This document shows, in pieces, positions 1 to 64,000 of a DNA stretch of 64,000 nt. The position numbers and the translations under genes are program-made. Source of the stretch: [Clostridium] ultunense DSM 10521 (GTDB taxonomy: Bacteria; Bacillota; Clostridia; Tissierellales; Tepidimicrobiaceae); the NCBI RefSeq assembly GCF_000511955.1, contig NZ_AZSU01000003.1:267487-331486 (forward strand). The letters are read 5' to 3'. Below the pieces are notes generated by a model that had not been told where the DNA came from, ran no database searches, and was given only the letters and a program-made list of their open reading frames with translations. The number at the start of each line of letters is the position of its first letter. Within the stretch, counting starts at the first letter, position 1.

Positions 1-467
1 TTACAGATGTAACTGAATTTTCAATTCCTGGAGATAATAGAAAGCTTTATTTAAGTCCAATTATGGACATTTACGATAACAGTATTATTGAATATGAAAT
101 ATCCTTTAAAAACAATAATCAACTTGTATTTAAAATGTTTGATAGAGCCATCCAAAAACATCCTGATGCAAAGCCCATATTTCATAGTGATAGAGGGTTT
201 CAGTATACGGGAAATATTTTCAAAAGTAAGATTGAAGAAGCTGGAATGGTCCAAAGTATGTCAAGAGTTGGTAAATGTATAGATAATGGTTCTATGGAAG
301 GATTTTTTGGTATATTAAAGACTGAAATGTTTTACGGTAAGAAGTTTAAAACACTTGAAGAATTAAGGGAAAAAATAATTCAATATATAAAATTTTACAA
401 TGAAAAAAGATTTCAAAAAGGATTAGGATGCATGGCTCCTTTAGAATATCGAAACCATGCATCCTAA
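1..467 (+). CDS. IS3-family transposase OrfB, C-terminal part (5' end outside window)
   Basis: The reading frame is open from base 3, so the gene starts upstream of the window. The visible part is the DDE integrase core that cuts and joins DNA during transposition. All three acidic residues can be seen: Asp in TDVTEF at the very start, Asp in HSDRGFQYT, and Glu in GSMEGFFG. The end, FYNEKR followed by APLEYR, is the usual C-terminus of IS150-type OrfB. No frameshift is visible in this part, so the element could be active if its left half is intact. Confidence 0.9.
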   Translation, partial: TDVTEFSIPGDNRKLYLSPIMDIYDNSIIEYEISFKNNNQLVFKMFDRAIQKHPDAKPIFHSDRGFQYTGNIFKSKIEEAGMVQSMSRVGKCIDNGSMEGFFGILKTEMFYGKKFKTLEELREKIIQYIKFYNEKRFQKGLGCMAPLEYRNHAS

Positions 468-493
468 TGTGCATAAATTTTAATTAAATTGAT

Positions 494-518
494 TGTCTAC
501 TTGACAAAGGTCAGTTCA
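494..518 (-). repeat. Right terminal inverted repeat of the IS3-type element
   Basis: Read on the minus strand it begins TGAACTGACCTTTGTC and ends AGTAGACA, the pattern typical of IS150-group ends. It lies just after the transposase stop. The matching left repeat is outside the window, so the call rests on resemblance and position. Confidence 0.7.
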
Positions 519-534
519 AAGTTCAGCTCTTTTA

Positions 535-1533
535 TTATAATTTTATATCTTGTTCTAGCAATTTTATTAACAATTTTATGGAGTTCATAATGTCATTTTT
601 TGAAGCCATTTCTATAGTAGAATGAACATATCTAGTTGGAATAGATATTACTCCAGAGGGTACCCCTTCCTTAGTCAAATGGATAACCCCTGAATCAGTA
701 CCACCATATTCCAATACTTCTAATTGATAGGGGATATTATTTTCTTTAGCAATGTCTATCATAATTTGTCTCAATTTTGGGTGAGTTAGAATTGAATTAT
801 CTTTTACCTTTATGGCAGTACCCTTATTTAATCCTACTGCAAAAGTTTTGGCTTTGGGAGTGTCCCCACTTCCCGTGACATCAACAGCTATACCTATATC
901 TGGGCCGATTTTATAGGCAGATGTTTTTGCTCCTCTTAAACCTACTTCTTCTTGTACTGTAAAGACAAAATATAGATCATTTATTGGATTATCTACTCTT
1001 CTTAATGCTTCAATAGCAACAAAGCATCCCACCCTGTCGTCTAGACACCTTGTAAATACTACATTATCATTCTCGCCATATTCAGATCTATAAACACATA
1101 TATCTCCAATATTAACAAGTTTTTCTGCTTCTTCTTTGTTATTAGCTCCTATATCTATGAACATATTTGATAATTTAAGTTTGGAAATATCGTCAATTGG
1201 TTCTGATGAAACAACTCCCATCGTTCCATTTCCAAATATAACTTGCTGGCTCAGTGTAATAAAAGGTGATATCCCGCCAATATTAGTAAACCTTAAGAAA
1301 CCCTTATCGTCAATATCGGTGACCATTAATCCAATTTGATCCATATGGGCAGCTATCATAATTTTTTTACCATTGCCTTTTTTTCTAGCTATTAAATTAC
1401 CTAGATCGTCTATGCTGATTTCATCAACATGGTCTTTAATTTCATTCTTAATATATTCTCTAATGTTTTTTTCATTACCCGACGGTCCATAAAGACTAAC
1501 TAATTCATCCAGCAGTTGACTATTAAATTTCAT
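535..1533 (-). CDS. M42 family metallopeptidase (aminopeptidase), copy 1
   Basis: Cytoplasmic dinuclear-metal aminopeptidase of the CelM/FrvX/YsdC type, which trims N-terminal residues from peptides. The metal ligands and catalytic residues are in place: His63 and Asp65 (AAHMDQIG), the bridging Asp in LDDRVG (about 165), Glu195-Glu196 (VQEEVG), Asp218 (IAVDVT) and His304 (RYVHS). The 332-residue length is normal for the family. It is the last of three tandem paralogues, with one base between it and the gene upstream, so they are almost surely cotranscribed. The SD is AAGGGGG before ATG. Substrate preference cannot be read from the sequence. Confidence 0.93.
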   Translation of the reverse strand: MKFNSQLLDELVSLYGPSGNEKNIREYIKNEIKDHVDEISIDDLGNLIARKKGNGKKIMIAAHMDQIGLMVTDIDDKGFLRFTNIGGISPFITLSQQVIFGNGTMGVVSSEPIDDISKLKLSNMFIDIGANNKEEAEKLVNIGDICVYRSEYGENDNVVFTRCLDDRVGCFVAIEALRRVDNPINDLYFVFTVQEEVGLRGAKTSAYKIGPDIGIAVDVTGSGDTPKAKTFAVGLNKGTAIKVKDNSILTHPKLRQIMIDIAKENNIPYQLEVLEYGGTDSGVIHLTKEGVPSGVISIPTRYVHSTIEMASKNDIMNSIKLLIKLLEQDIKL

Positions 1534-1534
1534 A

Positions 1535-2554
1535 TTACAGTTCCCCCTTTTTATATTCAGTTAATATGGCTTTTAACAATTTATAAGTATTGTTATAATC
1601 ATTTTTACTCATTACTGAAGTAGGTGAATGAATATTTCTGCAAGGTACAGATAATGTTGCTGTAATAGATCCCTCTTTTGTAGTAAGTATTTTTCCCGAA
1701 TCGTTTCCACCCATAGATGTTTTTCTATATTGATAAGGTAAATTATTCTTCCTAGCAATCTTTACTATTTTATTTCTAAAGTCCATATTATATAGAGTTG
1801 TTCTATCTACTAATGAGATTGCAGGTCCCATATTTAAATAAGTAGGTATTAAATGCTTATCAAGTTTTGGTATATCATAGCATAAAGTCCCCTCTAATAT
1901 AATACTAATGTCTGGATCTACACTATATGCTGCAGGCCCTGCTCCTACAAGTCCTATTTCTTCCATTACGGTAAATACTCCATAAAAACTTGTATCTTCA
2001 ATCTCTTTAAGCAGTTCAACTAATAAACTGCAACCTACACGATTATCTAACGCTTTTGCTTTTACTAGATTTTCACCAAATTCAATATATTGACCGTGAA
2101 ACAACACATAATCGCCAATACTAACTAATTTTTCAGCCTCTTCTTTAGTATTTACCCCTATATCTATGTATAATTGGTCTATGTTTAAGGCTTTTTGCCA
2201 TTCCTCCCTTTTCTGTAAATGAATAGGTTTCGCTCCTATAACTCCAAATATTTTATTTTTACCTACTAAAACTTGTTTGGAAACTAAAATCCTCTTATCA
2301 ATACCACCGACAGTTGTAAATTTAAGTAACCCCATATTATCTATATCTGTAACCATTAAACCTACCTCATCCATATGGGCTGTTACCATTAATTTTTTAT
2401 GATTATTCTTTCCCTTTTTAAATGCTATGACATTTCCTAATCTATCAACTTTTACATCATCTACATGATCCCTTATTTCATCAATAATAATATCTCTTAC
2501 TTCTTTTTCATTGCCAGATACACCTGAAGCTTCAGTTAACCTTTTTAATAACAT
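1535..2554 (-). CDS. M42 family metallopeptidase (aminopeptidase), copy 2
   Basis: Middle of the three M42 paralogues (339 residues). The motifs HMDEVG, LDNRVG, MEEIG and RNIHS are all present. It differs from the other two at the ligand normally written DV: here the segment reads ILEGTL, giving Glu in place of Asp, a variant also known in the family. The start overlaps the end of copy 3 by 10 bp, and an SD (GGAGGGG) precedes the ATG. The substrate-pocket divergence among the copies suggests different peptide specificities, which is an inference. Confidence 0.92.
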   Translation of the reverse strand: MLLKRLTEASGVSGNEKEVRDIIIDEIRDHVDDVKVDRLGNVIAFKKGKNNHKKLMVTAHMDEVGLMVTDIDNMGLLKFTTVGGIDKRILVSKQVLVGKNKIFGVIGAKPIHLQKREEWQKALNIDQLYIDIGVNTKEEAEKLVSIGDYVLFHGQYIEFGENLVKAKALDNRVGCSLLVELLKEIEDTSFYGVFTVMEEIGLVGAGPAAYSVDPDISIILEGTLCYDIPKLDKHLIPTYLNMGPAISLVDRTTLYNMDFRNKIVKIARKNNLPYQYRKTSMGGNDSGKILTTKEGSITATLSVPCRNIHSPTSVMSKNDYNNTYKLLKAILTEYKKGEL

Positions 2555-3600
2555 AGTAACCCCTCCAAATTTTCACTTGAAATGGAAGCCATAAAGAATG
2601 CTAATAGTTTAGCTGTATTCTTTAGATCCATCATATCAATTACCTCTACTGAAGTATGCATATATCTTAAGGGTATAGATAAACATAAGGTTGGAATACC
2701 TTCTCTTGTGATTTGCATAGCTCTTCCATCAGTTCCAGTAGGGCCAGGTGTTACTTCAAATTGAAAAGGAATATTATAATCTTTAGCTACTGCCACAATT
2801 TTTCCCCTAAGCCCTGGATGGATATTCCCTCCTATTGTTATTCCAGGACCTTTGCCCATATCGATTGTATCTCCTTTTGGCAGCTCAGGAGTTGAACCAA
2901 ATCCTACATCTATCGCTATGCCAATATCAGGATTTATCTTATAAGTACTAGTGAAAGCACCTCTCATTCCCACTTCTTCCTGAACAGTGGATACAAAATA
3001 TATATCTGCCTCATGATTTATTTTTGAAAGTTCTTTAATACATTCATACATGGCAGCTATCCCTGCCTTATCATCTAAGGATTTCCCCATTACCTTATTG
3101 CCTTGTAATGAGGTGAAATTTCTTTTAATAGTTATTGGATCTCCAATACTCACATGCTTCTCTACTTCTTTTTTTGGATATCCTATGTCAATTATCATAT
3201 CTTCTATTTTTATTGCTTTATTAATTTCTGATGGTTCCTGTAAATGAGGCGGTTTTGAACCTATTACTCCAAATAAATCTTTGTTTCCATGTACTATGAC
3301 TTCTTGGCCTAATATGGTTCTAGGATCTATACCTCCAATATTAGTAAATCTCAAAAATCCGTTATCTTCAATATATTTAACCATTAAACCAATTTCATCC
3401 ATGTGGGCAGCTACCATTATTTTGAAATTAGATTGGTCGTTTGTGCCTCTTTTTAATATTATTATATTACCCAACTTGTCTATCCAGATATTATCAGCGT
3501 AAGTTTTGAAAGTGGATATTATCTCGTCATTAAGCCTAGATTCATGACCTGAAACACTACTACCGTTGCTTAACAATTTTAAAAACTCTTTAGTATCCAA
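2545..3600 (-). CDS. M42 family metallopeptidase (aminopeptidase), copy 3
   Basis: First gene of the M42 triplet in transcription order (351 residues). Motifs: HMDEIG, LDDKAG, VQEEVG, IAIDVG and RYMHT. The start codon is TTG, preceded by AGGGGGT at good spacing; no better in-frame ATG exists. Only about 60 bp separate it from cheR upstream, with no clear terminator between, so it may share a transcript with cheR. The three enzymes probably handle different peptides during amino-acid fermentation (inference). Confidence 0.92.
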   Translation of the reverse strand: MDTKEFLKLLSNGSSVSGHESRLNDEIISTFKTYADNIWIDKLGNIIILKRGTNDQSNFKIMVAAHMDEIGLMVKYIEDNGFLRFTNIGGIDPRTILGQEVIVHGNKDLFGVIGSKPPHLQEPSEINKAIKIEDMIIDIGYPKKEVEKHVSIGDPITIKRNFTSLQGNKVMGKSLDDKAGIAAMYECIKELSKINHEADIYFVSTVQEEVGMRGAFTSTYKINPDIGIAIDVGFGSTPELPKGDTIDMGKGPGITIGGNIHPGLRGKIVAVAKDYNIPFQFEVTPGPTGTDGRAMQITREGIPTLCLSIPLRYMHTSVEVIDMMDLKNTAKLLAFFMASISSENLEGLLCY

Positions 3601-3662
3601 TTTACAACCCCCTCTAATTAAATATTTCCACTGTATTATAACATAAATTGTATTTAGCTACA

Positions 3663-4439
3663 CTAATTAACTTTCCCATAGAAGAAAGTCTTAATAGTTC
3701 TAAAATTATACCTTTCAGGTAATATTATCTGTTCAGTACTTCCTACAAAAAGAACACCTTTATTACCTAAGCTATTATGAAATTTTTTATACAATAATTC
3801 CTTTGCCTCATCAGTAAAATATATCATTACATTTCTACAAGCAATTAATTCTACATTATTTGGAAATGGATCTTTGAGAAGGTCCAATTTATTAAACTCC
3901 ACACACTCTTTTATTTCATTTTTTATTCGATATGAATTACCAACTTTTTCAAAATACTGTTTCTGAAATTCCATTGGCAAATTGACCAATGCTTTTTCAG
4001 AGTAAAGGCCTACTTTTGCCTTCTCGATTGCACCATCATCAATATCTGTAGCCAAAACTTTGATTTCGCTTAAATCATAAAATTTAGTCATTAACATAAC
4101 TAAAGAATAAGGTTCTTCGCCAGTAGAACAGGCGGAACTCCAAATTTTTAATGGTCTCTTATTTCTTACAATTAGATTAGGTAATATATCTTTTTCTAAA
4201 ACCTTCCATTGGGATGGGTTTCTATAGAATTCGGATACATTGATTGTTAGATAGTTTATAAACTGGTCTAATAAAAACTTGTCAGATTTTAATCCTTGGA
4301 AGTATTGATGGAAATCATCGAATCCATTCCTATTCACTAAAGAAGTAATCCTTCTTTTCATTTGTTTTTCTTTATAATAATTCAGGTCTATATTGATAAG
4401 AGCATTTATATTTTTTTTAAAAATTTCATAACTATCCAT
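3663..4439 (-). CDS. cheR: CheR-type protein-glutamate O-methyltransferase
   Basis: SAM-dependent methyltransferase that normally methylates glutamates of chemoreceptors. The N-terminal helical CheR domain (about 1-75) is followed by the catalytic domain with ACSTGEEPYS, LATDID and ACRNVMIYF, all diagnostic of CheR. The length (258) is typical of a single-module enzyme, with no TPR extension. The SD AAGGGGG sits 5 bases before the ATG. No chemoreceptor, CheB or flagellar gene is in the window, so its receptor partner must lie elsewhere. Confidence 0.93.
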   Translation of the reverse strand: MDSYEIFKKNINALINIDLNYYKEKQMKRRITSLVNRNGFDDFHQYFQGLKSDKFLLDQFINYLTINVSEFYRNPSQWKVLEKDILPNLIVRNKRPLKIWSSACSTGEEPYSLVMLMTKFYDLSEIKVLATDIDDGAIEKAKVGLYSEKALVNLPMEFQKQYFEKVGNSYRIKNEIKECVEFNKLDLLKDPFPNNVELIACRNVMIYFTDEAKELLYKKFHNSLGNKGVLFVGSTEQIILPERYNFRTIKTFFYGKVN

Positions 4440-4512
4440 GGATACCCCCTTAAGATTATTATGGTATTGGAATCAAAGGATAAAATAAGATAAACTTTAT
4501 TAATTGAAAAAA

Positions 4513-4537
4513 TTTCTGTGGTATAAAACCACAGAAA
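4513..4537 (-). terminator. Rho-independent terminator downstream of ispH-S1
   Basis: A 9-bp stem (TTTCTGTGG / CCACAGAAA) with a 7-base loop, followed on the minus strand by six T. It lies between the ispH-S1 stop and cheR, so cheR and the peptidases probably have their own promoter. Confidence 0.8.
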
Positions 4538-4543
4538 TATCAA

Positions 4544-4628
4544 TGTAAAGGGGGTCTTGATGTAGTTTGTGAGGTCACAATTATATTTTTCCAAATAATA
4601 AATTAATTATACATCAATTCCCTTTACA
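4544..4628. repeat. 85-bp imperfect inverted-repeat unit
   Basis: The two ends are inverted copies. The left reads TGTAAAGGG, then a few unmatched bases, then TTGATGTA. The right end reads the same on the other strand with two fewer bases between. The middle of about 46 bases is AT-rich and codes for nothing. It occupies almost exactly the gap between the ispH-S1 stop and its terminator. It could be a tiny non-autonomous mobile element or a folded 3' RNA region. Confidence 0.5.
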
Positions 4629-4631
4629 CTT

Positions 4632-6611
4632 TTAGTTGTCTTTTACAATATCCTCTATTTTTATATCCATGTCTTTGTTTTCAAAGGTTTCAACTTTTTC
4701 TTTCTCTTCTTCTTCGTCTCTATCTTCTTCAATTGCCCTCATGCTCAAGCTAATTCTTTGTCCTTCCTCATCTATGTCAATAATTTTTACTGTAACCTCT
4801 TGTCCAATTTCTAATCTATCAGATGGTCTATTAACATGGTCTTTAGATATTTGAGATACATGAACTAATCCATCAACACCTTCTTCCAATCTAATAAAGG
4901 CTCCAAAATCTAAAATATTTACAACTTTCCCAGAAACTATATCTCCAACATTTCTTTTATCAATAAATATGTCCCAAGGCTTTGGTAAAATTTGTTTTAA
5001 TCCCAAAGATATCCTGTTCCTATTTTTATCAAAATCCAAAACTTGGACTTGAATTTTGTCGCCAGCGGCAACAACTTCTGACGGGTGGCCTATCCTATAC
5101 CAAGACAAATCGGAAATATGGATTAAACCATCTAAACCACCAATATCAACAAAGGCCCCAAAATCCGTCAATCTTTCTACTTTGCCGTCGATTATATTTC
5201 CAATTTCTAAACTATCCCAGAGCTTCTCTCTTTTCTTTTCTAATTTTTCTTGTTCGACTACTTTACTTGACAGTACAATTCTTCTTCGATTTTTGTCAAA
5301 ATCTATAATTCTGGCAATTAATTTTTTGCCCTTATAAGCACTCAAATCATCAACATAGGATACAGAAATTTGGGATGCAGGAATAAAACCATTAATATTC
5401 TTTATCAACACGGAAAGGCCGCCTTTAACGTCCGACAGTACTTTACATTCTATATTTTCTTTATTATCATAGGCTTTTTCAAGCTCTTCCCAATTTTTTA
5501 TAACCTCTAGTCTTTTTGTAGAAAGTACAACATTTCCCTCACCATCATCTAATCTAACCACATAAACCTCTATCTCATCTCCCTCTTTAATCAAATCCTT
5601 AGGCCTAATATCGGGGTCATTAGATAGTTCTTCTTTAGTAATAATTCCATCAGATTTATAATTGATATTTACCATAATTTCATTTTCAGTTACATAAATG
5701 ACTTTACCCTTTACAACATCTCCTCTACGGACTTTAACAAGTGTGTTTTCTATTGCTTCCATTATTTCATTATTATTAATATTATCCATTGTATTAACAA
5801 CCTCCTTAATTATCCAATCAGGTGTTGAAGCACCTGCGGTTATTCCTATTGTATTAAATTTTGTTAGCTCTTGTAAAGGCAAATCTTTAGATAATTCGAT
5901 ATGAAATACATTATTACAATATTTTTTACTTATTTCTACTAATTTATTGGTATTGGAGCTATGATAACCACCAATTACAATCATAGCTTCGACTTTTTTC
6001 GCCAATTCTTTGCAAGCACCTTGTCTTGTATTAGTAGCATTACATATGGTATTAAACATCTTAACTTCCTCACCTTTACCGACAACAATATCCGATAGTT
6101 TTTTAAATTTTTCAAATGTATTAGTAGTCTGTGAAACTAAACAAATTTTATCATAGTTAGAAAGATTATTTGCTTCCTCTTCATTATTTATTATAATTCC
6201 ATCATCATTACACCATCCGTTAATTCCAATTACCTCTGGGTGGTTTTTATCACCAATTATTACAATTTTATATCCTTTGTCGCTGTATTCTTCAACTTTT
6301 TTATGAACGGATTTTACGTAAGGACAAGTACAATCAATTAATTCTAAATTTAAATCTTCAATTTTTTTCTCAACTTTATAAGGTATGCCGTGAGACCTTA
6401 TAATAACTTTTCCGTTTTCTATAGAATCAACTTCATCTATAACCTTTAAGCCATCTTTATTTAACTTGTCCACTATCTGAGTATTATGGACTAAAGGACC
6501 TAAAGAGTAGGTGTTTACACCTCCTGAGTTTTTAATAATTTTTTCAGCGGTATTAACCGCTCGCTTGACACCAAAACAATAACCAGCATGTTCAGCAATA
6601 TAAACCTTCAC
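4632..6611 (-). CDS. ispH: IspH (HMBPP reductase) fused to ribosomal protein S1-like repeats
   Basis: Bifunctional 659-residue protein known from Clostridia. Residues 1-281 are IspH, the iron-sulfur enzyme of the last MEP-pathway step, which makes IPP and DMAPP. The cluster ligands Cys12, Cys96 and Cys190 and the substrate residues His41, His74 and His124 are present. From about 293 to 630 there are four S1 RNA-binding repeats, the last two with classic DFGAFV and DFGAFI motifs; a charged tail ends the protein. The S1 part probably helps mRNA binding on the ribosome. It is followed by a terminator and preceded by plsC and cmk, the usual clostridial order. Confidence 0.95.
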   Translation of the reverse strand: MKVYIAEHAGYCFGVKRAVNTAEKIIKNSGGVNTYSLGPLVHNTQIVDKLNKDGLKVIDEVDSIENGKVIIRSHGIPYKVEKKIEDLNLELIDCTCPYVKSVHKKVEEYSDKGYKIVIIGDKNHPEVIGINGWCNDDGIIINNEEEANNLSNYDKICLVSQTTNTFEKFKKLSDIVVGKGEEVKMFNTICNATNTRQGACKELAKKVEAMIVIGGYHSSNTNKLVEISKKYCNNVFHIELSKDLPLQELTKFNTIGITAGASTPDWIIKEVVNTMDNINNNEIMEAIENTLVKVRRGDVVKGKVIYVTENEIMVNINYKSDGIITKEELSNDPDIRPKDLIKEGDEIEVYVVRLDDGEGNVVLSTKRLEVIKNWEELEKAYDNKENIECKVLSDVKGGLSVLIKNINGFIPASQISVSYVDDLSAYKGKKLIARIIDFDKNRRRIVLSSKVVEQEKLEKKREKLWDSLEIGNIIDGKVERLTDFGAFVDIGGLDGLIHISDLSWYRIGHPSEVVAAGDKIQVQVLDFDKNRNRISLGLKQILPKPWDIFIDKRNVGDIVSGKVVNILDFGAFIRLEEGVDGLVHVSQISKDHVNRPSDRLEIGQEVTVKIIDIDEEGQRISLSMRAIEEDRDEEEEKEKVETFENKDMDIKIEDIVKDN

Positions 6612-6622
6612 CTTTTTTCCTC

Positions 6623-7207
6623 CTATGCATTATCTAGTGAATAGATAGATTTTAGTATATCCTTACTAATACTTTTATATTCTTCAGTAGAAAGTTTCTT
6701 ATCAAAATATTCATCTAAATAAATAGGTCTACCAATCCTTACCACTATTCTACTAAATAATTTGTATTTTGATTGGATATATACAGGTACTACTGGCGAT
6801 TTCCCCTTTATACTAATTAAACTTACTCCTGGTTTTGCACTATCTAAGTCCATCTTTTCTACTCTTGTTCCTTCTGGAAATATTCCTAAGATTTTTTCAT
6901 CTTTTAATACTTTTAAAGATGATCGAATAGCTGATATATCTGAACTCTTTCTATCTACAGGAAAAGCCCCAAGCTCATAAATCAATTTAGCAATAATTTT
7001 ATTTTCAAATAATTCTTTTTTCGCCATAAAGGATATGGGTCTAGGCACAGCTATTGCTAAAACAATAGGATCTAAAACACTAATATGATTAGAACATAAT
7101 ACGACTCTTCCTTTATTTGGTATATTTCCCCGACCTTCAATATCTATTCTAAAAAGAATATTAAATATTAAGACTGCAAGAAAACGAACAATTTTATAGA
7201 AATACAA
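6623..7207 (-). CDS. plsC: 1-acyl-sn-glycerol-3-phosphate acyltransferase
   Basis: Membrane-associated acyltransferase that converts lysophosphatidic acid to phosphatidic acid. The catalytic HX4D motif is His41-Asp46 (NHISVLD) and the glycerol-phosphate-binding motif is FPEGTR at 109-114. An N-terminal hydrophobic stretch (about 5-20) anchors it. The length of 194 is typical. It lies 4 bp from cmk upstream and 11 bp from ispH downstream, so the three form an operon. Confidence 0.93.
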   Translation of the reverse strand: MYFYKIVRFLAVLIFNILFRIDIEGRGNIPNKGRVVLCSNHISVLDPIVLAIAVPRPISFMAKKELFENKIIAKLIYELGAFPVDRKSSDISAIRSSLKVLKDEKILGIFPEGTRVEKMDLDSAKPGVSLISIKGKSPVVPVYIQSKYKLFSRIVVRIGRPIYLDEYFDKKLSTEEYKSISKDILKSIYSLDNA

Positions 7208-7211
7208 TTAG

Positions 7212-7874
7212 TTACCCCCCTTCAATTATCCTTAGAATTTCTTCTACACATTCTTCTACTGTTTTTTCAGTTGTATCTATTTCATATGCATCTAAACTCT
7301 TTTTTAAGGGAGCAATTTTTCGTGTACTATCTATTCTATCCCTATTCTTAATTTCAGTTAATATTTGTTCATAGGAAATATTTTTTTCCTCCTTCTCTAG
7401 TAATTCTTTATATCTCCTTCTTCCTCTTTCTTCAATGGAGGCAGTTATAAAGAATTTATAATTTGCATTTGGAAGAACAACCGTACCAATATCTCTTCCA
7501 TCCATAATAAGGTTACTAGATTCTGCTAAACTTCTCTGTAAATGAACCATATTTTCTCTAACTTCTTTAATCTTTGAAATAACAGACACATTATTATTTA
7601 CTATTTTTTTTCTAATTTCATTATCTACCGTTGTTCCATCTAAGTATATATGGTTATCTTTAAAATATATAGAAGTAGTCTCCATTAATTTTAGAATATT
7701 TTCCGTATCTTCAGGATCGATCCCTGCTCTAATTACCTTTAATGTTAAGGCTCTATACATAGCGCCAGTATCGATATATTCTAATTCTAAAATCTCAGCA
7801 ATTCTTTTAGCAATAGTACTTTTACCTGCCCCTGCAGGGCCATCCACTGCTATGATTAATCTTCTATTGACCAT
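7212..7874 (-). CDS. cmk: Cytidylate kinase
   Basis: Cytosolic kinase that phosphorylates CMP and dCMP. The P-loop GPAGAGKST is at 12-20, followed by IDTGAMYRA, the DGRDIG nucleotide-binding segment and RDRIDSTR, all hallmarks of Cmk. The length of 220 residues is normal. It is the first gene of the cmk-plsC-ispH transcript, and a good SD (AGGAGG) lies just before the ATG. Confidence 0.95.
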   Translation of the reverse strand: MVNRRLIIAVDGPAGAGKSTIAKRIAEILELEYIDTGAMYRALTLKVIRAGIDPEDTENILKLMETTSIYFKDNHIYLDGTTVDNEIRKKIVNNNVSVISKIKEVRENMVHLQRSLAESSNLIMDGRDIGTVVLPNANYKFFITASIEERGRRRYKELLEKEEKNISYEQILTEIKNRDRIDSTRKIAPLKKSLDAYEIDTTEKTVEECVEEILRIIEGG

Positions 7875-7899
7875 TCCAATCCTCCTAATAAAATAATAA

Positions 7900-7912
7900 C
7901 CACCATTGGTGG
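7900..7912 (-). terminator. Possible weak terminator downstream of aroH
   Basis: A short CCACC / GGTGG stem with a 3-base loop, followed on the minus strand by an AT-rich stretch with scattered T. It sits between aroH and cmk. The stem is only 5 bp, so efficient termination is uncertain. Confidence 0.35.
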
Positions 7913-7923
7913 CATTGTTGTTT

Positions 7924-8286
7924 TTATTTATTTAAATCAGGTCTCAATGTTTTGGCATCTTTAAGATATACATGTTTTACATCTTTTTGTTTTAAAGAAT
8001 CATGATATAGAATCATAACCCTAATACATTTTCTAATGCTATCTAAAACATCCATCTCATTGAAGCACATTAATCCACATTGAGTATATCCTAACAACCT
8101 AGCAGCCTTAGCAGGGTATTCAGCATTTAAATCTTTAGTTGATGAGAATAAAATACTAATGACATTATCTTTTATTAGATTGTTTTCTTTTTCTATTTTA
8201 AATAATAGGTCTTTAGTAGCTTTTACTATTTCTTCTTTATCATTATATTCAACAGTTGTAGCTCCTCTAATCGAAACTATTTTCAA
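7924..8286 (-). CDS. aroH: Chorismate mutase, AroH type
   Basis: Monofunctional chorismate mutase of the trimeric AroH fold, converting chorismate to prephenate for phenylalanine and tyrosine synthesis. The N-terminal SIRGATTVEYND segment carries the conserved active-site Arg, and the C-terminal HVYLKDAKTLRPDL segment is the standard AroH ending. The length of 120 matches the Bacillus enzyme. It has no aromatic-pathway neighbour here; aroQ and aroK are about 45 kb away. Confidence 0.93.
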   Translation of the reverse strand: MKIVSIRGATTVEYNDKEEIVKATKDLLFKIEKENNLIKDNVISILFSSTKDLNAEYPAKAARLLGYTQCGLMCFNEMDVLDSIRKCIRVMILYHDSLKQKDVKHVYLKDAKTLRPDLNK

Positions 8287-8336
8287 TTATATCACTTCCC
8301 TTAATAATTATATATTAAAACCTAGAATCAAACAAG

Positions 8337-8786
8337 TTATTTTAATTTAACATTACTTAATATTTCTATACTCTGGGAAGTTGTTATAACTGTATCCAAT
8401 TTTGGTATAATGATATTATTGCTTATCCCTACTACTTTAATTTTCAATTGATTATTGTATTTAGTGCCATCAATTTCGATTAGATCATTGTTATATACAC
8501 CAACTTTAAGCTCATCATTTTTAACAAAATCTCCAATATACTCCCCATTAACTAATACTTCAATATTATTGTAATTTGGAGTCATGTTTTTCAATATAAT
8601 AATTCCCTTATCAAAGGATTCTGCAGAATTAGCAATAGGAAAAAACTTGCTATCTTTATTATTCATATAAGTTAATATAATATCATTATCAGTATAATTG
8701 ATATATTGAATTGCTAACAGCAGCAATAGAGATAATATAGATAATAATATCAATGTCTTTTCGAAGTAATTGAAAATAGGTTTCAT
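8337..8786 (-). CDS. Unrecognised single-pass membrane protein
   Basis: 149 residues. A hydrophobic segment at about 10-27 looks like a signal anchor, followed by an extracytoplasmic domain of some 120 residues predicted to be mostly beta strand, with no cysteines. I do not recognise the family. It lies 50 bp upstream of aroH on the same strand and may share its transcript. The SD (GGAGGC) is well placed. Similar small membrane proteins occur near cmk in clostridia, but no function can be given. Confidence 0.75.
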   Translation of the reverse strand: MKPIFNYFEKTLILLSILSLLLLLAIQYINYTDNDIILTYMNNKDSKFFPIANSAESFDKGIIILKNMTPNYNNIEVLVNGEYIGDFVKNDELKVGVYNNDLIEIDGTKYNNQLKIKVVGISNNIIIPKLDTVITTSQSIEILSNVKLK

Positions 8787-8874
8787 TTTAGCCTCCTAAA
8801 TCCATTATTAATAATACTCTATGCATATTGTTAGCAATTAATGAAAATATTATAAGGCTAATCTATTTACCATA

Positions 8875-10092
8875 TTAGACATTCATTCCCGCTAGATACC
8901 CTGTTGAATATGCAATTTGTAAATTGTAACCCCCAGTCAATCCATCTACATCAATTATTTCTCCACCAAAAAACAAACCAGGTACAATTTTAGATTCCAT
9001 AGTAGACGGATCAATTTCATTTGTAGATACCCCTCCAGATGTAACTATTGCCTCTTTAATAGGCCTAAAGTCCTTAAAGGTTAATGGTAAGTTTTTAATG
9101 GTTTCTACAATTTTCAACCTTTCTTCCTTGGTTATTTGATGAATAGCTTTTGTTCCATTAATTGAAGCTATATCTATAATTAAGGGTATTAGTTTTTGGG
9201 GCAAAAGTTCATCTAATCCATTTTTTATTTGTCTATTGCTAAATTTTTGAAAATCCCTTAAAACCCTTTTGTCTAGCTTTTCCTTCGATAAAGCAGGTTT
9301 TAAATCGATAAATAATCTAATCTCTTTATCTGAATGTTTGTTGATTACATTGCTCATAGATAATACAATGGGGCCTGAAATTCCATAATGGGTAAATATC
9401 ATTTCTCCAAACTCTTCATGCACCTCATTATTTGCTACTGTGCTAATAAGCTTTACATTTTTAAGGGATAAACCTTGTATATCTTTTACCCAATCTTCTT
9501 CTAATTCCATGGGTACTAGAGAAGGCCTTAATGTCTTAATTTTATGACCAAATTTCTTTGCAAAATCATAACCATCTCCAGTTGATCCAGTAGCTGGATA
9601 TGATTTTCCTCCAGTAGCTATAATTATTTTATCAAATTTTTCTATATTCTCATCTTTAAATTTTACGATAAATTTATCGCCAATATTTTCTATATCTTTT
9701 ACAGTTTTGTTTAACAAAACCTTAACATTATTAGCCAATAAAAATTTTTCTAAAGTTTTAATTACATCACTGGATTTGTCTGACACTGGAAAAACTCTAT
9801 TACCTCTTTCAATTTTAACCTTAAGTCCATAAGATTCTAACAATTTAATTATATCTTCATTGGTAAAAGAATAAAATCCACTATATAAAAACTGACTATT
9901 AGTAATTATATTGTCGAAAAAATCATCTATTGGGGAAGCATTGGTAATATTGCATCTGCCTTTTCCCGTTATGAATAATTTTTTTCCTAATCTGTTATTT
10001 TTTTCGATTAAAGTTACATCTATGCCTCTAGAACCAGCAAACCCTGCAGCTATTATTCCCGCAGGACCTCCTCCTATCACTCCTACTCTCAC
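8875..10092 (-). CDS. HI0933/YhiN-family FAD-dependent oxidoreductase
   Basis: Cytoplasmic flavoprotein often labelled NAD(P)/FAD-dependent oxidoreductase or aminoacetone-oxidase-like. The dinucleotide-binding GGGPAG motif is near the start (residues 7-12), with GKGRCNITN, then IATGGKSYPATGSTG, and the C-terminal FFGGEIIDVDGLTGGYNLQIA, all signatures of this family. I chose the GTG at 10092 because AAAGGAGAG lies 6 bases before it; an in-frame ATG at 10116 would overlap the previous gene and lacks an SD. The true substrate is not known from sequence. Confidence 0.88.
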   Translation of the reverse strand: MRVGVIGGGPAGIIAAGFAGSRGIDVTLIEKNNRLGKKLFITGKGRCNITNASPIDDFFDNIITNSQFLYSGFYSFTNEDIIKLLESYGLKVKIERGNRVFPVSDKSSDVIKTLEKFLLANNVKVLLNKTVKDIENIGDKFIVKFKDENIEKFDKIIIATGGKSYPATGSTGDGYDFAKKFGHKIKTLRPSLVPMELEEDWVKDIQGLSLKNVKLISTVANNEVHEEFGEMIFTHYGISGPIVLSMSNVINKHSDKEIRLFIDLKPALSKEKLDKRVLRDFQKFSNRQIKNGLDELLPQKLIPLIIDIASINGTKAIHQITKEERLKIVETIKNLPLTFKDFRPIKEAIVTSGGVSTNEIDPSTMESKIVPGLFFGGEIIDVDGLTGGYNLQIAYSTGYLAGMNV

Positions 10093-10094
10093 CT

Positions 10095-10706
10095 TTAACT
10101 CTCCTTTATATGGCAAATATCATTAAATAATTTCAGTACTTTATTATGTTCTCTAATTTCTACAATTGATAAACTAACATTATTAATAGTTAAATTCTTA
10201 AAATTGGCTAAATTCATATTCAATAATCCTAGTATAATAGTTTTTAAAGTAGCACTATGGGATACTATTAATACGTTATCAATTCTATCATTATGAATTA
10301 TCTTATTTAATCCATTCATGGCCCTTATTTGTAGTTCTTTTAACGTTTCTGCTCCTTCTATTTGTAATTTTTCAGGCTCGTTTCTCCATAAAGCAAGGTC
10401 ATCCTGATGTTCTTCAATCATTTTATCGTTAGATATCCCTTCCCATACCCCAAAATTAATTTCTCTAAATTCCTTCATAGGGGTTATAGCTAAATTTAGT
10501 TTGTTTCCAATAATTTTAGCAGTTATATATGCTCTATTCAGGTCGCTAGAGTATATTTTTTCTATATTTTCATTAATCAATCTCTCTCCAATTAAATGGG
10601 CTTGTTCAATGCCTTTTTGTGTGAGGGCAATATTTTGCTGCCCTTGAATTTTTTTTAGAACATTCCACTCTGATTCTCCATGCCTTACCAAATATATTTT
10701 TTTCAT
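10095..10706 (-). CDS. Histidine phosphatase family protein (phosphoglycerate-mutase-like)
   Basis: 203-residue member of the branch-1 histidine phosphatases. The phosphate-accepting His9 is in VRHGESEWN, and the second catalytic His is in VSHSATLK near the C-terminus. Such proteins include cofactor-dependent phosphoglycerate mutases, GpmB-like enzymes and CobC phosphatases; the short length and lack of cobalamin genes nearby argue for a general phosphatase. It is two bases upstream of the flavoprotein gene, so the two are an operon with SD GGAGG. Confidence 0.88.
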   Translation of the reverse strand: MKKIYLVRHGESEWNVLKKIQGQQNIALTQKGIEQAHLIGERLINENIEKIYSSDLNRAYITAKIIGNKLNLAITPMKEFREINFGVWEGISNDKMIEEHQDDLALWRNEPEKLQIEGAETLKELQIRAMNGLNKIIHNDRIDNVLIVSHSATLKTIILGLLNMNLANFKNLTINNVSLSIVEIREHNKVLKLFNDICHIKES

Positions 10707-10804
10707 ATATTTACCTCCAATTTATAAATGTATATAGTTTATTATAACAGAATATTATTTAATATTATATATATCATTTATGATAAGATCTAATATGTTA
10801 GCTA

Positions 10805-10850
10805 AATAACAAATAAAACTACCATCTAATTGGTAGTTTTATTTGTTATT
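10805..10850 (-). terminator. Terminator at the 3' end of the rpiR-type gene
   Basis: A 20-bp perfect inverted repeat with a 6-base loop (TCTAAT on the plus strand) that overlaps the last codons of the regulator gene. On the minus strand the 3' arm is T-rich (GTTTTATTTG), so it should end the kor-rpiR transcript and leave the phosphatase gene to its own promoter. Confidence 0.8.
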
Positions 10851-11714
10851 CTTATTGTTTGTATTATATACATTGTGCTTCTTCCAAATCTTTTCCAAAT
10901 CCTCAAAGTATGCAGTAATATCATTTTTCTTCTCAGTTCCCAATGCAATAATAAAAGCATTTATTAAACTCATGGGAGCTACTAGTGAATCTACAAAGGA
11001 TAACATATTGCTACTTGCTATTAGAGTAGTATCTGCATACTGAGCTGCTGGTGATATCAAACTATCTGTGATTCCGATTATTTTACAACCCTTTTCTTTT
11101 CCATAATCTAATGCTTCTAAGGTTCGTTTTGAATACCTAGGATAACTTATTCCTATAATAACATCTTCATCAGTAGCTTTTAACAACTGCTCAAAAACAT
11201 CGCTAGGGCCAGATGTTACGACTTTAACATTGCTTAATAAAAAATTTAAATAGAAACCCAGATATCCAGCTAAAAAAGATGAACTTCTAAGACCTAATAC
11301 AAACACATTATCAGCCTTTAGAGTAATTTCAACAGCCCTTTGAAAAGCATGATAATCTATTTCATTTAATGTTTTTTCAATATTATCCATATCCTTTTTA
11401 ACCACTAATTTTAAAGCATTTTCATAGTCTGTAAAGTCCTTGCTTAAAGATATTCTTTGAACTGTAGTTAGTTTGTTTTTAATTAATTCTTGTAATTCCT
11501 TTTGTAGTTCCCTATATCCATCATAGCCTAATGTGTTAGCAAATCGTACTACAGTAGACTCACTTACCCCTACCGTTTCCCCTAAAGTTGCAGCAGTCAT
11601 AAAGGCAGCCCTATCATAATTATTCATTATAAATTCAGCAATTAATTTTTGCCCCTTGCTCAAACGATTAAAATTATTTTGTATTACTTTTATTAGATCA
11701 ACATACTTCTCCAT
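10839..11714 (-). CDS. MurR/RpiR family transcriptional regulator
   Basis: N-terminal RpiR-type helix-turn-helix (about 1-77, with VSESTVVRFANTLGY as the recognition region) followed by a SIS sugar-isomerase-like domain (about 125-260; VLGLRSSSF, GISYPRYSKRT, ITDS). Members usually sense phosphosugars. Here it is the last gene of the 2-oxoacid oxidoreductase operon and its start overlaps korC by 17 bp, so it may control that operon. I chose ATG at 11714 because AAGGAT lies 7 bases upstream; a GTG two codons earlier is too close to the SD. Confidence 0.9.
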   Translation of the reverse strand: MEKYVDLIKVIQNNFNRLSKGQKLIAEFIMNNYDRAAFMTAATLGETVGVSESTVVRFANTLGYDGYRELQKELQELIKNKLTTVQRISLSKDFTDYENALKLVVKKDMDNIEKTLNEIDYHAFQRAVEITLKADNVFVLGLRSSSFLAGYLGFYLNFLLSNVKVVTSGPSDVFEQLLKATDEDVIIGISYPRYSKRTLEALDYGKEKGCKIIGITDSLISPAAQYADTTLIASSNMLSFVDSLVAPMSLINAFIIALGTEKKNDITAYFEDLEKIWKKHNVYNTNNKNNK

Positions 11715-12261
11715 ATACACTATCCTTATGGTTTTCTATTAGTTTAAATCCTTCCGAAAGAGCTCTTTTATTCAACTCTTCTGTACCTCGGGGCACTCTA
11801 CTTAATACTGCTTTTTCTAAAGATTCTTTGCTAACAACTTTAGTCAATTCATAGATACTACCTAAGGCAACAATATTTGCAACCATAGGCTTTCCCAGCT
11901 GATTTACAGCTGTATCTAATATAGGTATTGAAAAAATTTTAATATCCTCTCTATTTGGTTTTTCAGTAACACTTTCATCTAAAATTAATACTCCCCCTGG
12001 CCTTAAAGAATTAATATATTTTTCACATGCTTTTTGAGTTAAAGACAAAAGTATATCGCATTTATCTACCTTTGGATAGTTAATTATTTTATCACTAATT
12101 ATAACCTCGGCTTTGCTTGCTCCTCCTCTTGCCTCTGGTCCATAGGACTGGGATTGAACTACGTTTTTACCATCATATAAGGCAGCTTCTGCCAAAATTA
12201 TTCCCGCCAAAATAAGACCTTGCCCACCTGAACCACTTAATCTTAATTCTTGTTTCATCAT
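11698..12261 (-). CDS. korC: 2-oxoacid:ferredoxin oxidoreductase, gamma subunit
   Basis: 187-residue gamma subunit (POR_N/gamma fold). The GSGGQGLILAG motif at the N-terminus and SYGPEARGG are diagnostic. Together with alpha, beta and delta it makes a cytoplasmic enzyme that decarboxylates a 2-oxoacid to acyl-CoA and reduces ferredoxin. It is 14 bp downstream of korB. Whether the substrate is 2-oxoglutarate or a branched 2-oxoacid cannot be decided from sequence alone. Confidence 0.92.
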   Translation of the reverse strand: MMKQELRLSGSGGQGLILAGIILAEAALYDGKNVVQSQSYGPEARGGASKAEVIISDKIINYPKVDKCDILLSLTQKACEKYINSLRPGGVLILDESVTEKPNREDIKIFSIPILDTAVNQLGKPMVANIVALGSIYELTKVVSKESLEKAVLSRVPRGTEELNKRALSEGFKLIENHKDSVYGEVC

Positions 12262-12275
12262 TTTAAATCTCTCCT

Positions 12276-13085
12276 TTAAAAAGATTCCATTATTTTATTA
12301 TACTCATTAGTATACTCTGGTCTTTTCCCTCTATATAATTCACCTATAATAATTTTGCCTTCTCGCTTTTCCTCTGATAATTTTTCATAAGCAGCTTTAT
12401 TAATAGTAATATCCCTCAAATTCATCATCATCTCAACGGCATCGCCTTTTTTGTTTTTTCTTCCATAATAGGTAGGGCAGGTCGTTAAAGTTTCAATAAA
12501 AGAAAAACCTCTGTTTTTTATACCCTCTTCAACCTGTTTAATTATCATATTTGTTCCATATACCGTTGCTCTACTTACATAAGTAGCACCTGCAGCTTTA
12601 GCTAAGTCACATAAATCAAAATTTGCATCTATATTACCGTAAGGTGCTGTAGTTCCCTTGTCCCCCGTTGGCGTAGTAGGTGAATATTGACCTCCAGTCA
12701 TCCCGTAAATATTGTTGTTGAATACAATAGTTGTTATATCAATATTTCTCCTTGCCGCATGGATTAAATGATTTCCTCCTATGGCAGCACAATCCCCATC
12801 ACCAGTAATTACTATAACATGTAACTTTGGATTAGCAAATTTAATACCTGTGGCAAAAGCCAGTGCCCTTCCATGAGTTGTATGGATAGTATTAAAATCC
12901 AAATATCCTGAAGCCCTAGATGAACATCCAATTCCAGAAACAATACACACATCATTTTGATTTAACCCAATATTATCTATAGCTTTTACAATAGCTCTAG
13001 TAACTATTCCATTTCCACATCCTGGACACCAGATATGAGGCAAACTTTCGGTCCTATAATATTTTTCTACTAATTGACTTGGCAA
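12276..13085 (-). CDS. korB: 2-oxoacid:ferredoxin oxidoreductase, beta (TPP) subunit
   Basis: 269-residue thiamine-diphosphate-binding subunit. WCPGCGNGI near the start supplies cysteines for an iron-sulfur cluster, and GDGDCAAIGGNH followed by NNNIYGMTGG is the TPP/Mg binding motif. It lies one base from korA and 14 bp from korC. The length and motif spelling match the KorB/VorB group rather than pyruvate oxidoreductases, which are usually single large fused chains in clostridia. Confidence 0.93.
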   Translation of the reverse strand: MPSQLVEKYYRTESLPHIWCPGCGNGIVTRAIVKAIDNIGLNQNDVCIVSGIGCSSRASGYLDFNTIHTTHGRALAFATGIKFANPKLHVIVITGDGDCAAIGGNHLIHAARRNIDITTIVFNNNIYGMTGGQYSPTTPTGDKGTTAPYGNIDANFDLCDLAKAAGATYVSRATVYGTNMIIKQVEEGIKNRGFSFIETLTTCPTYYGRKNKKGDAVEMMMNLRDITINKAAYEKLSEEKREGKIIIGELYRGKRPEYTNEYNKIMESF

Positions 13086-13086
13086 T

Positions 13087-14229
13087 TTAACCCCTCCTAC
13101 CTTTTATAAAAGAGATAATTTCTTCTGGAGTAATTAACTCTCCATCTACACGACCATATTTATCTACTTTTGTATACTTACCTGCAATTCTATCAATTTC
13201 TAAGAAATATTGTCCCAGATTCATTTCTATAACTGAAACTCTATTCACAATTTTAGCCAAATTTTCTATTTGCTTCTGCGCCACTGGCCAAATGGTAATT
13301 GGTCTAAACATACCGATTTTTCTGCCTTCCTCTCTTAGTAAATCAATGGCGGATTTGGCTGATCTAGCAGTTGCTCCGTATGTAATGATTATTTCATTTG
13401 CATCTTCTAATTTGTATTCTTCATATTCAACAATATCGTCCGCATTATCCTCTATTTTATTAACCAATCTTGTTATCAATTCTGCCGCAATTTTATTATT
13501 ATTTGTAGGGAATCCAGTTTCACTGTGAATTAATCCAGTTACATGGAATCTGTATCCTTCTCCAAAATTCGCCATTTCAGGGACTATATTGTCTTCCTTT
13601 ACTTTATAAGGTACATAATCTTCTGGATTAGATGCAGGTTTCTTTCTATTATATATTTCCATTTGATTTTCTTCTGGTATTTCTATCTTTTCCCTCATAT
13701 GACCAATTACTTCATCCATCAATAATATAACTGGAGTTCGATATTTTTCTGCTAAATTAAAAGCCCTAATAGTTGTATCATAAATTTCTCTTACTGTAGA
13801 TGGATATAAGGTAATAATAGAATGTTCCCCATGAGTACCCCATCTAGCTTGCATTATATCACCTTGAGCTGGCGATGTAGGTAAGCCAGTACTAGGACCA
13901 CCTCTTTGAACATTTACTATTACACAGGGCACTTCCGATATAATAGCATATCCTATACCCTCTTGTTTAAGGGAAAACCCGGGGCCACTAGTAGCCGTCA
14001 TTGATTTCTTTCCAGTTAACGACGCACCAATTATTGCACTAATGCTTGCAATCTCATCCTCCATTTGAATAAATTTTCCGCCTATCCTAGGTAATTTAGC
14101 AGCTGAAAGCTCTGCTATTTCAGTTGAAGGAGTAATGGGATAACCAGCATAAAACATCATACCCGCAGCAATTGCACCTTCAACACAAGCTTCATTACCT
14201 TGCATTAATTTTACAGTTTTTTCTGGCAT
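13087..14229 (-). CDS. korA: 2-oxoacid:ferredoxin oxidoreductase, alpha subunit
   Basis: 380-residue alpha subunit. The pyrimidine-binding domain contains GYPITPSTEIAE (about 29-40), then ATSGPGFSLK and QRGGPSTGLPT; the C-terminal domain holds VIEMNLGQ. It completes the TPP active site with korB. It is one base from korD and one from korB, so translation of the whole set is probably coupled. Confidence 0.93.
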   Translation of the reverse strand: MPEKTVKLMQGNEACVEGAIAAGMMFYAGYPITPSTEIAELSAAKLPRIGGKFIQMEDEIASISAIIGASLTGKKSMTATSGPGFSLKQEGIGYAIISEVPCVIVNVQRGGPSTGLPTSPAQGDIMQARWGTHGEHSIITLYPSTVREIYDTTIRAFNLAEKYRTPVILLMDEVIGHMREKIEIPEENQMEIYNRKKPASNPEDYVPYKVKEDNIVPEMANFGEGYRFHVTGLIHSETGFPTNNNKIAAELITRLVNKIEDNADDIVEYEEYKLEDANEIIITYGATARSAKSAIDLLREEGRKIGMFRPITIWPVAQKQIENLAKIVNRVSVIEMNLGQYFLEIDRIAGKYTKVDKYGRVDGELITPEEIISFIKGRRG

Positions 14230-14230
14230 T

Positions 14231-14425
14231 TTACTTACCTCCTAAATAAATTGCATAATCAGGACATCTTAACTCACATTGACCACATTGTATACAAGAG
14301 TCCAGATCTTTAATAACTACCTTGTCATCTTTTATTTCTAACACATTTTTTGGGCAAAATGCAACACATATACCACAGCCTTTGCACAATTCCTTTTCCA
14401 CATTGAGTCTTTCCAATGTCTTCAA
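14231..14425 (-). CDS. korD: 2-oxoacid:ferredoxin oxidoreductase, delta subunit (2[4Fe-4S] ferredoxin)
   Basis: 64-residue ferredoxin-like subunit. Two CxxCxxCxxxC clusters are visible: CKGCGICVAFCP and CIQCGQCELRCP. It carries electrons from the catalytic subunits to free ferredoxin. It is the first gene of the kor operon. The start at 14425 (start codon TTG, reading TTG AAG ACA) has the SD AGGGGGA just upstream. Confidence 0.92.
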   Translation of the reverse strand: MKTLERLNVEKELCKGCGICVAFCPKNVLEIKDDKVVIKDLDSCIQCGQCELRCPDYAIYLGGK

Positions 14426-14461
14426 TGCTACTTCCCCCTTATTGTGATATTTTCTACTATT

Positions 14462-14490
14462 ATAGTATCAAAAATATGCCTTTTATGCAA
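14462..14490 (-). promoter_or_regulatory. Probable sigma-A promoter of the kor operon
   Basis: On the minus strand TTGCAT (14490-14485) is followed after 17 bases by TACTAT (14467-14462); an overlapping TATAAT is also present 3 bases further on. It lies about 40 bp upstream of korD. The -35 box overlaps one of two CTTGCATA direct repeats (14484-14491 and 14524-14531) that are 40 bp apart and could be operator half-sites. Confidence 0.5.
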
Positions 14491-14551
14491 GATTTATTTC
14501 ATATTTATAATATTTTTATTAAATATGCAAGTTTTGTTTCATTATTTAGAA

Positions 14552-14579
14552 AAAACAAGCCCTAAAAAGGACTTGTTTT
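14552..14579 (-). terminator. Terminator downstream of the carboxyltransferase gene
   Basis: An 11-bp stem with one G-U pair (AAAACAAGTCC / GGGCTTGTTTT), loop of 6 bases, and a T run on the minus strand (TTTTTTC). It lies about 100 bp after the stop of the carboxyltransferase gene and separates it from kor. The stretch 14580-14678 between holds nothing I recognise. Confidence 0.75.
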
Positions 14580-14678
14580 ATAAAACACAAAAGGTATAAA
14601 TCACTCATAAAATAGACTTTAAATTGATGGTTTACAAAAAAGGCTTTCTTAACTTCAAAATACTTAATGGGAACCTTT

Positions 14679-16076
14679 TTATACTGGATATGTTTTAAAT
14701 TCTTCATTTAATAAGTCAGTATCAATTTTATACCTTTCAGCTTGCCTATATTTAAAGAAATCAATGGCAACTTGAGGAAACAATGCATAGGTTAATACAT
14801 CCTCATCTTGTTCAATATATTCTTTTATCTCATCTCTCATCCTATGCAGTTCCGGATCCATCAAATCTGCAGGTCTTCCCGTAAATACTTTTTCATCACC
14901 AATAATTTTTTTCCTTATTTCTTCCTTAATGGGTACAGCTGGTTTTCCGTAAAGACCTTTTACATAATTTTTAGTCTCCGTTGGGATCATTTTATATCTT
15001 TCTCCCAATAGTACATTAAATACAGCTGTAGTTCCAACCATTTGACTCATAGGAGTAACTAATGGAGGATAACCTAAATCTTCCCTAACTTTAGGTACTT
15101 CCTCTAAAACTTCATCAAATTTATCTAAAGCTCCTTGACTATTTAGCTGCGAAACTAGATTCGAAAGCATCCCTCCAGGTATTTGATATTTTAACGTTCT
15201 AACGTCAACATTTAAGACTTTATTATTTAATAATCCTGCTTCTACGTATTTATCCCTAAGCTCTTTAAAATAATCCGTAATTTCTAGTAAAAGGTCCATA
15301 TCTATATCTGGATAATACGGCGAACCTTGTAGTGAAGCTATCATCGACTCCGTAGCCGGTTGACTGGTTCCCATACCTAAAGGTGAAATAGCTGTATCTA
15401 TAATATCTGCTCCTGCTTCAATTGCCTTCATATAGGTTTGATTAGCTATACCGCTAGTAAAATGGGAATGGATTTGTATTGGAACTGACACATTCTCTTT
15501 CAATCCCTTAACTAATTTTTCTGCCTCATATGGCATAAGTATTCCAGACATATCCTTTATACAAATAGAATCTGCTCCCATTTTTTCCATTTCAACACTT
15601 AGATTTATATAGTACTCATTATTGTGCACAGGGCTAGTTGTATAGGAAATAGCTGCTTGGGCATGACCACCATGTTTTTTAGTTGCCTCTATGGATTTTC
15701 TAATATTTCTAGGATCGTTTAGTGCGTCAAATATGCGGATAATATCGATGCCATTTTCTATCGATTTTTTTACAAACATTTCAACTACATCATCTGAGTA
15801 ATGTTTATAACCTAGTAAGTTTTGTCCTCTTAATAACATTTGCAACTTAGTATTTTTAAAAGCTTTTCTTAAAGCTCTTAATCTCCCCCATGGGTCCTCA
15901 TTTAAAAATCGCAAACAGGAATCAAAAGTTGCTCCACCCCATACTTCAAGGGAATGGAAACCAACTCTATCTAACTTATCTGCTATAGGTAACATATCTT
16001 CTGTTCTCATTCTAGTAGCAATTAAAGATTGGTGTGCATCCCTTAAAATAGTATCTGTAATTTTTACACCTGACAT
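14679..16076 (-). CDS. Oxaloacetate decarboxylase alpha / pyruvate carboxylase subunit B carboxyltransferase
   Basis: Carboxyltransferase that moves CO2 between carboxybiotin and a 2-oxoacid (pyruvate/oxaloacetate). The N-terminal TIM barrel starts with DTILRDAHQSL, and metal ligands appear in RDAHQ and IHSHFTSG. IKDMSG carries the catalytic lysine region. The C-terminal PYC_OADA domain follows (about 300-465). The chain stops before any biotinyl (MKM) domain, and no biotin carrier gene is in the window, so the carrier must be encoded elsewhere. It could serve as the 5S-like subunit of a multi-subunit transcarboxylase or oxaloacetate decarboxylase. Confidence 0.88.
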   Translation of the reverse strand: MSGVKITDTILRDAHQSLIATRMRTEDMLPIADKLDRVGFHSLEVWGGATFDSCLRFLNEDPWGRLRALRKAFKNTKLQMLLRGQNLLGYKHYSDDVVEMFVKKSIENGIDIIRIFDALNDPRNIRKSIEATKKHGGHAQAAISYTTSPVHNNEYYINLSVEMEKMGADSICIKDMSGILMPYEAEKLVKGLKENVSVPIQIHSHFTSGIANQTYMKAIEAGADIIDTAISPLGMGTSQPATESMIASLQGSPYYPDIDMDLLLEITDYFKELRDKYVEAGLLNNKVLNVDVRTLKYQIPGGMLSNLVSQLNSQGALDKFDEVLEEVPKVREDLGYPPLVTPMSQMVGTTAVFNVLLGERYKMIPTETKNYVKGLYGKPAVPIKEEIRKKIIGDEKVFTGRPADLMDPELHRMRDEIKEYIEQDEDVLTYALFPQVAIDFFKYRQAERYKIDTDLLNEEFKTYPV

Positions 16077-16093
16077 TATTAACCCCTCCTATT

Positions 16094-16663
16094 TTATAGT
16101 TTTTCTACGCCAAAAAGTACAGGCGGATTATTTTTCTGATTTAAAAAATTAAATTTTAAAACACTGTATTCCTTTTGGTCAAGTTCTTTCAGGAAATCTT
16201 TTACTCCTTCTTTTTCCTCTAAACCGCCTTCATGACCAGTATAGCAAGTTATTAGCAACAATCCATTTTTTCTTAACAAGTATAAGGATTTTTTTATACT
16301 CTCTAAAGTTGAATAGATTTCAGTTTTAATGCTTTTATTACCACCTGGTAAATAGCCTAGATTATATATGATAAAATCTACTTCATTAAAAATATATCTA
16401 TCAATATTTTCATGGCCATCGTTTATTAGAATTACCCTTTTATCTAAATTCTCTTTAAACAATTTTTCTTTAGTTATTTTTAAAGCTACAGGCTGAATAT
16501 CAAAACCATAGACTTTTCCTTTTTTCCCAACTAATTTGGATAACAAAATAGTATCATTTCCATTTCCTACAGTGCAATCTATTGCTATACTTCCACTTTT
16601 CACATAGTAATACATAATTTTCTTTGCTAAATCCACTGTATTGACAAAATATTTAAACCCCAT
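16094..16663 (-). CDS. mnmM: MnmM/YtqB-type tRNA (mnm5s2U34) methyltransferase
   Basis: Class I SAM methyltransferase of the YtqB family, shown in Gram-positive bacteria to methylate the wobble uridine modification of tRNA. Motif I is DCTVGNGNDT, followed by VYGFDIQ and the family signature NLGYLPGG. TCYTGHEGG and a C-terminal NNPPVLFG are also typical. I chose the ATG at 16663 (reading MGFKYF) because it keeps only an 11-bp overlap with the acetyltransferase gene; an ATG 36 bp upstream adds residues not usual for the family. Confidence 0.85.
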   Translation of the reverse strand: MGFKYFVNTVDLAKKIMYYYVKSGSIAIDCTVGNGNDTILLSKLVGKKGKVYGFDIQPVALKITKEKLFKENLDKRVILINDGHENIDRYIFNEVDFIIYNLGYLPGGNKSIKTEIYSTLESIKKSLYLLRKNGLLLITCYTGHEGGLEEKEGVKDFLKELDQKEYSVLKFNFLNQKNNPPVLFGVEKL

Positions 16664-17066
16664 TTTTATCACCACAACAATATTTGGTAAAAAAATCATT
16701 TATTTTTAAATAAAGTTTGTACTCATTTGAAAAATATTGTCTATTATGTATGAAACCTTTCTTAATCAAATAGCTACTATTGTCACAATAGTATATATTA
16801 TTGATACCCATAGCTTGACATTTAAATAACATTCCTCTTAAGATACTATCGCCGTAATTAAAACCTCTAAACTTATCTTCTACAGCAATGTATTTTAATA
16901 TACCATAGCTATCTTTTAAAAATATCTTACCTATTCCAATAATTTCATCCTTATTTTCTAATATATATACTATTCCATCTAACAAATCATCTTCTATCAA
17001 ATTATCTTTGAGAATAGGCTTAACCTTATTATAATCTTTTTTTTCTATTTGCCGCAATATCAACAC
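16653..17066 (-). CDS. GNAT family N-acetyltransferase
   Basis: 137-residue acetyltransferase. A GNAT fold is indicated by KYIAVEDKFRGFNYGDSIL, which fits the acetyl-CoA binding turn, and by the following CDNSSYLIKKGF. The substrate is unknown. The start is GTG with GGAG upstream. It overlaps mnmM by 11 bp, so the two are translated from one message; an acetyltransferase next to MnmM may be a chance pairing. Confidence 0.75.
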   Translation of the reverse strand: MLILRQIEKKDYNKVKPILKDNLIEDDLLDGIVYILENKDEIIGIGKIFLKDSYGILKYIAVEDKFRGFNYGDSILRGMLFKCQAMGINNIYYCDNSSYLIKKGFIHNRQYFSNEYKLYLKINDFFTKYCCGDKNGV

Positions 17067-17154
17067 AACTTTCCACTCCTATGTTAATTATAATTGATAG
17101 CTTATGAAAAATAAAGCTGAATATATTTAACATTATAATATGCAATCCTTTTTA

Positions 17155-17862
17155 CTAAAGGGATTTTAAATATCTAATTTCATTATTAGTTAAATATCTC
17201 CACTTACCTAACTCAAGATCTCCAATTTTCAATTCACCAATGGCTACCCTACTAAGTTTTATTACCGGATGTCTAATATATTCACACATCTTCCTAACTT
17301 GCCTATTTCTACCTTCATAAATTGATATTTCCAATAAGGAAGAGTCCTTATATTTTCTTACAATTCTAATATAAGCCTTAGCCGTCATTCTACCATCTAA
17401 TTTTAGTCCCTTTCTAAACTTATTTAATTGCTTACTATTAGGTACTCCCTCTACTAATGCTATATATTTTTTATATACCTGAGAGCTTGGATGGGTAAGT
17501 TTGTAAGCTAAGTTACCATCATTAGTCATTAGGAGCAGTCCAGAAGTATCTTTATCAAGTCTACCTACGGGAAAAATCCTTTCATCAACATCATGAACTA
17601 AATCCAAGACTATTTTATCATTATATTTACTCTTTAAAGTCGTAACATATCCTTCTGGCTTATTCAACATTATATAAATTTTGTCTTTTACTAGCCTAAT
17701 TTTTTTATTATCGACTTTTACTACATCCTTTTCCGGATCAACTTTTGTACCAAGTTCTTTTATAACATTATCATTAACTTTAACTCTACCCTGCAAAATT
17801 AGTTCTTCAGCCTTTCTTCTTGAGGTTATTCCTGACTGTGCTATGTACTTTTGTAATCTCAT
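17155..17862 (-). CDS. rluB: 23S rRNA pseudouridine synthase, RluB/RsuA family
   Basis: 235-residue enzyme with an N-terminal S4 RNA-binding domain (about 1-60) and a pseudouridine synthase domain. The catalytic Asp103 lies in GRLDKDTSGL; RQVRKM near 185 is the second family motif. In Bacillus the RluB orthologue modifies 23S rRNA near position 2633. The gene follows the scpAB/dac region in the order known from Bacillus, but spmA and spmB, usually in between, are not here. The SD AGGAGG is about 10 bases before the ATG. Confidence 0.9.
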   Translation of the reverse strand: MRLQKYIAQSGITSRRKAEELILQGRVKVNDNVIKELGTKVDPEKDVVKVDNKKIRLVKDKIYIMLNKPEGYVTTLKSKYNDKIVLDLVHDVDERIFPVGRLDKDTSGLLLMTNDGNLAYKLTHPSSQVYKKYIALVEGVPNSKQLNKFRKGLKLDGRMTAKAYIRIVRKYKDSSLLEISIYEGRNRQVRKMCEYIRHPVIKLSRVAIGELKIGDLELGKWRYLTNNEIRYLKSL

Positions 17863-18005
17863 AATTTAAAAACCTCCTTCTGTTCACTATACTTATTTTA
17901 GCCTTTTAAAACTAATTTGTAAAATTAATTATGTATAATATAATTAATTATTTATTTATAGTAGAATACAGAATATAAAACCATATTACTATTTAAAAAA
18001 AGAAA

Positions 18006-18021
18006 AAAGCCCATAGGCTTT
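18006..18021 (-). terminator. Terminator downstream of the first DD-carboxypeptidase gene
   Basis: AAAGCC / GGCTTT stem with a 4-base loop followed on the minus strand by TTTC and seven T. It starts directly after the stop codon. Confidence 0.75.
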
Positions 18022-18022
18022 A

Positions 18023-19126
18023 TTAGCTTTGAATTTTCTTAATAAATCTTTTAATCATACCTAATTTTTCTACTTTTTCTTTTGATATAACTTTTCCCAT
18101 ATGGATAATCTGTCCATCTAAATATATAGTTATATCCCCAATAATTTCACCTTTGGCAATAGGAGCCTCTATAGCTTTAGGTAAGTTGAGATTGATCTTG
18201 ACTCTATCTAACTCTTCCTCTTTTAGGGGATATATAAAAGTATCTTGGGAAATTGCAGATACAAAATCTTTCTTTCCATTATTTATAGGAATTTTCTTGA
18301 AAAATTGTTCCTTTTCACATATTACATAAGTAGTAAAATTCTCAAACCCATAATCCATTAGCTTATAGCAGTCATTGAACCAATTACCATCGTTTAATGC
18401 TACTGCAATTAACTTGGTACCATTTCTTGTGGCACTGGTTACCAAACACCTACCTGCCCTGGTAGTATAACCAGTTTTTACTCCATCTCCTCCTTCATAT
18501 TCCCATAGGGTCTTATTTTTATTGTAGAATATATTATTTTTATTTCTATCTGCTTTCCAGGTTTTACTACTAACGATTTCGCTAAATTTCTCCAATTCCA
18601 TAGCTTTCGCTGTAATCAATGCTAGATCATATGCAGTAGAATAGTGATTATCATCATGGAGTCCATGGGGATTCATAAAATTAGTATTCTCAGCGCCTAT
18701 TTTCTTTGCCATATAATTCATCAATTTTATAAAGTCTTCAATATCTTTCCCAATATAATTTGCTATGGCCACAGCAGAATCGTTGCCAGATCTAAGCATT
18801 AAACCGTATAATAAATCCTCTAAGGTAATAATCTCCCCTTCTTCTAAATATATACTGGATCCTTCAATTCCTACAGCATTTCTATCTATTTTTATCTCCT
18901 CAGTTAATTTTCCCCTTTCTAAAGCTATTAAAGCCGTCATTATCTTTGTAGTACTTGCCATTGGTAATTTAATATAGGGATTATAACTAGCCAAAATTCT
19001 TTTTGATTGTGCGTCTATGAGCACTGCGCTTTGAGCGCTTATATCCGGTTCTTGACATAAAGCGATTTTCCCCCAAAATAAGTTTATTATTATAACAGAT
19101 ATAAGAATTTTTCTATTCAAGAACAA
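18023..19126 (-). CDS. D-alanyl-D-alanine carboxypeptidase (DacB-like)
   Basis: Serine peptidase (S11) that trims the terminal D-Ala of peptidoglycan stem peptides outside the cytoplasmic membrane. A signal peptide covers about 1-24. The active-site motifs are SxxK at Ser58-Lys61 (ASTTK), SGN at 113-115, and KTG in VKTGYT. The C-terminal PBP5_C-type domain follows (about 270-355). The position, next to rluB and gerW, resembles that of sporulation dacB of Bacillus, so a role in spore cortex synthesis is possible. Confidence 0.9.
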   Translation of the reverse strand: MFLNRKILISVIIINLFWGKIALCQEPDISAQSAVLIDAQSKRILASYNPYIKLPMASTTKIMTALIALERGKLTEEIKIDRNAVGIEGSSIYLEEGEIITLEDLLYGLMLRSGNDSAVAIANYIGKDIEDFIKLMNYMAKKIGAENTNFMNPHGLHDDNHYSTAYDLALITAKAMELEKFSEIVSSKTWKADRNKNNIFYNKNKTLWEYEGGDGVKTGYTTRAGRCLVTSATRNGTKLIAVALNDGNWFNDCYKLMDYGFENFTTYVICEKEQFFKKIPINNGKKDFVSAISQDTFIYPLKEEELDRVKINLNLPKAIEAPIAKGEIIGDITIYLDGQIIHMGKVISKEKVEKLGMIKRFIKKIQS

Positions 19127-19149
19127 ACCTCCCTAATAATAAAGTAATA

Positions 19150-19169
19150 GAAGCAGAATTTTCTGCTTC
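19150..19169 (-). terminator. Hairpin downstream of gerW
   Basis: GAAGCAGA / TCTGCTTC stem with a 4-base loop directly after the gerW stop, followed on the minus strand by TATTACTTTATT. The T stretch is interrupted, so termination may be partial and the downstream carboxypeptidase may be read through. Confidence 0.55.
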
Positions 19170-19613
19170 CTAAGTTGGATTATGAACATTATCTAAATTT
19201 ACAGTGCTATCAGAATATTTCTTTTCCTTACTCATTGACTGTTGGATACTGTCTGCCAGTTTAGTCATAAAATCAAATAAACTACTTAAAGCAGTATTTC
19301 CTTCATCCACAGTTAATAATTTAATTTGATTATTTCCTGCAACTATAAAGCCTACTGGTTGTACCGATACCCCAGCTCCACTACCACCACCGAAAGGGAG
19401 TTTTTCTTCATCAATTTCCCCTTCTTTTGTGTTTTTGATTTTATTAAACTCACTACCTCCAGATGCAAAACCAAAAGAAATCTTCGATACTGGAATAATA
19501 ACCAATCCGTCCGGTGACTGTACCGGATCTCCAATAATAGTATTTACATCTACCATTTCTTTTAAACTATTCATTGTAGTTTTCATTAAACCTTCTATTG
19601 GATGTTCTGCCAA
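19170..19613 (-). CDS. gerW: GerW (YtfJ) family sporulation protein
   Basis: 147-residue soluble protein of the YtfJ family, which in Bacillus is made in the forespore and is needed for normal germination. The N-terminal HPIEGLM and the central block PVSKISFGFASGG, followed by GGGSGAGVSVQPVGF, are family signatures. The start overlaps the end of the DUF2953 gene by 47 bp in another frame; this tight ytfI-ytfJ pairing is typical. Confidence 0.92.
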   Translation of the reverse strand: MAEHPIEGLMKTTMNSLKEMVDVNTIIGDPVQSPDGLVIIPVSKISFGFASGGSEFNKIKNTKEGEIDEEKLPFGGGSGAGVSVQPVGFIVAGNNQIKLLTVDEGNTALSSLFDFMTKLADSIQQSMSKEKKYSDSTVNLDNVHNPT

Positions 19614-20154
19614 TTACCTCACCACCTTTATTTGTTTTTCTCTGCCAAATCCATACAATTATAATATAAACCATTCTTATTTTTATTATGCAATCAAATA
19701 TTATTTCTAATTGATTTTTATTAAAAATTGGAATTACATTATAATTTAAATCCTCGACTTCTTTCTTAGATAACAAAAATCCTACTATAAGACTTTTTAA
19801 AAACCATAGACTACCTATAATAGTACCTACATAGAATGCATCTTCAAATCCTATCTTAGTTTCCCAATTTACCCTTTTAATAACTAACTTTTCCCAAATC
19901 ATATCGATAAACTCCTTATACTGGTCATCCTTATGGATAGATTTAATCCTATCTAAAAATCCTGTTTTATAATTTCTATCTTTTTTCTCCTTGTCGAAAG
20001 GATAAAATTCAGGTTTAAATATTCCAAATAGATAGGATGTGGTAATATTTAATCGACTACTGCCTTCTATATAATTGTATATAATCTTAAATTCCATTGG
20101 CATAATCAAGAGTATGATCATAAAAATCGGTACTACGCTCAATAAGCATTTCAT
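19567..20154 (-). CDS. DUF2953 membrane protein (YtfI-like)
   Basis: 195 residues with an N-terminal membrane segment (about 3-20, IFMIILLIMPMEF) and a hydrophobic region near 115-130. DUF2953 proteins are regularly encoded beside gerW (ytfI-ytfJ) in spore formers; the function is unknown, but co-expression in the forespore is likely. The C-terminus overlaps gerW by 47 bp. The assignment rests on the neighbour and on the general layout rather than on a strong motif. Confidence 0.75.
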   Translation of the reverse strand: MKCLLSVVPIFMIILLIMPMEFKIIYNYIEGSSRLNITTSYLFGIFKPEFYPFDKEKKDRNYKTGFLDRIKSIHKDDQYKEFIDMIWEKLVIKRVNWETKIGFEDAFYVGTIIGSLWFLKSLIVGFLLSKKEVEDLNYNVIPIFNKNQLEIIFDCIIKIRMVYIIIVWIWQRKTNKGGEVIGRTSNRRFNENYNE

Positions 20155-20207
20155 ATTTTCACTCCAAATTTATTTGGTTGCTACTATCTATATTTTCCAT
20201 AAAAAAA

Positions 20208-20235
20208 AGAATAATACATATATTTGTATTATTCT
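20208..20235 (-). terminator. Strong terminator at the end of scpB
   Basis: An 11-bp stem (AGAATAATACA / TGTATTATTCT) with a 6-base loop, followed on the minus strand by eight T. It overlaps the scpB stop codon and ends the M50-scpA-scpB transcript before the DUF2953/gerW pair. Confidence 0.88.
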
Positions 20236-20777
20236 TCTCCCTCATTTATCTCTTCATTTTTCAGTTCAAAATCCTTAAGAGACGGTAAATCATTTAAATT
20301 TTCTAATCCAAAATATCTTAGAAACTCCTTAGTAGTACCATATATAATTGGACGACCAGTCCTTTCTAATCTACCCTTTTCTTCAATCAAATTTTTATTC
20401 AGTAAGGTATCTAAAGCCTTATCACATCTTACACCTCTAATAGCTTCAATTTCATTCCTTGTTATAGGTTGTCTATATGCTATAATGGATAAAGTCTCTA
20501 AAGCTGCATTTGAAAGACTTTTATTGTTTTTTTCTTGTGACAATTTACTTATCCAATGGTAGTGTTCGGGCCTTGTTGATAGTTGATAGCTATCCTCTAT
20601 TCGTACTATCCTCAGCCCTCTTCTATTATAATTAAATTGGTCTATCATCTCATTTAATATATTTTTAGTTTCTTCTTCCTCTATTTCCAGAATATCAGAA
20701 ATATCCTTTAACGATAAAGGCTCCCCCCATATAAATAATAATGCTTCTATTATAGATTTAACCTCTTTTTTCTCCAT
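20229..20777 (-). CDS. scpB: Segregation and condensation protein B
   Basis: 182-residue ScpB, the double winged-helix subunit of the SMC-ScpAB condensin that compacts and segregates chromosomes. The segments EALLFIWGEPLSL, LSIIAYRQPITR and the C-terminal GRPIIYGTTKEFLRYFGL are standard. It is 3 bp after scpA in the same operon. The SMC partner gene is not in the window, as is usual. Confidence 0.95.
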   Translation of the reverse strand: MEKKEVKSIIEALLFIWGEPLSLKDISDILEIEEEETKNILNEMIDQFNYNRRGLRIVRIEDSYQLSTRPEHYHWISKLSQEKNNKSLSNAALETLSIIAYRQPITRNEIEAIRGVRCDKALDTLLNKNLIEEKGRLERTGRPIIYGTTKEFLRYFGLENLNDLPSLKDFELKNEEINEGEE

Positions 20778-20780
20778 AAT

Positions 20781-21530
20781 TTATACACCCTCTTTATCAT
20801 TCTCATAAATTATTATATCTGAAAAATTATCTTCTTGATAGATTCTAATATATTTAGTTCTAATAAGTTCAAGTAATGATAAAAATGTTACAACTATTTC
20901 CTTCCTATTAGGATTTTCACCTATTAGAGTACTGAATTTAACACTTTTTTTCTCTTTAAGTGAGTCCTTTATCTTTTCAATACATTCATCTAAAGTGTAT
21001 TCTTCCTTTTGGATTTCATTTATTTTTAGAGAAGTTTGGGTTTTTGTTCTTTTTTCTAATATGTTATTAAAGGCTTTAACCAATTCTTTTAAATCCATTT
21101 GTTCTAGATCTTCTTCTTCATTAATAAAATAGGACAGGTCTTCCTGAGGTTTATAATATACTTTGTTTTGCACCTTTTCTAGGTTGCGAAATTTGGTTGA
21201 TGCAAGCTTATATTTTTTGTATTCTACTAATTTCTTCACTAATTCTAATCTTGGATCAACATCATCCATTTTTAGTTGTTCATCTTCATCTTTATTATTC
21301 TTTTGGGGCAAAAGTAATTTTGATTTTATTTCTAATAGAGTAGCAGCCATAAGTAAGAAATCACTAGTTATCTCTAAATCTAGTTCTTCCATCCTGGCTA
21401 TATAATCTAAATATTGCTCTGTTATTTCGTTAATGGGTATATCATAAATATCAATCTGTGCCTTATCAATCAAATGTAGTAACAAATCCATTGGACCTTC
21501 AAAAGTTTCTAATACAATCTTGTAATCCAT
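20781..21530 (-). CDS. scpA: Segregation and condensation protein A
   Basis: ScpA kleisin that bridges the SMC heads. The N-terminal FEGPMDLLLHLI is the diagnostic SMC-neck binding motif, and KLLLPQ and the C-terminal winged helix (FLSLLELIRTKYI) follow. I chose the ATG at 21530 (reading MDYKIV) because GGGAG lies 7 bases upstream and it avoids overlap with the M50 gene; an ATG 21 bp upstream is possible. The length from this start is 249 residues. Confidence 0.94.
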   Translation of the reverse strand: MDYKIVLETFEGPMDLLLHLIDKAQIDIYDIPINEITEQYLDYIARMEELDLEITSDFLLMAATLLEIKSKLLLPQKNNKDEDEQLKMDDVDPRLELVKKLVEYKKYKLASTKFRNLEKVQNKVYYKPQEDLSYFINEEEDLEQMDLKELVKAFNNILEKRTKTQTSLKINEIQKEEYTLDECIEKIKDSLKEKKSVKFSTLIGENPNRKEIVVTFLSLLELIRTKYIRIYQEDNFSDIIIYENDKEGV

Positions 21531-21543
21531 AATAAAACTCCCA

Positions 21544-22137
21544 TTAAACAATTATTTTAATTAATATATTCAAACTTAAGTCAATAATTGGACCCAATAT
21601 TTTATTAATAGTATTTGTTGCAACTAATATAATTAAAATTAAATATAGATATCTCTCATTCTTGTAAAAAAGGTATTCATATTTGACCGGTAATAAACTA
21701 GCTAAAACCTTCGAACCATCTAAGGGCGGCAGAGGTAGTAAATTGAAGACCCCCAACATTAGATTATACCATAACATAATAATTAATATATTAAACAAAA
21801 TATTGCTTGATATTATATCCATAGATATTGTGAACCCAATAATTAATGCCATAATAAAATTAGAAAAAGGTCCGGCTAAGGATACGGCAATCATACCCCT
21901 TTTCCTATTTTTGAAGTTATTTGGGTTTATGGGCACAGGCTTGGCCCACCCGAACCTAAACAATAATAAAAAAATAAATCCAGTTATATCTAGGTGTTTA
22001 AGTGGGTTTATCGTTAACCTCCCTGCTTCCTTGGCTGTATTATCGCCTAATATATAGGCTACATAACCATGAGAAAACTCATGGATTATTATTGCTACTA
22101 ATAATCCTGGTAATCTAAATAAAAAATCATATCCCAT
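21544..22137 (-). CDS. Site-2 protease family protein (M50)
   Basis: 197-residue membrane metalloprotease of the YwhC/rhomboid-unrelated S2P type. The zinc-binding HEFSHGYVA (HExxH) is in the first membrane helix and NLLPLPPLDGSK carries the second conserved Asp region. Several hydrophobic helices span the membrane. The gene is usually next to scpA in clostridia and the ends nearly touch. The substrate is not known. Confidence 0.9.
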   Translation of the reverse strand: MGYDFLFRLPGLLVAIIIHEFSHGYVAYILGDNTAKEAGRLTINPLKHLDITGFIFLLLFRFGWAKPVPINPNNFKNRKRGMIAVSLAGPFSNFIMALIIGFTISMDIISSNILFNILIIMLWYNLMLGVFNLLPLPPLDGSKVLASLLPVKYEYLFYKNERYLYLILIILVATNTINKILGPIIDLSLNILIKIIV

Positions 22138-22167
22138 TATTTTCCTCTTTCTAATTTGAATTATTAG

Positions 22168-22191
22168 AACCTCGACTTATAAGCCGAGGTT
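22168..22191 (-). terminator. Hairpin downstream of dacF
   Basis: AACCTCG / CGAGGTT stem with an inner self-complementary CTTATAAG. It lies between the dacF stop and the M50 start. No clear T run follows, so it may be a weak terminator or a processing site. Confidence 0.5.
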
Positions 22192-22250
22192 TCACCATCT
22201 TTATTATATTCTATTATGTTTTAATATAAAATACAAATAAATATTTTATA

Positions 22251-23408
22251 TCATTTATTAATGAGAAAGTTTTTCAAAGTCTTCTTAAACATTTCCTTAA
22301 AACCTGCCTTATCCGCTTTAGCCTTAGATACTAATTTAATTCTATCAACTTCTACACCATCTAATTTAACTATCATTTGACCTATTTCTTGACCTTCATT
22401 AATAGGGCTTTCCAAGAATTCGGGTAATAATATTTCCTTGCTAATATTTCCACTATTCCCTTTTGGTAAAAGTATATAGCTATCTTTTTCTAAAACCGCC
22501 TCTATATATGGAATATCTCCTTTATGAACTTCTACTTTACCTAAAATATCACCTTTTTTCCCTATGGTAATGGAATCATAATTTGCAAATCCATAATCTA
22601 ACAACCTCATAGCTTCATCAAATCTAATTTTTGATGTTTCACTGCCCATTATAACGGCTATTAGCTGTAAATTTCCTCTTTTTGCTGAAGCAGCCAGGCA
22701 GAACCCTGCTTCCTTTGTAGAACCAGTTTTTATCCCCGTAGTACCTTCATATTCTTTTATAAGCCTATTGGTATTCACTAAACTCTGTACCTTATCCTTC
22801 TTTTTTCCTACGAGAATTTCATCCATATAAACAGTTAGCCAATTATGGATTTGCTTATGTTTTAATAGTTCTACCGACATTAACGCTACATCATATGCAG
22901 ATACATAGTGGTTTTCATCTGGAAGGCCTGAAGCATTCATGAAGCTTGTATTTTTCATGCCTAAGGATTTTGCTTTTTCGTTCATCATTTTAACAAATAT
23001 TTCTTCACTTCCGGCTATATGTTCAGCTAAAGCTGCCGAAGCATCATTGGCAGATCTAATAGTAATAGATTTAAACAAATCTTCCACAGTTTGGGTTTCC
23101 CCTTCTTCTAACCATAATTGACTACCTCCCATTCCTGCTGCATGTGAACTTATCCTAACTTGGTCAGTCAGATTAATTTTTCCCATCTCTAAAGCCTCCA
23201 TACCAAGTAAAAGAGTCATGATTTTGCTTACACTAGCAGGAGGTAACTTTTCATGAGGATTCTTTTCATATATAACTTCTCCTGTGTGATAATCCATGAG
23301 CAGGGCTGATTTGGCTTGAATATTTAATTCATCTTCTGCAAAAGCGATAGATGGAATAGTAAACCAAATTATTAATAGCAAAATTGTTGAAATTATTCTC
23401 CTATTCAC
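22251..23408 (-). CDS. dacF: D-alanyl-D-alanine carboxypeptidase DacF-like
   Basis: S11 carboxypeptidase with a signal peptide (about 1-25), SxxK at Ser59-Lys62 (ASVSK), SAN at 119-121, and KTG in IKTGST. The start is GTG at 23408: AGGAGG lies 7 bases before it, and an in-frame ATG 42 bp upstream has no SD. In Bacillus dacF is a forespore gene controlling spore peptidoglycan cross-linking and precedes spoIIA. Here spoIIA is not adjacent. A forespore-type promoter can be read at 23439-23468. Confidence 0.9.
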   Translation of the reverse strand: MNRRIISTILLLIIWFTIPSIAFAEDELNIQAKSALLMDYHTGEVIYEKNPHEKLPPASVSKIMTLLLGMEALEMGKINLTDQVRISSHAAGMGGSQLWLEEGETQTVEDLFKSITIRSANDASAALAEHIAGSEEIFVKMMNEKAKSLGMKNTSFMNASGLPDENHYVSAYDVALMSVELLKHKQIHNWLTVYMDEILVGKKKDKVQSLVNTNRLIKEYEGTTGIKTGSTKEAGFCLAASAKRGNLQLIAVIMGSETSKIRFDEAMRLLDYGFANYDSITIGKKGDILGKVEVHKGDIPYIEAVLEKDSYILLPKGNSGNISKEILLPEFLESPINEGQEIGQMIVKLDGVEVDRIKLVSKAKADKAGFKEMFKKTLKNFLINK

Positions 23409-23438
23409 TAGACAACCTCCTAAATCAATCTTTACTTT

Positions 23439-23468
23439 TATAATATCCATTCAAATCTTTAGTTATAC
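23439..23468 (-). promoter_or_regulatory. Candidate sigma-F (forespore) promoter of dacF
   Basis: On the minus strand the -35-like GTATA (23468-23464), 15 bases, then GGATATTATA (23448-23439). This fits the sigma-F consensus GYWTA-N15-GGnrAnAnTw except at two positions of the -10. It lies 30 bp upstream of the GTG start, just before the SD AGGAGG. dacF is a known sigma-F gene in Bacillus; the match here is my reading. Confidence 0.6.
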
Positions 23469-23615
23469 AAACTATTCTATAAAAGTAATAATATTCTATT
23501 AATTTTGCTAAATAAAAAAGCCTTCTCTCGAGTATTATAAGGAGTCCTATTTTGAAATCCATTTAGCTCAAGTTTTATCTAAAAGATATTTTTAGATGAG
23601 AATTTTCCTATTAGT

Positions 23616-23627
23616 TGTAAAAAACAC
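23616..23627 (+). repeat. Left terminal repeat of the IS
   Basis: TGTAAAAAACAC, exact inverted copy at 25275-25286. The TG/CA ends suit an IS3-type element. The boundary could instead lie near 23631, where a longer imperfect match begins. Confidence 0.65.
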
Positions 23628-23655
23628 GCAAAAAAACACCTTATGAATGACCATA

Positions 23656-23709
23656 CCCCCTTAAAGTTTACAGGTGAAATAATAAAAACCTGTTAAAACT
23701 TTAAGGGGG
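23656..23709 (+). promoter_or_regulatory. Hairpin covering the transposase ribosome binding site
   Basis: Arms 23656-23675 and 23688-23709 pair over 20 bp, with a 2-base bulge and a 12-base loop. The 3' arm contains the SD AAGGGGG (23703-23709), which lies 6 bases before the orfA ATG at 23716. In RNA coming from outside, the SD would be hidden. Comparable protection against read-through is known for IS10 and IS50. Confidence 0.7.
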
Positions 23710-23715
23710 TTTTGT

Positions 23716-24396
23716 ATGTCTGAAAGAAGTAAACATAGTGTAGAAATCAAACTGATAGCGGTAGAAAGATATCAGAATGGTGAATCTGCTACTAAATTAT
23801 CTAGAGGATTTGATGTAGATGTGAAAACCATTCGAATTTGGACTAAGAAGTATGAGACATTTGGTATTGATGGCATAAAGGAGAAAGGAACATGGACTAG
23901 GTATTCAATAGAATTGAAAATTGCTGCTGTTGAGGACTATCTAAATGGTAAAGGTTCTCTAAGAGATATTTGCACAAAATATGGAATAAGAAGTAATTCT
24001 TCTTTGAGAAAATGGATTTTGAAGTATAATACTAGTAAAGAATTAAAATCTTACCCGAAAGGAATTCAAAAATCCATGAAAAAAGGTCGTAAAACAACTT
24101 ATGAGGAAAGAATTGAGATAGCAAAATATTGCATAGAAAATAACTACAATTATTCAGAAACTGCAAAAATCTACGATGTTAGCTACCAGCAAGTCTACTC
24201 TTGGGTTAGAAAGCTTGAAGAATCTGGAGAACAAGGCTTAATCGATAGAAGAGGTAAATCAAAGGAAGAAACTTCTTTAACAAAAGAAGATAAATTAGCG
24301 ATTGAAATTAGAAAACTTAAGAAACAAAATAGAGAATTAGAAGTGGAGAATGCTCTGCTAAAAAAATTAGAGGAACTCGAGAAGAGGTATCGTTAG
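23716..24396 (+). CDS. IS3-family transposase OrfA
   Basis: 226-residue DNA-binding protein. Three helix-turn-helix units are visible: about 5-50 (VEIKLIAVERY), about 58-100 (IELKIAAVEDY), and about 115-165 (EERIEIAKYC). A leucine-zipper coiled coil follows (about 195-223, IRKLKKQNRELE). It binds the element ends and forms the N-terminus of OrfAB by -1 frameshifting. The sequence A-AAA-AAA at 24360-24366 lies 27 bases before the stop. The gene is intact. Confidence 0.9.
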   Translation: MSERSKHSVEIKLIAVERYQNGESATKLSRGFDVDVKTIRIWTKKYETFGIDGIKEKGTWTRYSIELKIAAVEDYLNGKGSLRDICTKYGIRSNSSLRKWILKYNTSKELKSYPKGIQKSMKKGRKTTYEERIEIAKYCIENNYNYSETAKIYDVSYQQVYSWVRKLEESGEQGLIDRRGKSKEETSLTKEDKLAIEIRKLKKQNRELEVENALLKKLEELEKRYR

Positions 24397-24407
24397 GCCG
24401 AGTTCCT
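24360..24407 (+). promoter_or_regulatory. Programmed -1 frameshift signal (slippery A7 and stem-loop)
   Basis: Seven A (24360-24366), read A-AAA-AAA in the orfA frame, are followed after 4 bases by a stem AGGAACTCG / CGAGTTCCT (24371-24379 with 24399-24407, 19-base loop) that surrounds the orfA stop. Slipping back one base enters the orfB frame directly and gives the usual REEVSLGR junction of IS150-type fusion transposases. Confidence 0.75.
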
Positions 24408-24416
24408 GCCTTTAGA

Positions 24417-25159
24417 ATGCACTCAGCCATAACTGAACTACATAACAAAGGCTACTCTATCTCTGAGTTATGTAGATGTGCAGGAATATCAAGACAAGCG
24501 TACTATCAATACAGAAATAGAAACAAATCAGAAAATGAAATTAAAAATACAAAATTAGTAGATGTAATATTAGAAGTTTATGAAGATGTTGAGAAGAATA
24601 ACTATGTAAAGTCTACTCCTGATTATGTAGCAGAGAACATACTAAATAGAGATTTTATTGCTAATAAGGCTAATAAAAAATGGGTTACCGATGTAACAGA
24701 ATTTAAATATGGAGCTAATAAAAAAGCATATTTAAGTGCAATTATGGATTTATATGATAACAGTATGGTAGCATTTAAAATCGGTCATTCAAACAATAAT
24801 CAGCTAGTATTTGATACACTAGAAGAAGCTATAAAAAACAATCCTAAAGCAAAGCCATTAATACATAGTGATCGTGGCTATCAATATACATCTTATGGGT
24901 TTAAGAGAATGCTAGAGCTTCAAGGGATGACTCAAAGCATGTCTAGACCAGGAAAATGCATTGATAATTGTCCAATGGAATCATTTTGGGTAAGATAAAA
25001 TCAGAAAGATATTATTTAAGATTTAAAAAAGAAGGATACAATACATTTGAAGAATTGGAAAAAGATATAGAAGATTATATAGAATTTTATAATAATGATA
25101 GACCACAGAAAAAATGTGATGGATTTGCACCAATAGAATATAGAATGATGGCTGCATAG
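24417..25159 (+). pseudogene. IS3-family transposase OrfB, frameshifted and internally deleted
   Basis: The catalytic domain has all three acidic residues (TDVTEF, HSDRGYQYT, PMESFW). Two lesions are visible. After PMESFW the frame needs one more base in the GGG at 24988-24990: as given it stops at 24998, and the rest (from GKIKSERYY to APIEYR) continues in another frame to 25159. Also, LEVYEDVEKN is joined directly to NYVKSTPDY, where relatives have an HTH_21 region of some 40-50 residues. Ribosomes would normally reach this frame from the A7 site, not by a separate start. Confidence 0.85.
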
Positions 25160-25161
25160 AA

Positions 25162-25187
25162 ATTTTACTGGGGTACCCCAGTAAAAT
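25162..25187. terminator. 26-bp perfect palindrome after the transposase, terminator-like
   Basis: ATTTTACTGGGGT and its exact complement follow the orfB stop at once. The T or A runs at both sides suit a bidirectional terminator that would end transposase RNA on the plus strand and stop RNA entering from pdp. A second hairpin (AGTAGGAT / ATCCTACT, 25194-25217) follows. Confidence 0.6.
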
Positions 25188-25274
25188 AAGAGAAGTAGGA
25201 TCTCTTTCAATCCTACTCATCTATAGCTTTTATTATTTCGACTGTAAACCTAAATGGGTTCAGGTCAAATTAAG

Positions 25275-25286
25275 GTGTTTTTTACA
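25275..25286 (-). repeat. Right terminal repeat of the IS
   Basis: Exact inverted copy of 23616-23627. It lies 7 bp from the pdp stop codon. Confidence 0.65.
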
Positions 25287-25292
25287 TACAGA

Positions 25293-26618
25293 TTAATATA
25301 TTTCAACTCTATCTTTCGTTACAAGGCCATATATTAGTTTCTTCGATTTTTTATTCTTTTCTCCAATTTCAAACAATCCCTTTAAATCCTCTTCTACATC
25401 TTTTCCTTTTGATATATCATTAGTATGAATTTGTGCCAATGTTTCGCCTACCATTACCTTATCATCTACCTTTTTGTTTAATATAATACCTGCAGAGAGA
25501 TCGATTGTCGAATCCATAGTTTCCCTTCCAGCACCTAGTTTTAAAGCACATTTACCAATTTCCTCAGCATTTAATGATTTGATATAACCTTCTTTCTCAC
25601 TTTTAACTTCAATTATATATTTTGCTTTTGGTAACAATTCCGGGTTCTCAATCTGATTTACATCTCCGCCTTGCCATTTAACTAATTCTTTGAATTTATT
25701 GTAAGCTGCACCAGAATCAATTATTTCTTTTAATAGTTTTTTGGCTTCTTCTTCTTTTTCAACTTTCTTAGCTAACAACAACAATTTTGTTCCTAACTGT
25801 AAAGTAAGTTGAAACAGATCTTCAGGTCCATTACCTTTTAGAGTTTTTATAGCTTCTTTTATCTCTAGCGAATTTCCAATAGCTTTTCCTAATGGTTCAT
25901 CCATATTTGAAACTATTGCTATGGTCTCTCTACCATATCCCGTACCAATAGCTACCATCTCCTTTGCTAAATGGATTGCATCATCAATATTCTTCATAAA
26001 TGCTCCATTGCCTACCTTCACATCCAATATAATTGCGTCAGAACCAATAGCCAATTTTTTACTCATTATACTGCTGGCAATTAATGATAGGTTTTCTACG
26101 GTAGCTGTAACATCCCTTAGAGAATATAATTTCTTATCAGCTGGGGTTATATTAGCCGTTTGACTGCAAATAGATATCTTAATATTATTAGTATATCTTA
26201 AAAACTCTTCATTGGTTAGTTCTACCCTAAAACCATTTATAGATTCTAATTTATCTAAAGTTCCTCCCGTATGTCCTAACCCTCTACCAGACATCTTAAC
26301 AAAAGGTACATCACAAGCGGCTATCATTGGCCCTAATATTAATGTTACTGTATCCCCAACTCCTCCTGTCGAGTGTTTATCAACCTTTATTCCCTTAATC
26401 CCTGACAAGTCTACAATATCGCCTGAATTAACCATAGCCCTAGTTAGATCTATGGTTTCTCTTTTATTCATCTTATTAAAATAGATTGCCATCAATAAAG
26501 CTGAAATTTGATAATCTGGAATCTTTCCTTCAGTATAATTTTTCACGAAATAGTTTACCTCTTCAGTAGTAAGTTCTTCTCCGTCCCTTTTTTTCTTAAT
26601 AATATCATATATTCTCAT
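25293..26618 (-). CDS. pdp: Pyrimidine-nucleoside phosphorylase
   Basis: Cytosolic enzyme that splits uridine, thymidine or deoxyuridine with phosphate, for nucleoside salvage. The conserved [11 protein letters not shown] phosphate-binding motif and [16 protein letters not shown] are both present, and the chain has the normal length for the family (441 residues). I chose ATG at 26618 because GGAG lies 8 bases before it; a GTG 9 bp upstream falls inside the SD. It follows punA with 14 bp between. The IS lies 7 bp past its stop. Confidence 0.94.
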
Positions 26619-26632
26619 GCTTGTCACTCCAA

Positions 26633-27451
26633 TTAAATATTGAATAGTATCTCTACTACTAGCCTTTCAAACTTATCTTTAACCATCAAAGATGTTTCAA
26701 TAACTTCGTCGTGCTTTAAAGGTTGATCTAATATTCCAGCTGCCATATTAGTTATACAGGAAATACCCAAAACCTTAATACCTTGATGAGCAGCAACTAT
26801 TACTTCTGGTACAGTAGACATTCCAACAGCTGAAGCTCCTAGAGTTCTAGCTAATTTTATCTCAGCTGGCGTTTCATAAGTTGGCCCAGTAAACCACATA
26901 TATACACCTTCTTTCAAGGATATGCCTAAATCTTCACCAGCTTTTTTTGCTATGGACATTAGTCTTTCATCATAAGCCCTAGTCATATCCACAAACCTAG
27001 GTCCTAAATCATCAAAATTTTGACCTATTAGTGGGTTCTGGCCTGTAAAGTTTATATGATCCTTGATTATCATTAAATCTCCAGGGCAAAAATCCTCGTC
27101 AACTCCACCAGCAGCATTAGTAACAATTAAATTCTCAATTCCCAAGCCTATCATAACCCTAATAGGAAATACAACATCCTTTAAAGGATATCCTTCATAA
27201 TAATGAAATCTGCCCTGCATAGCAATTACCTTTTTATTACCTAGTTGACCTAGTATAAGTTGTCCTTTATGTCCTTCCACCGTTGACATAGGAAAATTGG
27301 GAATGTCTTTGTAGTCTATAACCATTGGATTTTCAATTTTTTCTCCTAGACTACCTAAGCCTGAACCAAGCACTAAACCAATTGAAGGAGTTTCTTTTGT
27401 TTTGCTTTTGATGAACTTTATGCTCTCTTTCATCTTATTCATATAATCCAT
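26633..27451 (-). CDS. punA: Purine-nucleoside phosphorylase
   Basis: 272-residue trimeric-type purine nucleoside phosphorylase (PNP family 2). [12 protein letters not shown] supplies phosphate contacts; [16 protein letters not shown] and [10 protein letters not shown] are typical. It splits inosine and guanosine and feeds purine salvage together with pdp downstream. The order xerD-punA-pdp-dacF is the one common in spore formers, except that deoB, often between xerD and punA, is missing. Confidence 0.94.
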
Positions 27452-27462
27452 ATACTAACCTC

Positions 27463-28356
27463 CTATGCTCTAGGATGTGTTTTTTTATATACATCCTTTA
27501 ATTTTTTATTGTCTATTGCAAAAGAATATATTTGAGTTGTAGAAATGTCAGAATGGCCTAACATCTCCTGAACGGTTTTAATATCTGCCCCATTTTGTAA
27601 TAGATGGACTGCAAAAGAATGTCTTAATGTATGGGGAGTTATCTTTTTATCTATATTTGATTTTTTCGTATATTCCTTTATTATTTTCCAAAATCCTTGT
27701 CTAGTCAATCTATTTCCATTATAGTTTAAAAACAAAGCCTTCTCTTTTTTATCTTTTAGTACTTCCTTCCTATATTTGTTTAGATACCTATTTAAATGTT
27801 CTAATGCAACGCTTCCAATGGGTATAACCCTTCCATTTTCACCGTCATCTTCTAAAGTTAAATATCCTAACTCTAAATTAAGGTTGTCCACATTTAAGGC
27901 AATTATTTCAGAAACCCTTATTCCAGTAGCGTATAATAACTCTAACATAGCTTTGTCTCTAATGGCTTTAAAACTATTCCCACTTGGTTGAGATAATAAA
28001 ATATCTACTTCCTCCTTTGTTAAAATATTTGGAATCTTTCTTTCAGGTTTTGGTGAACGTAGATTATGAGTAGGATCTTCACCTATTAGATTGTTATTTA
28101 ATAAATATTGATAAAAACATCTTATAGAAGCTAGGTTTCGTGAGATAGTTGAAGTAGCTTTCCCATCTTTTTGTAAATACATTAAATATGTAATAATTAC
28201 CGTTTTATTAACTTTAGTGCTATCATTAATATTATTTTTTACAAGATAATCTTTAAACTGAGTTATATCTCTTATATAAGCTTCCAAAGTATTGGAAGTC
28301 AACCCTTTATCATTTTTTATATAATCTATATACTTTATTAAAATCGTTTCAGACAT
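27463..28356 (-). CDS. xerD: XerD-like tyrosine recombinase
   Basis: 297 residues. The N-terminal SAM-like DNA-binding domain (about 1-90) is followed by the catalytic domain with Arg147, His242, Arg245, His268 and Tyr277. The lysine usually seen in the beta-hairpin (GKGNKER) is missing: the aligned segment is DGENGR, with Glu173. It lies in the punA-pdp operon where xerD sits in Bacillus, so a role in resolving chromosome dimers is the default reading. No dif site or second recombinase gene is in view. Confidence 0.85.
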   Translation of the reverse strand: MSETILIKYIDYIKNDKGLTSNTLEAYIRDITQFKDYLVKNNINDSTKVNKTVIITYLMYLQKDGKATSTISRNLASIRCFYQYLLNNNLIGEDPTHNLRSPKPERKIPNILTKEEVDILLSQPSGNSFKAIRDKAMLELLYATGIRVSEIIALNVDNLNLELGYLTLEDDGENGRVIPIGSVALEHLNRYLNKYRKEVLKDKKEKALFLNYNGNRLTRQGFWKIIKEYTKKSNIDKKITPHTLRHSFAVHLLQNGADIKTVQEMLGHSDISTTQIYSFAIDNKKLKDVYKKTHPRA

Positions 28357-28425
28357 ACTGGTTCTCCTTTATTTACTGGTTATGTACTTATTAAACAAAA
28401 TTTAAGAAAATCCTTCCAAAAAATA

Positions 28426-29061
28426 TTAATTCAAATAATCCTTTAGTAATCGCAAAAATATTGGCGATATATAAGCTTCTATAAAACAACCCAATACTAT
28501 AATAATGGAGAAAATAGATATTAAAATAGTGTAATCAACTATTTTTCCAAATGCATTAACATGTTTGACTCTTGCTTTTCTCATTTTTATACGATCTATT
28601 GAATAGGCCATTCCTATCGAAGCTATGGAAATTATGCCAGGAATTATTAATAAATTTTGTGGAAGAATTCCTAAAGTGGAAAATAAAAATCCTTCAAGTC
28701 CATATTCATGGACAAGAAATCCAACAGTAAAACCTAAAGCAAACCCCCTAAACAAGATAGAAGTTGGAATTATAGGGATACCTATAAATATCATACCCGT
28801 TATCCACATTATTCCAACAGTTTTAAAATTATCAATTAATGATTGTTTTAATATGGATGTATTGCTAAAATCATTACCATCCATAGTTTTAAAAAAAGAA
28901 TTTAAAAAAATCATAATATCATTCTTTTGATTAAAATCTAGGATTTTTATAGTAATGGAACCTATTACTATTCCAATAGCAAAAATGATTATTATTAGAA
29001 AATAAATAATAAAATTATCCTGAAATTGTTTAAATAGCCATCTTTTGACCTTATTAGGCAA
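28426..29061 (-). CDS. spoIIM: Stage II sporulation protein M
   Basis: 211-residue integral membrane protein with about five hydrophobic segments (FIIYFLIIIIFAIGI, IMWITGMIFIGIPII and others). It is part of the SpoIIDMP machine that degrades septal peptidoglycan and drives engulfment. The start is TTG at 29061 with GGGAGGA 7 bases before it. GFTVGFLVHEYG matches the family pattern. In Bacillus spoIIM is sigma-E dependent; I could not find a convincing sigma-E -10 box here. Confidence 0.9.
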   Translation of the reverse strand: MPNKVKRWLFKQFQDNFIIYFLIIIIFAIGIVIGSITIKILDFNQKNDIMIFLNSFFKTMDGNDFSNTSILKQSLIDNFKTVGIMWITGMIFIGIPIIPTSILFRGFALGFTVGFLVHEYGLEGFLFSTLGILPQNLLIIPGIISIASIGMAYSIDRIKMRKARVKHVNAFGKIVDYTILISIFSIIIVLGCFIEAYISPIFLRLLKDYLN

Positions 29062-29137
29062 TGATAAATCCTCCCTTCAATTAATACAAGCCTATATGAA
29101 ATAATATGCTTTTAAGGAGGATATTATCACTATCTTA

Positions 29138-29677
29138 TTATTTTTGATTTATATACTTTTCTGCATAAAAGATACTTATTATAGTTTTACTATCAATAAT
29201 TTCTCCTCTATTTATCATATTTATTAAATCTTCAATTTTTATCTTTTTAATCTCTATATATTCATCATCGCCAGGATTTTCCTTTTCAAATTCCAATTCG
29301 GTGGCCAAGAATAAATAAATTTTTTCATCGGAAAATCCAGGGGAAGTGTAGAACTCGGAGATATATTCCATTTTATTTGCTATATATCCTGTTTCTTCAA
29401 CTAACTCTCTCAAAGCCGTTTCTTTAGGTTCCTCATTAATTTCAATTTTCCCAGCTGGGATTTCTAAAAGAGCTTTTTCAACAGGCTTTCTAAACTGTTC
29501 TACTAATACTATAGATCCATCTTCAGTTACAGGAATTATTCCAACAGAACCAGGATGTTCGACAATTTCTCTTTTAGAATACTTTTTGTCTGGTAATTCT
29601 ACTGTGTCGATTCTCAAATTAACAATTTTTCCTTCATAAATTTTTTCAGACTTCATAGTCTTTTCTTCATAACTCAT
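29138..29677 (-). CDS. nudF: ADP-ribose pyrophosphatase (Nudix)
   Basis: 179-residue Nudix hydrolase that splits ADP-ribose to AMP and ribose 5-phosphate. The Nudix box is complete (GKIEINEEPKE, then RELVEETGY at about 87-95). QFRKPVEKALLEIPAG upstream of the box is typical of the NudF/YqkG branch. It is regularly found just before spoIIM in Bacillus and clostridia. Confidence 0.92.
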   Translation of the reverse strand: MSYEEKTMKSEKIYEGKIVNLRIDTVELPDKKYSKREIVEHPGSVGIIPVTEDGSIVLVEQFRKPVEKALLEIPAGKIEINEEPKETALRELVEETGYIANKMEYISEFYTSPGFSDEKIYLFLATELEFEKENPGDDEYIEIKKIKIEDLINMINRGEIIDSKTIISIFYAEKYINQK

Positions 29678-29692
29678 AAAACCAACCCTCCC

Positions 29693-30766
29693 CTATTTTA
29701 ACCCTTTAACAATATAAGTCCCTACAGCACCTAAGGTTTTAAAAAATTCTTTATCCTCTTCATAACCTCTCCCCATAGTGGTAACCTTTAGACAGAAATG
29801 ATTCATAGCTTCAATGATTTCATCTCCATTTTCATAAAAAACTTCATACTTTTTATTAAGCTTAAGCTTTTCAATTTGGTCTATTAATACATTAAATTTG
29901 TATTCGTCTAGCACTGGTATAATTACTTTGCCAGTAGTTTTAACAATTTCTGACAAAACAGTCCTAGTATGATGACTTAACCCCAAATGTCTTTCTCTTG
30001 GGTCCTTAAAGCTAATTCTTGGTACTATAATAGCTTCTCCCCCTAGAGTATTTACAGCATCTATAATCTGTCCCTGTTCTATTCCACTAAATCCGTATTT
30101 GGTTCCCGTTCCAACTATTCCAGGTCCCATTGTTACAATGGTCACATCTCCATTCAATATCTCTTTTGCAGCAATTAAACCAGTGTAAATATTTGTACTC
30201 TCTAAATCACCGCCAAAAGCATGGCCAATTGTTATAGTTTTATTAATTAATTTCTTATCTTTTAATTCTCTAACAGTATTACTAAAATGTATCGGTAAGG
30301 AACCTCCATCCGTCATTAAATAATTGACTTCAATTCTACTATCAAGCCATTTTAACATGGCAACAATAGGTGCTAACATGCTATGTAAGGAACCAATTAT
30401 AACTCTATGGTTGTTTAAAGATGTAAAATCATTAAATATCTCATGGTATTGACTATCTTCCTCTTCTATAGCTAAACATCTAATTTGATAGGGAGTATAT
30501 CTTAACTTCATAATATGTCCTTGGCCTTCTAGACTTTTCGACTCATTACTATAATTAAATATAACAAAATGCACTCCTCCAGTTCCTAAGGACAATTCCA
30601 CAGCAGTAGTATTTATTATAACCATGTCCCCTATTTTAATAGTGCCAGTTAGGTCATTATAATTTATTGCCTTTGAAATTTTATTGTCTAATTGAACCTT
30701 AATCCAAGAAACGTGTTGATCAACTTCTTCTATTTCAATTACTATGGCTTTCCTATAACTTAACAG
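29693..30766 (-). CDS. DUF3866 family protein with non-standard CTG start
   Basis: Unknown-function protein (about 358 residues). The family signature INTTAVELSLGTGG and the central block MGPGIVGTGTKYGFS are clear. An ATG at 30625 exists, but the frame is open for 47 codons upstream, and that part (LSYRKAIVIEIEEV to KAINYNDLTG) matches the family N-terminus. It starts at CTG 30766, exactly 7 bases after AGGAGG; no ATG, GTG or TTG lies in that region. The stop of the MraY-like gene overlaps this SD. Function is unknown; it is part of a conserved cluster with steA and steB. Confidence 0.8.
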   Translation of the reverse strand: MLSYRKAIVIEIEEVDQHVSWIKVQLDNKISKAINYNDLTGTIKIGDMVIINTTAVELSLGTGGVHFVIFNYSNESKSLEGQGHIMKLRYTPYQIRCLAIEEEDSQYHEIFNDFTSLNNHRVIIGSLHSMLAPIVAMLKWLDSRIEVNYLMTDGGSLPIHFSNTVRELKDKKLINKTITIGHAFGGDLESTNIYTGLIAAKEILNGDVTIVTMGPGIVGTGTKYGFSGIEQGQIIDAVNTLGGEAIIVPRISFKDPRERHLGLSHHTRTVLSEIVKTTGKVIIPVLDEYKFNVLIDQIEKLKLNKKYEVFYENGDEIIEAMNHFCLKVTTMGRGYEEDKEFFKTLGAVGTYIVKGLK

Positions 30767-30777
30767 GTTAACCCCTC

Positions 30778-31593
30778 CTATCTACCTAAGTTGTCAATAA
30801 ACTTCAATATTTTATTATTATCAATTATCTTGGAAAATGACAGTCTCTCCGCTAGTATATGTATTATTATTAATAAAATTAAATATATAATCTTACTAGC
30901 TAAATTATGGGTATATGCACAATATATTCCTAGGGTAATACCTAGAACGTTTGAGCCTACATCTCCCATCATGGCTTTTGCTTTTAAATCTAAGGGAAAA
31001 TATATAACTAATATACCATAAAAAGAATAAAAAAAGAAATTATAATCCTTAACCCCGCGTGTTATTAGCATAACTAGTGAAATCATAATAAATACTTTTA
31101 TGGAGCGCCCTGGCCTTAAATCCAATAGGTTGATTAAATTTGTAAATAAGGCAATTAGTAGAGTGTTTATCAAAACTTCGATAATATTTACGCTCAATAT
31201 TATTGAGATGATCAATGCAACAAAAAATCCAACTCCCGCTTTTATTCCTCCTGTTGTAAGTTCTCCTCTAAAAAAAGACTTTATATGTCCCTTAAAACCC
31301 TTTACATCCTTATCTCCAATTAGATCATCCAGTAACCCTACAAACCCCATTAATGAAAAGGAAAATAGATAGTACACAGTATAATCAATATTTTCTCCTG
31401 TTATTAATAAAATAATTGAAAGACTAATTATCTGTATAAATACAAAGGATAATCCCATGGAAAGGGGAATATTCTCCCCTTTATAATTTGGGCTTACCGT
31501 ATTATTTTTTAATAACATATTCAAAATCATAGGAATACCAATATAAGATAATGCTAAGCTTATAAGAAAACTAAAAATATTTATATAATTCAT
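30778..31593 (-). CDS. MraY-like glycosyl-1-phosphate transferase (glycosyltransferase 4 family)
   Basis: 271-residue membrane protein with about eight to nine hydrophobic segments. The conserved loops GLLDDLIGD (about 86-94), NLLDLRPGR and MMGDVGSN fit the MraY/WecA superfamily, which transfers a sugar phosphate to undecaprenyl phosphate. It is shorter than MraY itself and diverged, so peptidoglycan lipid I synthesis is unlikely; the real substrate is unknown. It is four bases after the GT2 gene. Confidence 0.82.
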   Translation of the reverse strand: MNYINIFSFLISLALSYIGIPMILNMLLKNNTVSPNYKGENIPLSMGLSFVFIQIISLSIILLITGENIDYTVYYLFSFSLMGFVGLLDDLIGDKDVKGFKGHIKSFFRGELTTGGIKAGVGFFVALIISIILSVNIIEVLINTLLIALFTNLINLLDLRPGRSIKVFIMISLVMLITRGVKDYNFFFYSFYGILVIYFPLDLKAKAMMGDVGSNVLGITLGIYCAYTHNLASKIIYLILLIIIHILAERLSFSKIIDNNKILKFIDNLGR

Positions 31594-31598
31594 CTATT

Positions 31599-32288
31599 TC
31601 ACCTTCTAAAGTACATAATTATTAAGGTTTTAAATATATCTAAAAATTGCTTTCCTCTATGCTTAAATCCCTCTAGAGATCTATCTGAATATCTATGGGT
31701 CATATTAACGGGCACTTCTTTAAAGGTAAATCCATTCTCTAAAGCCTGTACAGTCATAGCTACTTCAATACCATAACGGTCAGGAATATATTTCATATAT
31801 TTCATAATTTCTTTCTTATATACCCTTTGGCCAGAAAGAGAAGTATTTATTTCCTTTTTAGTATAATAATAAACTCCTTTTTTAGCTAAACCCTTTACAA
31901 AACCAAATCCTCCTTTAGTTTTAGTATTTACGTTAGATTCGGGAAACTTAGCTATTGTAAAATCTACTTCATCAGTTATTACGGGATATATTAGCTTTTC
32001 CACTTCCACACTTGTTAATCCTAAATCTCCATCTACAAACCCGATATAATCATATTCCCTTTCTTCTATCGCTTTTCTCATTGCAAAACCTTTGCCTTTG
32101 TTTTTTTGTAATGTAATTATAGATACATCTAATTCCTCTATTACCTCTCCAGTTTTATCAGTAGAACCATCATTAACAATTAAAATTTCATCAATTAATT
32201 CTATTTCTTTTAATCCTTTTATAGTATCTGCAATTCTATCAGCTTCATTATATACCGGTACGACAATTAATACCTGTCCTTTTTTCAT
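31599..32288 (-). CDS. Family 2 glycosyltransferase (dolichyl-phosphate-mannose-synthase-like)
   Basis: 229 residues, with the GT-A nucleotide-sugar binding start VVPVYNEADRI and the metal-binding DxD in VDGDLG (about 80). SLSGQRVYKKEIM follows. It would add a sugar to a lipid or polymer on the inner membrane face. It lies one base from steB and beside the MraY-like gene, so the two may act on the same carrier lipid (inference). Confidence 0.85.
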   Translation of the reverse strand: MKKGQVLIVVPVYNEADRIADTIKGLKEIELIDEILIVNDGSTDKTGEVIEELDVSIITLQKNKGKGFAMRKAIEEREYDYIGFVDGDLGLTSVEVEKLIYPVITDEVDFTIAKFPESNVNTKTKGGFGFVKGLAKKGVYYYTKKEINTSLSGQRVYKKEIMKYMKYIPDRYGIEVAMTVQALENGFTFKEVPVNMTHRYSDRSLEGFKHRGKQFLDIFKTLIIMYFRR

Positions 32289-32289
32289 A

Positions 32290-33186
32290 CTATCTCCCCT
32301 TAGAATATTCCAATGCTGGTAAACTAGATCTAGGAGTTAATTCTTCAGCCGTTGGTTTTATACCATAATGGCCAGGTCTGCCCTCCATTGCCAAAATAAG
32401 GGATACCTTGCCAATATTTGTATTTACATTATCTACAGTGCTAATTCTAAATTTTTTATAATCTTCCATATAGGAAATATTAGTATTTTCCTTTTCTACA
32501 CCTATAATCGATTTTTCCATATTTTTTGCAGTATTAATTATTGCCTTATCGATTAAATTTAATCTATTTTTTTCCTCTTTCAAACTACCGCCAGCTAGGA
32601 TTATATAATCTACAGGCTCGTTGAAGAGGCCTACCACATCTATACAATTTTTTTCCATTAATTTTGTTACCAATTCAGTTTCTTCTCCATTGACAATAGA
32701 CCTGGTCAATTCAATAATACTATTGGTTATTAAATTGATATCCCACTTGGCTAAATTGGAATCATCATATATTTCTTTTAATAGTTCTTCGTTTGTAATC
32801 CTATCAGATATGGTAGTTACATTAATTACATTTGCTCCAGCTGTCTCTAATATTTGACCTACACCTGAATACATATAATCCGATTTAGTTTCAATAATTG
32901 CAACATTAATGCCTTCTAATCTTTTTCTAACTATTTCCTCATAAGTGGAATCGATAAAATATTTATATCTATCATTTTCTGCCTCTATATTTTTTATAGA
33001 AGATTTCAGCTGTTGATTTTCCTTAGTTAGAAAATCGAACCTTTCCTCTATTTTAGCCGCAATATCCTCTTTTTGTTCAACTATAAAGCTTTGTGCATCA
33101 AGAGTAAACCCAATATATATTCCAATCCCCAAAGCAGCAAAAATTGCAACAATTGATATTACATAGAATTTCATATTTGGTATCAT
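32290..33186 (-). CDS. SteB/MctB-like protein (copper transporter family by name)
   Basis: 298 residues with an N-terminal membrane segment (about 5-25, VISIVAIFAALGIGIYIG) and a coiled-coil stretch after it (about 35-75), then an alpha/beta domain. Proteins of this family are labelled copper transporter MctB in mycobacteria and SteB in corynebacteria, where SteB works with SteA in the cytokinetic ring. The gene is directly downstream of steA (14 bp), which favours a division role over copper transport. Confidence 0.82.
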   Translation of the reverse strand: MIPNMKFYVISIVAIFAALGIGIYIGFTLDAQSFIVEQKEDIAAKIEERFDFLTKENQQLKSSIKNIEAENDRYKYFIDSTYEEIVRKRLEGINVAIIETKSDYMYSGVGQILETAGANVINVTTISDRITNEELLKEIYDDSNLAKWDINLITNSIIELTRSIVNGEETELVTKLMEKNCIDVVGLFNEPVDYIILAGGSLKEEKNRLNLIDKAIINTAKNMEKSIIGVEKENTNISYMEDYKKFRISTVDNVNTNIGKVSLILAMEGRPGHYGIKPTAEELTPRSSLPALEYSKGR

Positions 33187-33200
33187 AAAAAAATCCTCCT

Positions 33201-34319
33201 TTATAATCCTAACATCATCCTTATCCTGATCTTTAAAAGGAGTAACAACTCCTTTAATAGTGGATGCATAAAAGTTATTACTAAAATTGGTATTAGGGCT
33301 GCAATTGTAATTCCTACAACATACTTCAATTTAAAGGTACTATGGTACAACTTGTTTACTCCTTTTGCATCGACTAATATGGATCCTACCTTTAGTCTTA
33401 CTAAAAACGTACTAGACATCCCACTTCTTCCCTTTTCTAAAAAATCGATCATATTGGTATGGGTACCAACTGCAACTATAAGATCTGCTCCATTAGCATA
33501 AGCTAATAAAAAGGCAATGTCCTCACTAGTGCCCGGTGCTGGAAAGGTTTGAGCTTTTAAACCTAATTCTTCAACCCTTTTTAAACCAGGCGCTCTACCA
33601 TCAGGATAGGCATGAACTATTATTTCCTTTGCTAATTTTAAACATTTATCCGATACGCTGTCCATATCCCCTACAACTATATGAGGCTTGTAGCCAAAAT
33701 CTAAAAGAGCATCTCCTCCCCCATCTACTCCTATCAATATTGGTTTAACTTCATCTATATAAGATTTTATTGCTTCTAAATCCATTTTATAATCCCTACC
33801 TCTTACCACTACCAATACATGTCTACCTTTTATCTTAGTTTTTGTCTTAGGAATAGAGATTTTTCCAGTAACTAAACCTTTTTCCTTCTTGGCATACTCA
33901 AGAGTATTTTCTATAAAACTTTCCAATTCGCTTTCTATATTAGCATATCCAATATTTAATAGTTCTTCAATTCGTTTTTCATCTAGCAACTCACAATCTG
34001 CAATTTTTTCTCCTTTGGATATTATTTTGTTTTCAATAATTTCTATTATATCACCTTCATCTATTCGATTAAATACGTCATCATTAGATTGGAATAAAGG
34101 AATATTGGCTTCAGCCAAGACAGAGGGCCCCTGATTAGGATATCTGCCACTTATTGTTTCATTGATATTGACTACACATTTTACCTTTTTCTCAACTAAT
34201 GAAAGAGCTGCTACTTCATCTAAATCCTTATGATCGATTAAGGCTATATCTCCATATTCTAACCTATTTGTCAATTTCTTTGTTTTTCTATCTTTTTTCA
34301 CTACACCTTTTATATACAT
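33201..34319 (-). CDS. steA: Putative cytokinetic ring protein SteA
   Basis: 372 residues. The central domain resembles thiamin pyrophosphokinase (GVDGGGDALLDFGYKPH then VVGDMDSVS), and one C-terminal membrane helix is present (about 330-350, YVVGITIAALIPILVI). In corynebacteria SteA and SteB locate to the division septum and affect cell separation. The cluster steA-steB-GT2-MraY-like-DUF3866 is fully colinear here and the spaces are short. Confidence 0.85.
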   Translation of the reverse strand: MYIKGVVKKDRKTKKLTNRLEYGDIALIDHKDLDEVAALSLVEKKVKCVVNINETISGRYPNQGPSVLAEANIPLFQSNDDVFNRIDEGDIIEIIENKIISKGEKIADCELLDEKRIEELLNIGYANIESELESFIENTLEYAKKEKGLVTGKISIPKTKTKIKGRHVLVVVRGRDYKMDLEAIKSYIDEVKPILIGVDGGGDALLDFGYKPHIVVGDMDSVSDKCLKLAKEIIVHAYPDGRAPGLKRVEELGLKAQTFPAPGTSEDIAFLLAYANGADLIVAVGTHTNMIDFLEKGRSGMSSTFLVRLKVGSILVDAKGVNKLYHSTFKLKYVVGITIAALIPILVITFMHPLLKELLLLLKIRIRMMLGL

Positions 34320-34427
34320 AATTTATCCTCCAGCCTATCCACCTTCATATTATTCCCAACTATTTACATTTTAACAAATAGCTATCGGATTTATTATAAC
34401 ATAATATTTCTCTTTGTGAAAAAGATA

Positions 34428-34465
34428 TTTAACCCCACAAAGTCAATATTCTTTGTGGGGTTAAA
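34428..34465 (-). terminator. Terminator downstream of spo0A
   Basis: A 15-bp perfect stem (TTTAACCCCACAAAG with its complement) and an 8-base loop. On the minus strand the sequence continues TATCTTTTTC. It separates spo0A from steA. Confidence 0.88.
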
Positions 34466-34466
34466 A

Positions 34467-35288
34467 TTAAACATTTCCTTCCATCATCTCCAACTCAAGT
34501 CTCAATTTATCAGCTACCATAGCTATAAATTCCGAATTGGTAGGTTTACCTTTATTGTTGTTGACGGTGTAGCCAAAAATCTTATCTATTGTATCTATCT
34601 TTCCTCTAGTCCAAGCGACTTCAATAGCATGCCTTATAGCTCTTTCCACCCTACTGGGGGTTGTTTTAAATTTAATTGCTATATTTGGATATAATTCTTT
34701 AGTAACAGCACCTAACAATTCCATATCTTGAATTACCATGGAAATGGCTTCCCGTAAATATAGATACCCTTTAATATGAGCAGGTACTCCTATTTCATGA
34801 ATTATATTAGTAATCCTTGCTTCTAAACTCTTAGCTATATCCATATTTGTTGAAATCGTTGTCTTTGGAATCTGTATATAATCATTTTTTGATATGGACT
34901 GCCCATTATTATCCTCTCCTGCAATTTGCTTAAGCCTTTTGATAAATACTTTAAAGTCAAAAGGTTTAACCACATAATAGTCAGCTCCTAGTTCAATGGC
35001 CCTCTGTGTAATTTGATCCTGGCCAACGGCTGATAAAACTACAACTTTGGGCATTTTTTCTAAATTCAGGCTATGTAATGCCTCTAATACTCCTAAGCCG
35101 TCTAAATGTGGCATAATGATATCTAAAATTAAGATATCTGGTTTTATTTCTGCCATCCTATCTAAAGCTTCCAATCCATCTTTAGCAATACCAATTACCT
35201 CAAATTCCCCTTCCATAGATATAAATTTGCTTAAAATTTCGCAAAATTCCCGATTGTCATCCACAATCAAAACTTTTCTTTTCTCCAA
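34467..35288 (-). CDS. spo0A: Sporulation master regulator Spo0A
   Basis: 273-residue response regulator. The receiver domain (1-120) has Asp10, Asp11 and the phosphorylated Asp56 (ILILDIIMP), with the conserved Lys in VKPFDF. The C-terminal Spo0A domain carries the recognition helix [15 protein letters not shown]. Phosphorylated Spo0A binds 0A boxes and starts sporulation. No phosphorelay kinase is in the window. The promoter at 35329-35357 looks sigma-H dependent with a 0A box over the -10. Confidence 0.98.
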
Positions 35289-35328
35289 TATAAACTACCC
35301 CCTGTTTTCTATTTATTGGTATATTTAT

Positions 35329-35357
35329 TTATTCGACAAACAATCGTCATTTCCTTC
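35329..35357 (-). promoter_or_regulatory. Sigma-H promoter of spo0A overlapped by a Spo0A box
   Basis: On the minus strand GAAGGAAAT (35357-35349), 11 bases, then GTCGAATAA (35337-35329). This matches the sigma-H consensus RnAGGAwWW-N11-RnnGAATWW at every position. The Spo0A box TGTCGAA (35338-35332) overlaps the -10. The start codon is about 40 bp downstream. Confidence 0.8.
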
Positions 35358-35393
35358 TATTTTATAAAATATTTTTTAATTTTGAAAAAAAAA

Positions 35394-35411
35394 GATAGGC
35401 TTTAGCCTATC
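35394..35411 (-). terminator. Terminator downstream of spoIVB
   Basis: GATAGGCT / AGCCTATC stem with a 2-base loop as written, followed on the minus strand by nine T. It starts right after the spoIVB stop codon. Confidence 0.88.
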
Positions 35412-35412
35412 A

Positions 35413-36726
35413 CTAAAAATTATTAACAAGTTTATTATTTGTTTGATAATTTGACATCACTTGCTCTAGCATCCATTCAATATAAATACCATATCCCTTT
35501 GTAGGATCATTTACAAATACATGGGTTATTGCACCTATTAACTTACCATCTTGTATAATTGGACTTCCACTCATACCTTGAACAATTCCTCCAGTTTTTT
35601 GTAATAGCCTTTTATCTACAATTTTAACTGTTATACTTTTTTGATTTGGATATTGCTGTGGTTGAGCCTTTATTATCTCAATTTCAAATTTTTCTATCTT
35701 ATTATTATCAATGGTTGTTAGTATATGGGCTTTTCCTTCTCTTACCTCTTCTTTGAAGCCAATTGGAATAGGTTTTGTTTTGTTTGACCTAATAAACTCA
35801 TCTCCAATTACCCCAAAGATTCCATAGGGAGAGTTTTTTATAATTTCTCCCAACACATTTTCCGTTTCATAAAAAATCCCCCTTATTTCTCCAGGGCTTC
35901 CTCTTTTTCCTTGCTCGATATTGGCTATTTTTGCATTGGTTATTTTTCCATATTCTACATTTAACAGATTGCCAGTATCCATATCTGTTATTCCATGACC
36001 TAAAGCTCCAAAAATTTTACTATTTTCATCATAAAAAGTTAAAGTTCCAATGCCAGCAGTTTTATCTCTTACCCATATACCTAATCTATAACAATTATCC
36101 TGCATGCTCTTTACAGGTATTACTTCAGTTTCAAACCTTATCTTATTTCTTTCAATTACAATTTTAATCTTTTTATCTTGGGTTTGATTTAACAATTCCA
36201 CCACATGTTCTGCATCCTTTACCTTTATATCATTTATTTCCAAAATACTATCCCCAGTTTTTATACCTGCTTCTTTAGCTGGATTATATCTTTTACCATC
36301 CACTCCAAGTACATCTGTTACTGCTACAACTAGAACACCCTTAGTATTTAATCTTACTCCTAACGCATTGCCACCTGGCACTAAAAATTGCCTCTTAACT
36401 ACATTTACATCAAATCTTTTAATTGGTATTAATCCTAAGAGTTTAAGTTGAAATTTGGCTTCTCCAGCCTCTATTCCATTTATTTGGTAACTTTTCTTGA
36501 ATCCTTTTGTATTATTTTGATTATAAGTGGATTGTACTATTGTATCCTCATCATGCAATGCATTTAGAGAAAAAGGAAATAATACATCTATACTTTTATT
36601 TTCTCCTTTTGCAATTTTTATTTCAGCAGGGTAATATGATATATTCATTATTTGTGCTATATAAAAAAAGGTTAATACTAAAATCAATAAAGAAAATGCT
36701 TTTCTATATTCTTTATGGCTATCCAA
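35413..36726 (-). CDS. spoIVB: SpoIVB serine peptidase
   Basis: 437-residue signalling protease secreted by the forespore into the intermembrane space, where it triggers pro-sigma-K processing. A membrane anchor spans about 11-28. The PDZ domain is at about 125-200 (KEAGIKTGDSILEI), and the peptidase region has LGHGITD around His244 and the nucleophile motif GMSGSP at 384-389. The start used here is TTG with the SD GGGGAGTGA. See the 36734-36760 entry: an upstream ATG with a stronger SD could be the real start if one G in the run at 36739-36742 is extra. Confidence 0.93.
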   Translation of the reverse strand: MDSHKEYRKAFSLLILVLTFFYIAQIMNISYYPAEIKIAKGENKSIDVLFPFSLNALHDEDTIVQSTYNQNNTKGFKKSYQINGIEAGEAKFQLKLLGLIPIKRFDVNVVKRQFLVPGGNALGVRLNTKGVLVVAVTDVLGVDGKRYNPAKEAGIKTGDSILEINDIKVKDAEHVVELLNQTQDKKIKIVIERNKIRFETEVIPVKSMQDNCYRLGIWVRDKTAGIGTLTFYDENSKIFGALGHGITDMDTGNLLNVEYGKITNAKIANIEQGKRGSPGEIRGIFYETENVLGEIIKNSPYGIFGVIGDEFIRSNKTKPIPIGFKEEVREGKAHILTTIDNNKIEKFEIEIIKAQPQQYPNQKSITVKIVDKRLLQKTGGIVQGMSGSPIIQDGKLIGAITHVFVNDPTKGYGIYIEWMLEQVMSNYQTNNKLVNNF

Positions 36727-36733
36727 AGTACAA

Positions 36734-36760
36734 TCACTCCCCTAATTTTCCCTCTTTCAT
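36734..36760 (-). CDS. Short upstream ORF (8 codons) before spoIVB, or misread spoIVB start
   Basis: ATG at 36760 follows a near-perfect SD (GGAGGTGA) and encodes MKEGKLGE, ending at a TGA that overlaps the SD of the spoIVB TTG start. It may be a leader peptide that couples translation to spoIVB. Alternatively, removing one G from the GGGG at 36739-36742 fuses it in frame with spoIVB, giving an extended N-terminus. The sequence alone cannot decide. Confidence 0.5.
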   Translation of the reverse strand: MKEGKLGE

Positions 36761-36894
36761 ATTCACCTCCAAAAAATAATTTTAACGTAAATATAATTTA
36801 GCCTTTTTTCATCTTATTTATTCTTCTTTATTCTTCAAAATTATTATTTATCATCTAAAGTAAATATCATATTGGTAATAATCAAAAAAATAAT

Positions 36895-36931
36895 AAAAGC
36901 TTCCATTAAATAATACCTAATGAAAGCTTTT
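36895..36931 (-). terminator. Terminator downstream of recN
   Basis: A 14-base arm pair with a single mismatch (AAAAGCTT plus ATTA / complement), loop of 9 bases, then on the minus strand ATTATTTTTTT. It lies between the recN stop and spoIVB. Confidence 0.8.
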
Positions 36932-36966
36932 TCCATATAATGTTTAAATTATAAATTCCTTATTTT

Positions 36967-38667
36967 CTATTTATTAGAATTTAATTTTTTTGACATTTCA
37001 AGCATTTCCTTTGCATGTAGTTTAGTAGTATCTGTTAGATCTACACCACCTAATAACCTTGACAGCTCGTCAATCCTTTCATTATCCTCTAATTTTCTTA
37101 CAATGGTACTAGTTTTGTCTTTAACCGTATGTTTATCGATTACAAAATGGGTGTCTGCTAGGGCAGCAATTTGTGGCAAATGGGAAATGCAAATTACTTG
37201 ATGATTGTCTGATATCATTTTTATCTTCTCTCCAACTATTTGTGCAGTTCTTCCACTAATTCCTGTATCTATTTCATCAAAGATTAAACAAGGTATATTA
37301 TCGTAATCAGCTAATATTCTTTTGAATGCTAGCATAATTCTAGACATTTCACCGCCTGATATTATTTTTGACAAAGGCTTCAAATCTTCACCTTTATTTG
37401 TGGAAATTAAGAACTCTATTCGATCCCACCCCCTCTCAGTAAAGTACTCTGTTTTGCTGAAGTACACTTTGAAAACCACATTGTCCATATTTAAATCTTT
37501 TAATTCTTTTGTAATCAATGTTTCTACTTTTTTACTTAATTTTTTTCTAAGTCTAGTCAATTTAGTGCAATAATCAGTTAAATCATTTTCCATTGATCTT
37601 ATTCTAATTTTGGCTTTTTTGATTTCCTCTTCGTTGTTCATTAGGATATCATACCTATTTTCAATTGTATCCCTATACTTTAAAATATCCTCAATGGTAT
37701 TTCCATACTTTCTTTTTAACCTATTAATAGTATCTATTCTATCTTCTAAGAGCTTCAACCTTTCCTCATCTATATCTAAACTTTCTATATAATCCATGAT
37801 ATTCCTATATAAATCCTGCAATTCGAAGCTTATATATTCTAAAACATTATTGTATTCTTCTAACGTATTGTCATAAATTTTTATATCATTCATATTAGAT
37901 ATACATTTATTAATGTTGTTAATTAAAGATATATTATTATACCCTTCATTGCCTATAATATTCACTATCTCTCCTAAACTATATCCAATCTCTTTAATAT
38001 TTGATATTTTATTGTATTCTTTTGTAATTTCATCTTCATCATATTTTAGAAGATCTGCACTATGGATTTCATCTATTTGATATTTTAATAAATCTATTTC
38101 TCGGTCCCTTTCAATAGTATCTACTGACAACTCTTTTAATCTTTTCTTTTCCCTTAATAATCCTTCATATTTTTTTCTCACATTATCAAGTAAAGATTTT
38201 AGTTCAGTACCACCAAATGTATCTATTAATTTCATGTGGTTCTCGACATTTAATAAAGATTGATGTTCATGTTGTCCATGGATATCCACCAGGTTAGAAG
38301 TAATATTATTTAGCATAGTTAATGTAACCGTTCTTCCATTAACTCTAGATACATTTCGACCATTAGTATGTATCTCTCTTGAGATTAATAAATAGTTGGA
38401 TGGGTCAATATCTATACCATAACTTTCTAATATTTTGTTTACTTTTTTTGGATTATCTAAGTAAAAAATTCCCTCTAAAATTGATCTTTCCTTTCCCGTC
38501 CTAACTAAATCCCTATTTGCTCTTTGACCTAAAATCATACCAATTCCTTCAACAATTATAGATTTGCCAGCTCCTGTTTCGCCAGTGAGCACATTAAATC
38601 CCTTTGTAAAATTAATTTTTAAGTTATCTATAATAGCAAAGTTACTAATATTTAACTCGACTATCAT
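36967..38667 (-). CDS. recN: DNA repair protein RecN
   Basis: 566-residue SMC-like ATPase that acts early in double-strand break repair. Walker A is GETGAGKS at 29-36; the long middle part is coiled coil; the C-terminal part has ISGGEMSRIMLAFK (signature) and LIFDEIDTGISG (Walker B). It follows argR in the typical order recN-argR-tlyA of Firmicutes. Confidence 0.96.
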   Translation of the reverse strand: MIVELNISNFAIIDNLKINFTKGFNVLTGETGAGKSIIVEGIGMILGQRANRDLVRTGKERSILEGIFYLDNPKKVNKILESYGIDIDPSNYLLISREIHTNGRNVSRVNGRTVTLTMLNNITSNLVDIHGQHEHQSLLNVENHMKLIDTFGGTELKSLLDNVRKKYEGLLREKKRLKELSVDTIERDREIDLLKYQIDEIHSADLLKYDEDEITKEYNKISNIKEIGYSLGEIVNIIGNEGYNNISLINNINKCISNMNDIKIYDNTLEEYNNVLEYISFELQDLYRNIMDYIESLDIDEERLKLLEDRIDTINRLKRKYGNTIEDILKYRDTIENRYDILMNNEEEIKKAKIRIRSMENDLTDYCTKLTRLRKKLSKKVETLITKELKDLNMDNVVFKVYFSKTEYFTERGWDRIEFLISTNKGEDLKPLSKIISGGEMSRIMLAFKRILADYDNIPCLIFDEIDTGISGRTAQIVGEKIKMISDNHQVICISHLPQIAALADTHFVIDKHTVKDKTSTIVRKLEDNERIDELSRLLGGVDLTDTTKLHAKEMLEMSKKLNSNK

Positions 38668-38682
38668 ACCTATACCCCCAGA

Positions 38683-39135
38683 TTATTTGAGTAAATTTTG
38701 GAGATTTTCCAATAGAGAGTTTATCATATTCATCTTTTCCATAGCAATAAAAATAGTGTCATATCCGGCAATAGTCCCAACTATACCATTAAATTTAAGA
38801 TTGTCCACAGTGGAAGCACAAATACGGGCTGCACCAGGTAAAGTCTTTATTACTATAATATTTTCAGCTCTTTCAATGCTAAGTACTGAACTTTTGAAAA
38901 TTCTAATCAACCGTTCACTTGTTCCCTCATATTGATTATCTATAGTAGCATATTTATATTTTTTATTAGTAGTTAAAACTTTTACCAGTCTTAACTCTTT
39001 TATATCTCTAGATATTGTAGCTTGGGTTATTTGGATACCTTTTTTCAATAAATGATCTGCTAGTTCTTCTTGAGTTTCTATTTCATGATTTTCGATTAGA
39101 TCCAAAATTATACTCTGTCTAGTATATTTTCTCAT
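38683..39135 (-). CDS. argR: Arginine repressor ArgR
   Basis: 150-residue hexameric regulator that represses arginine synthesis and may activate arginine breakdown when arginine is high. The N-terminal winged helix (about 1-70) includes QATISRDIKELRLVK, and the C-terminal arginine-binding domain has GTIAGYDTIFIA near its end. The argR gene is 15 bp upstream of recN and part of the tlyA-argR-recN group; I see no clear ARG boxes close by. Confidence 0.95.
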   Translation of the reverse strand: MRKYTRQSIILDLIENHEIETQEELADHLLKKGIQITQATISRDIKELRLVKVLTTNKKYKYATIDNQYEGTSERLIRIFKSSVLSIERAENIIVIKTLPGAARICASTVDNLKFNGIVGTIAGYDTIFIAMEKMNMINSLLENLQNLLK

Positions 39136-39150
39136 CTTTTCCTCCCTTTT

Positions 39151-39951
39151 TTAGTATAAGCTTCGGTGAGCATCTTCTATAGTTTCTAATACTTTTTCTT
39201 CATTTATTATTTTATTTCCACCCTTATTTATATAAGATAAAAACTCAATATTCCCAGTACCACCTGTAATAGGTGAAAATCCTAAGTCTACCATATTTAA
39301 ATCGATGGTATTACAAAAGTCAACCATATTCTCTATTACTTCTTTATGTATCATTTTATCCTTAACTAAACCCTTTTTACCTACATTATTCCTTCCAGCT
39401 TCAAATTGAGGCTTTATTAATGCCATAATATATCCCTCGGAATTTAGCAATTCCTTTGCTACAGGAAGAACCAGTTTTAAAGAGATAAAAGACACATCTA
39501 TGGATATGAAATCAACTAATTCTCCAATATCTTCTTTTGTTACATACCTAATATTAGTCCGCTCTTTAACTATAACTCTAGGATCATTTCTAAGATTCCA
39601 GTCTAATTGTCCATAGCCTACATCTATGGCAAATACTTTCTTTGCTCCATTTTTGAGCATACAATCAGTAAAGCCTCCAGTAGAAGCTCCAATATCTATT
39701 ACGACTTTTCCTTCTAAGTCTATATTAAAAATATCTATTGCTTTTTCAAGTTTTAACCCTCCCCTACTGACATAATGGATAGGATCATCTTTAATTATTA
39801 TATCGTTATCTATATTGATCTTTTCCCCTGGTTTATCGATTCTTCTACTCCCAACAAAAACTACTCCTTCCATAATAATTCTTCTAGCCTTTTCTCTAGA
39901 ATCTACCAATCCCTTTTCAAACAATAACACATCAGCTCTTTTTTTTTTCAT
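39151..39951 (-). CDS. tlyA: TlyA family rRNA methyltransferase / hemolysin
   Basis: 266 residues. An S4 RNA-binding domain (about 4-60, ADVLLFEKGLVDSREKARR) is joined to a SAM methyltransferase domain with VVIDIGASTGGFTDCML and VYAIDVGYGQ-like KVFAIDVGYGQLDW. TlyA enzymes 2'-O-methylate rRNA (16S C1409 and/or 23S C1920 in mycobacteria). The gene is 16 bp after oapA. In many relatives dxs lies just before tlyA; here it does not. Confidence 0.93.
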   Translation of the reverse strand: MKKKRADVLLFEKGLVDSREKARRIIMEGVVFVGSRRIDKPGEKINIDNDIIIKDDPIHYVSRGGLKLEKAIDIFNIDLEGKVVIDIGASTGGFTDCMLKNGAKKVFAIDVGYGQLDWNLRNDPRVIVKERTNIRYVTKEDIGELVDFISIDVSFISLKLVLPVAKELLNSEGYIMALIKPQFEAGRNNVGKKGLVKDKMIHKEVIENMVDFCNTIDLNMVDLGFSPITGGTGNIEFLSYINKGGNKIINEEKVLETIEDAHRSLY

Positions 39952-39967
39952 ATAATCCTCCTATTTA

Positions 39968-40591
39968 TCAGTCCAATCTATTATTCTGTCTATTATTTTT
40001 ATTATTCTTCTTCTTTTCAGGCAATAGATCTATTCCCAACTTATTATTTATAAAATTAAAAACCACGGCAGTCTTAAGAATAATCTTTTCAGAATATAGT
40101 ATGGCAATAGATTTGCCGAAGGCTTTACCTCCAACAGTTAATGATGCTACTAAGGAAGTAACTATTATACTTAATAAAATTCCATTTTTTATATCATATA
40201 TATCCATTAATTTGTAAATAATAGTAGTTCCAACGGCTCCACTAACAATTCCGCTAATATCTCCAATTACATCGTTACAAAAATTAGATACTTGTCCTGC
40301 GTTTCTAACTAATTTTATGGCATATCTAGCTTCTTCTACTTTATTAGCTGCCATAGCGTGGAAAGGTTTTTCTTCAGCAGTTGTAACAGCAATGCCTATT
40401 ATATCAAAAAATATTCCTATTAATATTATGATGATTAATATAATGAATGCTAAAAAAATATCTAAGTTCTTTACTAATCCTTCTGTAACTATACTAAAAA
40501 TCATAGCCATAATAAAGGTCCAAAGGGTTACCATAACTATCCATTTTAAATTATATTTATCTGAAAAATTTATATCATCTTTCTTGCCCAT
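39968..40591 (-). CDS. oapA: OapA-like OLE RNA-associated membrane protein
   Basis: 207 residues with hydrophobic segments near 18-37, 43-70, and about 113-160, and a basic C-terminus rich in Lys and Asn. Between them lies AVTTAEEKPFHAMAANK, a motif shared with CorB/CNNM-type magnesium transport domains, and FCNDVIGDI. OapA is known to bind OLE RNA at the membrane. I base the call on the position right after the OLE RNA gene, the topology and the motif; the RNA call itself supports it. It lies before tlyA. Confidence 0.8.
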   Translation of the reverse strand: MGKKDDINFSDKYNLKWIVMVTLWTFIMAMIFSIVTEGLVKNLDIFLAFIILIIIILIGIFFDIIGIAVTTAEEKPFHAMAANKVEEARYAIKLVRNAGQVSNFCNDVIGDISGIVSGAVGTTIIYKLMDIYDIKNGILLSIIVTSLVASLTVGGKAFGKSIAILYSEKIILKTAVVFNFINNKLGIDLLPEKKKNNKNNRQNNRLD

Positions 40592-40625
40592 TCTATATTG
40601 GTTCCTCCATTAAAAATTATTATGT

Positions 40626-40658
40626 AAAAAGCTGATAGCATCATGCTATCAGCTTTTT
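40626..40658 (-). terminator. Terminator at the 3' end of OLE RNA
   Basis: A 15-bp stem (AAAAAGCTGATAGCA and complement) with a 3-base loop, then a T run on the minus strand (GCTTTTTACAT). It ends the RNA about 35 bp before the oapA ATG, so oapA needs read-through or another promoter. Confidence 0.9.
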
Positions 40659-41225
40659 AAAGTGGTAGTATATTGAGTAAATCTTACGGCTTAAGGTCCA
40701 GTAGGATTTCCCTGAAAGAAACTGTATGTCGCCATAACAGCGGTTTCCCTTTAATTCTATCACTACTACGTCGCCATGAGCAGAACTGGATTACCACTTA
40801 GTCCGCACTGTAATCCCCAATATACCTCTTCCATTAGAACAGTCTAGGAGTTTTCCTCTGCAACCAGTCTAATCCTTAGCCTCTTTTGCAATATTGGTTT
40901 CGATAACAAAACCTTCCTTGCTTGGGCCCTAGGCAAGAAAAGTCGAACTTATCATCCGCCAACATCACTCAAGGCAGGCTACTCTGTATGTTTGTATCAT
41001 ATTTATACATACAGGTTTATCTTACCAAAAGGTAAGTCTCCACGAAAGCAGGGTCAACGCCTGCATGCCATTGCAGATCGCCCCATCTTTCTTACTCCCA
41101 GCATCAACCCTCGACTGGGCGTCGCGAGCCGAAACAAGGAACTTCATCGATATGCCCTTCGACGGATTTTTAGCCCCGCCCTCGAGATTAGCTGTGTTGA
41201 CTAGAATACTGTACCACTCTATTAA
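40626..41225 (-). ncRNA. ole: OLE (ornate, large, extremophilic) RNA
   Basis: About 600 bases with much higher GC than the surroundings and no sensible ORF on either strand. Minus-strand segments fit a folded RNA: GAGGGCGGGGCTAAAAATCC near the 5' end, GCATGCAGG and CGGATG further on, and many short complementary stretches such as CCTGTATGT with ACATACAG. The place between ispA and oapA, in the tlyA/argR/recN and xse/nusB neighbourhood, is that described for OLE RNA, and the length is right (about 600). Ends are approximate; the 5' end may start just after ispA. Confidence 0.82.
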
Positions 41226-41269
41226 GTCTAATTAATTATAGCATAATATCTATAATTATTCAATGATTT

Positions 41270-42139
41270 TTAATAGTCCCTATGCATTAAATGATATGTT
41301 AATTTTTTAAAAAATTCTACATCCTTGTTTTCATAATAGTCCAATACATCTATAGCTTTTTTACTTAACTCATCAACTTTATCCTTTGCCACGTCTATAT
41401 TATTAAAACTTAGATAGGTAACCTTATTAATTGATTTATCCTCATTCACATCTAAAATATCATCTCTTATTTGGTATGCTAATCCAAGATATAACCCAAA
41501 TCGTCTCATTCTTTCTATATCTTCTTTACAGCCTCCTCCCAATATAGCACCAGCAACTAAAGATGCTTGTATAAGAGCTGCAGTTTTAGATTTATACATA
41601 AATAGTAGTTTATCTTCATCCATAGCAATTTCATTAGATAGTAAATCCACCACCTGACCACCGATCATACCATAAATTCCTGAATATTTACCTATTTCAT
41701 CAATTGCCCAGATATTTCTTTTATAATCTTCAATAGTTTTTGAGTTTTTTAAAGTAAAATCTACCATGATTTCAAAGGCTAAGTTTAACAACCCATCTCC
41801 AGATAAGACAGCAATAGCTTCTCCATAAACTTTATGGTTTGTCAATCTCCCCCTTCTAAAATCATCGTCATCCATGGAAGGTAAATCATCATGAATTAAA
41901 GAATAGGTATGTATCATTTCTATTGCCATTGCAAATGGAATTGACCTTTTATGCTCTCCTCCAAGCATTTCGCAACTCTTTAGCAATAGAATAGGTCTTA
42001 ATCTTTTTCCTCCTGTAAATAGGCTATAATTGATGGATTCAAATATTTTTTTCTGATATCCAATTTTATTTTTTAGCAAATTAGATAAATTTTTATCTAT
42101 TATATCCTTAGTATACTCCAACTCTTCATTTATCAACAT
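41270..42139 (-). CDS. ispA: Polyprenyl synthetase (geranyl/farnesyl diphosphate synthase)
   Basis: 289-residue all-helical prenyltransferase that joins IPP to allylic diphosphates to make C10-C15 (or longer) isoprenoids. The first aspartate-rich motif is in HDDLPSMDDDDFRRG, and the second in YQIRDDILD. In clostridia it forms a cluster with xseA and xseB. OLE RNA begins right after its stop. Together with ispH it feeds undecaprenyl and quinone-type lipids. Confidence 0.94.
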   Translation of the reverse strand: MLINEELEYTKDIIDKNLSNLLKNKIGYQKKIFESINYSLFTGGKRLRPILLLKSCEMLGGEHKRSIPFAMAIEMIHTYSLIHDDLPSMDDDDFRRGRLTNHKVYGEAIAVLSGDGLLNLAFEIMVDFTLKNSKTIEDYKRNIWAIDEIGKYSGIYGMIGGQVVDLLSNEIAMDEDKLLFMYKSKTAALIQASLVAGAILGGGCKEDIERMRRFGLYLGLAYQIRDDILDVNEDKSINKVTYLSFNNIDVAKDKVDELSKKAIDVLDYYENKDVEFFKKLTYHLMHRDY

Positions 42140-42143
42140 TCAA

Positions 42144-42377
42144 TTATACCCCCATATAAAAATCTTCTTCCTCCAAATTGCCCTCTTCATCTTTAAGCAA
42201 TATTTTTACTTCTCCTTCCACATCTTTTAATATTTCATTACAATAATTATAGAGGTTTACTCCCCTTTTAAATTTTTCTAAGGAATCCATTAAGGATAAA
42301 TCCTTTTCTTCTAAATCTTCAATTATTTGTTCTAACTCCTTAATTGCCTCTTCATAAGTCAGTTTATTTGTTTTCAT
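42144..42377 (-). CDS. xseB: Exodeoxyribonuclease VII small subunit
   Basis: 77-residue helical subunit of exonuclease VII. LTYEEAIKELEQIIEDLEEKDL is cut short here as TYEEAIKELEQI, a family hallmark, then LSLMDSLEKFKRGV. It overlaps the xseA end by 14 bp and lies 4 bp before ispA, so translation is coupled. Confidence 0.92.
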   Translation of the reverse strand: MKTNKLTYEEAIKELEQIIEDLEEKDLSLMDSLEKFKRGVNLYNYCNEILKDVEGEVKILLKDEEGNLEEEDFYMGV

Positions 42378-43590
42378 AATAGAACTCTCCTTTGCTAATT
42401 TTAACCACTTTTACTTCAATAATACCATCTTTGATCAACAGTTTTAATTTTTCATCTTCAGATACATGGTCTACAGTATTGACTATATTATTTTTTTCAT
42501 CTAAAATAATTCCGTATCCCCTATCTAAAGAGGAGATGGGATTTAAATAGTTTAGGCTATTTAACATACTGGATAATTTATTTTTATTGCCATCTAATTT
42601 TCTCTCTATGATGAGAGAAAGTTTTCTAAACAGGTTATCTTGTTCCTGTGCCCTTTCTTTTAATTGATAAATAGGATTGTAAAATTCTAAACTTCTTTTC
42701 ATATAGTTTAACTTTATTATATTTTCATTGATAATATAGTTAAAAGAATTATTCAATCGGGCGAAGGTTTGATTTAAATTTTCAATTAACTTTTTTTGCT
42801 CTGGTGTAACTATCTCTGCAGCAGCAGATGGAGTAGCTGCCCTAAGGTCTGCAACAAAATCTGCTATAGTAAAATCCGTTTCATGCCCTACTGCTGATAC
42901 AATAGGTGTCCTCATATTAAATATCGTCCTAGCAATAGATTCATCATTGAAAGCAAATAGTTCTTCTATAGAACCTCCTCCTCTACCTGTAATAATTACA
43001 TCTACATCCCCTCTATTGTCAAGATATTTTAATCCTTCACATATCTCCTTCGGAGCTTGTACACCTTGAACTAATACAGGGTAGATAATTATATCAACAA
43101 TTGGAAATCTTCTTTTTATTACTGTAATAATATCTTTTATTGCTGCACCGGTCGAAGAGGTAACTACACCTATTTTATTAGGTAAAAATGGCAACTGTTT
43201 CTTATTTTCTTCATCGAATAATCCTTCTTTTTCTAATCTTCGTTTTAATTCTTCAAAAGCTGCAAATAGATGCCCAATACCACTTTCCTCGATACTTTTT
43301 ACATAAAGTTGATAATCTCCTTCTTTTTCATATACGGAAATATATCCTTTAGCGATTACCTTAACACCATCTTTCAAATTAAAATTTACCAACCGGTTAT
43401 CATTCCTGAACATTACACATCTCAATTTTCCTTTTTCATCTTTTAAGGAAAAATACATATGCCCACTATAATGATGTTTAAAATTTGAAATTTCTCCCTC
43501 AACTTTAACATTAGAAAGAAGCCAATCACCAGCAAATATCCTTTTAATATATTGATTGACTTCACTTACCTTTAAAGGTTTAGATTCCAT
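42364..43590 (-). CDS. xseA: Exodeoxyribonuclease VII large subunit
   Basis: Catalytic subunit of exonuclease VII, which degrades single-stranded DNA from both ends. An N-terminal OB fold (about 1-110) has VKVEGEISNF; the catalytic core has GVVTSSTGAAIKDI, GRGGGSIEEL and VGHETDFT; a coiled-coil follows. I chose ATG at 43590 because AGGTGAT lies just upstream; a GTG 9 bp before is part of that SD. The end overlaps xseB by 14 bp. Confidence 0.95.
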   Translation of the reverse strand: MESKPLKVSEVNQYIKRIFAGDWLLSNVKVEGEISNFKHHYSGHMYFSLKDEKGKLRCVMFRNDNRLVNFNLKDGVKVIAKGYISVYEKEGDYQLYVKSIEESGIGHLFAAFEELKRRLEKEGLFDEENKKQLPFLPNKIGVVTSSTGAAIKDIITVIKRRFPIVDIIIYPVLVQGVQAPKEICEGLKYLDNRGDVDVIITGRGGGSIEELFAFNDESIARTIFNMRTPIVSAVGHETDFTIADFVADLRAATPSAAAEIVTPEQKKLIENLNQTFARLNNSFNYIINENIIKLNYMKRSLEFYNPIYQLKERAQEQDNLFRKLSLIIERKLDGNKNKLSSMLNSLNYLNPISSLDRGYGIILDEKNNIVNTVDHVSEDEKLKLLIKDGIIEVKVVKISKGEFYYENK

Positions 43591-43595
43591 ATTAA

Positions 43596-44558
43596 TCACC
43601 TACTAGAAAATTTTTCTTTTGCCAAATATGCTACACCAACTCCATTATCTGTAGAAAGTGGAATTTTGGCAAAATAAGGCCTAATGTTATTATCACTAAG
43701 CTTATTATATAAGGAACCTCTTATATGCTCATTTGCAGAAACACCACCAGTAATTAAAATATCATCTAATTTATATTCAATATGCCTATTAATAATTATA
43801 TTATATAATAATATCGATATAGTATTAAACAATGTGGCGAATATATCTTCTATTGCATAAGAAGAGTCCTTTATTAAATTTTTAAAATAGTTCTCTAAAC
43901 CAGAGATATTAAACCAAGTTTTGTCCTTTAAACTAATAGGTATATTTAAATTTAATACATTTCCCCTTTGAGAAATTTTATCCATTTCCATACCACAGGG
44001 AAAAGGCAAGCCTAATTCTACCCCAATTCTATCGATTAGCTGCCCTAAGCTTAAATCTAAAGTTCCACCTATAATGTCTATAGACATTTGGTTTTTCTTA
44101 TTACTGACTAATAATAATTCTGTAGTCCCACCAGAAATATGAAGGCTTAAAAATTTATCACAATCTTTAAGCTGACTCCCCATAATCCCAGCGCCAATAT
44201 GTCCTTCCTGATGACTATATTCACTATATTTAGTCCCCAATATTTTAGATAAAATAAAAGCCTGTCCTTTTCCAACTACAAAAACAGGCATATATGAATC
44301 CTCGACACTCCTAGGTTTGTTACTACAAGCAATAGTATCCACTTTAGTAATATCTATCTCCATCATCATCTTTTCAATCAGCAAAGGTAAATTATTTATA
44401 TGCTGAAAAACCGCTTCCTGTTGTCTTAGACCTTTCTGTCCTTTCTTTACCTCTAAAACTTTTCTCAAGTCTAAGACAATATTATCTTCATTATCAATTA
44501 TAGCTAAGGAAGTAGTATATGCAGATGTATCTATTCCAATAAAGTATCTGTTACTCAT
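43596..44558 (-). CDS. Kae1/TsaD-like domain protein (O-sialoglycoprotein endopeptidase-like)
   Basis: 320-residue member of the ASKHA/TsaD fold, known in clostridia as a Kae1-like paralogue. The N-terminal [12 protein letters not shown] and C-terminal [14 protein letters not shown] are typical of this fold; the metal-binding pair is in SHQEGHIG. True TsaD, required for t6A tRNA synthesis, is usually longer, so this is a second family member of unknown role. I chose ATG at 44558 (reading MSNRYF), with GAAGGGAT 5 bases before it; it overlaps nusB by 8 bp. Confidence 0.82.
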
Positions 44559-44961
44559 TATTATCCCTTCTTCTAACAAATCCACCTAATACTCCATTGA
44601 TAAACTTCGAAGATTCATCAGTGCTATATGTTTTTGCAACCTCTATAGCTTCATTAATGGAAACTTCCACTGGTATATCCTCTCTATAAACTATTTCATA
44701 TATAGCTATTCTTAGGATACATAAATCTACCCTTGCTAATCTATGTAATTCCCATCCTTCTATATTATCCTTAATATGATCATCTATTTCATCTAAATTC
44801 TTGATTATTGTATGTATCGCATCTTCAATATATTCCTTTTCACTTAAATTAAATTTATTATTATTAAAAAACATATCTATAATGTTGTTAGAATAATCTG
44901 AATTTATTTCCATTTGATATAACAGCTTCATTGTAGATTCCCTTGCATATCTTCTACCCAT
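44551..44961 (-). CDS. nusB: Transcription antitermination factor NusB
   Basis: 136-residue RNA-binding protein of the rRNA antitermination complex. [17 protein letters not shown] at the start and [18 protein letters not shown] are signatures, and the end INGVLGG is conserved. It overlaps the TsaD-like gene by 8 bp and follows the asp23-amaP-DUF2273 genes. Confidence 0.95.
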
Positions 44962-45006
44962 TTCTACCCTCCTTAATATAATCTAATTTTACATCTAAAT
45001 TTCATA

Positions 45007-45243
45007 TTACATTCTCTTTGTTGGGGTAAAGAGCCTTATCAAAAACCCTTTAATATCTTCCCAGCTATAGGATTTGCTTCCAATGAAAAATCCTAACCAG
45101 GTACATAGAACTATGAATATAGTTTTAAAAAAACCAATCGTTAGTATTAGTATACCAATTAAAAAGCCTAGAAAAGCCCCTAAGGTTTTATTCTTATTAG
45201 CCTTAATATATTCCATCATCTCAACGAATAATTCTTTTATCAA
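45007..45243 (-). CDS. DUF2273 small membrane protein
   Basis: 78 residues with two hydrophobic segments (about 20-38 GAFLGFLIGILILTIGFF and 40-55 IFIVLCTWLGFFIG). DUF2273 proteins are regularly encoded between amaP and nusB with asp23 and probably help place Asp23 at the membrane. Spaced 19 bp after amaP. No enzymatic residue is visible. Confidence 0.88.
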   Translation of the reverse strand: MIKELFVEMMEYIKANKNKTLGAFLGFLIGILILTIGFFKTIFIVLCTWLGFFIGSKSYSWEDIKGFLIRLFTPTKRM

Positions 45244-45262
45244 TTTGTAAACACCTCATTTA

Positions 45263-45811
45263 TCATTTTACATTTCTAATAGGTGTAGTAATATTGCTAA
45301 TAATGACTTTGACTTCATTAACATTGACTCCGGTACAGTTTTCGATATGTTCTTTTACTTTATTTTGAAGGCCCTTAGTAGTTTCCGGTATATCTATTTC
45401 AGGATAAACTTCCCCTTTTAAATTTACAAATATTTGCCCTTCTACTATATCTACCTTTGTAGTAATATTTTTTATACCGGTAAATTTATTAGATACAGTT
45501 TCCACTAGGCCTACTATGGTTTCAGATGAAATATTTATTTCTCCATAATCTGTTCTCTGCACTAAATAGGTGGTCCTTGGTTTATCAGCACCGACCTTTA
45601 CCCCTAATATCAATGTTCTTAAACTTAATAGTAGTACAGCAAGTCCTATTCCAGTACATATATAATTACCTTTAACCCCTTCTAGTAAATAATTAATATT
45701 ATCTGTAGATAAAAATCTTATCTGTTCGAAAGGGAATAGTATCATAATTATTGAAAAGGCAATTAAACAAAGGGACAAAAGAGTTAATATTATTCTATCA
45801 ATTATGCTCAT
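45263..45811 (-). CDS. amaP: Alkaline shock response membrane anchor protein AmaP
   Basis: 182 residues with two membrane helices (about 5-25 and 52-70) and a C-terminal Asp23-like beta-alpha domain (about 88-180, with ISSETIVGLVE and LKGEVYPEIDI). In Staphylococcus AmaP anchors Asp23 at the membrane in cell-envelope stress. Here it follows the asp23 gene after a terminator hairpin. Confidence 0.88.
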   Translation of the reverse strand: MSIIDRIILTLLSLCLIAFSIIMILFPFEQIRFLSTDNINYLLEGVKGNYICTGIGLAVLLLSLRTLILGVKVGADKPRTTYLVQRTDYGEINISSETIVGLVETVSNKFTGIKNITTKVDIVEGQIFVNLKGEVYPEIDIPETTKGLQNKVKEHIENCTGVNVNEVKVIISNITTPIRNVK

Positions 45812-45843
45812 AATTGATTCATCCTCCTAAAATATATTTAAAA

Positions 45844-45868
45844 TTACCCTCTGGTTTCCAGAGGGTAA
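45844..45868 (-). terminator. Terminator downstream of asp23
   Basis: TTACCCTCTGG / CCAGAGGGTAA stem with a 3-base loop, right after the asp23 stop. The T-run on the minus strand is TTTTAAAT, so leaky; it would set a higher level of asp23 than of amaP and DUF2273. Confidence 0.75.
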
Positions 45869-45873
45869 ATATA

Positions 45874-46281
45874 CTATTTTACTCTTGGTTCATTCTCAAC
45901 TTTAGGCTCTTCTTTAGGTATGTTAACGCCTTGCACATTAACATTGACTTCTACTACATTTAAGCCGGTCATGGTTTCAACTGTATCCTTAACATTCTGT
46001 TGCACCTTAGCTGCAACTTCAGATATTTTAGAACCATAATCTACAATTAAGAATAAATCTATTGCAGCTTCCTTCTCGCCAACCTCAACCTTTACACCCT
46101 TAGATAGGTTTTTCATACCCAACATTTCAGTAATATCGCCGGTGATGCCACCACTCATACCTGTAACGCCATCTACTTCAGTAGCAGCTAAACCTGCTAT
46201 AATAGCCACAACTTCATTAGCAATTTTTACTGTACCATATTTGATCTTTTCATCACTTGAAAACTCCGTCACTTTAGACAC
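45874..46281 (-). CDS. Asp23/Gls24 family envelope stress response protein
   Basis: 135 residues. GTVKIANEVVAIIAGLAA and VDGVTGMSGGI are typical Asp23 N-terminal motifs, and VNVQGVNIP the C-terminus. The protein binds the membrane through AmaP/DUF2273 and buffers envelope stress. It is followed by its own terminator hairpin. Its start has AGGTGTC upstream. Confidence 0.92.
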   Translation of the reverse strand: MSKVTEFSSDEKIKYGTVKIANEVVAIIAGLAATEVDGVTGMSGGITGDITEMLGMKNLSKGVKVEVGEKEAAIDLFLIVDYGSKISEVAAKVQQNVKDTVETMTGLNVVEVNVNVQGVNIPKEEPKVENEPRVK

Positions 46282-46344
46282 CTCCCATTATCTGAAAGTC
46301 CTTAGAGTTATTATATCAGAGGGTTAAGTTTTTTACAATCAATT

Positions 46345-47013
46345 CTAATTCTTTTTCATTATTTTTATATTTGATGTATCCAGATTGGTTTCACTCATAA
46401 CAACGTCTAATATTTTGACTACATCCTGTTCGGTAAGCTCATCTATCGATACAACAACTTTTGCACTTTCATCTGTAAGAAATATTAATGCATCTTCAAA
46501 TCCTTTTGCTTTTATCAGTCCTTCAATCACTAATTCCTTTTCAGAATTTTCTCCTATTCTCACAATCTTTTTCTGAGCTTCCGTTCTCATTTCATCATTA
46601 GTATTGTCATTGTTAACAATTTCATTCAACCTATCAATTAATCCTGCTCTTAGTTTGTCCCTAGATAGCCTTTGTTCAATAAAGTAGTTTTTAGATCTTA
46701 AACTATCTTCTCGATTAATTGTTTCTTTAATGGATTCCTCAGTGGTTTTAGCCATATCATCTATATCTTCAAAAGCCTTAGTATCCAATATTTCCATTTC
46801 ATCTTTTTCATCTTCATCGCCCTCAGATATTGTTGGAACTAAATCCTTTTCTTCTAAATGGCTCCCTTTTGCCAATTCTATTTCCTCATGTTTTTGATAG
46901 TCATTTGAAACCTTTGACAAAGCTTGTTTGGTTAAATTATGATTTAAATAACCAGTAAACACCAGTAAAACTATTAACACCAATATTATAGCTGGCCTTT
47001 TCATGGAAAACAT
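46345..47013 (-). CDS. spoIIIAH: Stage III sporulation protein AH
   Basis: 222 residues. One N-terminal membrane helix (about 8-22) is followed by a long charged linker (50-110) and the C-terminal ring-building domain (about 120-218, KLRAGLIDRLNEIVNNDNTN region, FEDALIFLTDES, VSIDELTEQDVV). SpoIIIAH in the mother-cell membrane docks with forespore SpoIIQ to form the channel across the septum. It is the last gene of the spoIIIA operon. Confidence 0.92.
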   Translation of the reverse strand: MFSMKRPAIILVLIVLLVFTGYLNHNLTKQALSKVSNDYQKHEEIELAKGSHLEEKDLVPTISEGDEDEKDEMEILDTKAFEDIDDMAKTTEESIKETINREDSLRSKNYFIEQRLSRDKLRAGLIDRLNEIVNNDNTNDEMRTEAQKKIVRIGENSEKELVIEGLIKAKGFEDALIFLTDESAKVVVSIDELTEQDVVKILDVVMSETNLDTSNIKIMKKN

Positions 47014-47025
47014 TATTAATCCCCC

Positions 47026-47616
47026 CTATTTACTAGTATAAACCTCTACCCTATTGCCAGGTAGGCCTAATACAGTTTTAACAGCTTGATACAATCGTTC
47101 CTTAACTTCTAAATCCTCTGCCCCCTCAGCTATTACTATTACCCCTTTTACCGTAGGTTTTATTTCTTTCAACACTATTGGAGAGCCTTCACTGCCTGTG
47201 ACTACTTGGATAGTCATATCTTCCCTAATAATTTCTCTAGTTCCTCCTTGAGAATCTAATTCATTAGTTGTTTCATTGTTTTTAGTAGTGTTAAAAGCTG
47301 GAATCCTTTCCACAGTATCTTCTAGAGTTATCATTACTTTTACTGAACCTACCCCTTTTAATTGACCTAATACATGTTCTAGTTTGTTCTCTAAAATTGC
47401 TCCATAATCCATTTCAATGTTGGAGGTATAATTAATTTCATTTTCTAACTTCAAGTTGGAATTAATTCCCTTCTTCTCTTGAAAAAAAATATCTGCTATT
47501 ATAATAAGTATGACTCCAATAATTAGTATTATGAATAAATTCTTAATTAAATCCTTATTGTTTATTTGGGCTAAGTATTTTTTAATCCTATCTATTATCT
47601 TATCCACCTTATTCAC
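47026..47616 (-). CDS. spoIIIAG: Stage III sporulation protein AG
   Basis: 196 residues with a membrane helix (about 25-46, IKNLFIILIIGVILIIIAD) and a ring-forming domain. Segments ILENKLEHVLGQLKGVG and VVIAEGAEDLEVKERLYQA are typical; SpoIIIAG makes the large ring of the A-Q complex. It overlaps spoIIIAF by 8 bp. Confidence 0.93.
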   Translation of the reverse strand: MNKVDKIIDRIKKYLAQINNKDLIKNLFIILIIGVILIIIADIFFQEKKGINSNLKLENEINYTSNIEMDYGAILENKLEHVLGQLKGVGSVKVMITLEDTVERIPAFNTTKNNETTNELDSQGGTREIIREDMTIQVVTGSEGSPIVLKEIKPTVKGVIVIAEGAEDLEVKERLYQAVKTVLGLPGNRVEVYTSK

Positions 47617-48240
47617 CTTCTCCCAGGGTATTTAAAAATACTCTTATATTTTCCTTTGAAATATTATAATTTTTGTAGATAATATCTACTATTCTTTCAC
47701 TATTTTCAAATTCCTGTAATTTAACAGTTTTTTCTTTACTAGAGCCTACATTTACTTCTTCAATTTGGACTACTGTTACATAATCATCCATTCTTTCATC
47801 TTTTCCTCTATTTTCTTTTAATATTATCTCTACATCCCTAATTTCTCCATAATTTATTCCATCCTCATGAATAGAAATATTTATTCCATCTACTATATAT
47901 TCTGTAGTTTCAAGAATTAATCCCTCAATTTCATCCTTAATTTTACTTACATAAATCTCCTTTACCTGTCCCTCTTGCAGTGAGGCCAATTCTGCATTTT
48001 CTTTATATTCGTATTCTATTTGATCTACTGTATTAAAAAATACCTCCCTATCCACTTGGAAATCTTTTTGAATTAGTTTTATAAAAGGTGTAATCAATAC
48101 AATTATTATTAATAGCCCTATTACCATATCTATATATCTTTTCATATTGCTGCTAGGAAGAACTATTTCTATGATAGAAATCAAAACAAAGATTATGGCT
48201 ATATCTTTTACCCATGCTTTTAAAAAATTAACTATCCCAT
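47609..48240 (-). CDS. spoIIIAF: Stage III sporulation protein AF (start interrupted at a G run)
   Basis: Two N-terminal membrane helices and a soluble domain; family motif VLPSSNMKRYI. As given, the frame opens only at 48184 without any SD. The ATG at 48240 has a good SD (AGGTGAT) and the expected N-terminus follows (GIVNFLKAWVKDIA), but needs one extra G in the run at 48236-48238. So either the run is miscounted or spoIIIAF is truly disrupted. Without the extra base only the second membrane helix would be made. Confidence 0.75.
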
Positions 48241-48248
48241 ATAATCAC

Positions 48249-49448
48249 CTACCTAAACATAATAGTAGCATTTCCAGCCTCAACTATTACTGTAATAGTT
48301 ATGAAAAACATAGTTGCAACAGAGAGTATTCCTATTAATAACAATAGGAGAGACTTAGACACCTCACTAAAACTGCTGGAAATATTAATAGACGCAATAG
48401 GCTCTACAAGAGCTGCTATGACCTTATAAATAAATATAAGGACCGTTATTTTTATGGCAGGAGCTATACAGATGAAAAACAAAACTACTAATCCTATCAT
48501 CCCTATTCCATTTTTTAATATTGCAGAACAACCTATTACTGCTTCTACAGCATCAGATAAGAATTTTCCAATTATTGGTATGAAATTATCTACGGCAAAT
48601 TTTGCAGTTCTAATAGTGACTCCATCAATATTGGCACCTATTCCATACATTGTAATTATTCCAATAAAAACGGTAAAAGAAGCGCTAATTAACACAATAA
48701 TTATTTGGCGCATTAATTCGGATAATTTTGAAAACTGAACTTTTTCGGAGATATTGCTTATAACTCCAATTATAAAGGTAAAAAAAATCAATGGAAATAC
48801 CAAATTTTTAATCAAAGAGCCTATTATATTAACTACTCCGATAACCATAGGATGAAAAATAAATCTAGTATTAGCTCCACCTATTGCCGTTAATAAAGTC
48901 AATAAAATAGGTAGTATTATTTGCATAAAATTTACCATTTGAGCTACAGTTTTTTTCCCCAGGTCTAAAGCCAACATAAAACTATTAATCATAAGCATAG
49001 CTAAAATTATATAACAAGCATAATGGGCTAATTGAGCAACTGTATCTTTCTCAAATGTACTTTGTAAATTGGTTAGAATTGAGCAAGCCACCGTTATAAT
49101 TAGTATTTGAGAAATCAAGTTCAAATTATTTAGTATCTCATTGAAGAATATCTTAATTACCCCTTCTTTAATTTGATTTACATCTAATTTGTTTTGACCT
49201 TTAATTGTGGATATAATATTTTCTTTTATATTTATTTTAGGATAAAAGCCTTCATTTCCTCTTAATATATCTTCTAATATTAGTTCTAGTTCTCTTATGT
49301 TAAGGCTATCTAGCTGTTCCTGTAAAAACTGATCCGTAATACTAATGCTATTTTCATCTTTTTTTTCAGCAAAAGAATAGGATGAAAATAGTAGTATTAA
49401 AATAATTATTTTAAAAACTATCCTTTTCCTTTTCTCCATTTTTTTCAC
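48249..49448 (-). CDS. spoIIIAE: Stage III sporulation protein AE
   Basis: 399-residue polytopic membrane protein with a signal peptide (about 1-27) and about seven later membrane helices. QEQLDSLNIRELE and FGA-like regions are absent, but LNLISQILIITVACSI, IPIIGKFLSDAVEAVIGC and the rest fit the family. It forms part of the basal membrane complex of the mother-cell channel. SpoIIIAD lies 2 bp upstream. Confidence 0.93.
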   Translation of the reverse strand: MKKMEKRKRIVFKIIILILLFSSYSFAEKKDENSISITDQFLQEQLDSLNIRELELILEDILRGNEGFYPKINIKENIISTIKGQNKLDVNQIKEGVIKIFFNEILNNLNLISQILIITVACSILTNLQSTFEKDTVAQLAHYACYIILAMLMINSFMLALDLGKKTVAQMVNFMQIILPILLTLLTAIGGANTRFIFHPMVIGVVNIIGSLIKNLVFPLIFFTFIIGVISNISEKVQFSKLSELMRQIIIVLISASFTVFIGIITMYGIGANIDGVTIRTAKFAVDNFIPIIGKFLSDAVEAVIGCSAILKNGIGMIGLVVLFFICIAPAIKITVLIFIYKVIAALVEPIASINISSSFSEVSKSLLLLLIGILSVATMFFITITVIVEAGNATIMFR

Positions 49449-49450
49449 CT

Positions 49451-49840
49451 TTAGGGAAGTATTTTTATTATCAATTCCATCAATGCTAATAAAATCGGTA
49501 TAGCAAGTACCATCATCACAATCTTTCCACCCAATTCAATTTTAGAGGCAATTGCTTCTTCTCCTGCATCTCTGGATATTTGAGCACCAAATTCGACTAT
49601 ATAAGCAATTCCAATAATTTTTAATATGGTAGAAAAATATGTAAATTCGATACTTGTTTTTTTAGCTAATTGATTTAAGGTTTCAACCACATATACCAAT
49701 TTGTCCATAATCATAAAGAATATAAGGATACCTGTAACTAAACTAATAAAAATGGCAAATTCTGAACCAATACTCCTTCTTACTATTACTGCCAATATAG
49801 TTGATATTATTCCTATACCAACAATCTGCATAATTTCCAT
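49451..49840 (-). CDS. spoIIIAD: Stage III sporulation protein AD
   Basis: 129 residues, with four hydrophobic segments, and with KTSIEFTYFSTILKIIGIAYI and SRDAGEEAIASKIELGGK characteristic of SpoIIIAD. It is a small membrane subunit of the channel together with SpoIIIAC, whose motifs it shares. Confidence 0.93.
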   Translation of the reverse strand: MEIMQIVGIGIISTILAVIVRRSIGSEFAIFISLVTGILIFFMIMDKLVYVVETLNQLAKKTSIEFTYFSTILKIIGIAYIVEFGAQISRDAGEEAIASKIELGGKIVMMVLAIPILLALMELIIKILP

Positions 49841-49855
49841 AAAATCACTTCCCGT

Positions 49856-50053
49856 TTAATAAAGTTGAAATAGGGTTTTTATACTATCAAATAATTTCGA
49901 TATAAGCCCTATAACCATGCTAAAAACAATAACAACCCCTACCAAGGTGGTTATATAAGCAAATTCTTCCTTCCCAGCCTTGTCTAAAACGGCATGAAGA
50001 ACACCTAATAATATACCTATACTTGCTATTTTAAATATCAAATCGATATTCAT
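49856..50053 (-). CDS. spoIIIAC: Stage III sporulation protein AC
   Basis: 65 residues with two membrane helices; LIFKIASIGILLGVLHAVL and KAGKEEFAYITTLVGVVIV are family patterns. It is a small subunit of the SpoIIIA basal complex. Spaced 13-15 bp to its neighbours. Confidence 0.92.
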   Translation of the reverse strand: MNIDLIFKIASIGILLGVLHAVLDKAGKEEFAYITTLVGVVIVFSMVIGLISKLFDSIKTLFQLY

Positions 50054-50066
50054 ATTCTTCTCTCCT

Positions 50067-50591
50067 CTATAACAGTATTATCACAATAGCAATTCCCGTA
50101 AGTATTCCTAAATTTTTATACATCTTTTCATTTTTATCCCTTTCTAATTTAGCTTCTTTCTGAAGAATAGCAATTTGGTTTAGAATTAATTTAAAATTTT
50201 TCTCTTGATCTTGCCTATCAGAAGAACCTAAGACTCTCCCTAAGGATAAAAATATTTCTATATCACCTTCTTTGAGATTTAACCTATCTCTCAACACAGT
50301 AGCTACGCTAGTAAAACTGTTAAAAACATCCCCTTTTTTATTATTTAGCAAATATATTTTAATTTCTTCGAATATAAAAGATACTTTTTTATTGCCTTTA
50401 TTATAAACATTGGTTAAAGCTTCTGGTAATGGAACGGCTCCATAGACTATTTCTGTTTCGAGGATTTTAAAACATTGCTCTAGGAAAATTAAATTATCAA
50501 ATCTATTAGCAAATCTACTTCCATAATGAAAACCCATTGAGGTAGTTGAAAGAATAATTAATAAGCCGCCGAGAAATTTAAACAATCCCAT
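50067..50591 (-). CDS. spoIIIAB: Stage III sporulation protein AB
   Basis: 174 residues with membrane helices at both ends (about 5-20, LGGLLIILSTTSMGFHYG, and 158-173, NLGILTGIAIVIILL) and a cytoplasmic helical domain between, similar to GspF. FLEQCFKILETEIVYG is typical. It probably joins SpoIIIAA to the membrane channel parts. Confidence 0.92.
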   Translation of the reverse strand: MGLFKFLGGLLIILSTTSMGFHYGSRFANRFDNLIFLEQCFKILETEIVYGAVPLPEALTNVYNKGNKKVSFIFEEIKIYLLNNKKGDVFNSFTSVATVLRDRLNLKEGDIEIFLSLGRVLGSSDRQDQEKNFKLILNQIAILQKEAKLERDKNEKMYKNLGILTGIAIVIILL

Positions 50592-50610
50592 AAAATCCCT
50601 TCTTTCTCAT

Positions 50611-51585
50611 TTAAATTATGGAGGTAAAAGAATCCCCTTCAATAATATCTTTTACGGTGCCAACTCCCTTAGAATTATCTAAAAATATATACCTTTTAAA
50701 TATCTTATCTTCAATTAGCATTCTTAGACTTTTCTTTGAAACTAGATCCTCTAAAGTACTGCCATGTATGGTGGCAATTATCTTCACTCCTGCTTTAAGA
50801 GCCTCATGGATAGCATCTACATCATTAATACTTCCTATTTCATCCATGGCTACAATATCTGGTGACATAGCTCTTATTAACATAATCGTTCCATCTTTTT
50901 TATTACAACCATCTAACACGTCAGTCCTTAAACCAATATCGAATTGAGGCATCCCATTATACATACCTGCTAACTCAGATCTTTCATCTATAACTCCCAC
51001 TTTCATACCTTTCCCTCCTAAATCTTTGCTTCCATTGCTTAAAATTCTAATTAAATCTCTCAATATGGTAGTTTTTCCACACTGTGGTGGAGAGACGATT
51101 AATGTGTCGTAAATAGTATGGGAAAAATCTATAATATATTTAATCAATTTCTCAGAAACCCCTATTTTTTCTCTTGCAATACGCATATTTAAAGAAGAAA
51201 TATCCCTAATCGTTTCTATCCCATTTGGTCCATATAATACCTTACCTCCTATACCAACTCTGTGGCCTCCCCTCAAGGTAATAAATCCATTCTTTATCTC
51301 CTCTTCAAAAGCATAAACTGAATAATTGCTAACAAGTTGGAAGGTCTCTATTATTTCTCTTTTATCTACCAATCTACCATCTTTTTTATTTCTAGTTAAT
51401 AAGCCATCCTTTGTGACAAAAAAATCAGAGTTATTTGAATATATATTAAGAGGTGATCCATATCTAAGCCTTATTTCCTCTACATTTTTTTTATACTTAT
51501 TTGGAATCTTTTTTAGAGTATGGCTTAATTCTAAACTAATATATTCTAGAATATTTTCATATATTCCAATTTCCTTCTCTTCCAT
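50611..51585 (-). CDS. spoIIIAA: Stage III sporulation protein AA (ATPase)
   Basis: 324-residue ATPase of the secretion-ATPase superfamily (GspE-like). Walker A is SPPQCGKTT; Walker B is DIVAMDEIG; GGHRVGIGG precedes. It is thought to power the mother-cell to forespore channel. It is the first gene of the eight-gene operon, and a sigma-E-like promoter lies at 51607-51635, right after the upstream terminator. Confidence 0.95.
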   Translation of the reverse strand: MEEKEIGIYENILEYISLELSHTLKKIPNKYKKNVEEIRLRYGSPLNIYSNNSDFFVTKDGLLTRNKKDGRLVDKREIIETFQLVSNYSVYAFEEEIKNGFITLRGGHRVGIGGKVLYGPNGIETIRDISSLNMRIAREKIGVSEKLIKYIIDFSHTIYDTLIVSPPQCGKTTILRDLIRILSNGSKDLGGKGMKVGVIDERSELAGMYNGMPQFDIGLRTDVLDGCNKKDGTIMLIRAMSPDIVAMDEIGSINDVDAIHEALKAGVKIIATIHGSTLEDLVSKKSLRMLIEDKIFKRYIFLDNSKGVGTVKDIIEGDSFTSII

Positions 51586-51606
51586 AACATGTCCCTCCTT
51601 TATATA

Positions 51607-51635
51607 TAAATATGAACAAGCTAAAAATAATATGC
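51607..51635 (-). promoter_or_regulatory. Candidate sigma-E promoter of spoIIIA
   Basis: On the minus strand the -35 box GCATATT (51635-51629) matches KMATATT perfectly. After 14 bases the -10 box is CATATTTA (51614-51607), which matches CATA of CATACAMT but not the second half. spoIIIA is sigma-E dependent in Bacillus. The leader before the SD would be short. Confidence 0.55.
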
Positions 51636-51639
51636 AAAA

Positions 51640-51674
51640 AAAAGACTTAAAACCATAATGGTTTTAAGTCTTTT
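51640..51674 (-). terminator. Terminator downstream of the CD1247-type gene
   Basis: A 17-bp arm pair with ATGGTTTTAAGTC and complement, then eight T on the minus strand. It ends the efp-CD1247 transcript and insulates the spoIIIA promoter. Confidence 0.88.
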
Positions 51675-51681
51675 AAATAAT

Positions 51682-52023
51682 CTATTCTTCATCTGGCTCT
51701 TCCTCTAAATCGTCAGAATCAAAATCTACATAGTCAAAATTCTCATCAAAATAATCATCATCAAAATCTTCATAAGGATAATAATCTTCTTCGTCGTCCA
51801 GTTCGTATAATTCATCTTCAATATCGGTTAAATCCTCATCAATATATTCTACATACTGCTCTAAATCCTTATAGTCTTCAATTAATTCATCTATTACGTC
51901 TGCAAAATCCTCTAAGGCATCTATTATATGTAATAATAATTTGCCTTCCTTTGATTCTTCTTCAATTCCAAGACCTTCTGCTAATCCTTTTAAATATGAT
52001 ACTTTTTGATAAAGATATTCCAT
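51682..52023 (-). CDS. CD1247 N-terminal domain-containing protein, acidic
   Basis: 113 residues. The N-terminal block EYLYQKVSYLKGLAEGLGI, then SKEGKLLLHIIDALEDFA, is that of the CD1247 domain known from clostridia; the C-terminal 50 residues are almost only Asp, Glu and Tyr. The function is unknown. It lies downstream of efp, as in many clostridia. The extreme acidity suggests contact with a basic partner or metal binding, which is a guess. Confidence 0.85.
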   Translation of the reverse strand: MEYLYQKVSYLKGLAEGLGIEEESKEGKLLLHIIDALEDFADVIDELIEDYKDLEQYVEYIDEDLTDIEDELYELDDEEDYYPYEDFDDDYFDENFDYVDFDSDDLEEEPDEE

Positions 52024-52062
52024 GTAAATCCCTCCTATTAATTTATATATTTTTATTATTCC

Positions 52063-52620
52063 CTAGACCCTTGATAAATACTCGCCTGTTCTAGTGTCTA
52101 TTTTTATTTTATCACCCACATTTATGAATAGAGGAACATTTACTATGGCACCTGTCTCAAGGGTTGCAGGCTTAGTAGCTCCTGCGGCTGTATCACCTTT
52201 AACTCCTGGTTCTGTATGGGATACAACTAATTCAACAAAATTAGGTGCTACTACTTCGAAAGGCTTCCCTTCGTAGAATCGAATGATAGCATTATCATTC
52301 TCCTTTATATAAACTATTGCATCCTCAACCTGTTCTTTTTCCAAAGGCAATTGTTCATAGGTTTCATTATCCATAAAATAATAAAGGTTTCCATCATTAT
52401 ATAGATATTGCATTTCCTTAGTCTCAATTCTAGCTCTAGGGTATCTATCATTAGGATTAAAAGTCAAGTCTTTTATTGTACCAGTCATAACACTTTTTAT
52501 TTTTGCTCGAACAAAAGCAGCTCCTTTTCCTGGTTTAACATGCTGAAAATCCACAATTTGATAAACATCTCCATCCATTTCAAAGGTAATTCCTTTTCTA
52601 AAATCTCCTGCTGAAATCAT
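52063..52620 (-). CDS. efp: Elongation factor P
   Basis: 185 residues in three beta domains that mimic tRNA; it helps ribosomes pass polyproline stretches. The loop [10 protein letters not shown] carries Lys32, the residue modified in some bacteria. [20 protein letters not shown] and the C-terminal [11 protein letters not shown] are standard. No modification enzyme is nearby. Confidence 0.96.
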
Positions 52621-52639
52621 ATTAAAACCTCCTTAAACA

Positions 52640-53080
52640 TTAAACATTTTCATTAATACTATTAAAAGCTTCCAAGGCTAGCAAATAGCTATATAAGCCA
52701 AAGCCAGATATTTGACCTCTACATACGGGAGCAATTACAGATTGTTTTCTAAAATCCTCTCTTTTAGATATGTTAGATAGATGAACCTCAATTACAGGGA
52801 TATTCAAAACTTCAATAGCATCTCTAATAGAAATACTATAATGGGTATAGCCCCCTGGATTAATTATAACTCCTTTATAATCACTATCTAATGCCCCATG
52901 AAGTTTATCAATAATCTCTCCTTCAGAATTAGATTGGAATAATTCAACTTCCATATTAAGTTCTTTTGATTTCAATTTAATCATTTGATTTACCTCTTCT
53001 AAGGTAAGGTTTCCGTATATTGATCTATCCCTTTTACCCAACAGATTCATATTTGGTCCATGAATAATTAATATTTTCAT
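52640..53080 (-). CDS. aroQ: 3-Dehydroquinate dehydratase, type II
   Basis: Third shikimate-pathway enzyme (dehydroquinate to dehydroshikimate). The catalytic Tyr is in RSIYGNLTLEE and the catalytic His in GYTHYSIS; the start IHGPNMNLLGKR is diagnostic. I chose ATG at 53080; an in-frame ATG two codons before is too close to the SD (GAGGAAG). It lies between efp and aroK. Confidence 0.95.
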   Translation of the reverse strand: MKILIIHGPNMNLLGKRDRSIYGNLTLEEVNQMIKLKSKELNMEVELFQSNSEGEIIDKLHGALDSDYKGVIINPGGYTHYSISIRDAIEVLNIPVIEVHLSNISKREDFRKQSVIAPVCRGQISGFGLYSYLLALEAFNSINENV

Positions 53081-53120
53081 TAACATCTTCCTCTATTATG
53101 CTATTTTATTATATCAATCA

Positions 53121-53681
53121 TCAAAAACAACTACAAGGGTTAAGCTGTTGAAATATGTGAATAATTTCATCACCTACTTTACCTACAGTCTTATCATCTA
53201 CATTAATTATATGGTCAGCACTTAAAACATATAGTTTTTCCCTATCATTATATATTTCCTCAATTCTCTGACTAAGACATAAACTATCTTTAAGTAGAGG
53301 TCGTTTTTCTTTATAGGATAGAGAAGTTTCTAAATTTGAAACTATAGTTTCTATGCTGGCTTTTAATAAAAAAATTATTCCATTTTCTTTTAATATTTGG
53401 ATATTCTGATTGTATAAAACTACTCCTCCTCCTGTAGAAATAACTACTCCTCTCTTTGAAGACAAGCTTTTGATAACATCTCTTTCAAGAGATCTGAAGT
53501 ATTCTTCTCCGTAAATATTAAATATATAATCGATTGTTTTTCGACTGCTAGTTATTATCATCTCATCAGTATCTAAAAATTCCATACTTAGTTTATTAGC
53601 TATATATTCTCCAACAACGGTTTTTCCAACACCACTCATTCCAATTAAAACTATATTTTTAAAATTTCCATACCTACTCAT
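53121..53681 (-). CDS. aroK: Shikimate kinase
   Basis: 186-residue P-loop kinase that phosphorylates shikimate. Walker A is GMSGVGKT (14-21 approx.), shikimate contacts are in FLDTDEMI and STGGGVV, and the LID is KRPLL. The start overlaps comFB by 8 bp. A short Cys-containing tail (PCSCF) ends the chain. Confidence 0.93.
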   Translation of the reverse strand: MSRYGNFKNIVLIGMSGVGKTVVGEYIANKLSMEFLDTDEMIITSSRKTIDYIFNIYGEEYFRSLERDVIKSLSSKRGVVISTGGGVVLYNQNIQILKENGIIFLLKASIETIVSNLETSLSYKEKRPLLKDSLCLSQRIEEIYNDREKLYVLSADHIINVDDKTVGKVGDEIIHIFQQLNPCSCF

Positions 53682-53940
53682 GGCGGGGCTCAGCTCCTAC
53701 TATATTCACCGCTTTCACAATCTCTTTTATTAAATCTGCATCAAATTGATAATCCAAAGTATCTACTTTCCCATACAATTCCCCTTTGTCAGTGACAACA
53801 TATTTAGGTTTTAAATTGTTTAAGACAATGGCTGCAATATCCAATTTGCATTTATCACAGGTACATATATCTTTTTTATCTTTTAACAATCTATTTATTG
53901 CATATATAACTTCATCCTCCATTAAATTTCTTAACTCCAT
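53674..53940 (-). CDS. comFB: ComFB family late competence protein
   Basis: 88 residues. MEDEVIYAINRLLK at the N-terminus and CTCDKCKLDIAAIVLNNLKP with its three cysteines are typical of ComFB. ComFB proteins are linked to competence and pili; in cyanobacteria members bind cyclic dinucleotides. It lies between the pilin genes and aroK, so a link to pilus control is plausible. Confidence 0.85.
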   Translation of the reverse strand: MELRNLMEDEVIYAINRLLKDKKDICTCDKCKLDIAAIVLNNLKPKYVVTDKGELYGKVDTLDYQFDADLIKEIVKAVNIVGAEPRHE

Positions 53941-53962
53941 AATTCTTCCCCCTTAATAAAAA

Positions 53963-54991
53963 TTAGTAACTTTTAATAACTTGTACCTTAGGATCTATAA
54001 ACTTAGGTAAATATACCCCATATTTTCTTATTTCATCTAAATTATAATTAATTTGAATATTCCCACTATCTAGGAGATTTCCATTATAACGATTTAATAA
54101 AAGGACCCCTTCTATTTTTACCTCACTGGAGGGTTCCATTAACAGTTGACCATTATTTAGGACTAGAATGCCATAAAACTCAAAATCACTATATATTTTT
54201 AAATCCCCTTCTATATAGAAAATACCTTTTAGGATTAATTTATCTGAATCTTTTTCAGATTCAATAGATAAAGTGGGATTAACATAATTGTTCCTAGCTA
54301 ATAAAAAAATTTCATTATCCACGAGCATTTCCCTTTTTATAGGATCTTCTATATCGTTTCTAAAAAATTCAATATCAATTCTATTATCCAACCTCCTAAT
54401 AAATTTTATATTATCATAGTCCATTGCCTCTATTCCTATTAGACCATTAGACTGTTTGGGAATTTCAATCTCTTCTTGTAAATATAACATATAGTTTTCA
54501 AACTCCCTAATCTTATCTTGTAGAATATATTCTATAGATACAATTGGTATCCCCATTTCAAAAAAATCATTAATCATTGTTGTCTTGGCTAAGACATTTT
54601 TACTAATACCAGAATATGTACTGTAGGTTTCCAGCTCTAAAATTCTCCTATTATTCTCTTCTGCAAAGCCCACCTTAATTATGTCATTGTTATCCCCTTC
54701 AAATAAATCCTTATTATCTAAGATAATCCTTCTATCATAAAATTTACCTAACCTTCCATACTTTAAGTATGTCTCTATCCTAGGTACTAACTGTCCATAA
54801 TAATATTCTTCTTTTCCTAATACCATATGTATTTTACTTTCTGCAAGATAATAAGCTTGAATATTATTTTGGCTAGAAATTACAATTAAATATTCCATAT
54901 TTGAGGTATATATTAAAAATAAGGCAGAAATCAATATTATAGCCATAGTGAGTAAAGCAACAATAGTAATAAACCCCTTATCATTAATCAT
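53963..54991 (-). CDS. PilX/GspK-like minor pilin (no Glu5)
   Basis: 342 residues. A type IV prepilin-like start is INDKG followed by FITIVALLTM, so cleavage after Gly6 is likely, but position 5 of the mature form is Val rather than Glu, as in tip-located GspK-type pilins. AYYLAESKIHMVL is the PilX/GspK hallmark. The C-terminal part (about 220-340) looks beta-rich, like the polymer-forming or surface domains. I chose ATG at 54991 because an SD GGTGGG is near; the frame could start further upstream, but would overlap the previous gene. Confidence 0.8.
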   Translation of the reverse strand: MINDKGFITIVALLTMAIILISALFLIYTSNMEYLIVISSQNNIQAYYLAESKIHMVLGKEEYYYGQLVPRIETYLKYGRLGKFYDRRIILDNKDLFEGDNNDIIKVGFAEENNRRILELETYSTYSGISKNVLAKTTMINDFFEMGIPIVSIEYILQDKIREFENYMLYLQEEIEIPKQSNGLIGIEAMDYDNIKFIRRLDNRIDIEFFRNDIEDPIKREMLVDNEIFLLARNNYVNPTLSIESEKDSDKLILKGIFYIEGDLKIYSDFEFYGILVLNNGQLLMEPSSEVKIEGVLLLNRYNGNLLDSGNIQINYNLDEIRKYGVYLPKFIDPKVQVIKSY

Positions 54992-55007
54992 AAACCCACC
55001 CCATAAT

Positions 55008-55556
55008 TTAATAGATAATAGGACATCTAATACTAAGTTTTGATTCAAGTAATATTTCTTTACCCTTATTCGCTCCTAAAACAAAGGATAAATTTATTAT
55101 TTTAGTGTTGAAATCAATACTAGTATCCTCAATTGATATTATATATTCAGCTATTTCATTATGTCCACTAAAATAACTACCTTTAGGCAGTTTATCGTCT
55201 ATTCTATTAGCAGCAATTCTATATATTTTGTTATCTTTAAAATAATATGTAGAGTAATTATATTTACAGGTAACACCAGGGTTATAATTCATTATTACAA
55301 ATCCAAAATTATCCTTATATAATTCATTTAGAGAATCAAACTTTTCTGCAGATACTATCTCATCTGCAGCTTTTATTTCCCTTTTAATATATTCCAATGC
55401 ATACCTCCCGTTTAAGAGAACCTCATCTTCCATATTCCCTAAATTACAACTGTTTATACTATATTTAAGCAGGGAGAAAAGAGATAAAGCAATTATAGAA
55501 TAGATAGCCAATGATAAAATTAGTTCTATTAAGGTAAAACCCTTATCTTCTCCCAT
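55008..55556 (-). CDS. Type IV prepilin-like protein (PilW/GspJ type)
   Basis: 182 residues. Prepilin motif GEDKG then FTLIELILSL, with Glu5, is processed by a PilD-type peptidase. RYALEYIKREIKAADEIV is common in GspJ/PilW. Probable minor pilin. The end overlaps the next gene's upstream region; the SD is GAGGTATAAT. Confidence 0.85.
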   Translation of the reverse strand: MGEDKGFTLIELILSLAIYSIIALSLFSLLKYSINSCNLGNMEDEVLLNGRYALEYIKREIKAADEIVSAEKFDSLNELYKDNFGFVIMNYNPGVTCKYNYSTYYFKDNKIYRIAANRIDDKLPKGSYFSGHNEIAEYIISIEDTSIDFNTKIINLSFVLGANKGKEILLESKLSIRCPIIY

Positions 55557-55558
55557 AA

Positions 55559-56005
55559 TTATACCTCATCCTTTTTAGGAATAGATACAAAAGTTTTTAT
55601 ATTAACGTTTTTTATTCTCTTGCTTTCTTTAATTGGAACAACCTCTACATTCAATTCCCACAAGTCATCGCTATTGTTCTCCTTATATATAGTACAATAA
55701 TAGTCGAATTCTTGGTTATTGTTACCTAATGGTAATCTAATAACTATAGTATCTGAATCATTAAACATATCTATCAACATTTGTAAGTTCATATCCAACA
55801 CATATTCATCATCTGTCCAACTATAATCGAAAGCTTTAATTTGTTCTATAATAGATTCTGCAATCAATAGCATATCCATCTTATCCTTAGTCATCCTTAT
55901 ATTGTCAATACCTATGTTTAATATAGGCAAACAGGTTATTGCTATAATCCCTAATAAAAATAACCCCATCAATATTTCTACAAGAAGGAAACCTTTTTTA
56001 TTCAT
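55559..56005 (-). CDS. Type IV prepilin-like protein (PilV/GspI type)
   Basis: 148 residues with prepilin cleavage motif MNKKG then FLLVEILMGL (Glu5). AESIIEQIKA resembles GspI/PilV. It is 2 bp from the next pilin gene. Probable minor pilin with small globular head. Confidence 0.85.
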   Translation of the reverse strand: MNKKGFLLVEILMGLFLLGIIAITCLPILNIGIDNIRMTKDKMDMLLIAESIIEQIKAFDYSWTDDEYVLDMNLQMLIDMFNDSDTIVIRLPLGNNNQEFDYYCTIYKENNSDDLWELNVEVVPIKESKRIKNVNIKTFVSIPKKDEV

Positions 56006-56018
56006 ATTTTCCTACCTT

Positions 56019-56465
56019 TCAATGGAAATAAATATTTACCTTGCCTGTGGCAGGTGTAACGGTAATGCTTATTTTTTTTCCTTTTCTACTTTCTAAATAT
56101 ATGGTTCCCGAATCTTTAGGTGCACCTGAATAATTGAAAACCAATTCATTGTTTTTTATATTAGTGCTTTTAAATTTAATGCCGCTAGTAAATTCCTTCT
56201 TTTTAATAGTTTCTGGAAAATTACTATATTTGTATATTAAATAGGTATTACTATTAAGTCTAATATCAACACTATACAATTTTGATTCTACCACCGCTCT
56301 ATTCCTTGCATAATTTATATCGTTTTTAAATTCCCTTAGCTCTTTTCTTTCCTTATAATTAAGAATGTTATTTCCCCTGATAATTGGAATAGCTAACAAT
56401 ATAGACAATAGACTAATTATCAAAATCAATTCTATTAAGGTAACCCCTTTAGAATCTTCTAGCAT
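56019..56465 (-). CDS. Type IV prepilin-like protein (GspH/FimT type)
   Basis: About 149 residues. Motif LEDSKG then VTLIELILII has Glu5. The C-terminal half (GIKFKSTNIKNNELVFNYSG) looks like GspH/FimT, where a beta-rich head is common. I chose ATG at 56465 with AGGGAAAAG before it; an ATG 27 bp upstream overlaps the SLH gene and lacks an SD. Confidence 0.83.
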   Translation of the reverse strand: MLEDSKGVTLIELILIISLLSILLAIPIIRGNNILNYKERKELREFKNDINYARNRAVVESKLYSVDIRLNSNTYLIYKYSNFPETIKKKEFTSGIKFKSTNIKNNELVFNYSGAPKDSGTIYLESRKGKKISITVTPATGKVNIYFH

Positions 56466-56475
56466 TTTCTTTTCC

Positions 56476-58521
56476 CTAATACCTCCATTCATTTAGTCTA
56501 TGTAACATAAACACAAATTCTGCTCGAGTAATTGTATTGTTCATATTATCCTTACTTTTAGAACGTATCCCATTTTCATACATCATCTTTTCAGCAAAAT
56601 AGTTCCAATTGAATTTTTGATTATCTAATACCCTAGACATAATCCCTTCAACTTCCTTATAGGTTATAGGATCGTGAGGTCTAAAAGTGTTATCCGGATA
56701 TCCATTAACAATATTATAATAGCTTGCATAAGAAATAGCTTTTTCTGCATATCCAAACTCTATATAATCTTTAAATTTGGTTATATTAGATGAATCGTGA
56801 GGTGGAAACCAATCGTATAGGCGACTCAACATTGTAACAAATTCCCTTCTCGAGATCTTTTTATCGGGTCTAAAGGTTCCATCAGGATAACCATATATTA
56901 TTTCTCTCTTAACATAAGTATTTATTTCCTCTATAGCCCAGTGGCCTCTAGAATCATGGAAAATTGGCAGTTGATTATCCACTCTAACAGCATAAATATT
57001 TCCTAAAAAATCTATATTATTTAAATTTATATCTGCAACTAAATAGTTACCTTCCTGTCTAGAAGGAATATAAATCCATTTATTATGATGATATTTGTAA
57101 ATACCATATTTAACATTGTTTCCGTAGGATTTAAATTTAACAGTTATCTTTTTATTTTTATCAAATGTACCTGCTAAGTTTAAAACCTTTAACCCATAAA
57201 CTCCTGAAGCTTGTGTATGTCTATGGGAGCTAGGGTTAACGTAAGAAGTGGGTATTGAGTCTATTGTAACTATTACATCATTGTAATAAGTACCAGATTC
57301 AATATCTACTAAGAATTTATCATCCTCAGTTATTCCAATATTTTCCTTGCCATCAATTGTAATTTTTTCCGTATAGGTCTTAACTTTATTGCTGTTCAAT
57401 TGAAGTTTTTTATAGGTTTCGTTATAAGATTTCATAAATCCATCCCAGTACCCAATTATAAAGGCCATTCTGTAATTTTCAGATTGAAATTTAAGCCCAT
57501 ATTCATCGATAATAATATCATCTTTAGTTTTATGTCTTGTCCATAAATTTGGTTTGCCCAATGTGATATCAATTATTCCAGCATATTCTCCCTTCATTTG
57601 ACCTGTGGTCCTACCGTCTTCTTCACCGTTTAAATCGGGAGTTTCTACGAATTCTTTATTAGTTTTTCTATATGCTTCATTATAATAAATCATGTAACCT
57701 CCATTAGTTCTTCCCTCAAAAATACTTCTTCCGAATTCAAAACCAGCTAAAAATGCATCTATATATTCTTTATGCTCATTTCTTAGATTAAACATAGATA
57801 TTATTTCTCTTTCAGTGGGCATGTTCCTTTTATAATCATTGCTCAGTCCTAGAAAATAATCCTTCCGTGCATTAAAATTAGCTAAATTTCTTGCATATTC
57901 GTCTCCATCTTCTAACCCTTTTTCATATGAATAATCCTTTTCACCTAACTTTGCAACTTGATATGCAGCTTCAAAAGACAATTTGTACGCATTTCGAAAG
58001 TGTTCTATAAAAATATCCGTGTATTCTCTAGATTCATTATTTAGTTCGAATATAGCAATCAATCTTTTATCGCTAGGAACATATCTTTGCCATCGATTTT
58101 TATCTCCAGATTTATATGCTATATATCCATCAATCCTTCCCATAACATTTCCAAAATCCTCTGCCCCATAAATAATAATTGAATCGTCGGAACTCCCCTT
58201 CCTATATGCATCATAATACCCATCTTCGAAGCCTTTACTATACCCATCACCAAAACCTGATATATAATCCTCAGTTTTACCTTTGATATTGAGATCTCTA
58301 ATTAAATCATCTAAATTTCTTTTCAAAACTTCTTTTAAAGTATTAGCCTTATTTTTGGCATCTGAAGCACCAGTAATTCTTCCATCAGAAACACCCTTGT
58401 CCAAACCATCTTTATACCCTATATTATAATCTAAAGATTTATCATCAATTGCAAAAACTGTAGTACTACTAAAAATAATTATTAAAATCAAAAATACTAA
58501 CATATTTCGTCTTTTATTCAT
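56476..58521 (-). CDS. S-layer homology (SLH) domain protein with glycine-tetrad repeats
   Basis: 681-residue secreted protein with a signal peptide (about 1-25). Residues 30-380 carry repeats of the type GYxxGxxxG, such as GYKDGLDKG, FGDGYSKGFEDGY and EEDGRTTGQMKG, resembling Yae1-type motifs. Then comes a beta-rich part (about 390-520), and three SLH units (about 525-680; GYPDGTFRPDKKISRREF, GYPDNTFRPHDPITYKE and a weaker third) that bind cell wall polymer. It sits inside the pilus locus, so it may anchor or organise the pilus at the wall; that is inference. Confidence 0.85.
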   Translation of the reverse strand: MNKRRNMLVFLILIIIFSSTTVFAIDDKSLDYNIGYKDGLDKGVSDGRITGASDAKNKANTLKEVLKRNLDDLIRDLNIKGKTEDYISGFGDGYSKGFEDGYYDAYRKGSSDDSIIIYGAEDFGNVMGRIDGYIAYKSGDKNRWQRYVPSDKRLIAIFELNNESREYTDIFIEHFRNAYKLSFEAAYQVAKLGEKDYSYEKGLEDGDEYARNLANFNARKDYFLGLSNDYKRNMPTEREIISMFNLRNEHKEYIDAFLAGFEFGRSIFEGRTNGGYMIYYNEAYRKTNKEFVETPDLNGEEDGRTTGQMKGEYAGIIDITLGKPNLWTRHKTKDDIIIDEYGLKFQSENYRMAFIIGYWDGFMKSYNETYKKLQLNSNKVKTYTEKITIDGKENIGITEDDKFLVDIESGTYYNDVIVTIDSIPTSYVNPSSHRHTQASGVYGLKVLNLAGTFDKNKKITVKFKSYGNNVKYGIYKYHHNKWIYIPSRQEGNYLVADINLNNIDFLGNIYAVRVDNQLPIFHDSRGHWAIEEINTYVKREIIYGYPDGTFRPDKKISRREFVTMLSRLYDWFPPHDSSNITKFKDYIEFGYAEKAISYASYYNIVNGYPDNTFRPHDPITYKEVEGIMSRVLDNQKFNWNYFAEKMMYENGIRSKSKDNMNNTITRAEFVFMLHRLNEWRY

Positions 58522-58617
58522 AAACTCACCTACTCATTCTTTAATCTATAAATCATCTAATTGGCCTTTTTATTCTTTCGATTTAAATCCGATTATAGGT
58601 ATAAAGTTATTTTCTTA

Positions 58618-60030
58618 TTATTTTGGTATTACCAATATTTTCCCTTCCCATATATCTTTATCGGATTCTATTTCGTTATACTTTATTAAAACATTTTTCT
58701 TTTTAGTAGTTCCATAATATTTCATACTTATTTTATTTAAAGTATCTCCCTTTTCCACTATGTAAAAAGAAAATTTTTCCTTAGTTTTAATGCTATCCTT
58801 TGGATAATTAGCCTCTAGTTTATCAAACAGAATTACCCCATAATCATCTCTATTATAACTAAGTTCTAAATATATTCTATCTAGTTGTAGTGGATATAGA
58901 GATAAATCTTCTGGAGGTTTAGTCTCTAAATAATTCCATCCAATCCAATTGACTCCCTTAGATAATTCCAGACCTATTTTTTCCCCAGCTTGTCCCTTAA
59001 ATCTTAATCCTATGGTTGCAGGAGAATAGGCATAAGAATGGACCCAAAGCCCTAGGTTTGCAGGTGGATATTTAATAATTATATTCCTATCTGTTAAATC
59101 TATATATGCTCTATTTTCATCTTCAATGGCTAAAATATCGTATTCCAATCTTAAAGAATAATTTCTATGTTTGAAATTGGAAGACTTGGATAATCTTCCT
59201 CTTATATTTTTATGGGAGGGTATAAAATACAAGCCTCCATCTTCAAAGGTCTCTAATACCTCCCTATGAAAGTTATCCATAATCTCTTCTTCTGTGCTTG
59301 GTATATGGCTGCGGTTATTATCATCAATAATATCATCAATAGGCCCTTCTTCTCCTAAATTCCCTTCCTTTTCAAAACCTTCAAAAGCTACAAAGGGGTT
59401 AGTCTTTCCTTCAATTATACTAGCATTTATGTAATCTATTTCTTCATCTATATCAGCAATTCCTTCTAAACTATATATTTTTAATCCAATATTCCCTGCT
59501 AAATTGTCACCTATATCTCTGTCCATGGTCAAATTTGAAATTACCATTTTTTTAGGGCTTGATGTTATTCCATTTATCGTCTCTAAAAATCCCTTATAGC
59601 TTCCTCTATAAGGAATTGTAATATTCATAGTCCTTATACTTAAATCTCCAATTTCCTCCTGGGAAGGTGTGTCGAAATTTATATCTAGTATATTGATTTC
59701 TTCATTATCTAATAATTCGTTTAAAAGATAAATAATTTCAGGTTGATCTAGAGTTGAAAAGTATCTATTTAGTATTGAATCCTTGGCCCTTTGTAGCTTA
59801 ATCCATTCCTCATCTATTTTTTTTTCCCTTTTTAATATTGAATTCATTTGAGCAATTTCTTCCTCATACTCTAGCTTTTGATTAGTTAATTCTTCTAACT
59901 TAGTCATCTGTGGTTCAATTACAAACCTAAAGGTAGCCCAAAATATTATAATTATTCCTAAAGAAAGGAGTAGTATCTTTTCATTCTTCGTCAATGGCCT
60001 CATCATCTTCTTCATGTTCAACTTCTTCAT
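58618..60030 (-). CDS. pilO: PilO-like protein fused to a carbohydrate-binding-like domain and LysM
   Basis: About 470 residues. Membrane helix near 22-42 (ILLLSLGIIIIFWATF), coiled coil, then a PilO ferredoxin-like fold (about 55-190). Residues about 240-410 form a beta-sandwich (LGLWVHSYAYS, GVNWIGWNYL, PLQLDRIYLELS) that resembles the C-terminal carbohydrate-binding-like domain of clostridial polysaccharide proteins. The last 50 are LysM (EKGDTLNKISMKYYG). Normal PilO ends after the fold. I chose ATG at 60030 because AAGGAG lies 9 bases before it; the start overlaps pilN by 50 bp. Confidence 0.8.
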   Translation of the reverse strand: MKKLNMKKMMRPLTKNEKILLLSLGIIIIFWATFRFVIEPQMTKLEELTNQKLEYEEEIAQMNSILKREKKIDEEWIKLQRAKDSILNRYFSTLDQPEIIYLLNELLDNEEINILDINFDTPSQEEIGDLSIRTMNITIPYRGSYKGFLETINGITSSPKKMVISNLTMDRDIGDNLAGNIGLKIYSLEGIADIDEEIDYINASIIEGKTNPFVAFEGFEKEGNLGEEGPIDDIIDDNNRSHIPSTEEEIMDNFHREVLETFEDGGLYFIPSHKNIRGRLSKSSNFKHRNYSLRLEYDILAIEDENRAYIDLTDRNIIIKYPPANLGLWVHSYAYSPATIGLRFKGQAGEKIGLELSKGVNWIGWNYLETKPPEDLSLYPLQLDRIYLELSYNRDDYGVILFDKLEANYPKDSIKTKEKFSFYIVEKGDTLNKISMKYYGTTKKKNVLIKYNEIESDKDIWEGKILVIPK

Positions 60031-60598
60031 TATTTGTATCTCCTTCATCTTCACTCACATCCTTTAGGTTAATATTCAAAATAAAATTATAATATCCTTC
60101 TTCAGAAGATATATTTGATATAAATATTTCCTTAAAATCATCAATGTATTCTAAGGTTTTACCTAATTGGGCAATTGACCATCTATCCTTGGAATTGCCT
60201 ATTATTTCAATGCTATCAGTATATATACTGATAGATGTAAAAAAAACATCTTCTGGCATTCTTGAAGTTATGGCATCTAATAGGTAGTTGTCAATTTTGC
60301 TCTCCTTCTCAATAGAAGCATCCAACAATTTAATTTTATCCAAGGATTCTTTGAAATTGACTACTTCAATTTCCCTATCTTTTATTTCATCTAATTTTTT
60401 ATTAATTCTTTCATCTTCAACAATTAACCTTAACTTGGTTATATCCTGTGAATTTTTTTTAATTTTGACTTGGTTATATATAGTATAGAATATAGTAAAT
60501 ATTGATAAAAGAATTATTGCTGGATAAATAAGAAACTGTTTATCTATATGGAAATCTTTTTTTTCTATGTAAGGTTCAAAATAATTTAGGTCTTTCAT
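59981..60598 (-). CDS. pilN: PilN-like type IV pilus assembly protein
   Basis: 205 residues. A short cytoplasmic start is followed by one membrane helix (about 23-41, LIYPAIILLSIFTIFY), a coiled coil and a ferredoxin-like domain (VFFTSISIYTDSIEIIGNS). The cytoplasmic N-terminus of PilN contacts PilM. The tail is acidic (DEGDTNNEEVEHEEDDEA). It lies between pilM and pilO as in canonical pilMNO. Confidence 0.88.
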   Translation of the reverse strand: MKDLNYFEPYIEKKDFHIDKQFLIYPAIILLSIFTIFYTIYNQVKIKKNSQDITKLRLIVEDERINKKLDEIKDREIEVVNFKESLDKIKLLDASIEKESKIDNYLLDAITSRMPEDVFFTSISIYTDSIEIIGNSKDRWSIAQLGKTLEYIDDFKEIFISNISSEEGYYNFILNINLKDVSEDEGDTNNEEVEHEEDDEAIDEE

Positions 60599-60601
60599 AG
60601 T

Positions 60602-61672
60602 CTATGCCCCTGCCCTTCTAATTAATGCTCCTATAGGATTCATATATTCATAAATTTTACCATCGAAAACTAGATTGTCCATGGATTGTATTTTAATAGA
60701 AGGTATATTGAAATAATTGGAATAAAAATTATCTAACCCATTATAATTTCCGTTACCCCCATATAAAAGAATCATATCAATTTGGTTTTCCGATTCCCTA
60801 CTTAAATAATATCTAAATACAATCTCTATTCTCTCATTTAGTGTATTGAAAACGTTTTTTATCATATTTGAAACAGAATTATGTTCTGGATTTTCTTCAC
60901 TTAACTGATCCATGTTACCAAAATTTTTCTTTATTTCTTCAATTTCAGTTTCTCCGTACTCCAAAAAATTTAAAATACTTTGGTCAATATATTTGCTGCC
61001 TATCTCAATTACTCTACTTACATATATTATTCCATTTTTAATTATGGAAACCTTAGTGCCTTCGTAGCCAATATCTATGGTAGCAAAAGTTATATTTTCA
61101 GTTAGGTAATCATCATTAATTAGATTGTTGTATTCTAAAAGCTTTCCTATAGAATTAGGTTGATAGTCTAATATTAATGGGTTTAGCCCTAAATCCTTTA
61201 ATAATTGGAGATGGGTTTCTACAATTTCTTTGGGAATTCCAATTAACAATATACTCAGTTTTTCAATATCATCTTCATAAATAGAACCTATGGGTTTAAA
61301 CTGTACAATATAATTTTCTGGATTTACAGGGATATAGTCTTCAACTTGAAAACTTAAAACATTTTCAATCTCTTCTGGCTCTACCTTTGGAATTATTACT
61401 TCTCTAACAATTATCTCTGAACTATTAATGGTTAAATAAGTATCCTTAGTTTTAATTCTATTCTTTTTTAATTCTTCATCTATTAAATAGTGAATTAAAT
61501 CCTTATCTACAATTTTGCCATCATTATAAGCTCCCTTCGGAGTAAGGATAGTAAAATAATCATCTATTACAATTCCCTTTTTAGTATCCTTGCCAACAAT
61601 TCCCTTAATTTGATAGGAACCTATATCTAAAGACAGGACCTTTCTCTTAGGAAAAAGAGATTTTAAACTCAA
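60602..61672 (-). CDS. pilM: PilM-like type IV pilus assembly ATPase
   Basis: 356-residue actin-like protein. VLSLDIGSYQIKGIVG and the later IDIGYEGTKVSI are ATP-binding phosphate loops; ILLYGGNGNYNGLD is the adenosine motif. It forms the cytoplasmic ring of the pilus platform with PilN. The start is TTG with GGAGATG upstream and overlaps the pilin stop by 4 bp. Confidence 0.92.
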   Translation of the reverse strand: MSLKSLFPKRKVLSLDIGSYQIKGIVGKDTKKGIVIDDYFTILTPKGAYNDGKIVDKDLIHYLIDEELKKNRIKTKDTYLTINSSEIIVREVIIPKVEPEEIENVLSFQVEDYIPVNPENYIVQFKPIGSIYEDDIEKLSILLIGIPKEIVETHLQLLKDLGLNPLILDYQPNSIGKLLEYNNLINDDYLTENITFATIDIGYEGTKVSIIKNGIIYVSRVIEIGSKYIDQSILNFLEYGETEIEEIKKNFGNMDQLSEENPEHNSVSNMIKNVFNTLNERIEIVFRYYLSRESENQIDMILLYGGNGNYNGLDNFYSNYFNIPSIKIQSMDNLVFDGKIYEYMNPIGALIRRAGA

Positions 61673-62202
61673 TGGCTATCATCTCCTTTTATATTGATAT
61701 ATTCAATTATAGAACCCTTTAAATCATTATTACCTTTAATATTAAGCAATTCTATGGTGTATTTAATATTAAATTCTTCATCGGTAGGTGTATATTTTCC
61801 TTTGATATCTATAGTAATAAGATTATTCTCCAATTTAAAATCCGATTCCGACTCGTAGATTTCAATATTATTAGCAGAAAAAATTTTCTGTTCATTAGCT
61901 GCTTTTATTATTTTTACGCCATTATCTTTTATATAGATATAATTTTTATTATTATCAAAGTCGCCTTCATCCTTTTTACCATATATATAGATTTCATCTG
62001 CATATCTTAATTCATCCTCCATTGTCTTTATACCTTGGTTTAAATTAGATTGTATTTCATATCTAGTACCAGTTCTAAGTAAAGTATCGTAATTAAAATA
62101 GAAAAAGGTATACATAAAAGAAATTATAATGCCTAAAATAGCAACTGTTATTATTAATTCTACTAAAGTCAATCCTTTTTTTTCAAGTAGTTTTTTATAC
62201 AT
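61669..62202 (-). CDS. Type IV prepilin-like protein (PilW/GspJ type)
   Basis: 177 residues. Motif KKLLEKKG then LTLVELIITV gives Glu5. RYEIQSNLNQGIKTMEDELRYADEI is typical of PilW/GspJ. I chose ATG at 62202 because AAGGAAG lies before it; a GTG/ATG 60 bp upstream overlaps the previous pilin gene. Probable minor pilin. Confidence 0.83.
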   Translation of the reverse strand: MYKKLLEKKGLTLVELIITVAILGIIISFMYTFFYFNYDTLLRTGTRYEIQSNLNQGIKTMEDELRYADEIYIYGKKDEGDFDNNKNYIYIKDNGVKIIKAANEQKIFSANNIEIYESESDFKLENNLITIDIKGKYTPTDEEFNIKYTIELLNIKGNNDLKGSIIEYINIKGDDSH

Positions 62203-62680
62203 TTCTATCTTCCTTAATTGGGACATAGGTTGAGAGCTGTACATTTTTCTTCCCCTTGTCATAAAAGAGGATAATCTTTATTTTCTGCACATTTGATCTA
62301 ATACTAGAATTATCAGTTGATTCAATATATATATTTTGTCTCTCAATAAGACAATGGATTTTTTTGTTTTCGTACTTAAAAAAATCATTATCATTATCAA
62401 ATATTTTATAATTGTTATGATATCCCTTTTTATTTAAAATTTCTTCAACAATACCTTTAAAATCTTGATCATTTTCTATTTGAGCATCAGTAACTTCTGA
62501 ATTTATTTCATCTAAAATACTCTTACCTTCTCTTACTGATTCAACTTTTCTACTAGAGAAATTGATATTCAGATTAGTGGTCGTAAAAAGACTGAAGAAG
62601 GAAACTGTTATAACTGCCAGTATAGCTAAAGTTATTAATACTTCTAATAAGGTTAATCCTTTGTCGTTAATTTTAACCAC
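62195..62680 (-). CDS. Type IV prepilin-like protein (PilV/GspI type)
   Basis: 161 residues. Motif VKINDKG then LTLLEVLITLAIL has Glu5. RKVESVREGKSILDEI follows. The only start is GTG at 62680, almost directly after an AGAGG, so the exact start is uncertain. It overlaps the next pilin gene by 8 bp. Probable minor pilin. Confidence 0.82.
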   Translation of the reverse strand: MVKINDKGLTLLEVLITLAILAVITVSFFSLFTTTNLNINFSSRKVESVREGKSILDEINSEVTDAQIENDQDFKGIVEEILNKKGYHNNYKIFDNDNDFFKYENKKIHCLIERQNIYIESTDNSSIRSNVQKIKIILFYDKGKKNVQLSTYVPIKEDRNV

Positions 62681-62793
62681 CCTCTTTTTATAGAGAATAG
62701 GAAAATCCTCACCTATAAAATATTAAATAAATTGAATTTTACCTACTTGAGTTTCAAGAAAAGCTACCTTTTAAGCTTCGATAGAATCTTTTC

Positions 62794-64000
62794 TTATTTT
62801 GACCAATGGATGGTTGGATTAGTGAAATCGCGTTCTCCTCGGCCTTTGTTTATTACGATTAGATCTATTAGGTTTATCTCATTATCCCCATATTTCATTG
62901 GTCCTTTTTCAATCCAAGTTACACCACCATCAGTAGACACTAATCTTCCACCTTGAGTATTAGAATAGGCAACAATATAATCCCCATATCCGGATACTTT
63001 TGAATAATTAAACCAATGGGTTGCCGATGCTCCTTCGCCTTTAATTATATTTTGTCTATCAAATACATACCAGTCTTTTCCATTGACGGATCTGTAAATA
63101 GTTCCTGAATTTCCAATAGCAACAAATATTTTTCCCGTCCATATGACATCCTTTAATTCATAATTAATTCCAGACATTGTATTTTTTTGCATTCCTTTTT
63201 GCCAATCATAACCGTTCTCTGAGAAGATAAATATTGGATATGTATTATGTTTTTCATTACCTACAATTACAAACCTACCCCTATTTTCATCTTCCTTTTT
63301 TCCGTAGGCTATGCCACTGTAAACCCCCTCCATCTCAAATCCATTTATTGTTTTATTTTTCCATCCTTCAGTACCATCTATAAAATATGCTACTTTACTA
63401 TCTTTGTTTCTAGATATGCCTACTATAGCATTATTCCCTTGGGCTAACTTTTCAATTTTGAAACCTACTGTTGGTTTATGTATATCTTTCCATTTTATAT
63501 AATCATCTAGATAGTTTATCTTGTCGTTATTAGTGCTAATAGCATAGAATTTGTTATTATCTTCTGAATATGTAAGATATCTAAACCCATTACCTCCCGT
63601 TTTAATTGATATTCCTTCATTATTAGACAATTTATAGATTAAAGTTTCATCTTTATTATTTCCTTTTCCACTTTCGCCACCAACCAAAACTAAAGTATCA
63701 TCTCTATCCCAAGCAAAAGACCGGGGATCTGATATTCTTATTTCATTGCCTCCACTATCCTTAATATCGATTTTTTTCGGATTCTCAAAGTTCTCGTTGA
63801 ACATATATATAACTCCGCTCACATCCACTCCAAATATTGAAACTTCTCCATATATGGAGTCAAATCTTAACTTTGCTTGAATACTATTCCTACTCTCAAA
63901 ACCTTTGCTTCCATTAACCACTCCTGTTGAGTTTATTGTAATCTTCCTATTATCATATTCACAATCTAAGGTTATAACCGCTTTTCCTTCGTTAGGGAAC
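62794..64000 (-). CDS. Large extracellular protein with Asp-box (BNR) repeats, 5' end outside the window
   Basis: The frame is open to the window end, so at least 402 residues are visible and the N-terminus is missing. Near the visible start, VITLDCEYDNRKITINSTGVVNG is cut here as ITINSTGVVNG, a pattern seen at the end of PilX/GspK-type pilin domains. The rest has Asp-box-like turns: FSENGYDWQ, RSVNGKDWY and STDGGVTW, found in six- or seven-bladed beta-propellers such as sialidases. It is the first visible gene before the pilin genes and may be a pilus-tip adhesin; the link is inference. Confidence 0.75.
   Translation of the reverse strand, partial: FPNEGKAVITLDCEYDNRKITINSTGVVNGSKGFESRNSIQAKLRFDSIYGEVSIFGVDVSGVIYMFNENFENPKKIDIKDSGGNEIRISDPRSFAWDRDDTLVLVGGESGKGNNKDETLIYKLSNNEGISIKTGGNGFRYLTYSEDNNKFYAISTNNDKINYLDDYIKWKDIHKPTVGFKIEKLAQGNNAIVGISRNKDSKVAYFIDGTEGWKNKTINGFEMEGVYSGIAYGKKEDENRGRFVIVGNEKHNTYPIFIFSENGYDWQKGMQKNTMSGINYELKDVIWTGKIFVAIGNSGTIYRSVNGKDWYVFDRQNIIKGEGASATHWFNYSKVSGYGDYIVAYSNTQGGRLVSTDGGVTWIEKGPMKYGDNEINLIDLIVINKGRGERDFTNPTIHWSK

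Follow-up and report, generated by a model that had tools for sequence, protein, structure and literature searches.

A full-length OLE RNA gene kept in a Tissierellales genome that appears to have lost dxs and dxr

The window (the whole stretch of 64,000 nucleotides of [Clostridium] ultunense DSM 10521 that was analysed) carries what is very probably a full-length OLE RNA gene with transcription signals of its own, in a genome where dxs is absent from the OLE locus since both dxs and dxr have been lost and where OLE has been kept without needing them (probability about 0.93). To our knowledge, OLE, a large membrane-associated bacterial RNA, is among the largest conserved ones without known biochemical function. 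By sequence and structure the feature in the window is an ordinary, previously undescribed member of this known class.

When the window was compared with Rfam by cmscan, OLE (RF01071) was the sole match, on the minus strand from 41233 to 40646, with 516.7 bits (gathering score, 50), an E-value of 1.2e-148 and coverage of model positions 1-616, i.e. all 616 positions; extended to the whole genome, the search returned one copy. OLE RNA had been proposed in a first-pass annotation of the DNA, as a GC-rich, non-coding block of about 600 bases at 40626-41225, and the match confirmed this identity and showed those coordinates to be off by no more than about 20 bases at either end. The block is indeed GC-rich (G+C, 44.0% against 30.4% for the window) and lies in a non-coding gap (40592-41269) between ispA and oapA, which are likewise on the minus strand (Table 1). 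One stem is shortened, with 3 nt replacing 31 model positions near model 205-235.

Table 1. Features of the OLE locus and a retained MEP-pathway gene in the window
Feature	Position	Strand	Basis
OLE RNA gene (RF01071), full length, 588 nt	40646..41233	-	Rfam cmscan and covariation in relatives
Probable OLE promoter; TTGAAT, 17 bases, extended -10 TATGCTATAAT (41235-41245)	41235..41263	-	Sequence
Intrinsic terminator, OLE 3' end; stem GCUGAUAGC/GCUAUCAGC, then U run	40625..40654	-	Sequence
oapA, OLE membrane protein partner, 207 aa, basic C-terminus	39968..40591	-	Homology and position
oapA-tlyA junction, 16 bases, dxs position in relatives	39952..39967	-	Locus comparison
ispA, farnesyl diphosphate synthase, upstream neighbour	41270..42139	-	NF045485, above cut-off
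tlyA, downstream neighbour	39151..39951	-	TIGR00478, above cut-off
argR	38683..39135	-	TIGR01529, above cut-off
recN	36967..38667	-	TIGR00634, above cut-off
ispH-ribosomal protein S1 fusion gene; MEP-pathway enzyme still present	4632..6611	-	NF000907, 810 bits, above cut-off

The predicted OLE promoter matches the consensus at 10 of 12 positions and carries the additional TG. Of 102 OLE genes whose 5' end is intact, 78 have the motif TGNTAYAAT upstream; the rate among 100-base stretches drawn at random from the same loci is 1.1%. At the 3' end, the strong terminator noted in the first-pass annotation was recovered as the palindrome AGCTGATAGC-ATCAT-GCTATCAGCT (40630-40654), followed on the minus strand by a T run; a consensus scanner did not list it. 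The stem GCUGAUAGC/GCUAUCAGC is shared by 40 of 47 loci that come from the order or from similar metagenome-assembled genomes (1 of 55 elsewhere), and its sequence is more constant across the order than termination alone should need. From the conserved upstream motif and the conserved 3' stem, OLE here is probably a separate transcription unit, whereas the OLE cluster of Halalkalibacterium halodurans has been described as polycistronic (PMC12265935). With its conserved stand-alone promoter and terminator, the order would be handy for studying OLE separately from the surrounding operon.

The Rfam consensus structure, which is not derived from these sequences, was laid on the window OLE and on its alignment with relatives. 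In the window OLE, 147 pairs were placed, 138 of them standard. The alignment used for covariation consisted of 15 sequences, namely the window OLE and 14 relatives without Dxr; 91.9% of its paired cells could pair, against 39-46% when the partner strand was slid by 1 to 3 columns. Changes on both sides occurred in 63 of the 147 pairs (shuffled alignments, 40.0 ± 3.1; 0 of 500 as high), and the OLE fold is therefore, as judged by covariation, under selection in genomes without Dxr.

That the block could belong to a different class of large structured RNA, or be an OLE relic without function, is thus most improbable: a single Rfam family was matched at an E-value of 1e-148, a model score that refutes this explanation, the helices are held by covariation, and promoter and terminator are conserved. 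Hardly any weight can be given either to the notion that OLE is split into two genes in the closest congeners (Cult1 and Cult2), with the window copy as the unsplit form. Two pieces do occur at distant places in one of these genomes (G237) and on two contigs in the other (G236), and the piece scores sum to a full-length score, but the pieces reach contig ends or an N run and have about 63 bases in common, as at an assembly break, and the split was rejected as such. Contigs also end within OLE at five other loci (L011, L012, L017, L076 and L078), and in draft genomes OLE may look split or truncated (L005, L006, L123, L125, L011, L012, L076 and L078). We infer that conserved OLE stretches behave in assembly as between-species repeats and cause these contig breaks.

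The absence of dxs from the locus, also claimed in the first-pass annotation, was borne out by the short oapA-tlyA junction. In relatives, for example at loci L019, L020, L025 and L030, a gene of about 630 aa lies between oapA and tlyA, and at L020 and L030 it was named dxs by NCBIfam (877 and 959 bits). Relocation of dxs, which that annotation had suggested, was rejected: a genome-wide search for Dxs returned transketolase and PDH-like matches only, with 226 bits at best against a cut-off of 466, and the two best-scoring pairs (226 and 208 bits) were split transketolases in NCBIfam. Dxr was not found in a search of the whole genome either; the order frr, uppS, cdsA, rseP and ispG is intact, and in comparison with a Dxr-bearing relative dxr is gone from between cdsA and rseP. 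Because no Dxs was found genome-wide in an assembly rated 100% complete, and Dxr is also absent, dxs appears to have been lost together with dxr, and not moved. A DXP synthase persisting elsewhere in the genome, unassembled, diverged or split, for example as a two-gene transketolase pair, would explain why IspD, IspE, IspF, IspG and IspH, which require MEP from some source, have all been kept, and the partial scores of the two transketolase pairs point the same way. We regard this as unlikely, since the assembly is rated complete, both pairs score highest as transketolase, dxs and dxr are each absent from otherwise intact operons, and, among 27 genomes compared, oapA adjoins tlyA in 16 of 16 without Dxr (a dxs-sized gap separates them in 9 of 11 with Dxr).

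Dxs was searched for genome-wide in this genome, and Dxr across 249 genomes of the order. OLE was present in 71 of the 249; by cross-reading of the OLE and Dxr lists, 30 genomes had both and 41 of the 71 had OLE without a Dxr match (raw counts with kinship ignored; one of the 41, G035, is only 68% complete). Among 15 OLE sequences, those from genomes without Dxr had a mean identity of 82.7% and those from Dxr-bearing genomes one of 82.9%, and of the 255 columns invariant in both groups 254 had the identical base, so that the constraint on OLE appears unrelaxed where Dxr has been lost. The sequence comparisons thus show OLE and OapA persisting under full constraint without Dxs in this genome and without Dxr in many. 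Isoprenoid synthesis is one process hinted at by the neighbours of OLE genes, dxs included (PMC10898510, PMC12265935), and a clade that has lost both genes but retains OLE and OapA unimpaired, dxs and dxr being the genes lost, puts this neighbourhood clue to a natural test: since the two enzymes were lost while OLE was kept, selection on OLE would need neither, which argues that Dxs and Dxr are unnecessary for whatever OLE does. The lineage represents a natural uncoupling of OLE from MEP-pathway entry, a link drawn tentatively in the OLE literature.

We would give a little less than even odds to a broader proposal, in which the function of OLE is independent of the MEP-entry enzymes, its neighbourhood reflects shared expression or location rather than a common pathway, and in these lineages IspD-IspH may draw on MEP from a non-canonical source. 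OLE may also be tied to later isoprenoid steps, e.g. through the still-adjacent IspA. In the order as a whole, Dxr was matched in 58 and IspH in 236 of the 249 genomes, a difference suggesting that MEP has another source. One missing step has a candidate in DXR-II, an alternative DXP reductoisomerase reported in Finegoldia and Anaerococcus (PMC3847144). The genome also holds an operon for mevalonate kinase, diphosphomevalonate decarboxylase and phosphomevalonate kinase (genome C1, L091:8912-13316), preceded by a gene for a TctA-family permease, an arrangement that possibly serves mevalonate uptake; mevalonate kinase was above the cut-off in 8 of the 41 Dxr-less OLE genomes. Full replacement by the mevalonate pathway found no support, neither HMG-CoA synthase nor HMG-CoA reductase having been found in the genome and the MEP enzymes D to H having been kept. 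A literature search on how Tissierella-type bacteria make isoprenoids yielded no helpful information.

The partner protein proposed in the first-pass annotation is likewise supported. The oapA gene starts about 35 bases past the OLE terminator, and its product has 39-90% identity to proteins encoded directly 3' of OLE in other Bacillota (fetched loci); because such homologues adjoin OLE in nearly every fetched locus with enough contig, the 207 aa membrane protein is assigned by homology and position as OapA. Of the description of this protein as a membrane protein with a CNNM-like motif, the membrane character stands (hydrophobic segments and a basic tail), while the CNNM match is below the cut-off (PF01595, 24.3 bits against 28.4). 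Genes for the other partners, whose presence had been put forward as a check, were found in part. An OapC-type (YbxF) protein of 80 aa, of the L7Ae family, is encoded at the ybxF position, flanked by rpoC and rpsL, and scores below the NCBIfam equivalog cut-offs. A 117 aa open reading frame with KOW-like sequence that occupies the ybzG position, flanked by adk and infA, is likely OapB (YbzG) from position and sequence; no NCBIfam family model matched it.

By analogy with Halalkalibacterium halodurans, OLE RNA would be transcribed from a sigma-A type promoter of its own and end at the terminator, would form a dimer, and would be tethered to the membrane by OapA, forming a ribonucleoprotein that aids the cell under stress from cold, alcohol or magnesium excess. 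The locus resembles that of the H. halodurans OLE-OapA-OapB-OapC complex in the full-length match, in ispA upstream and in oapA directly 3', followed by tlyA, argR and recN, and OapC and likely OapB are encoded in this genome as well. It differs in having dxs neither at the locus nor in the genome, in its one short stem, and in OLE carrying no CCUCCU anti-Shine-Dalgarno mimic (P6, bS21 site), a motif found in 0 of 47 OLE loci that belong to the order or to similar metagenome-assembled genomes; the bS21-bound P6 site with this mimic was described for H. halodurans and is not a family-defining feature. The OLE of C. acetobutylicum, seen as a dimer by cryo-EM (PMC12286853), belongs to the same family, and its resolved 5' domain is highly conserved here. 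The shortened stem, in the P7-P8 region, recalls variant 1 of the two OLE variants described from the TANB77 and RF39 clades (PMC11332333); unlike in variants 1 and 2, the other stems, including the P12-P13 region, are present, so the window OLE counts as full length.

The order of the locus is ispA, OLE, oapA, tlyA, argR and recN, and the family models agree with the neighbours named in the first-pass annotation (ispA, tlyA, argR and recN). A putative NAD-kinase-like gene that two other loci (L026 and L080) carry between tlyA and argR is absent from the window (39136-39150). Between nusB and xseA the window encodes a TsaD-like protein (43596-44585) that scores under the TsaD equivalog cut-offs, and that also occurs in relatives from several families.
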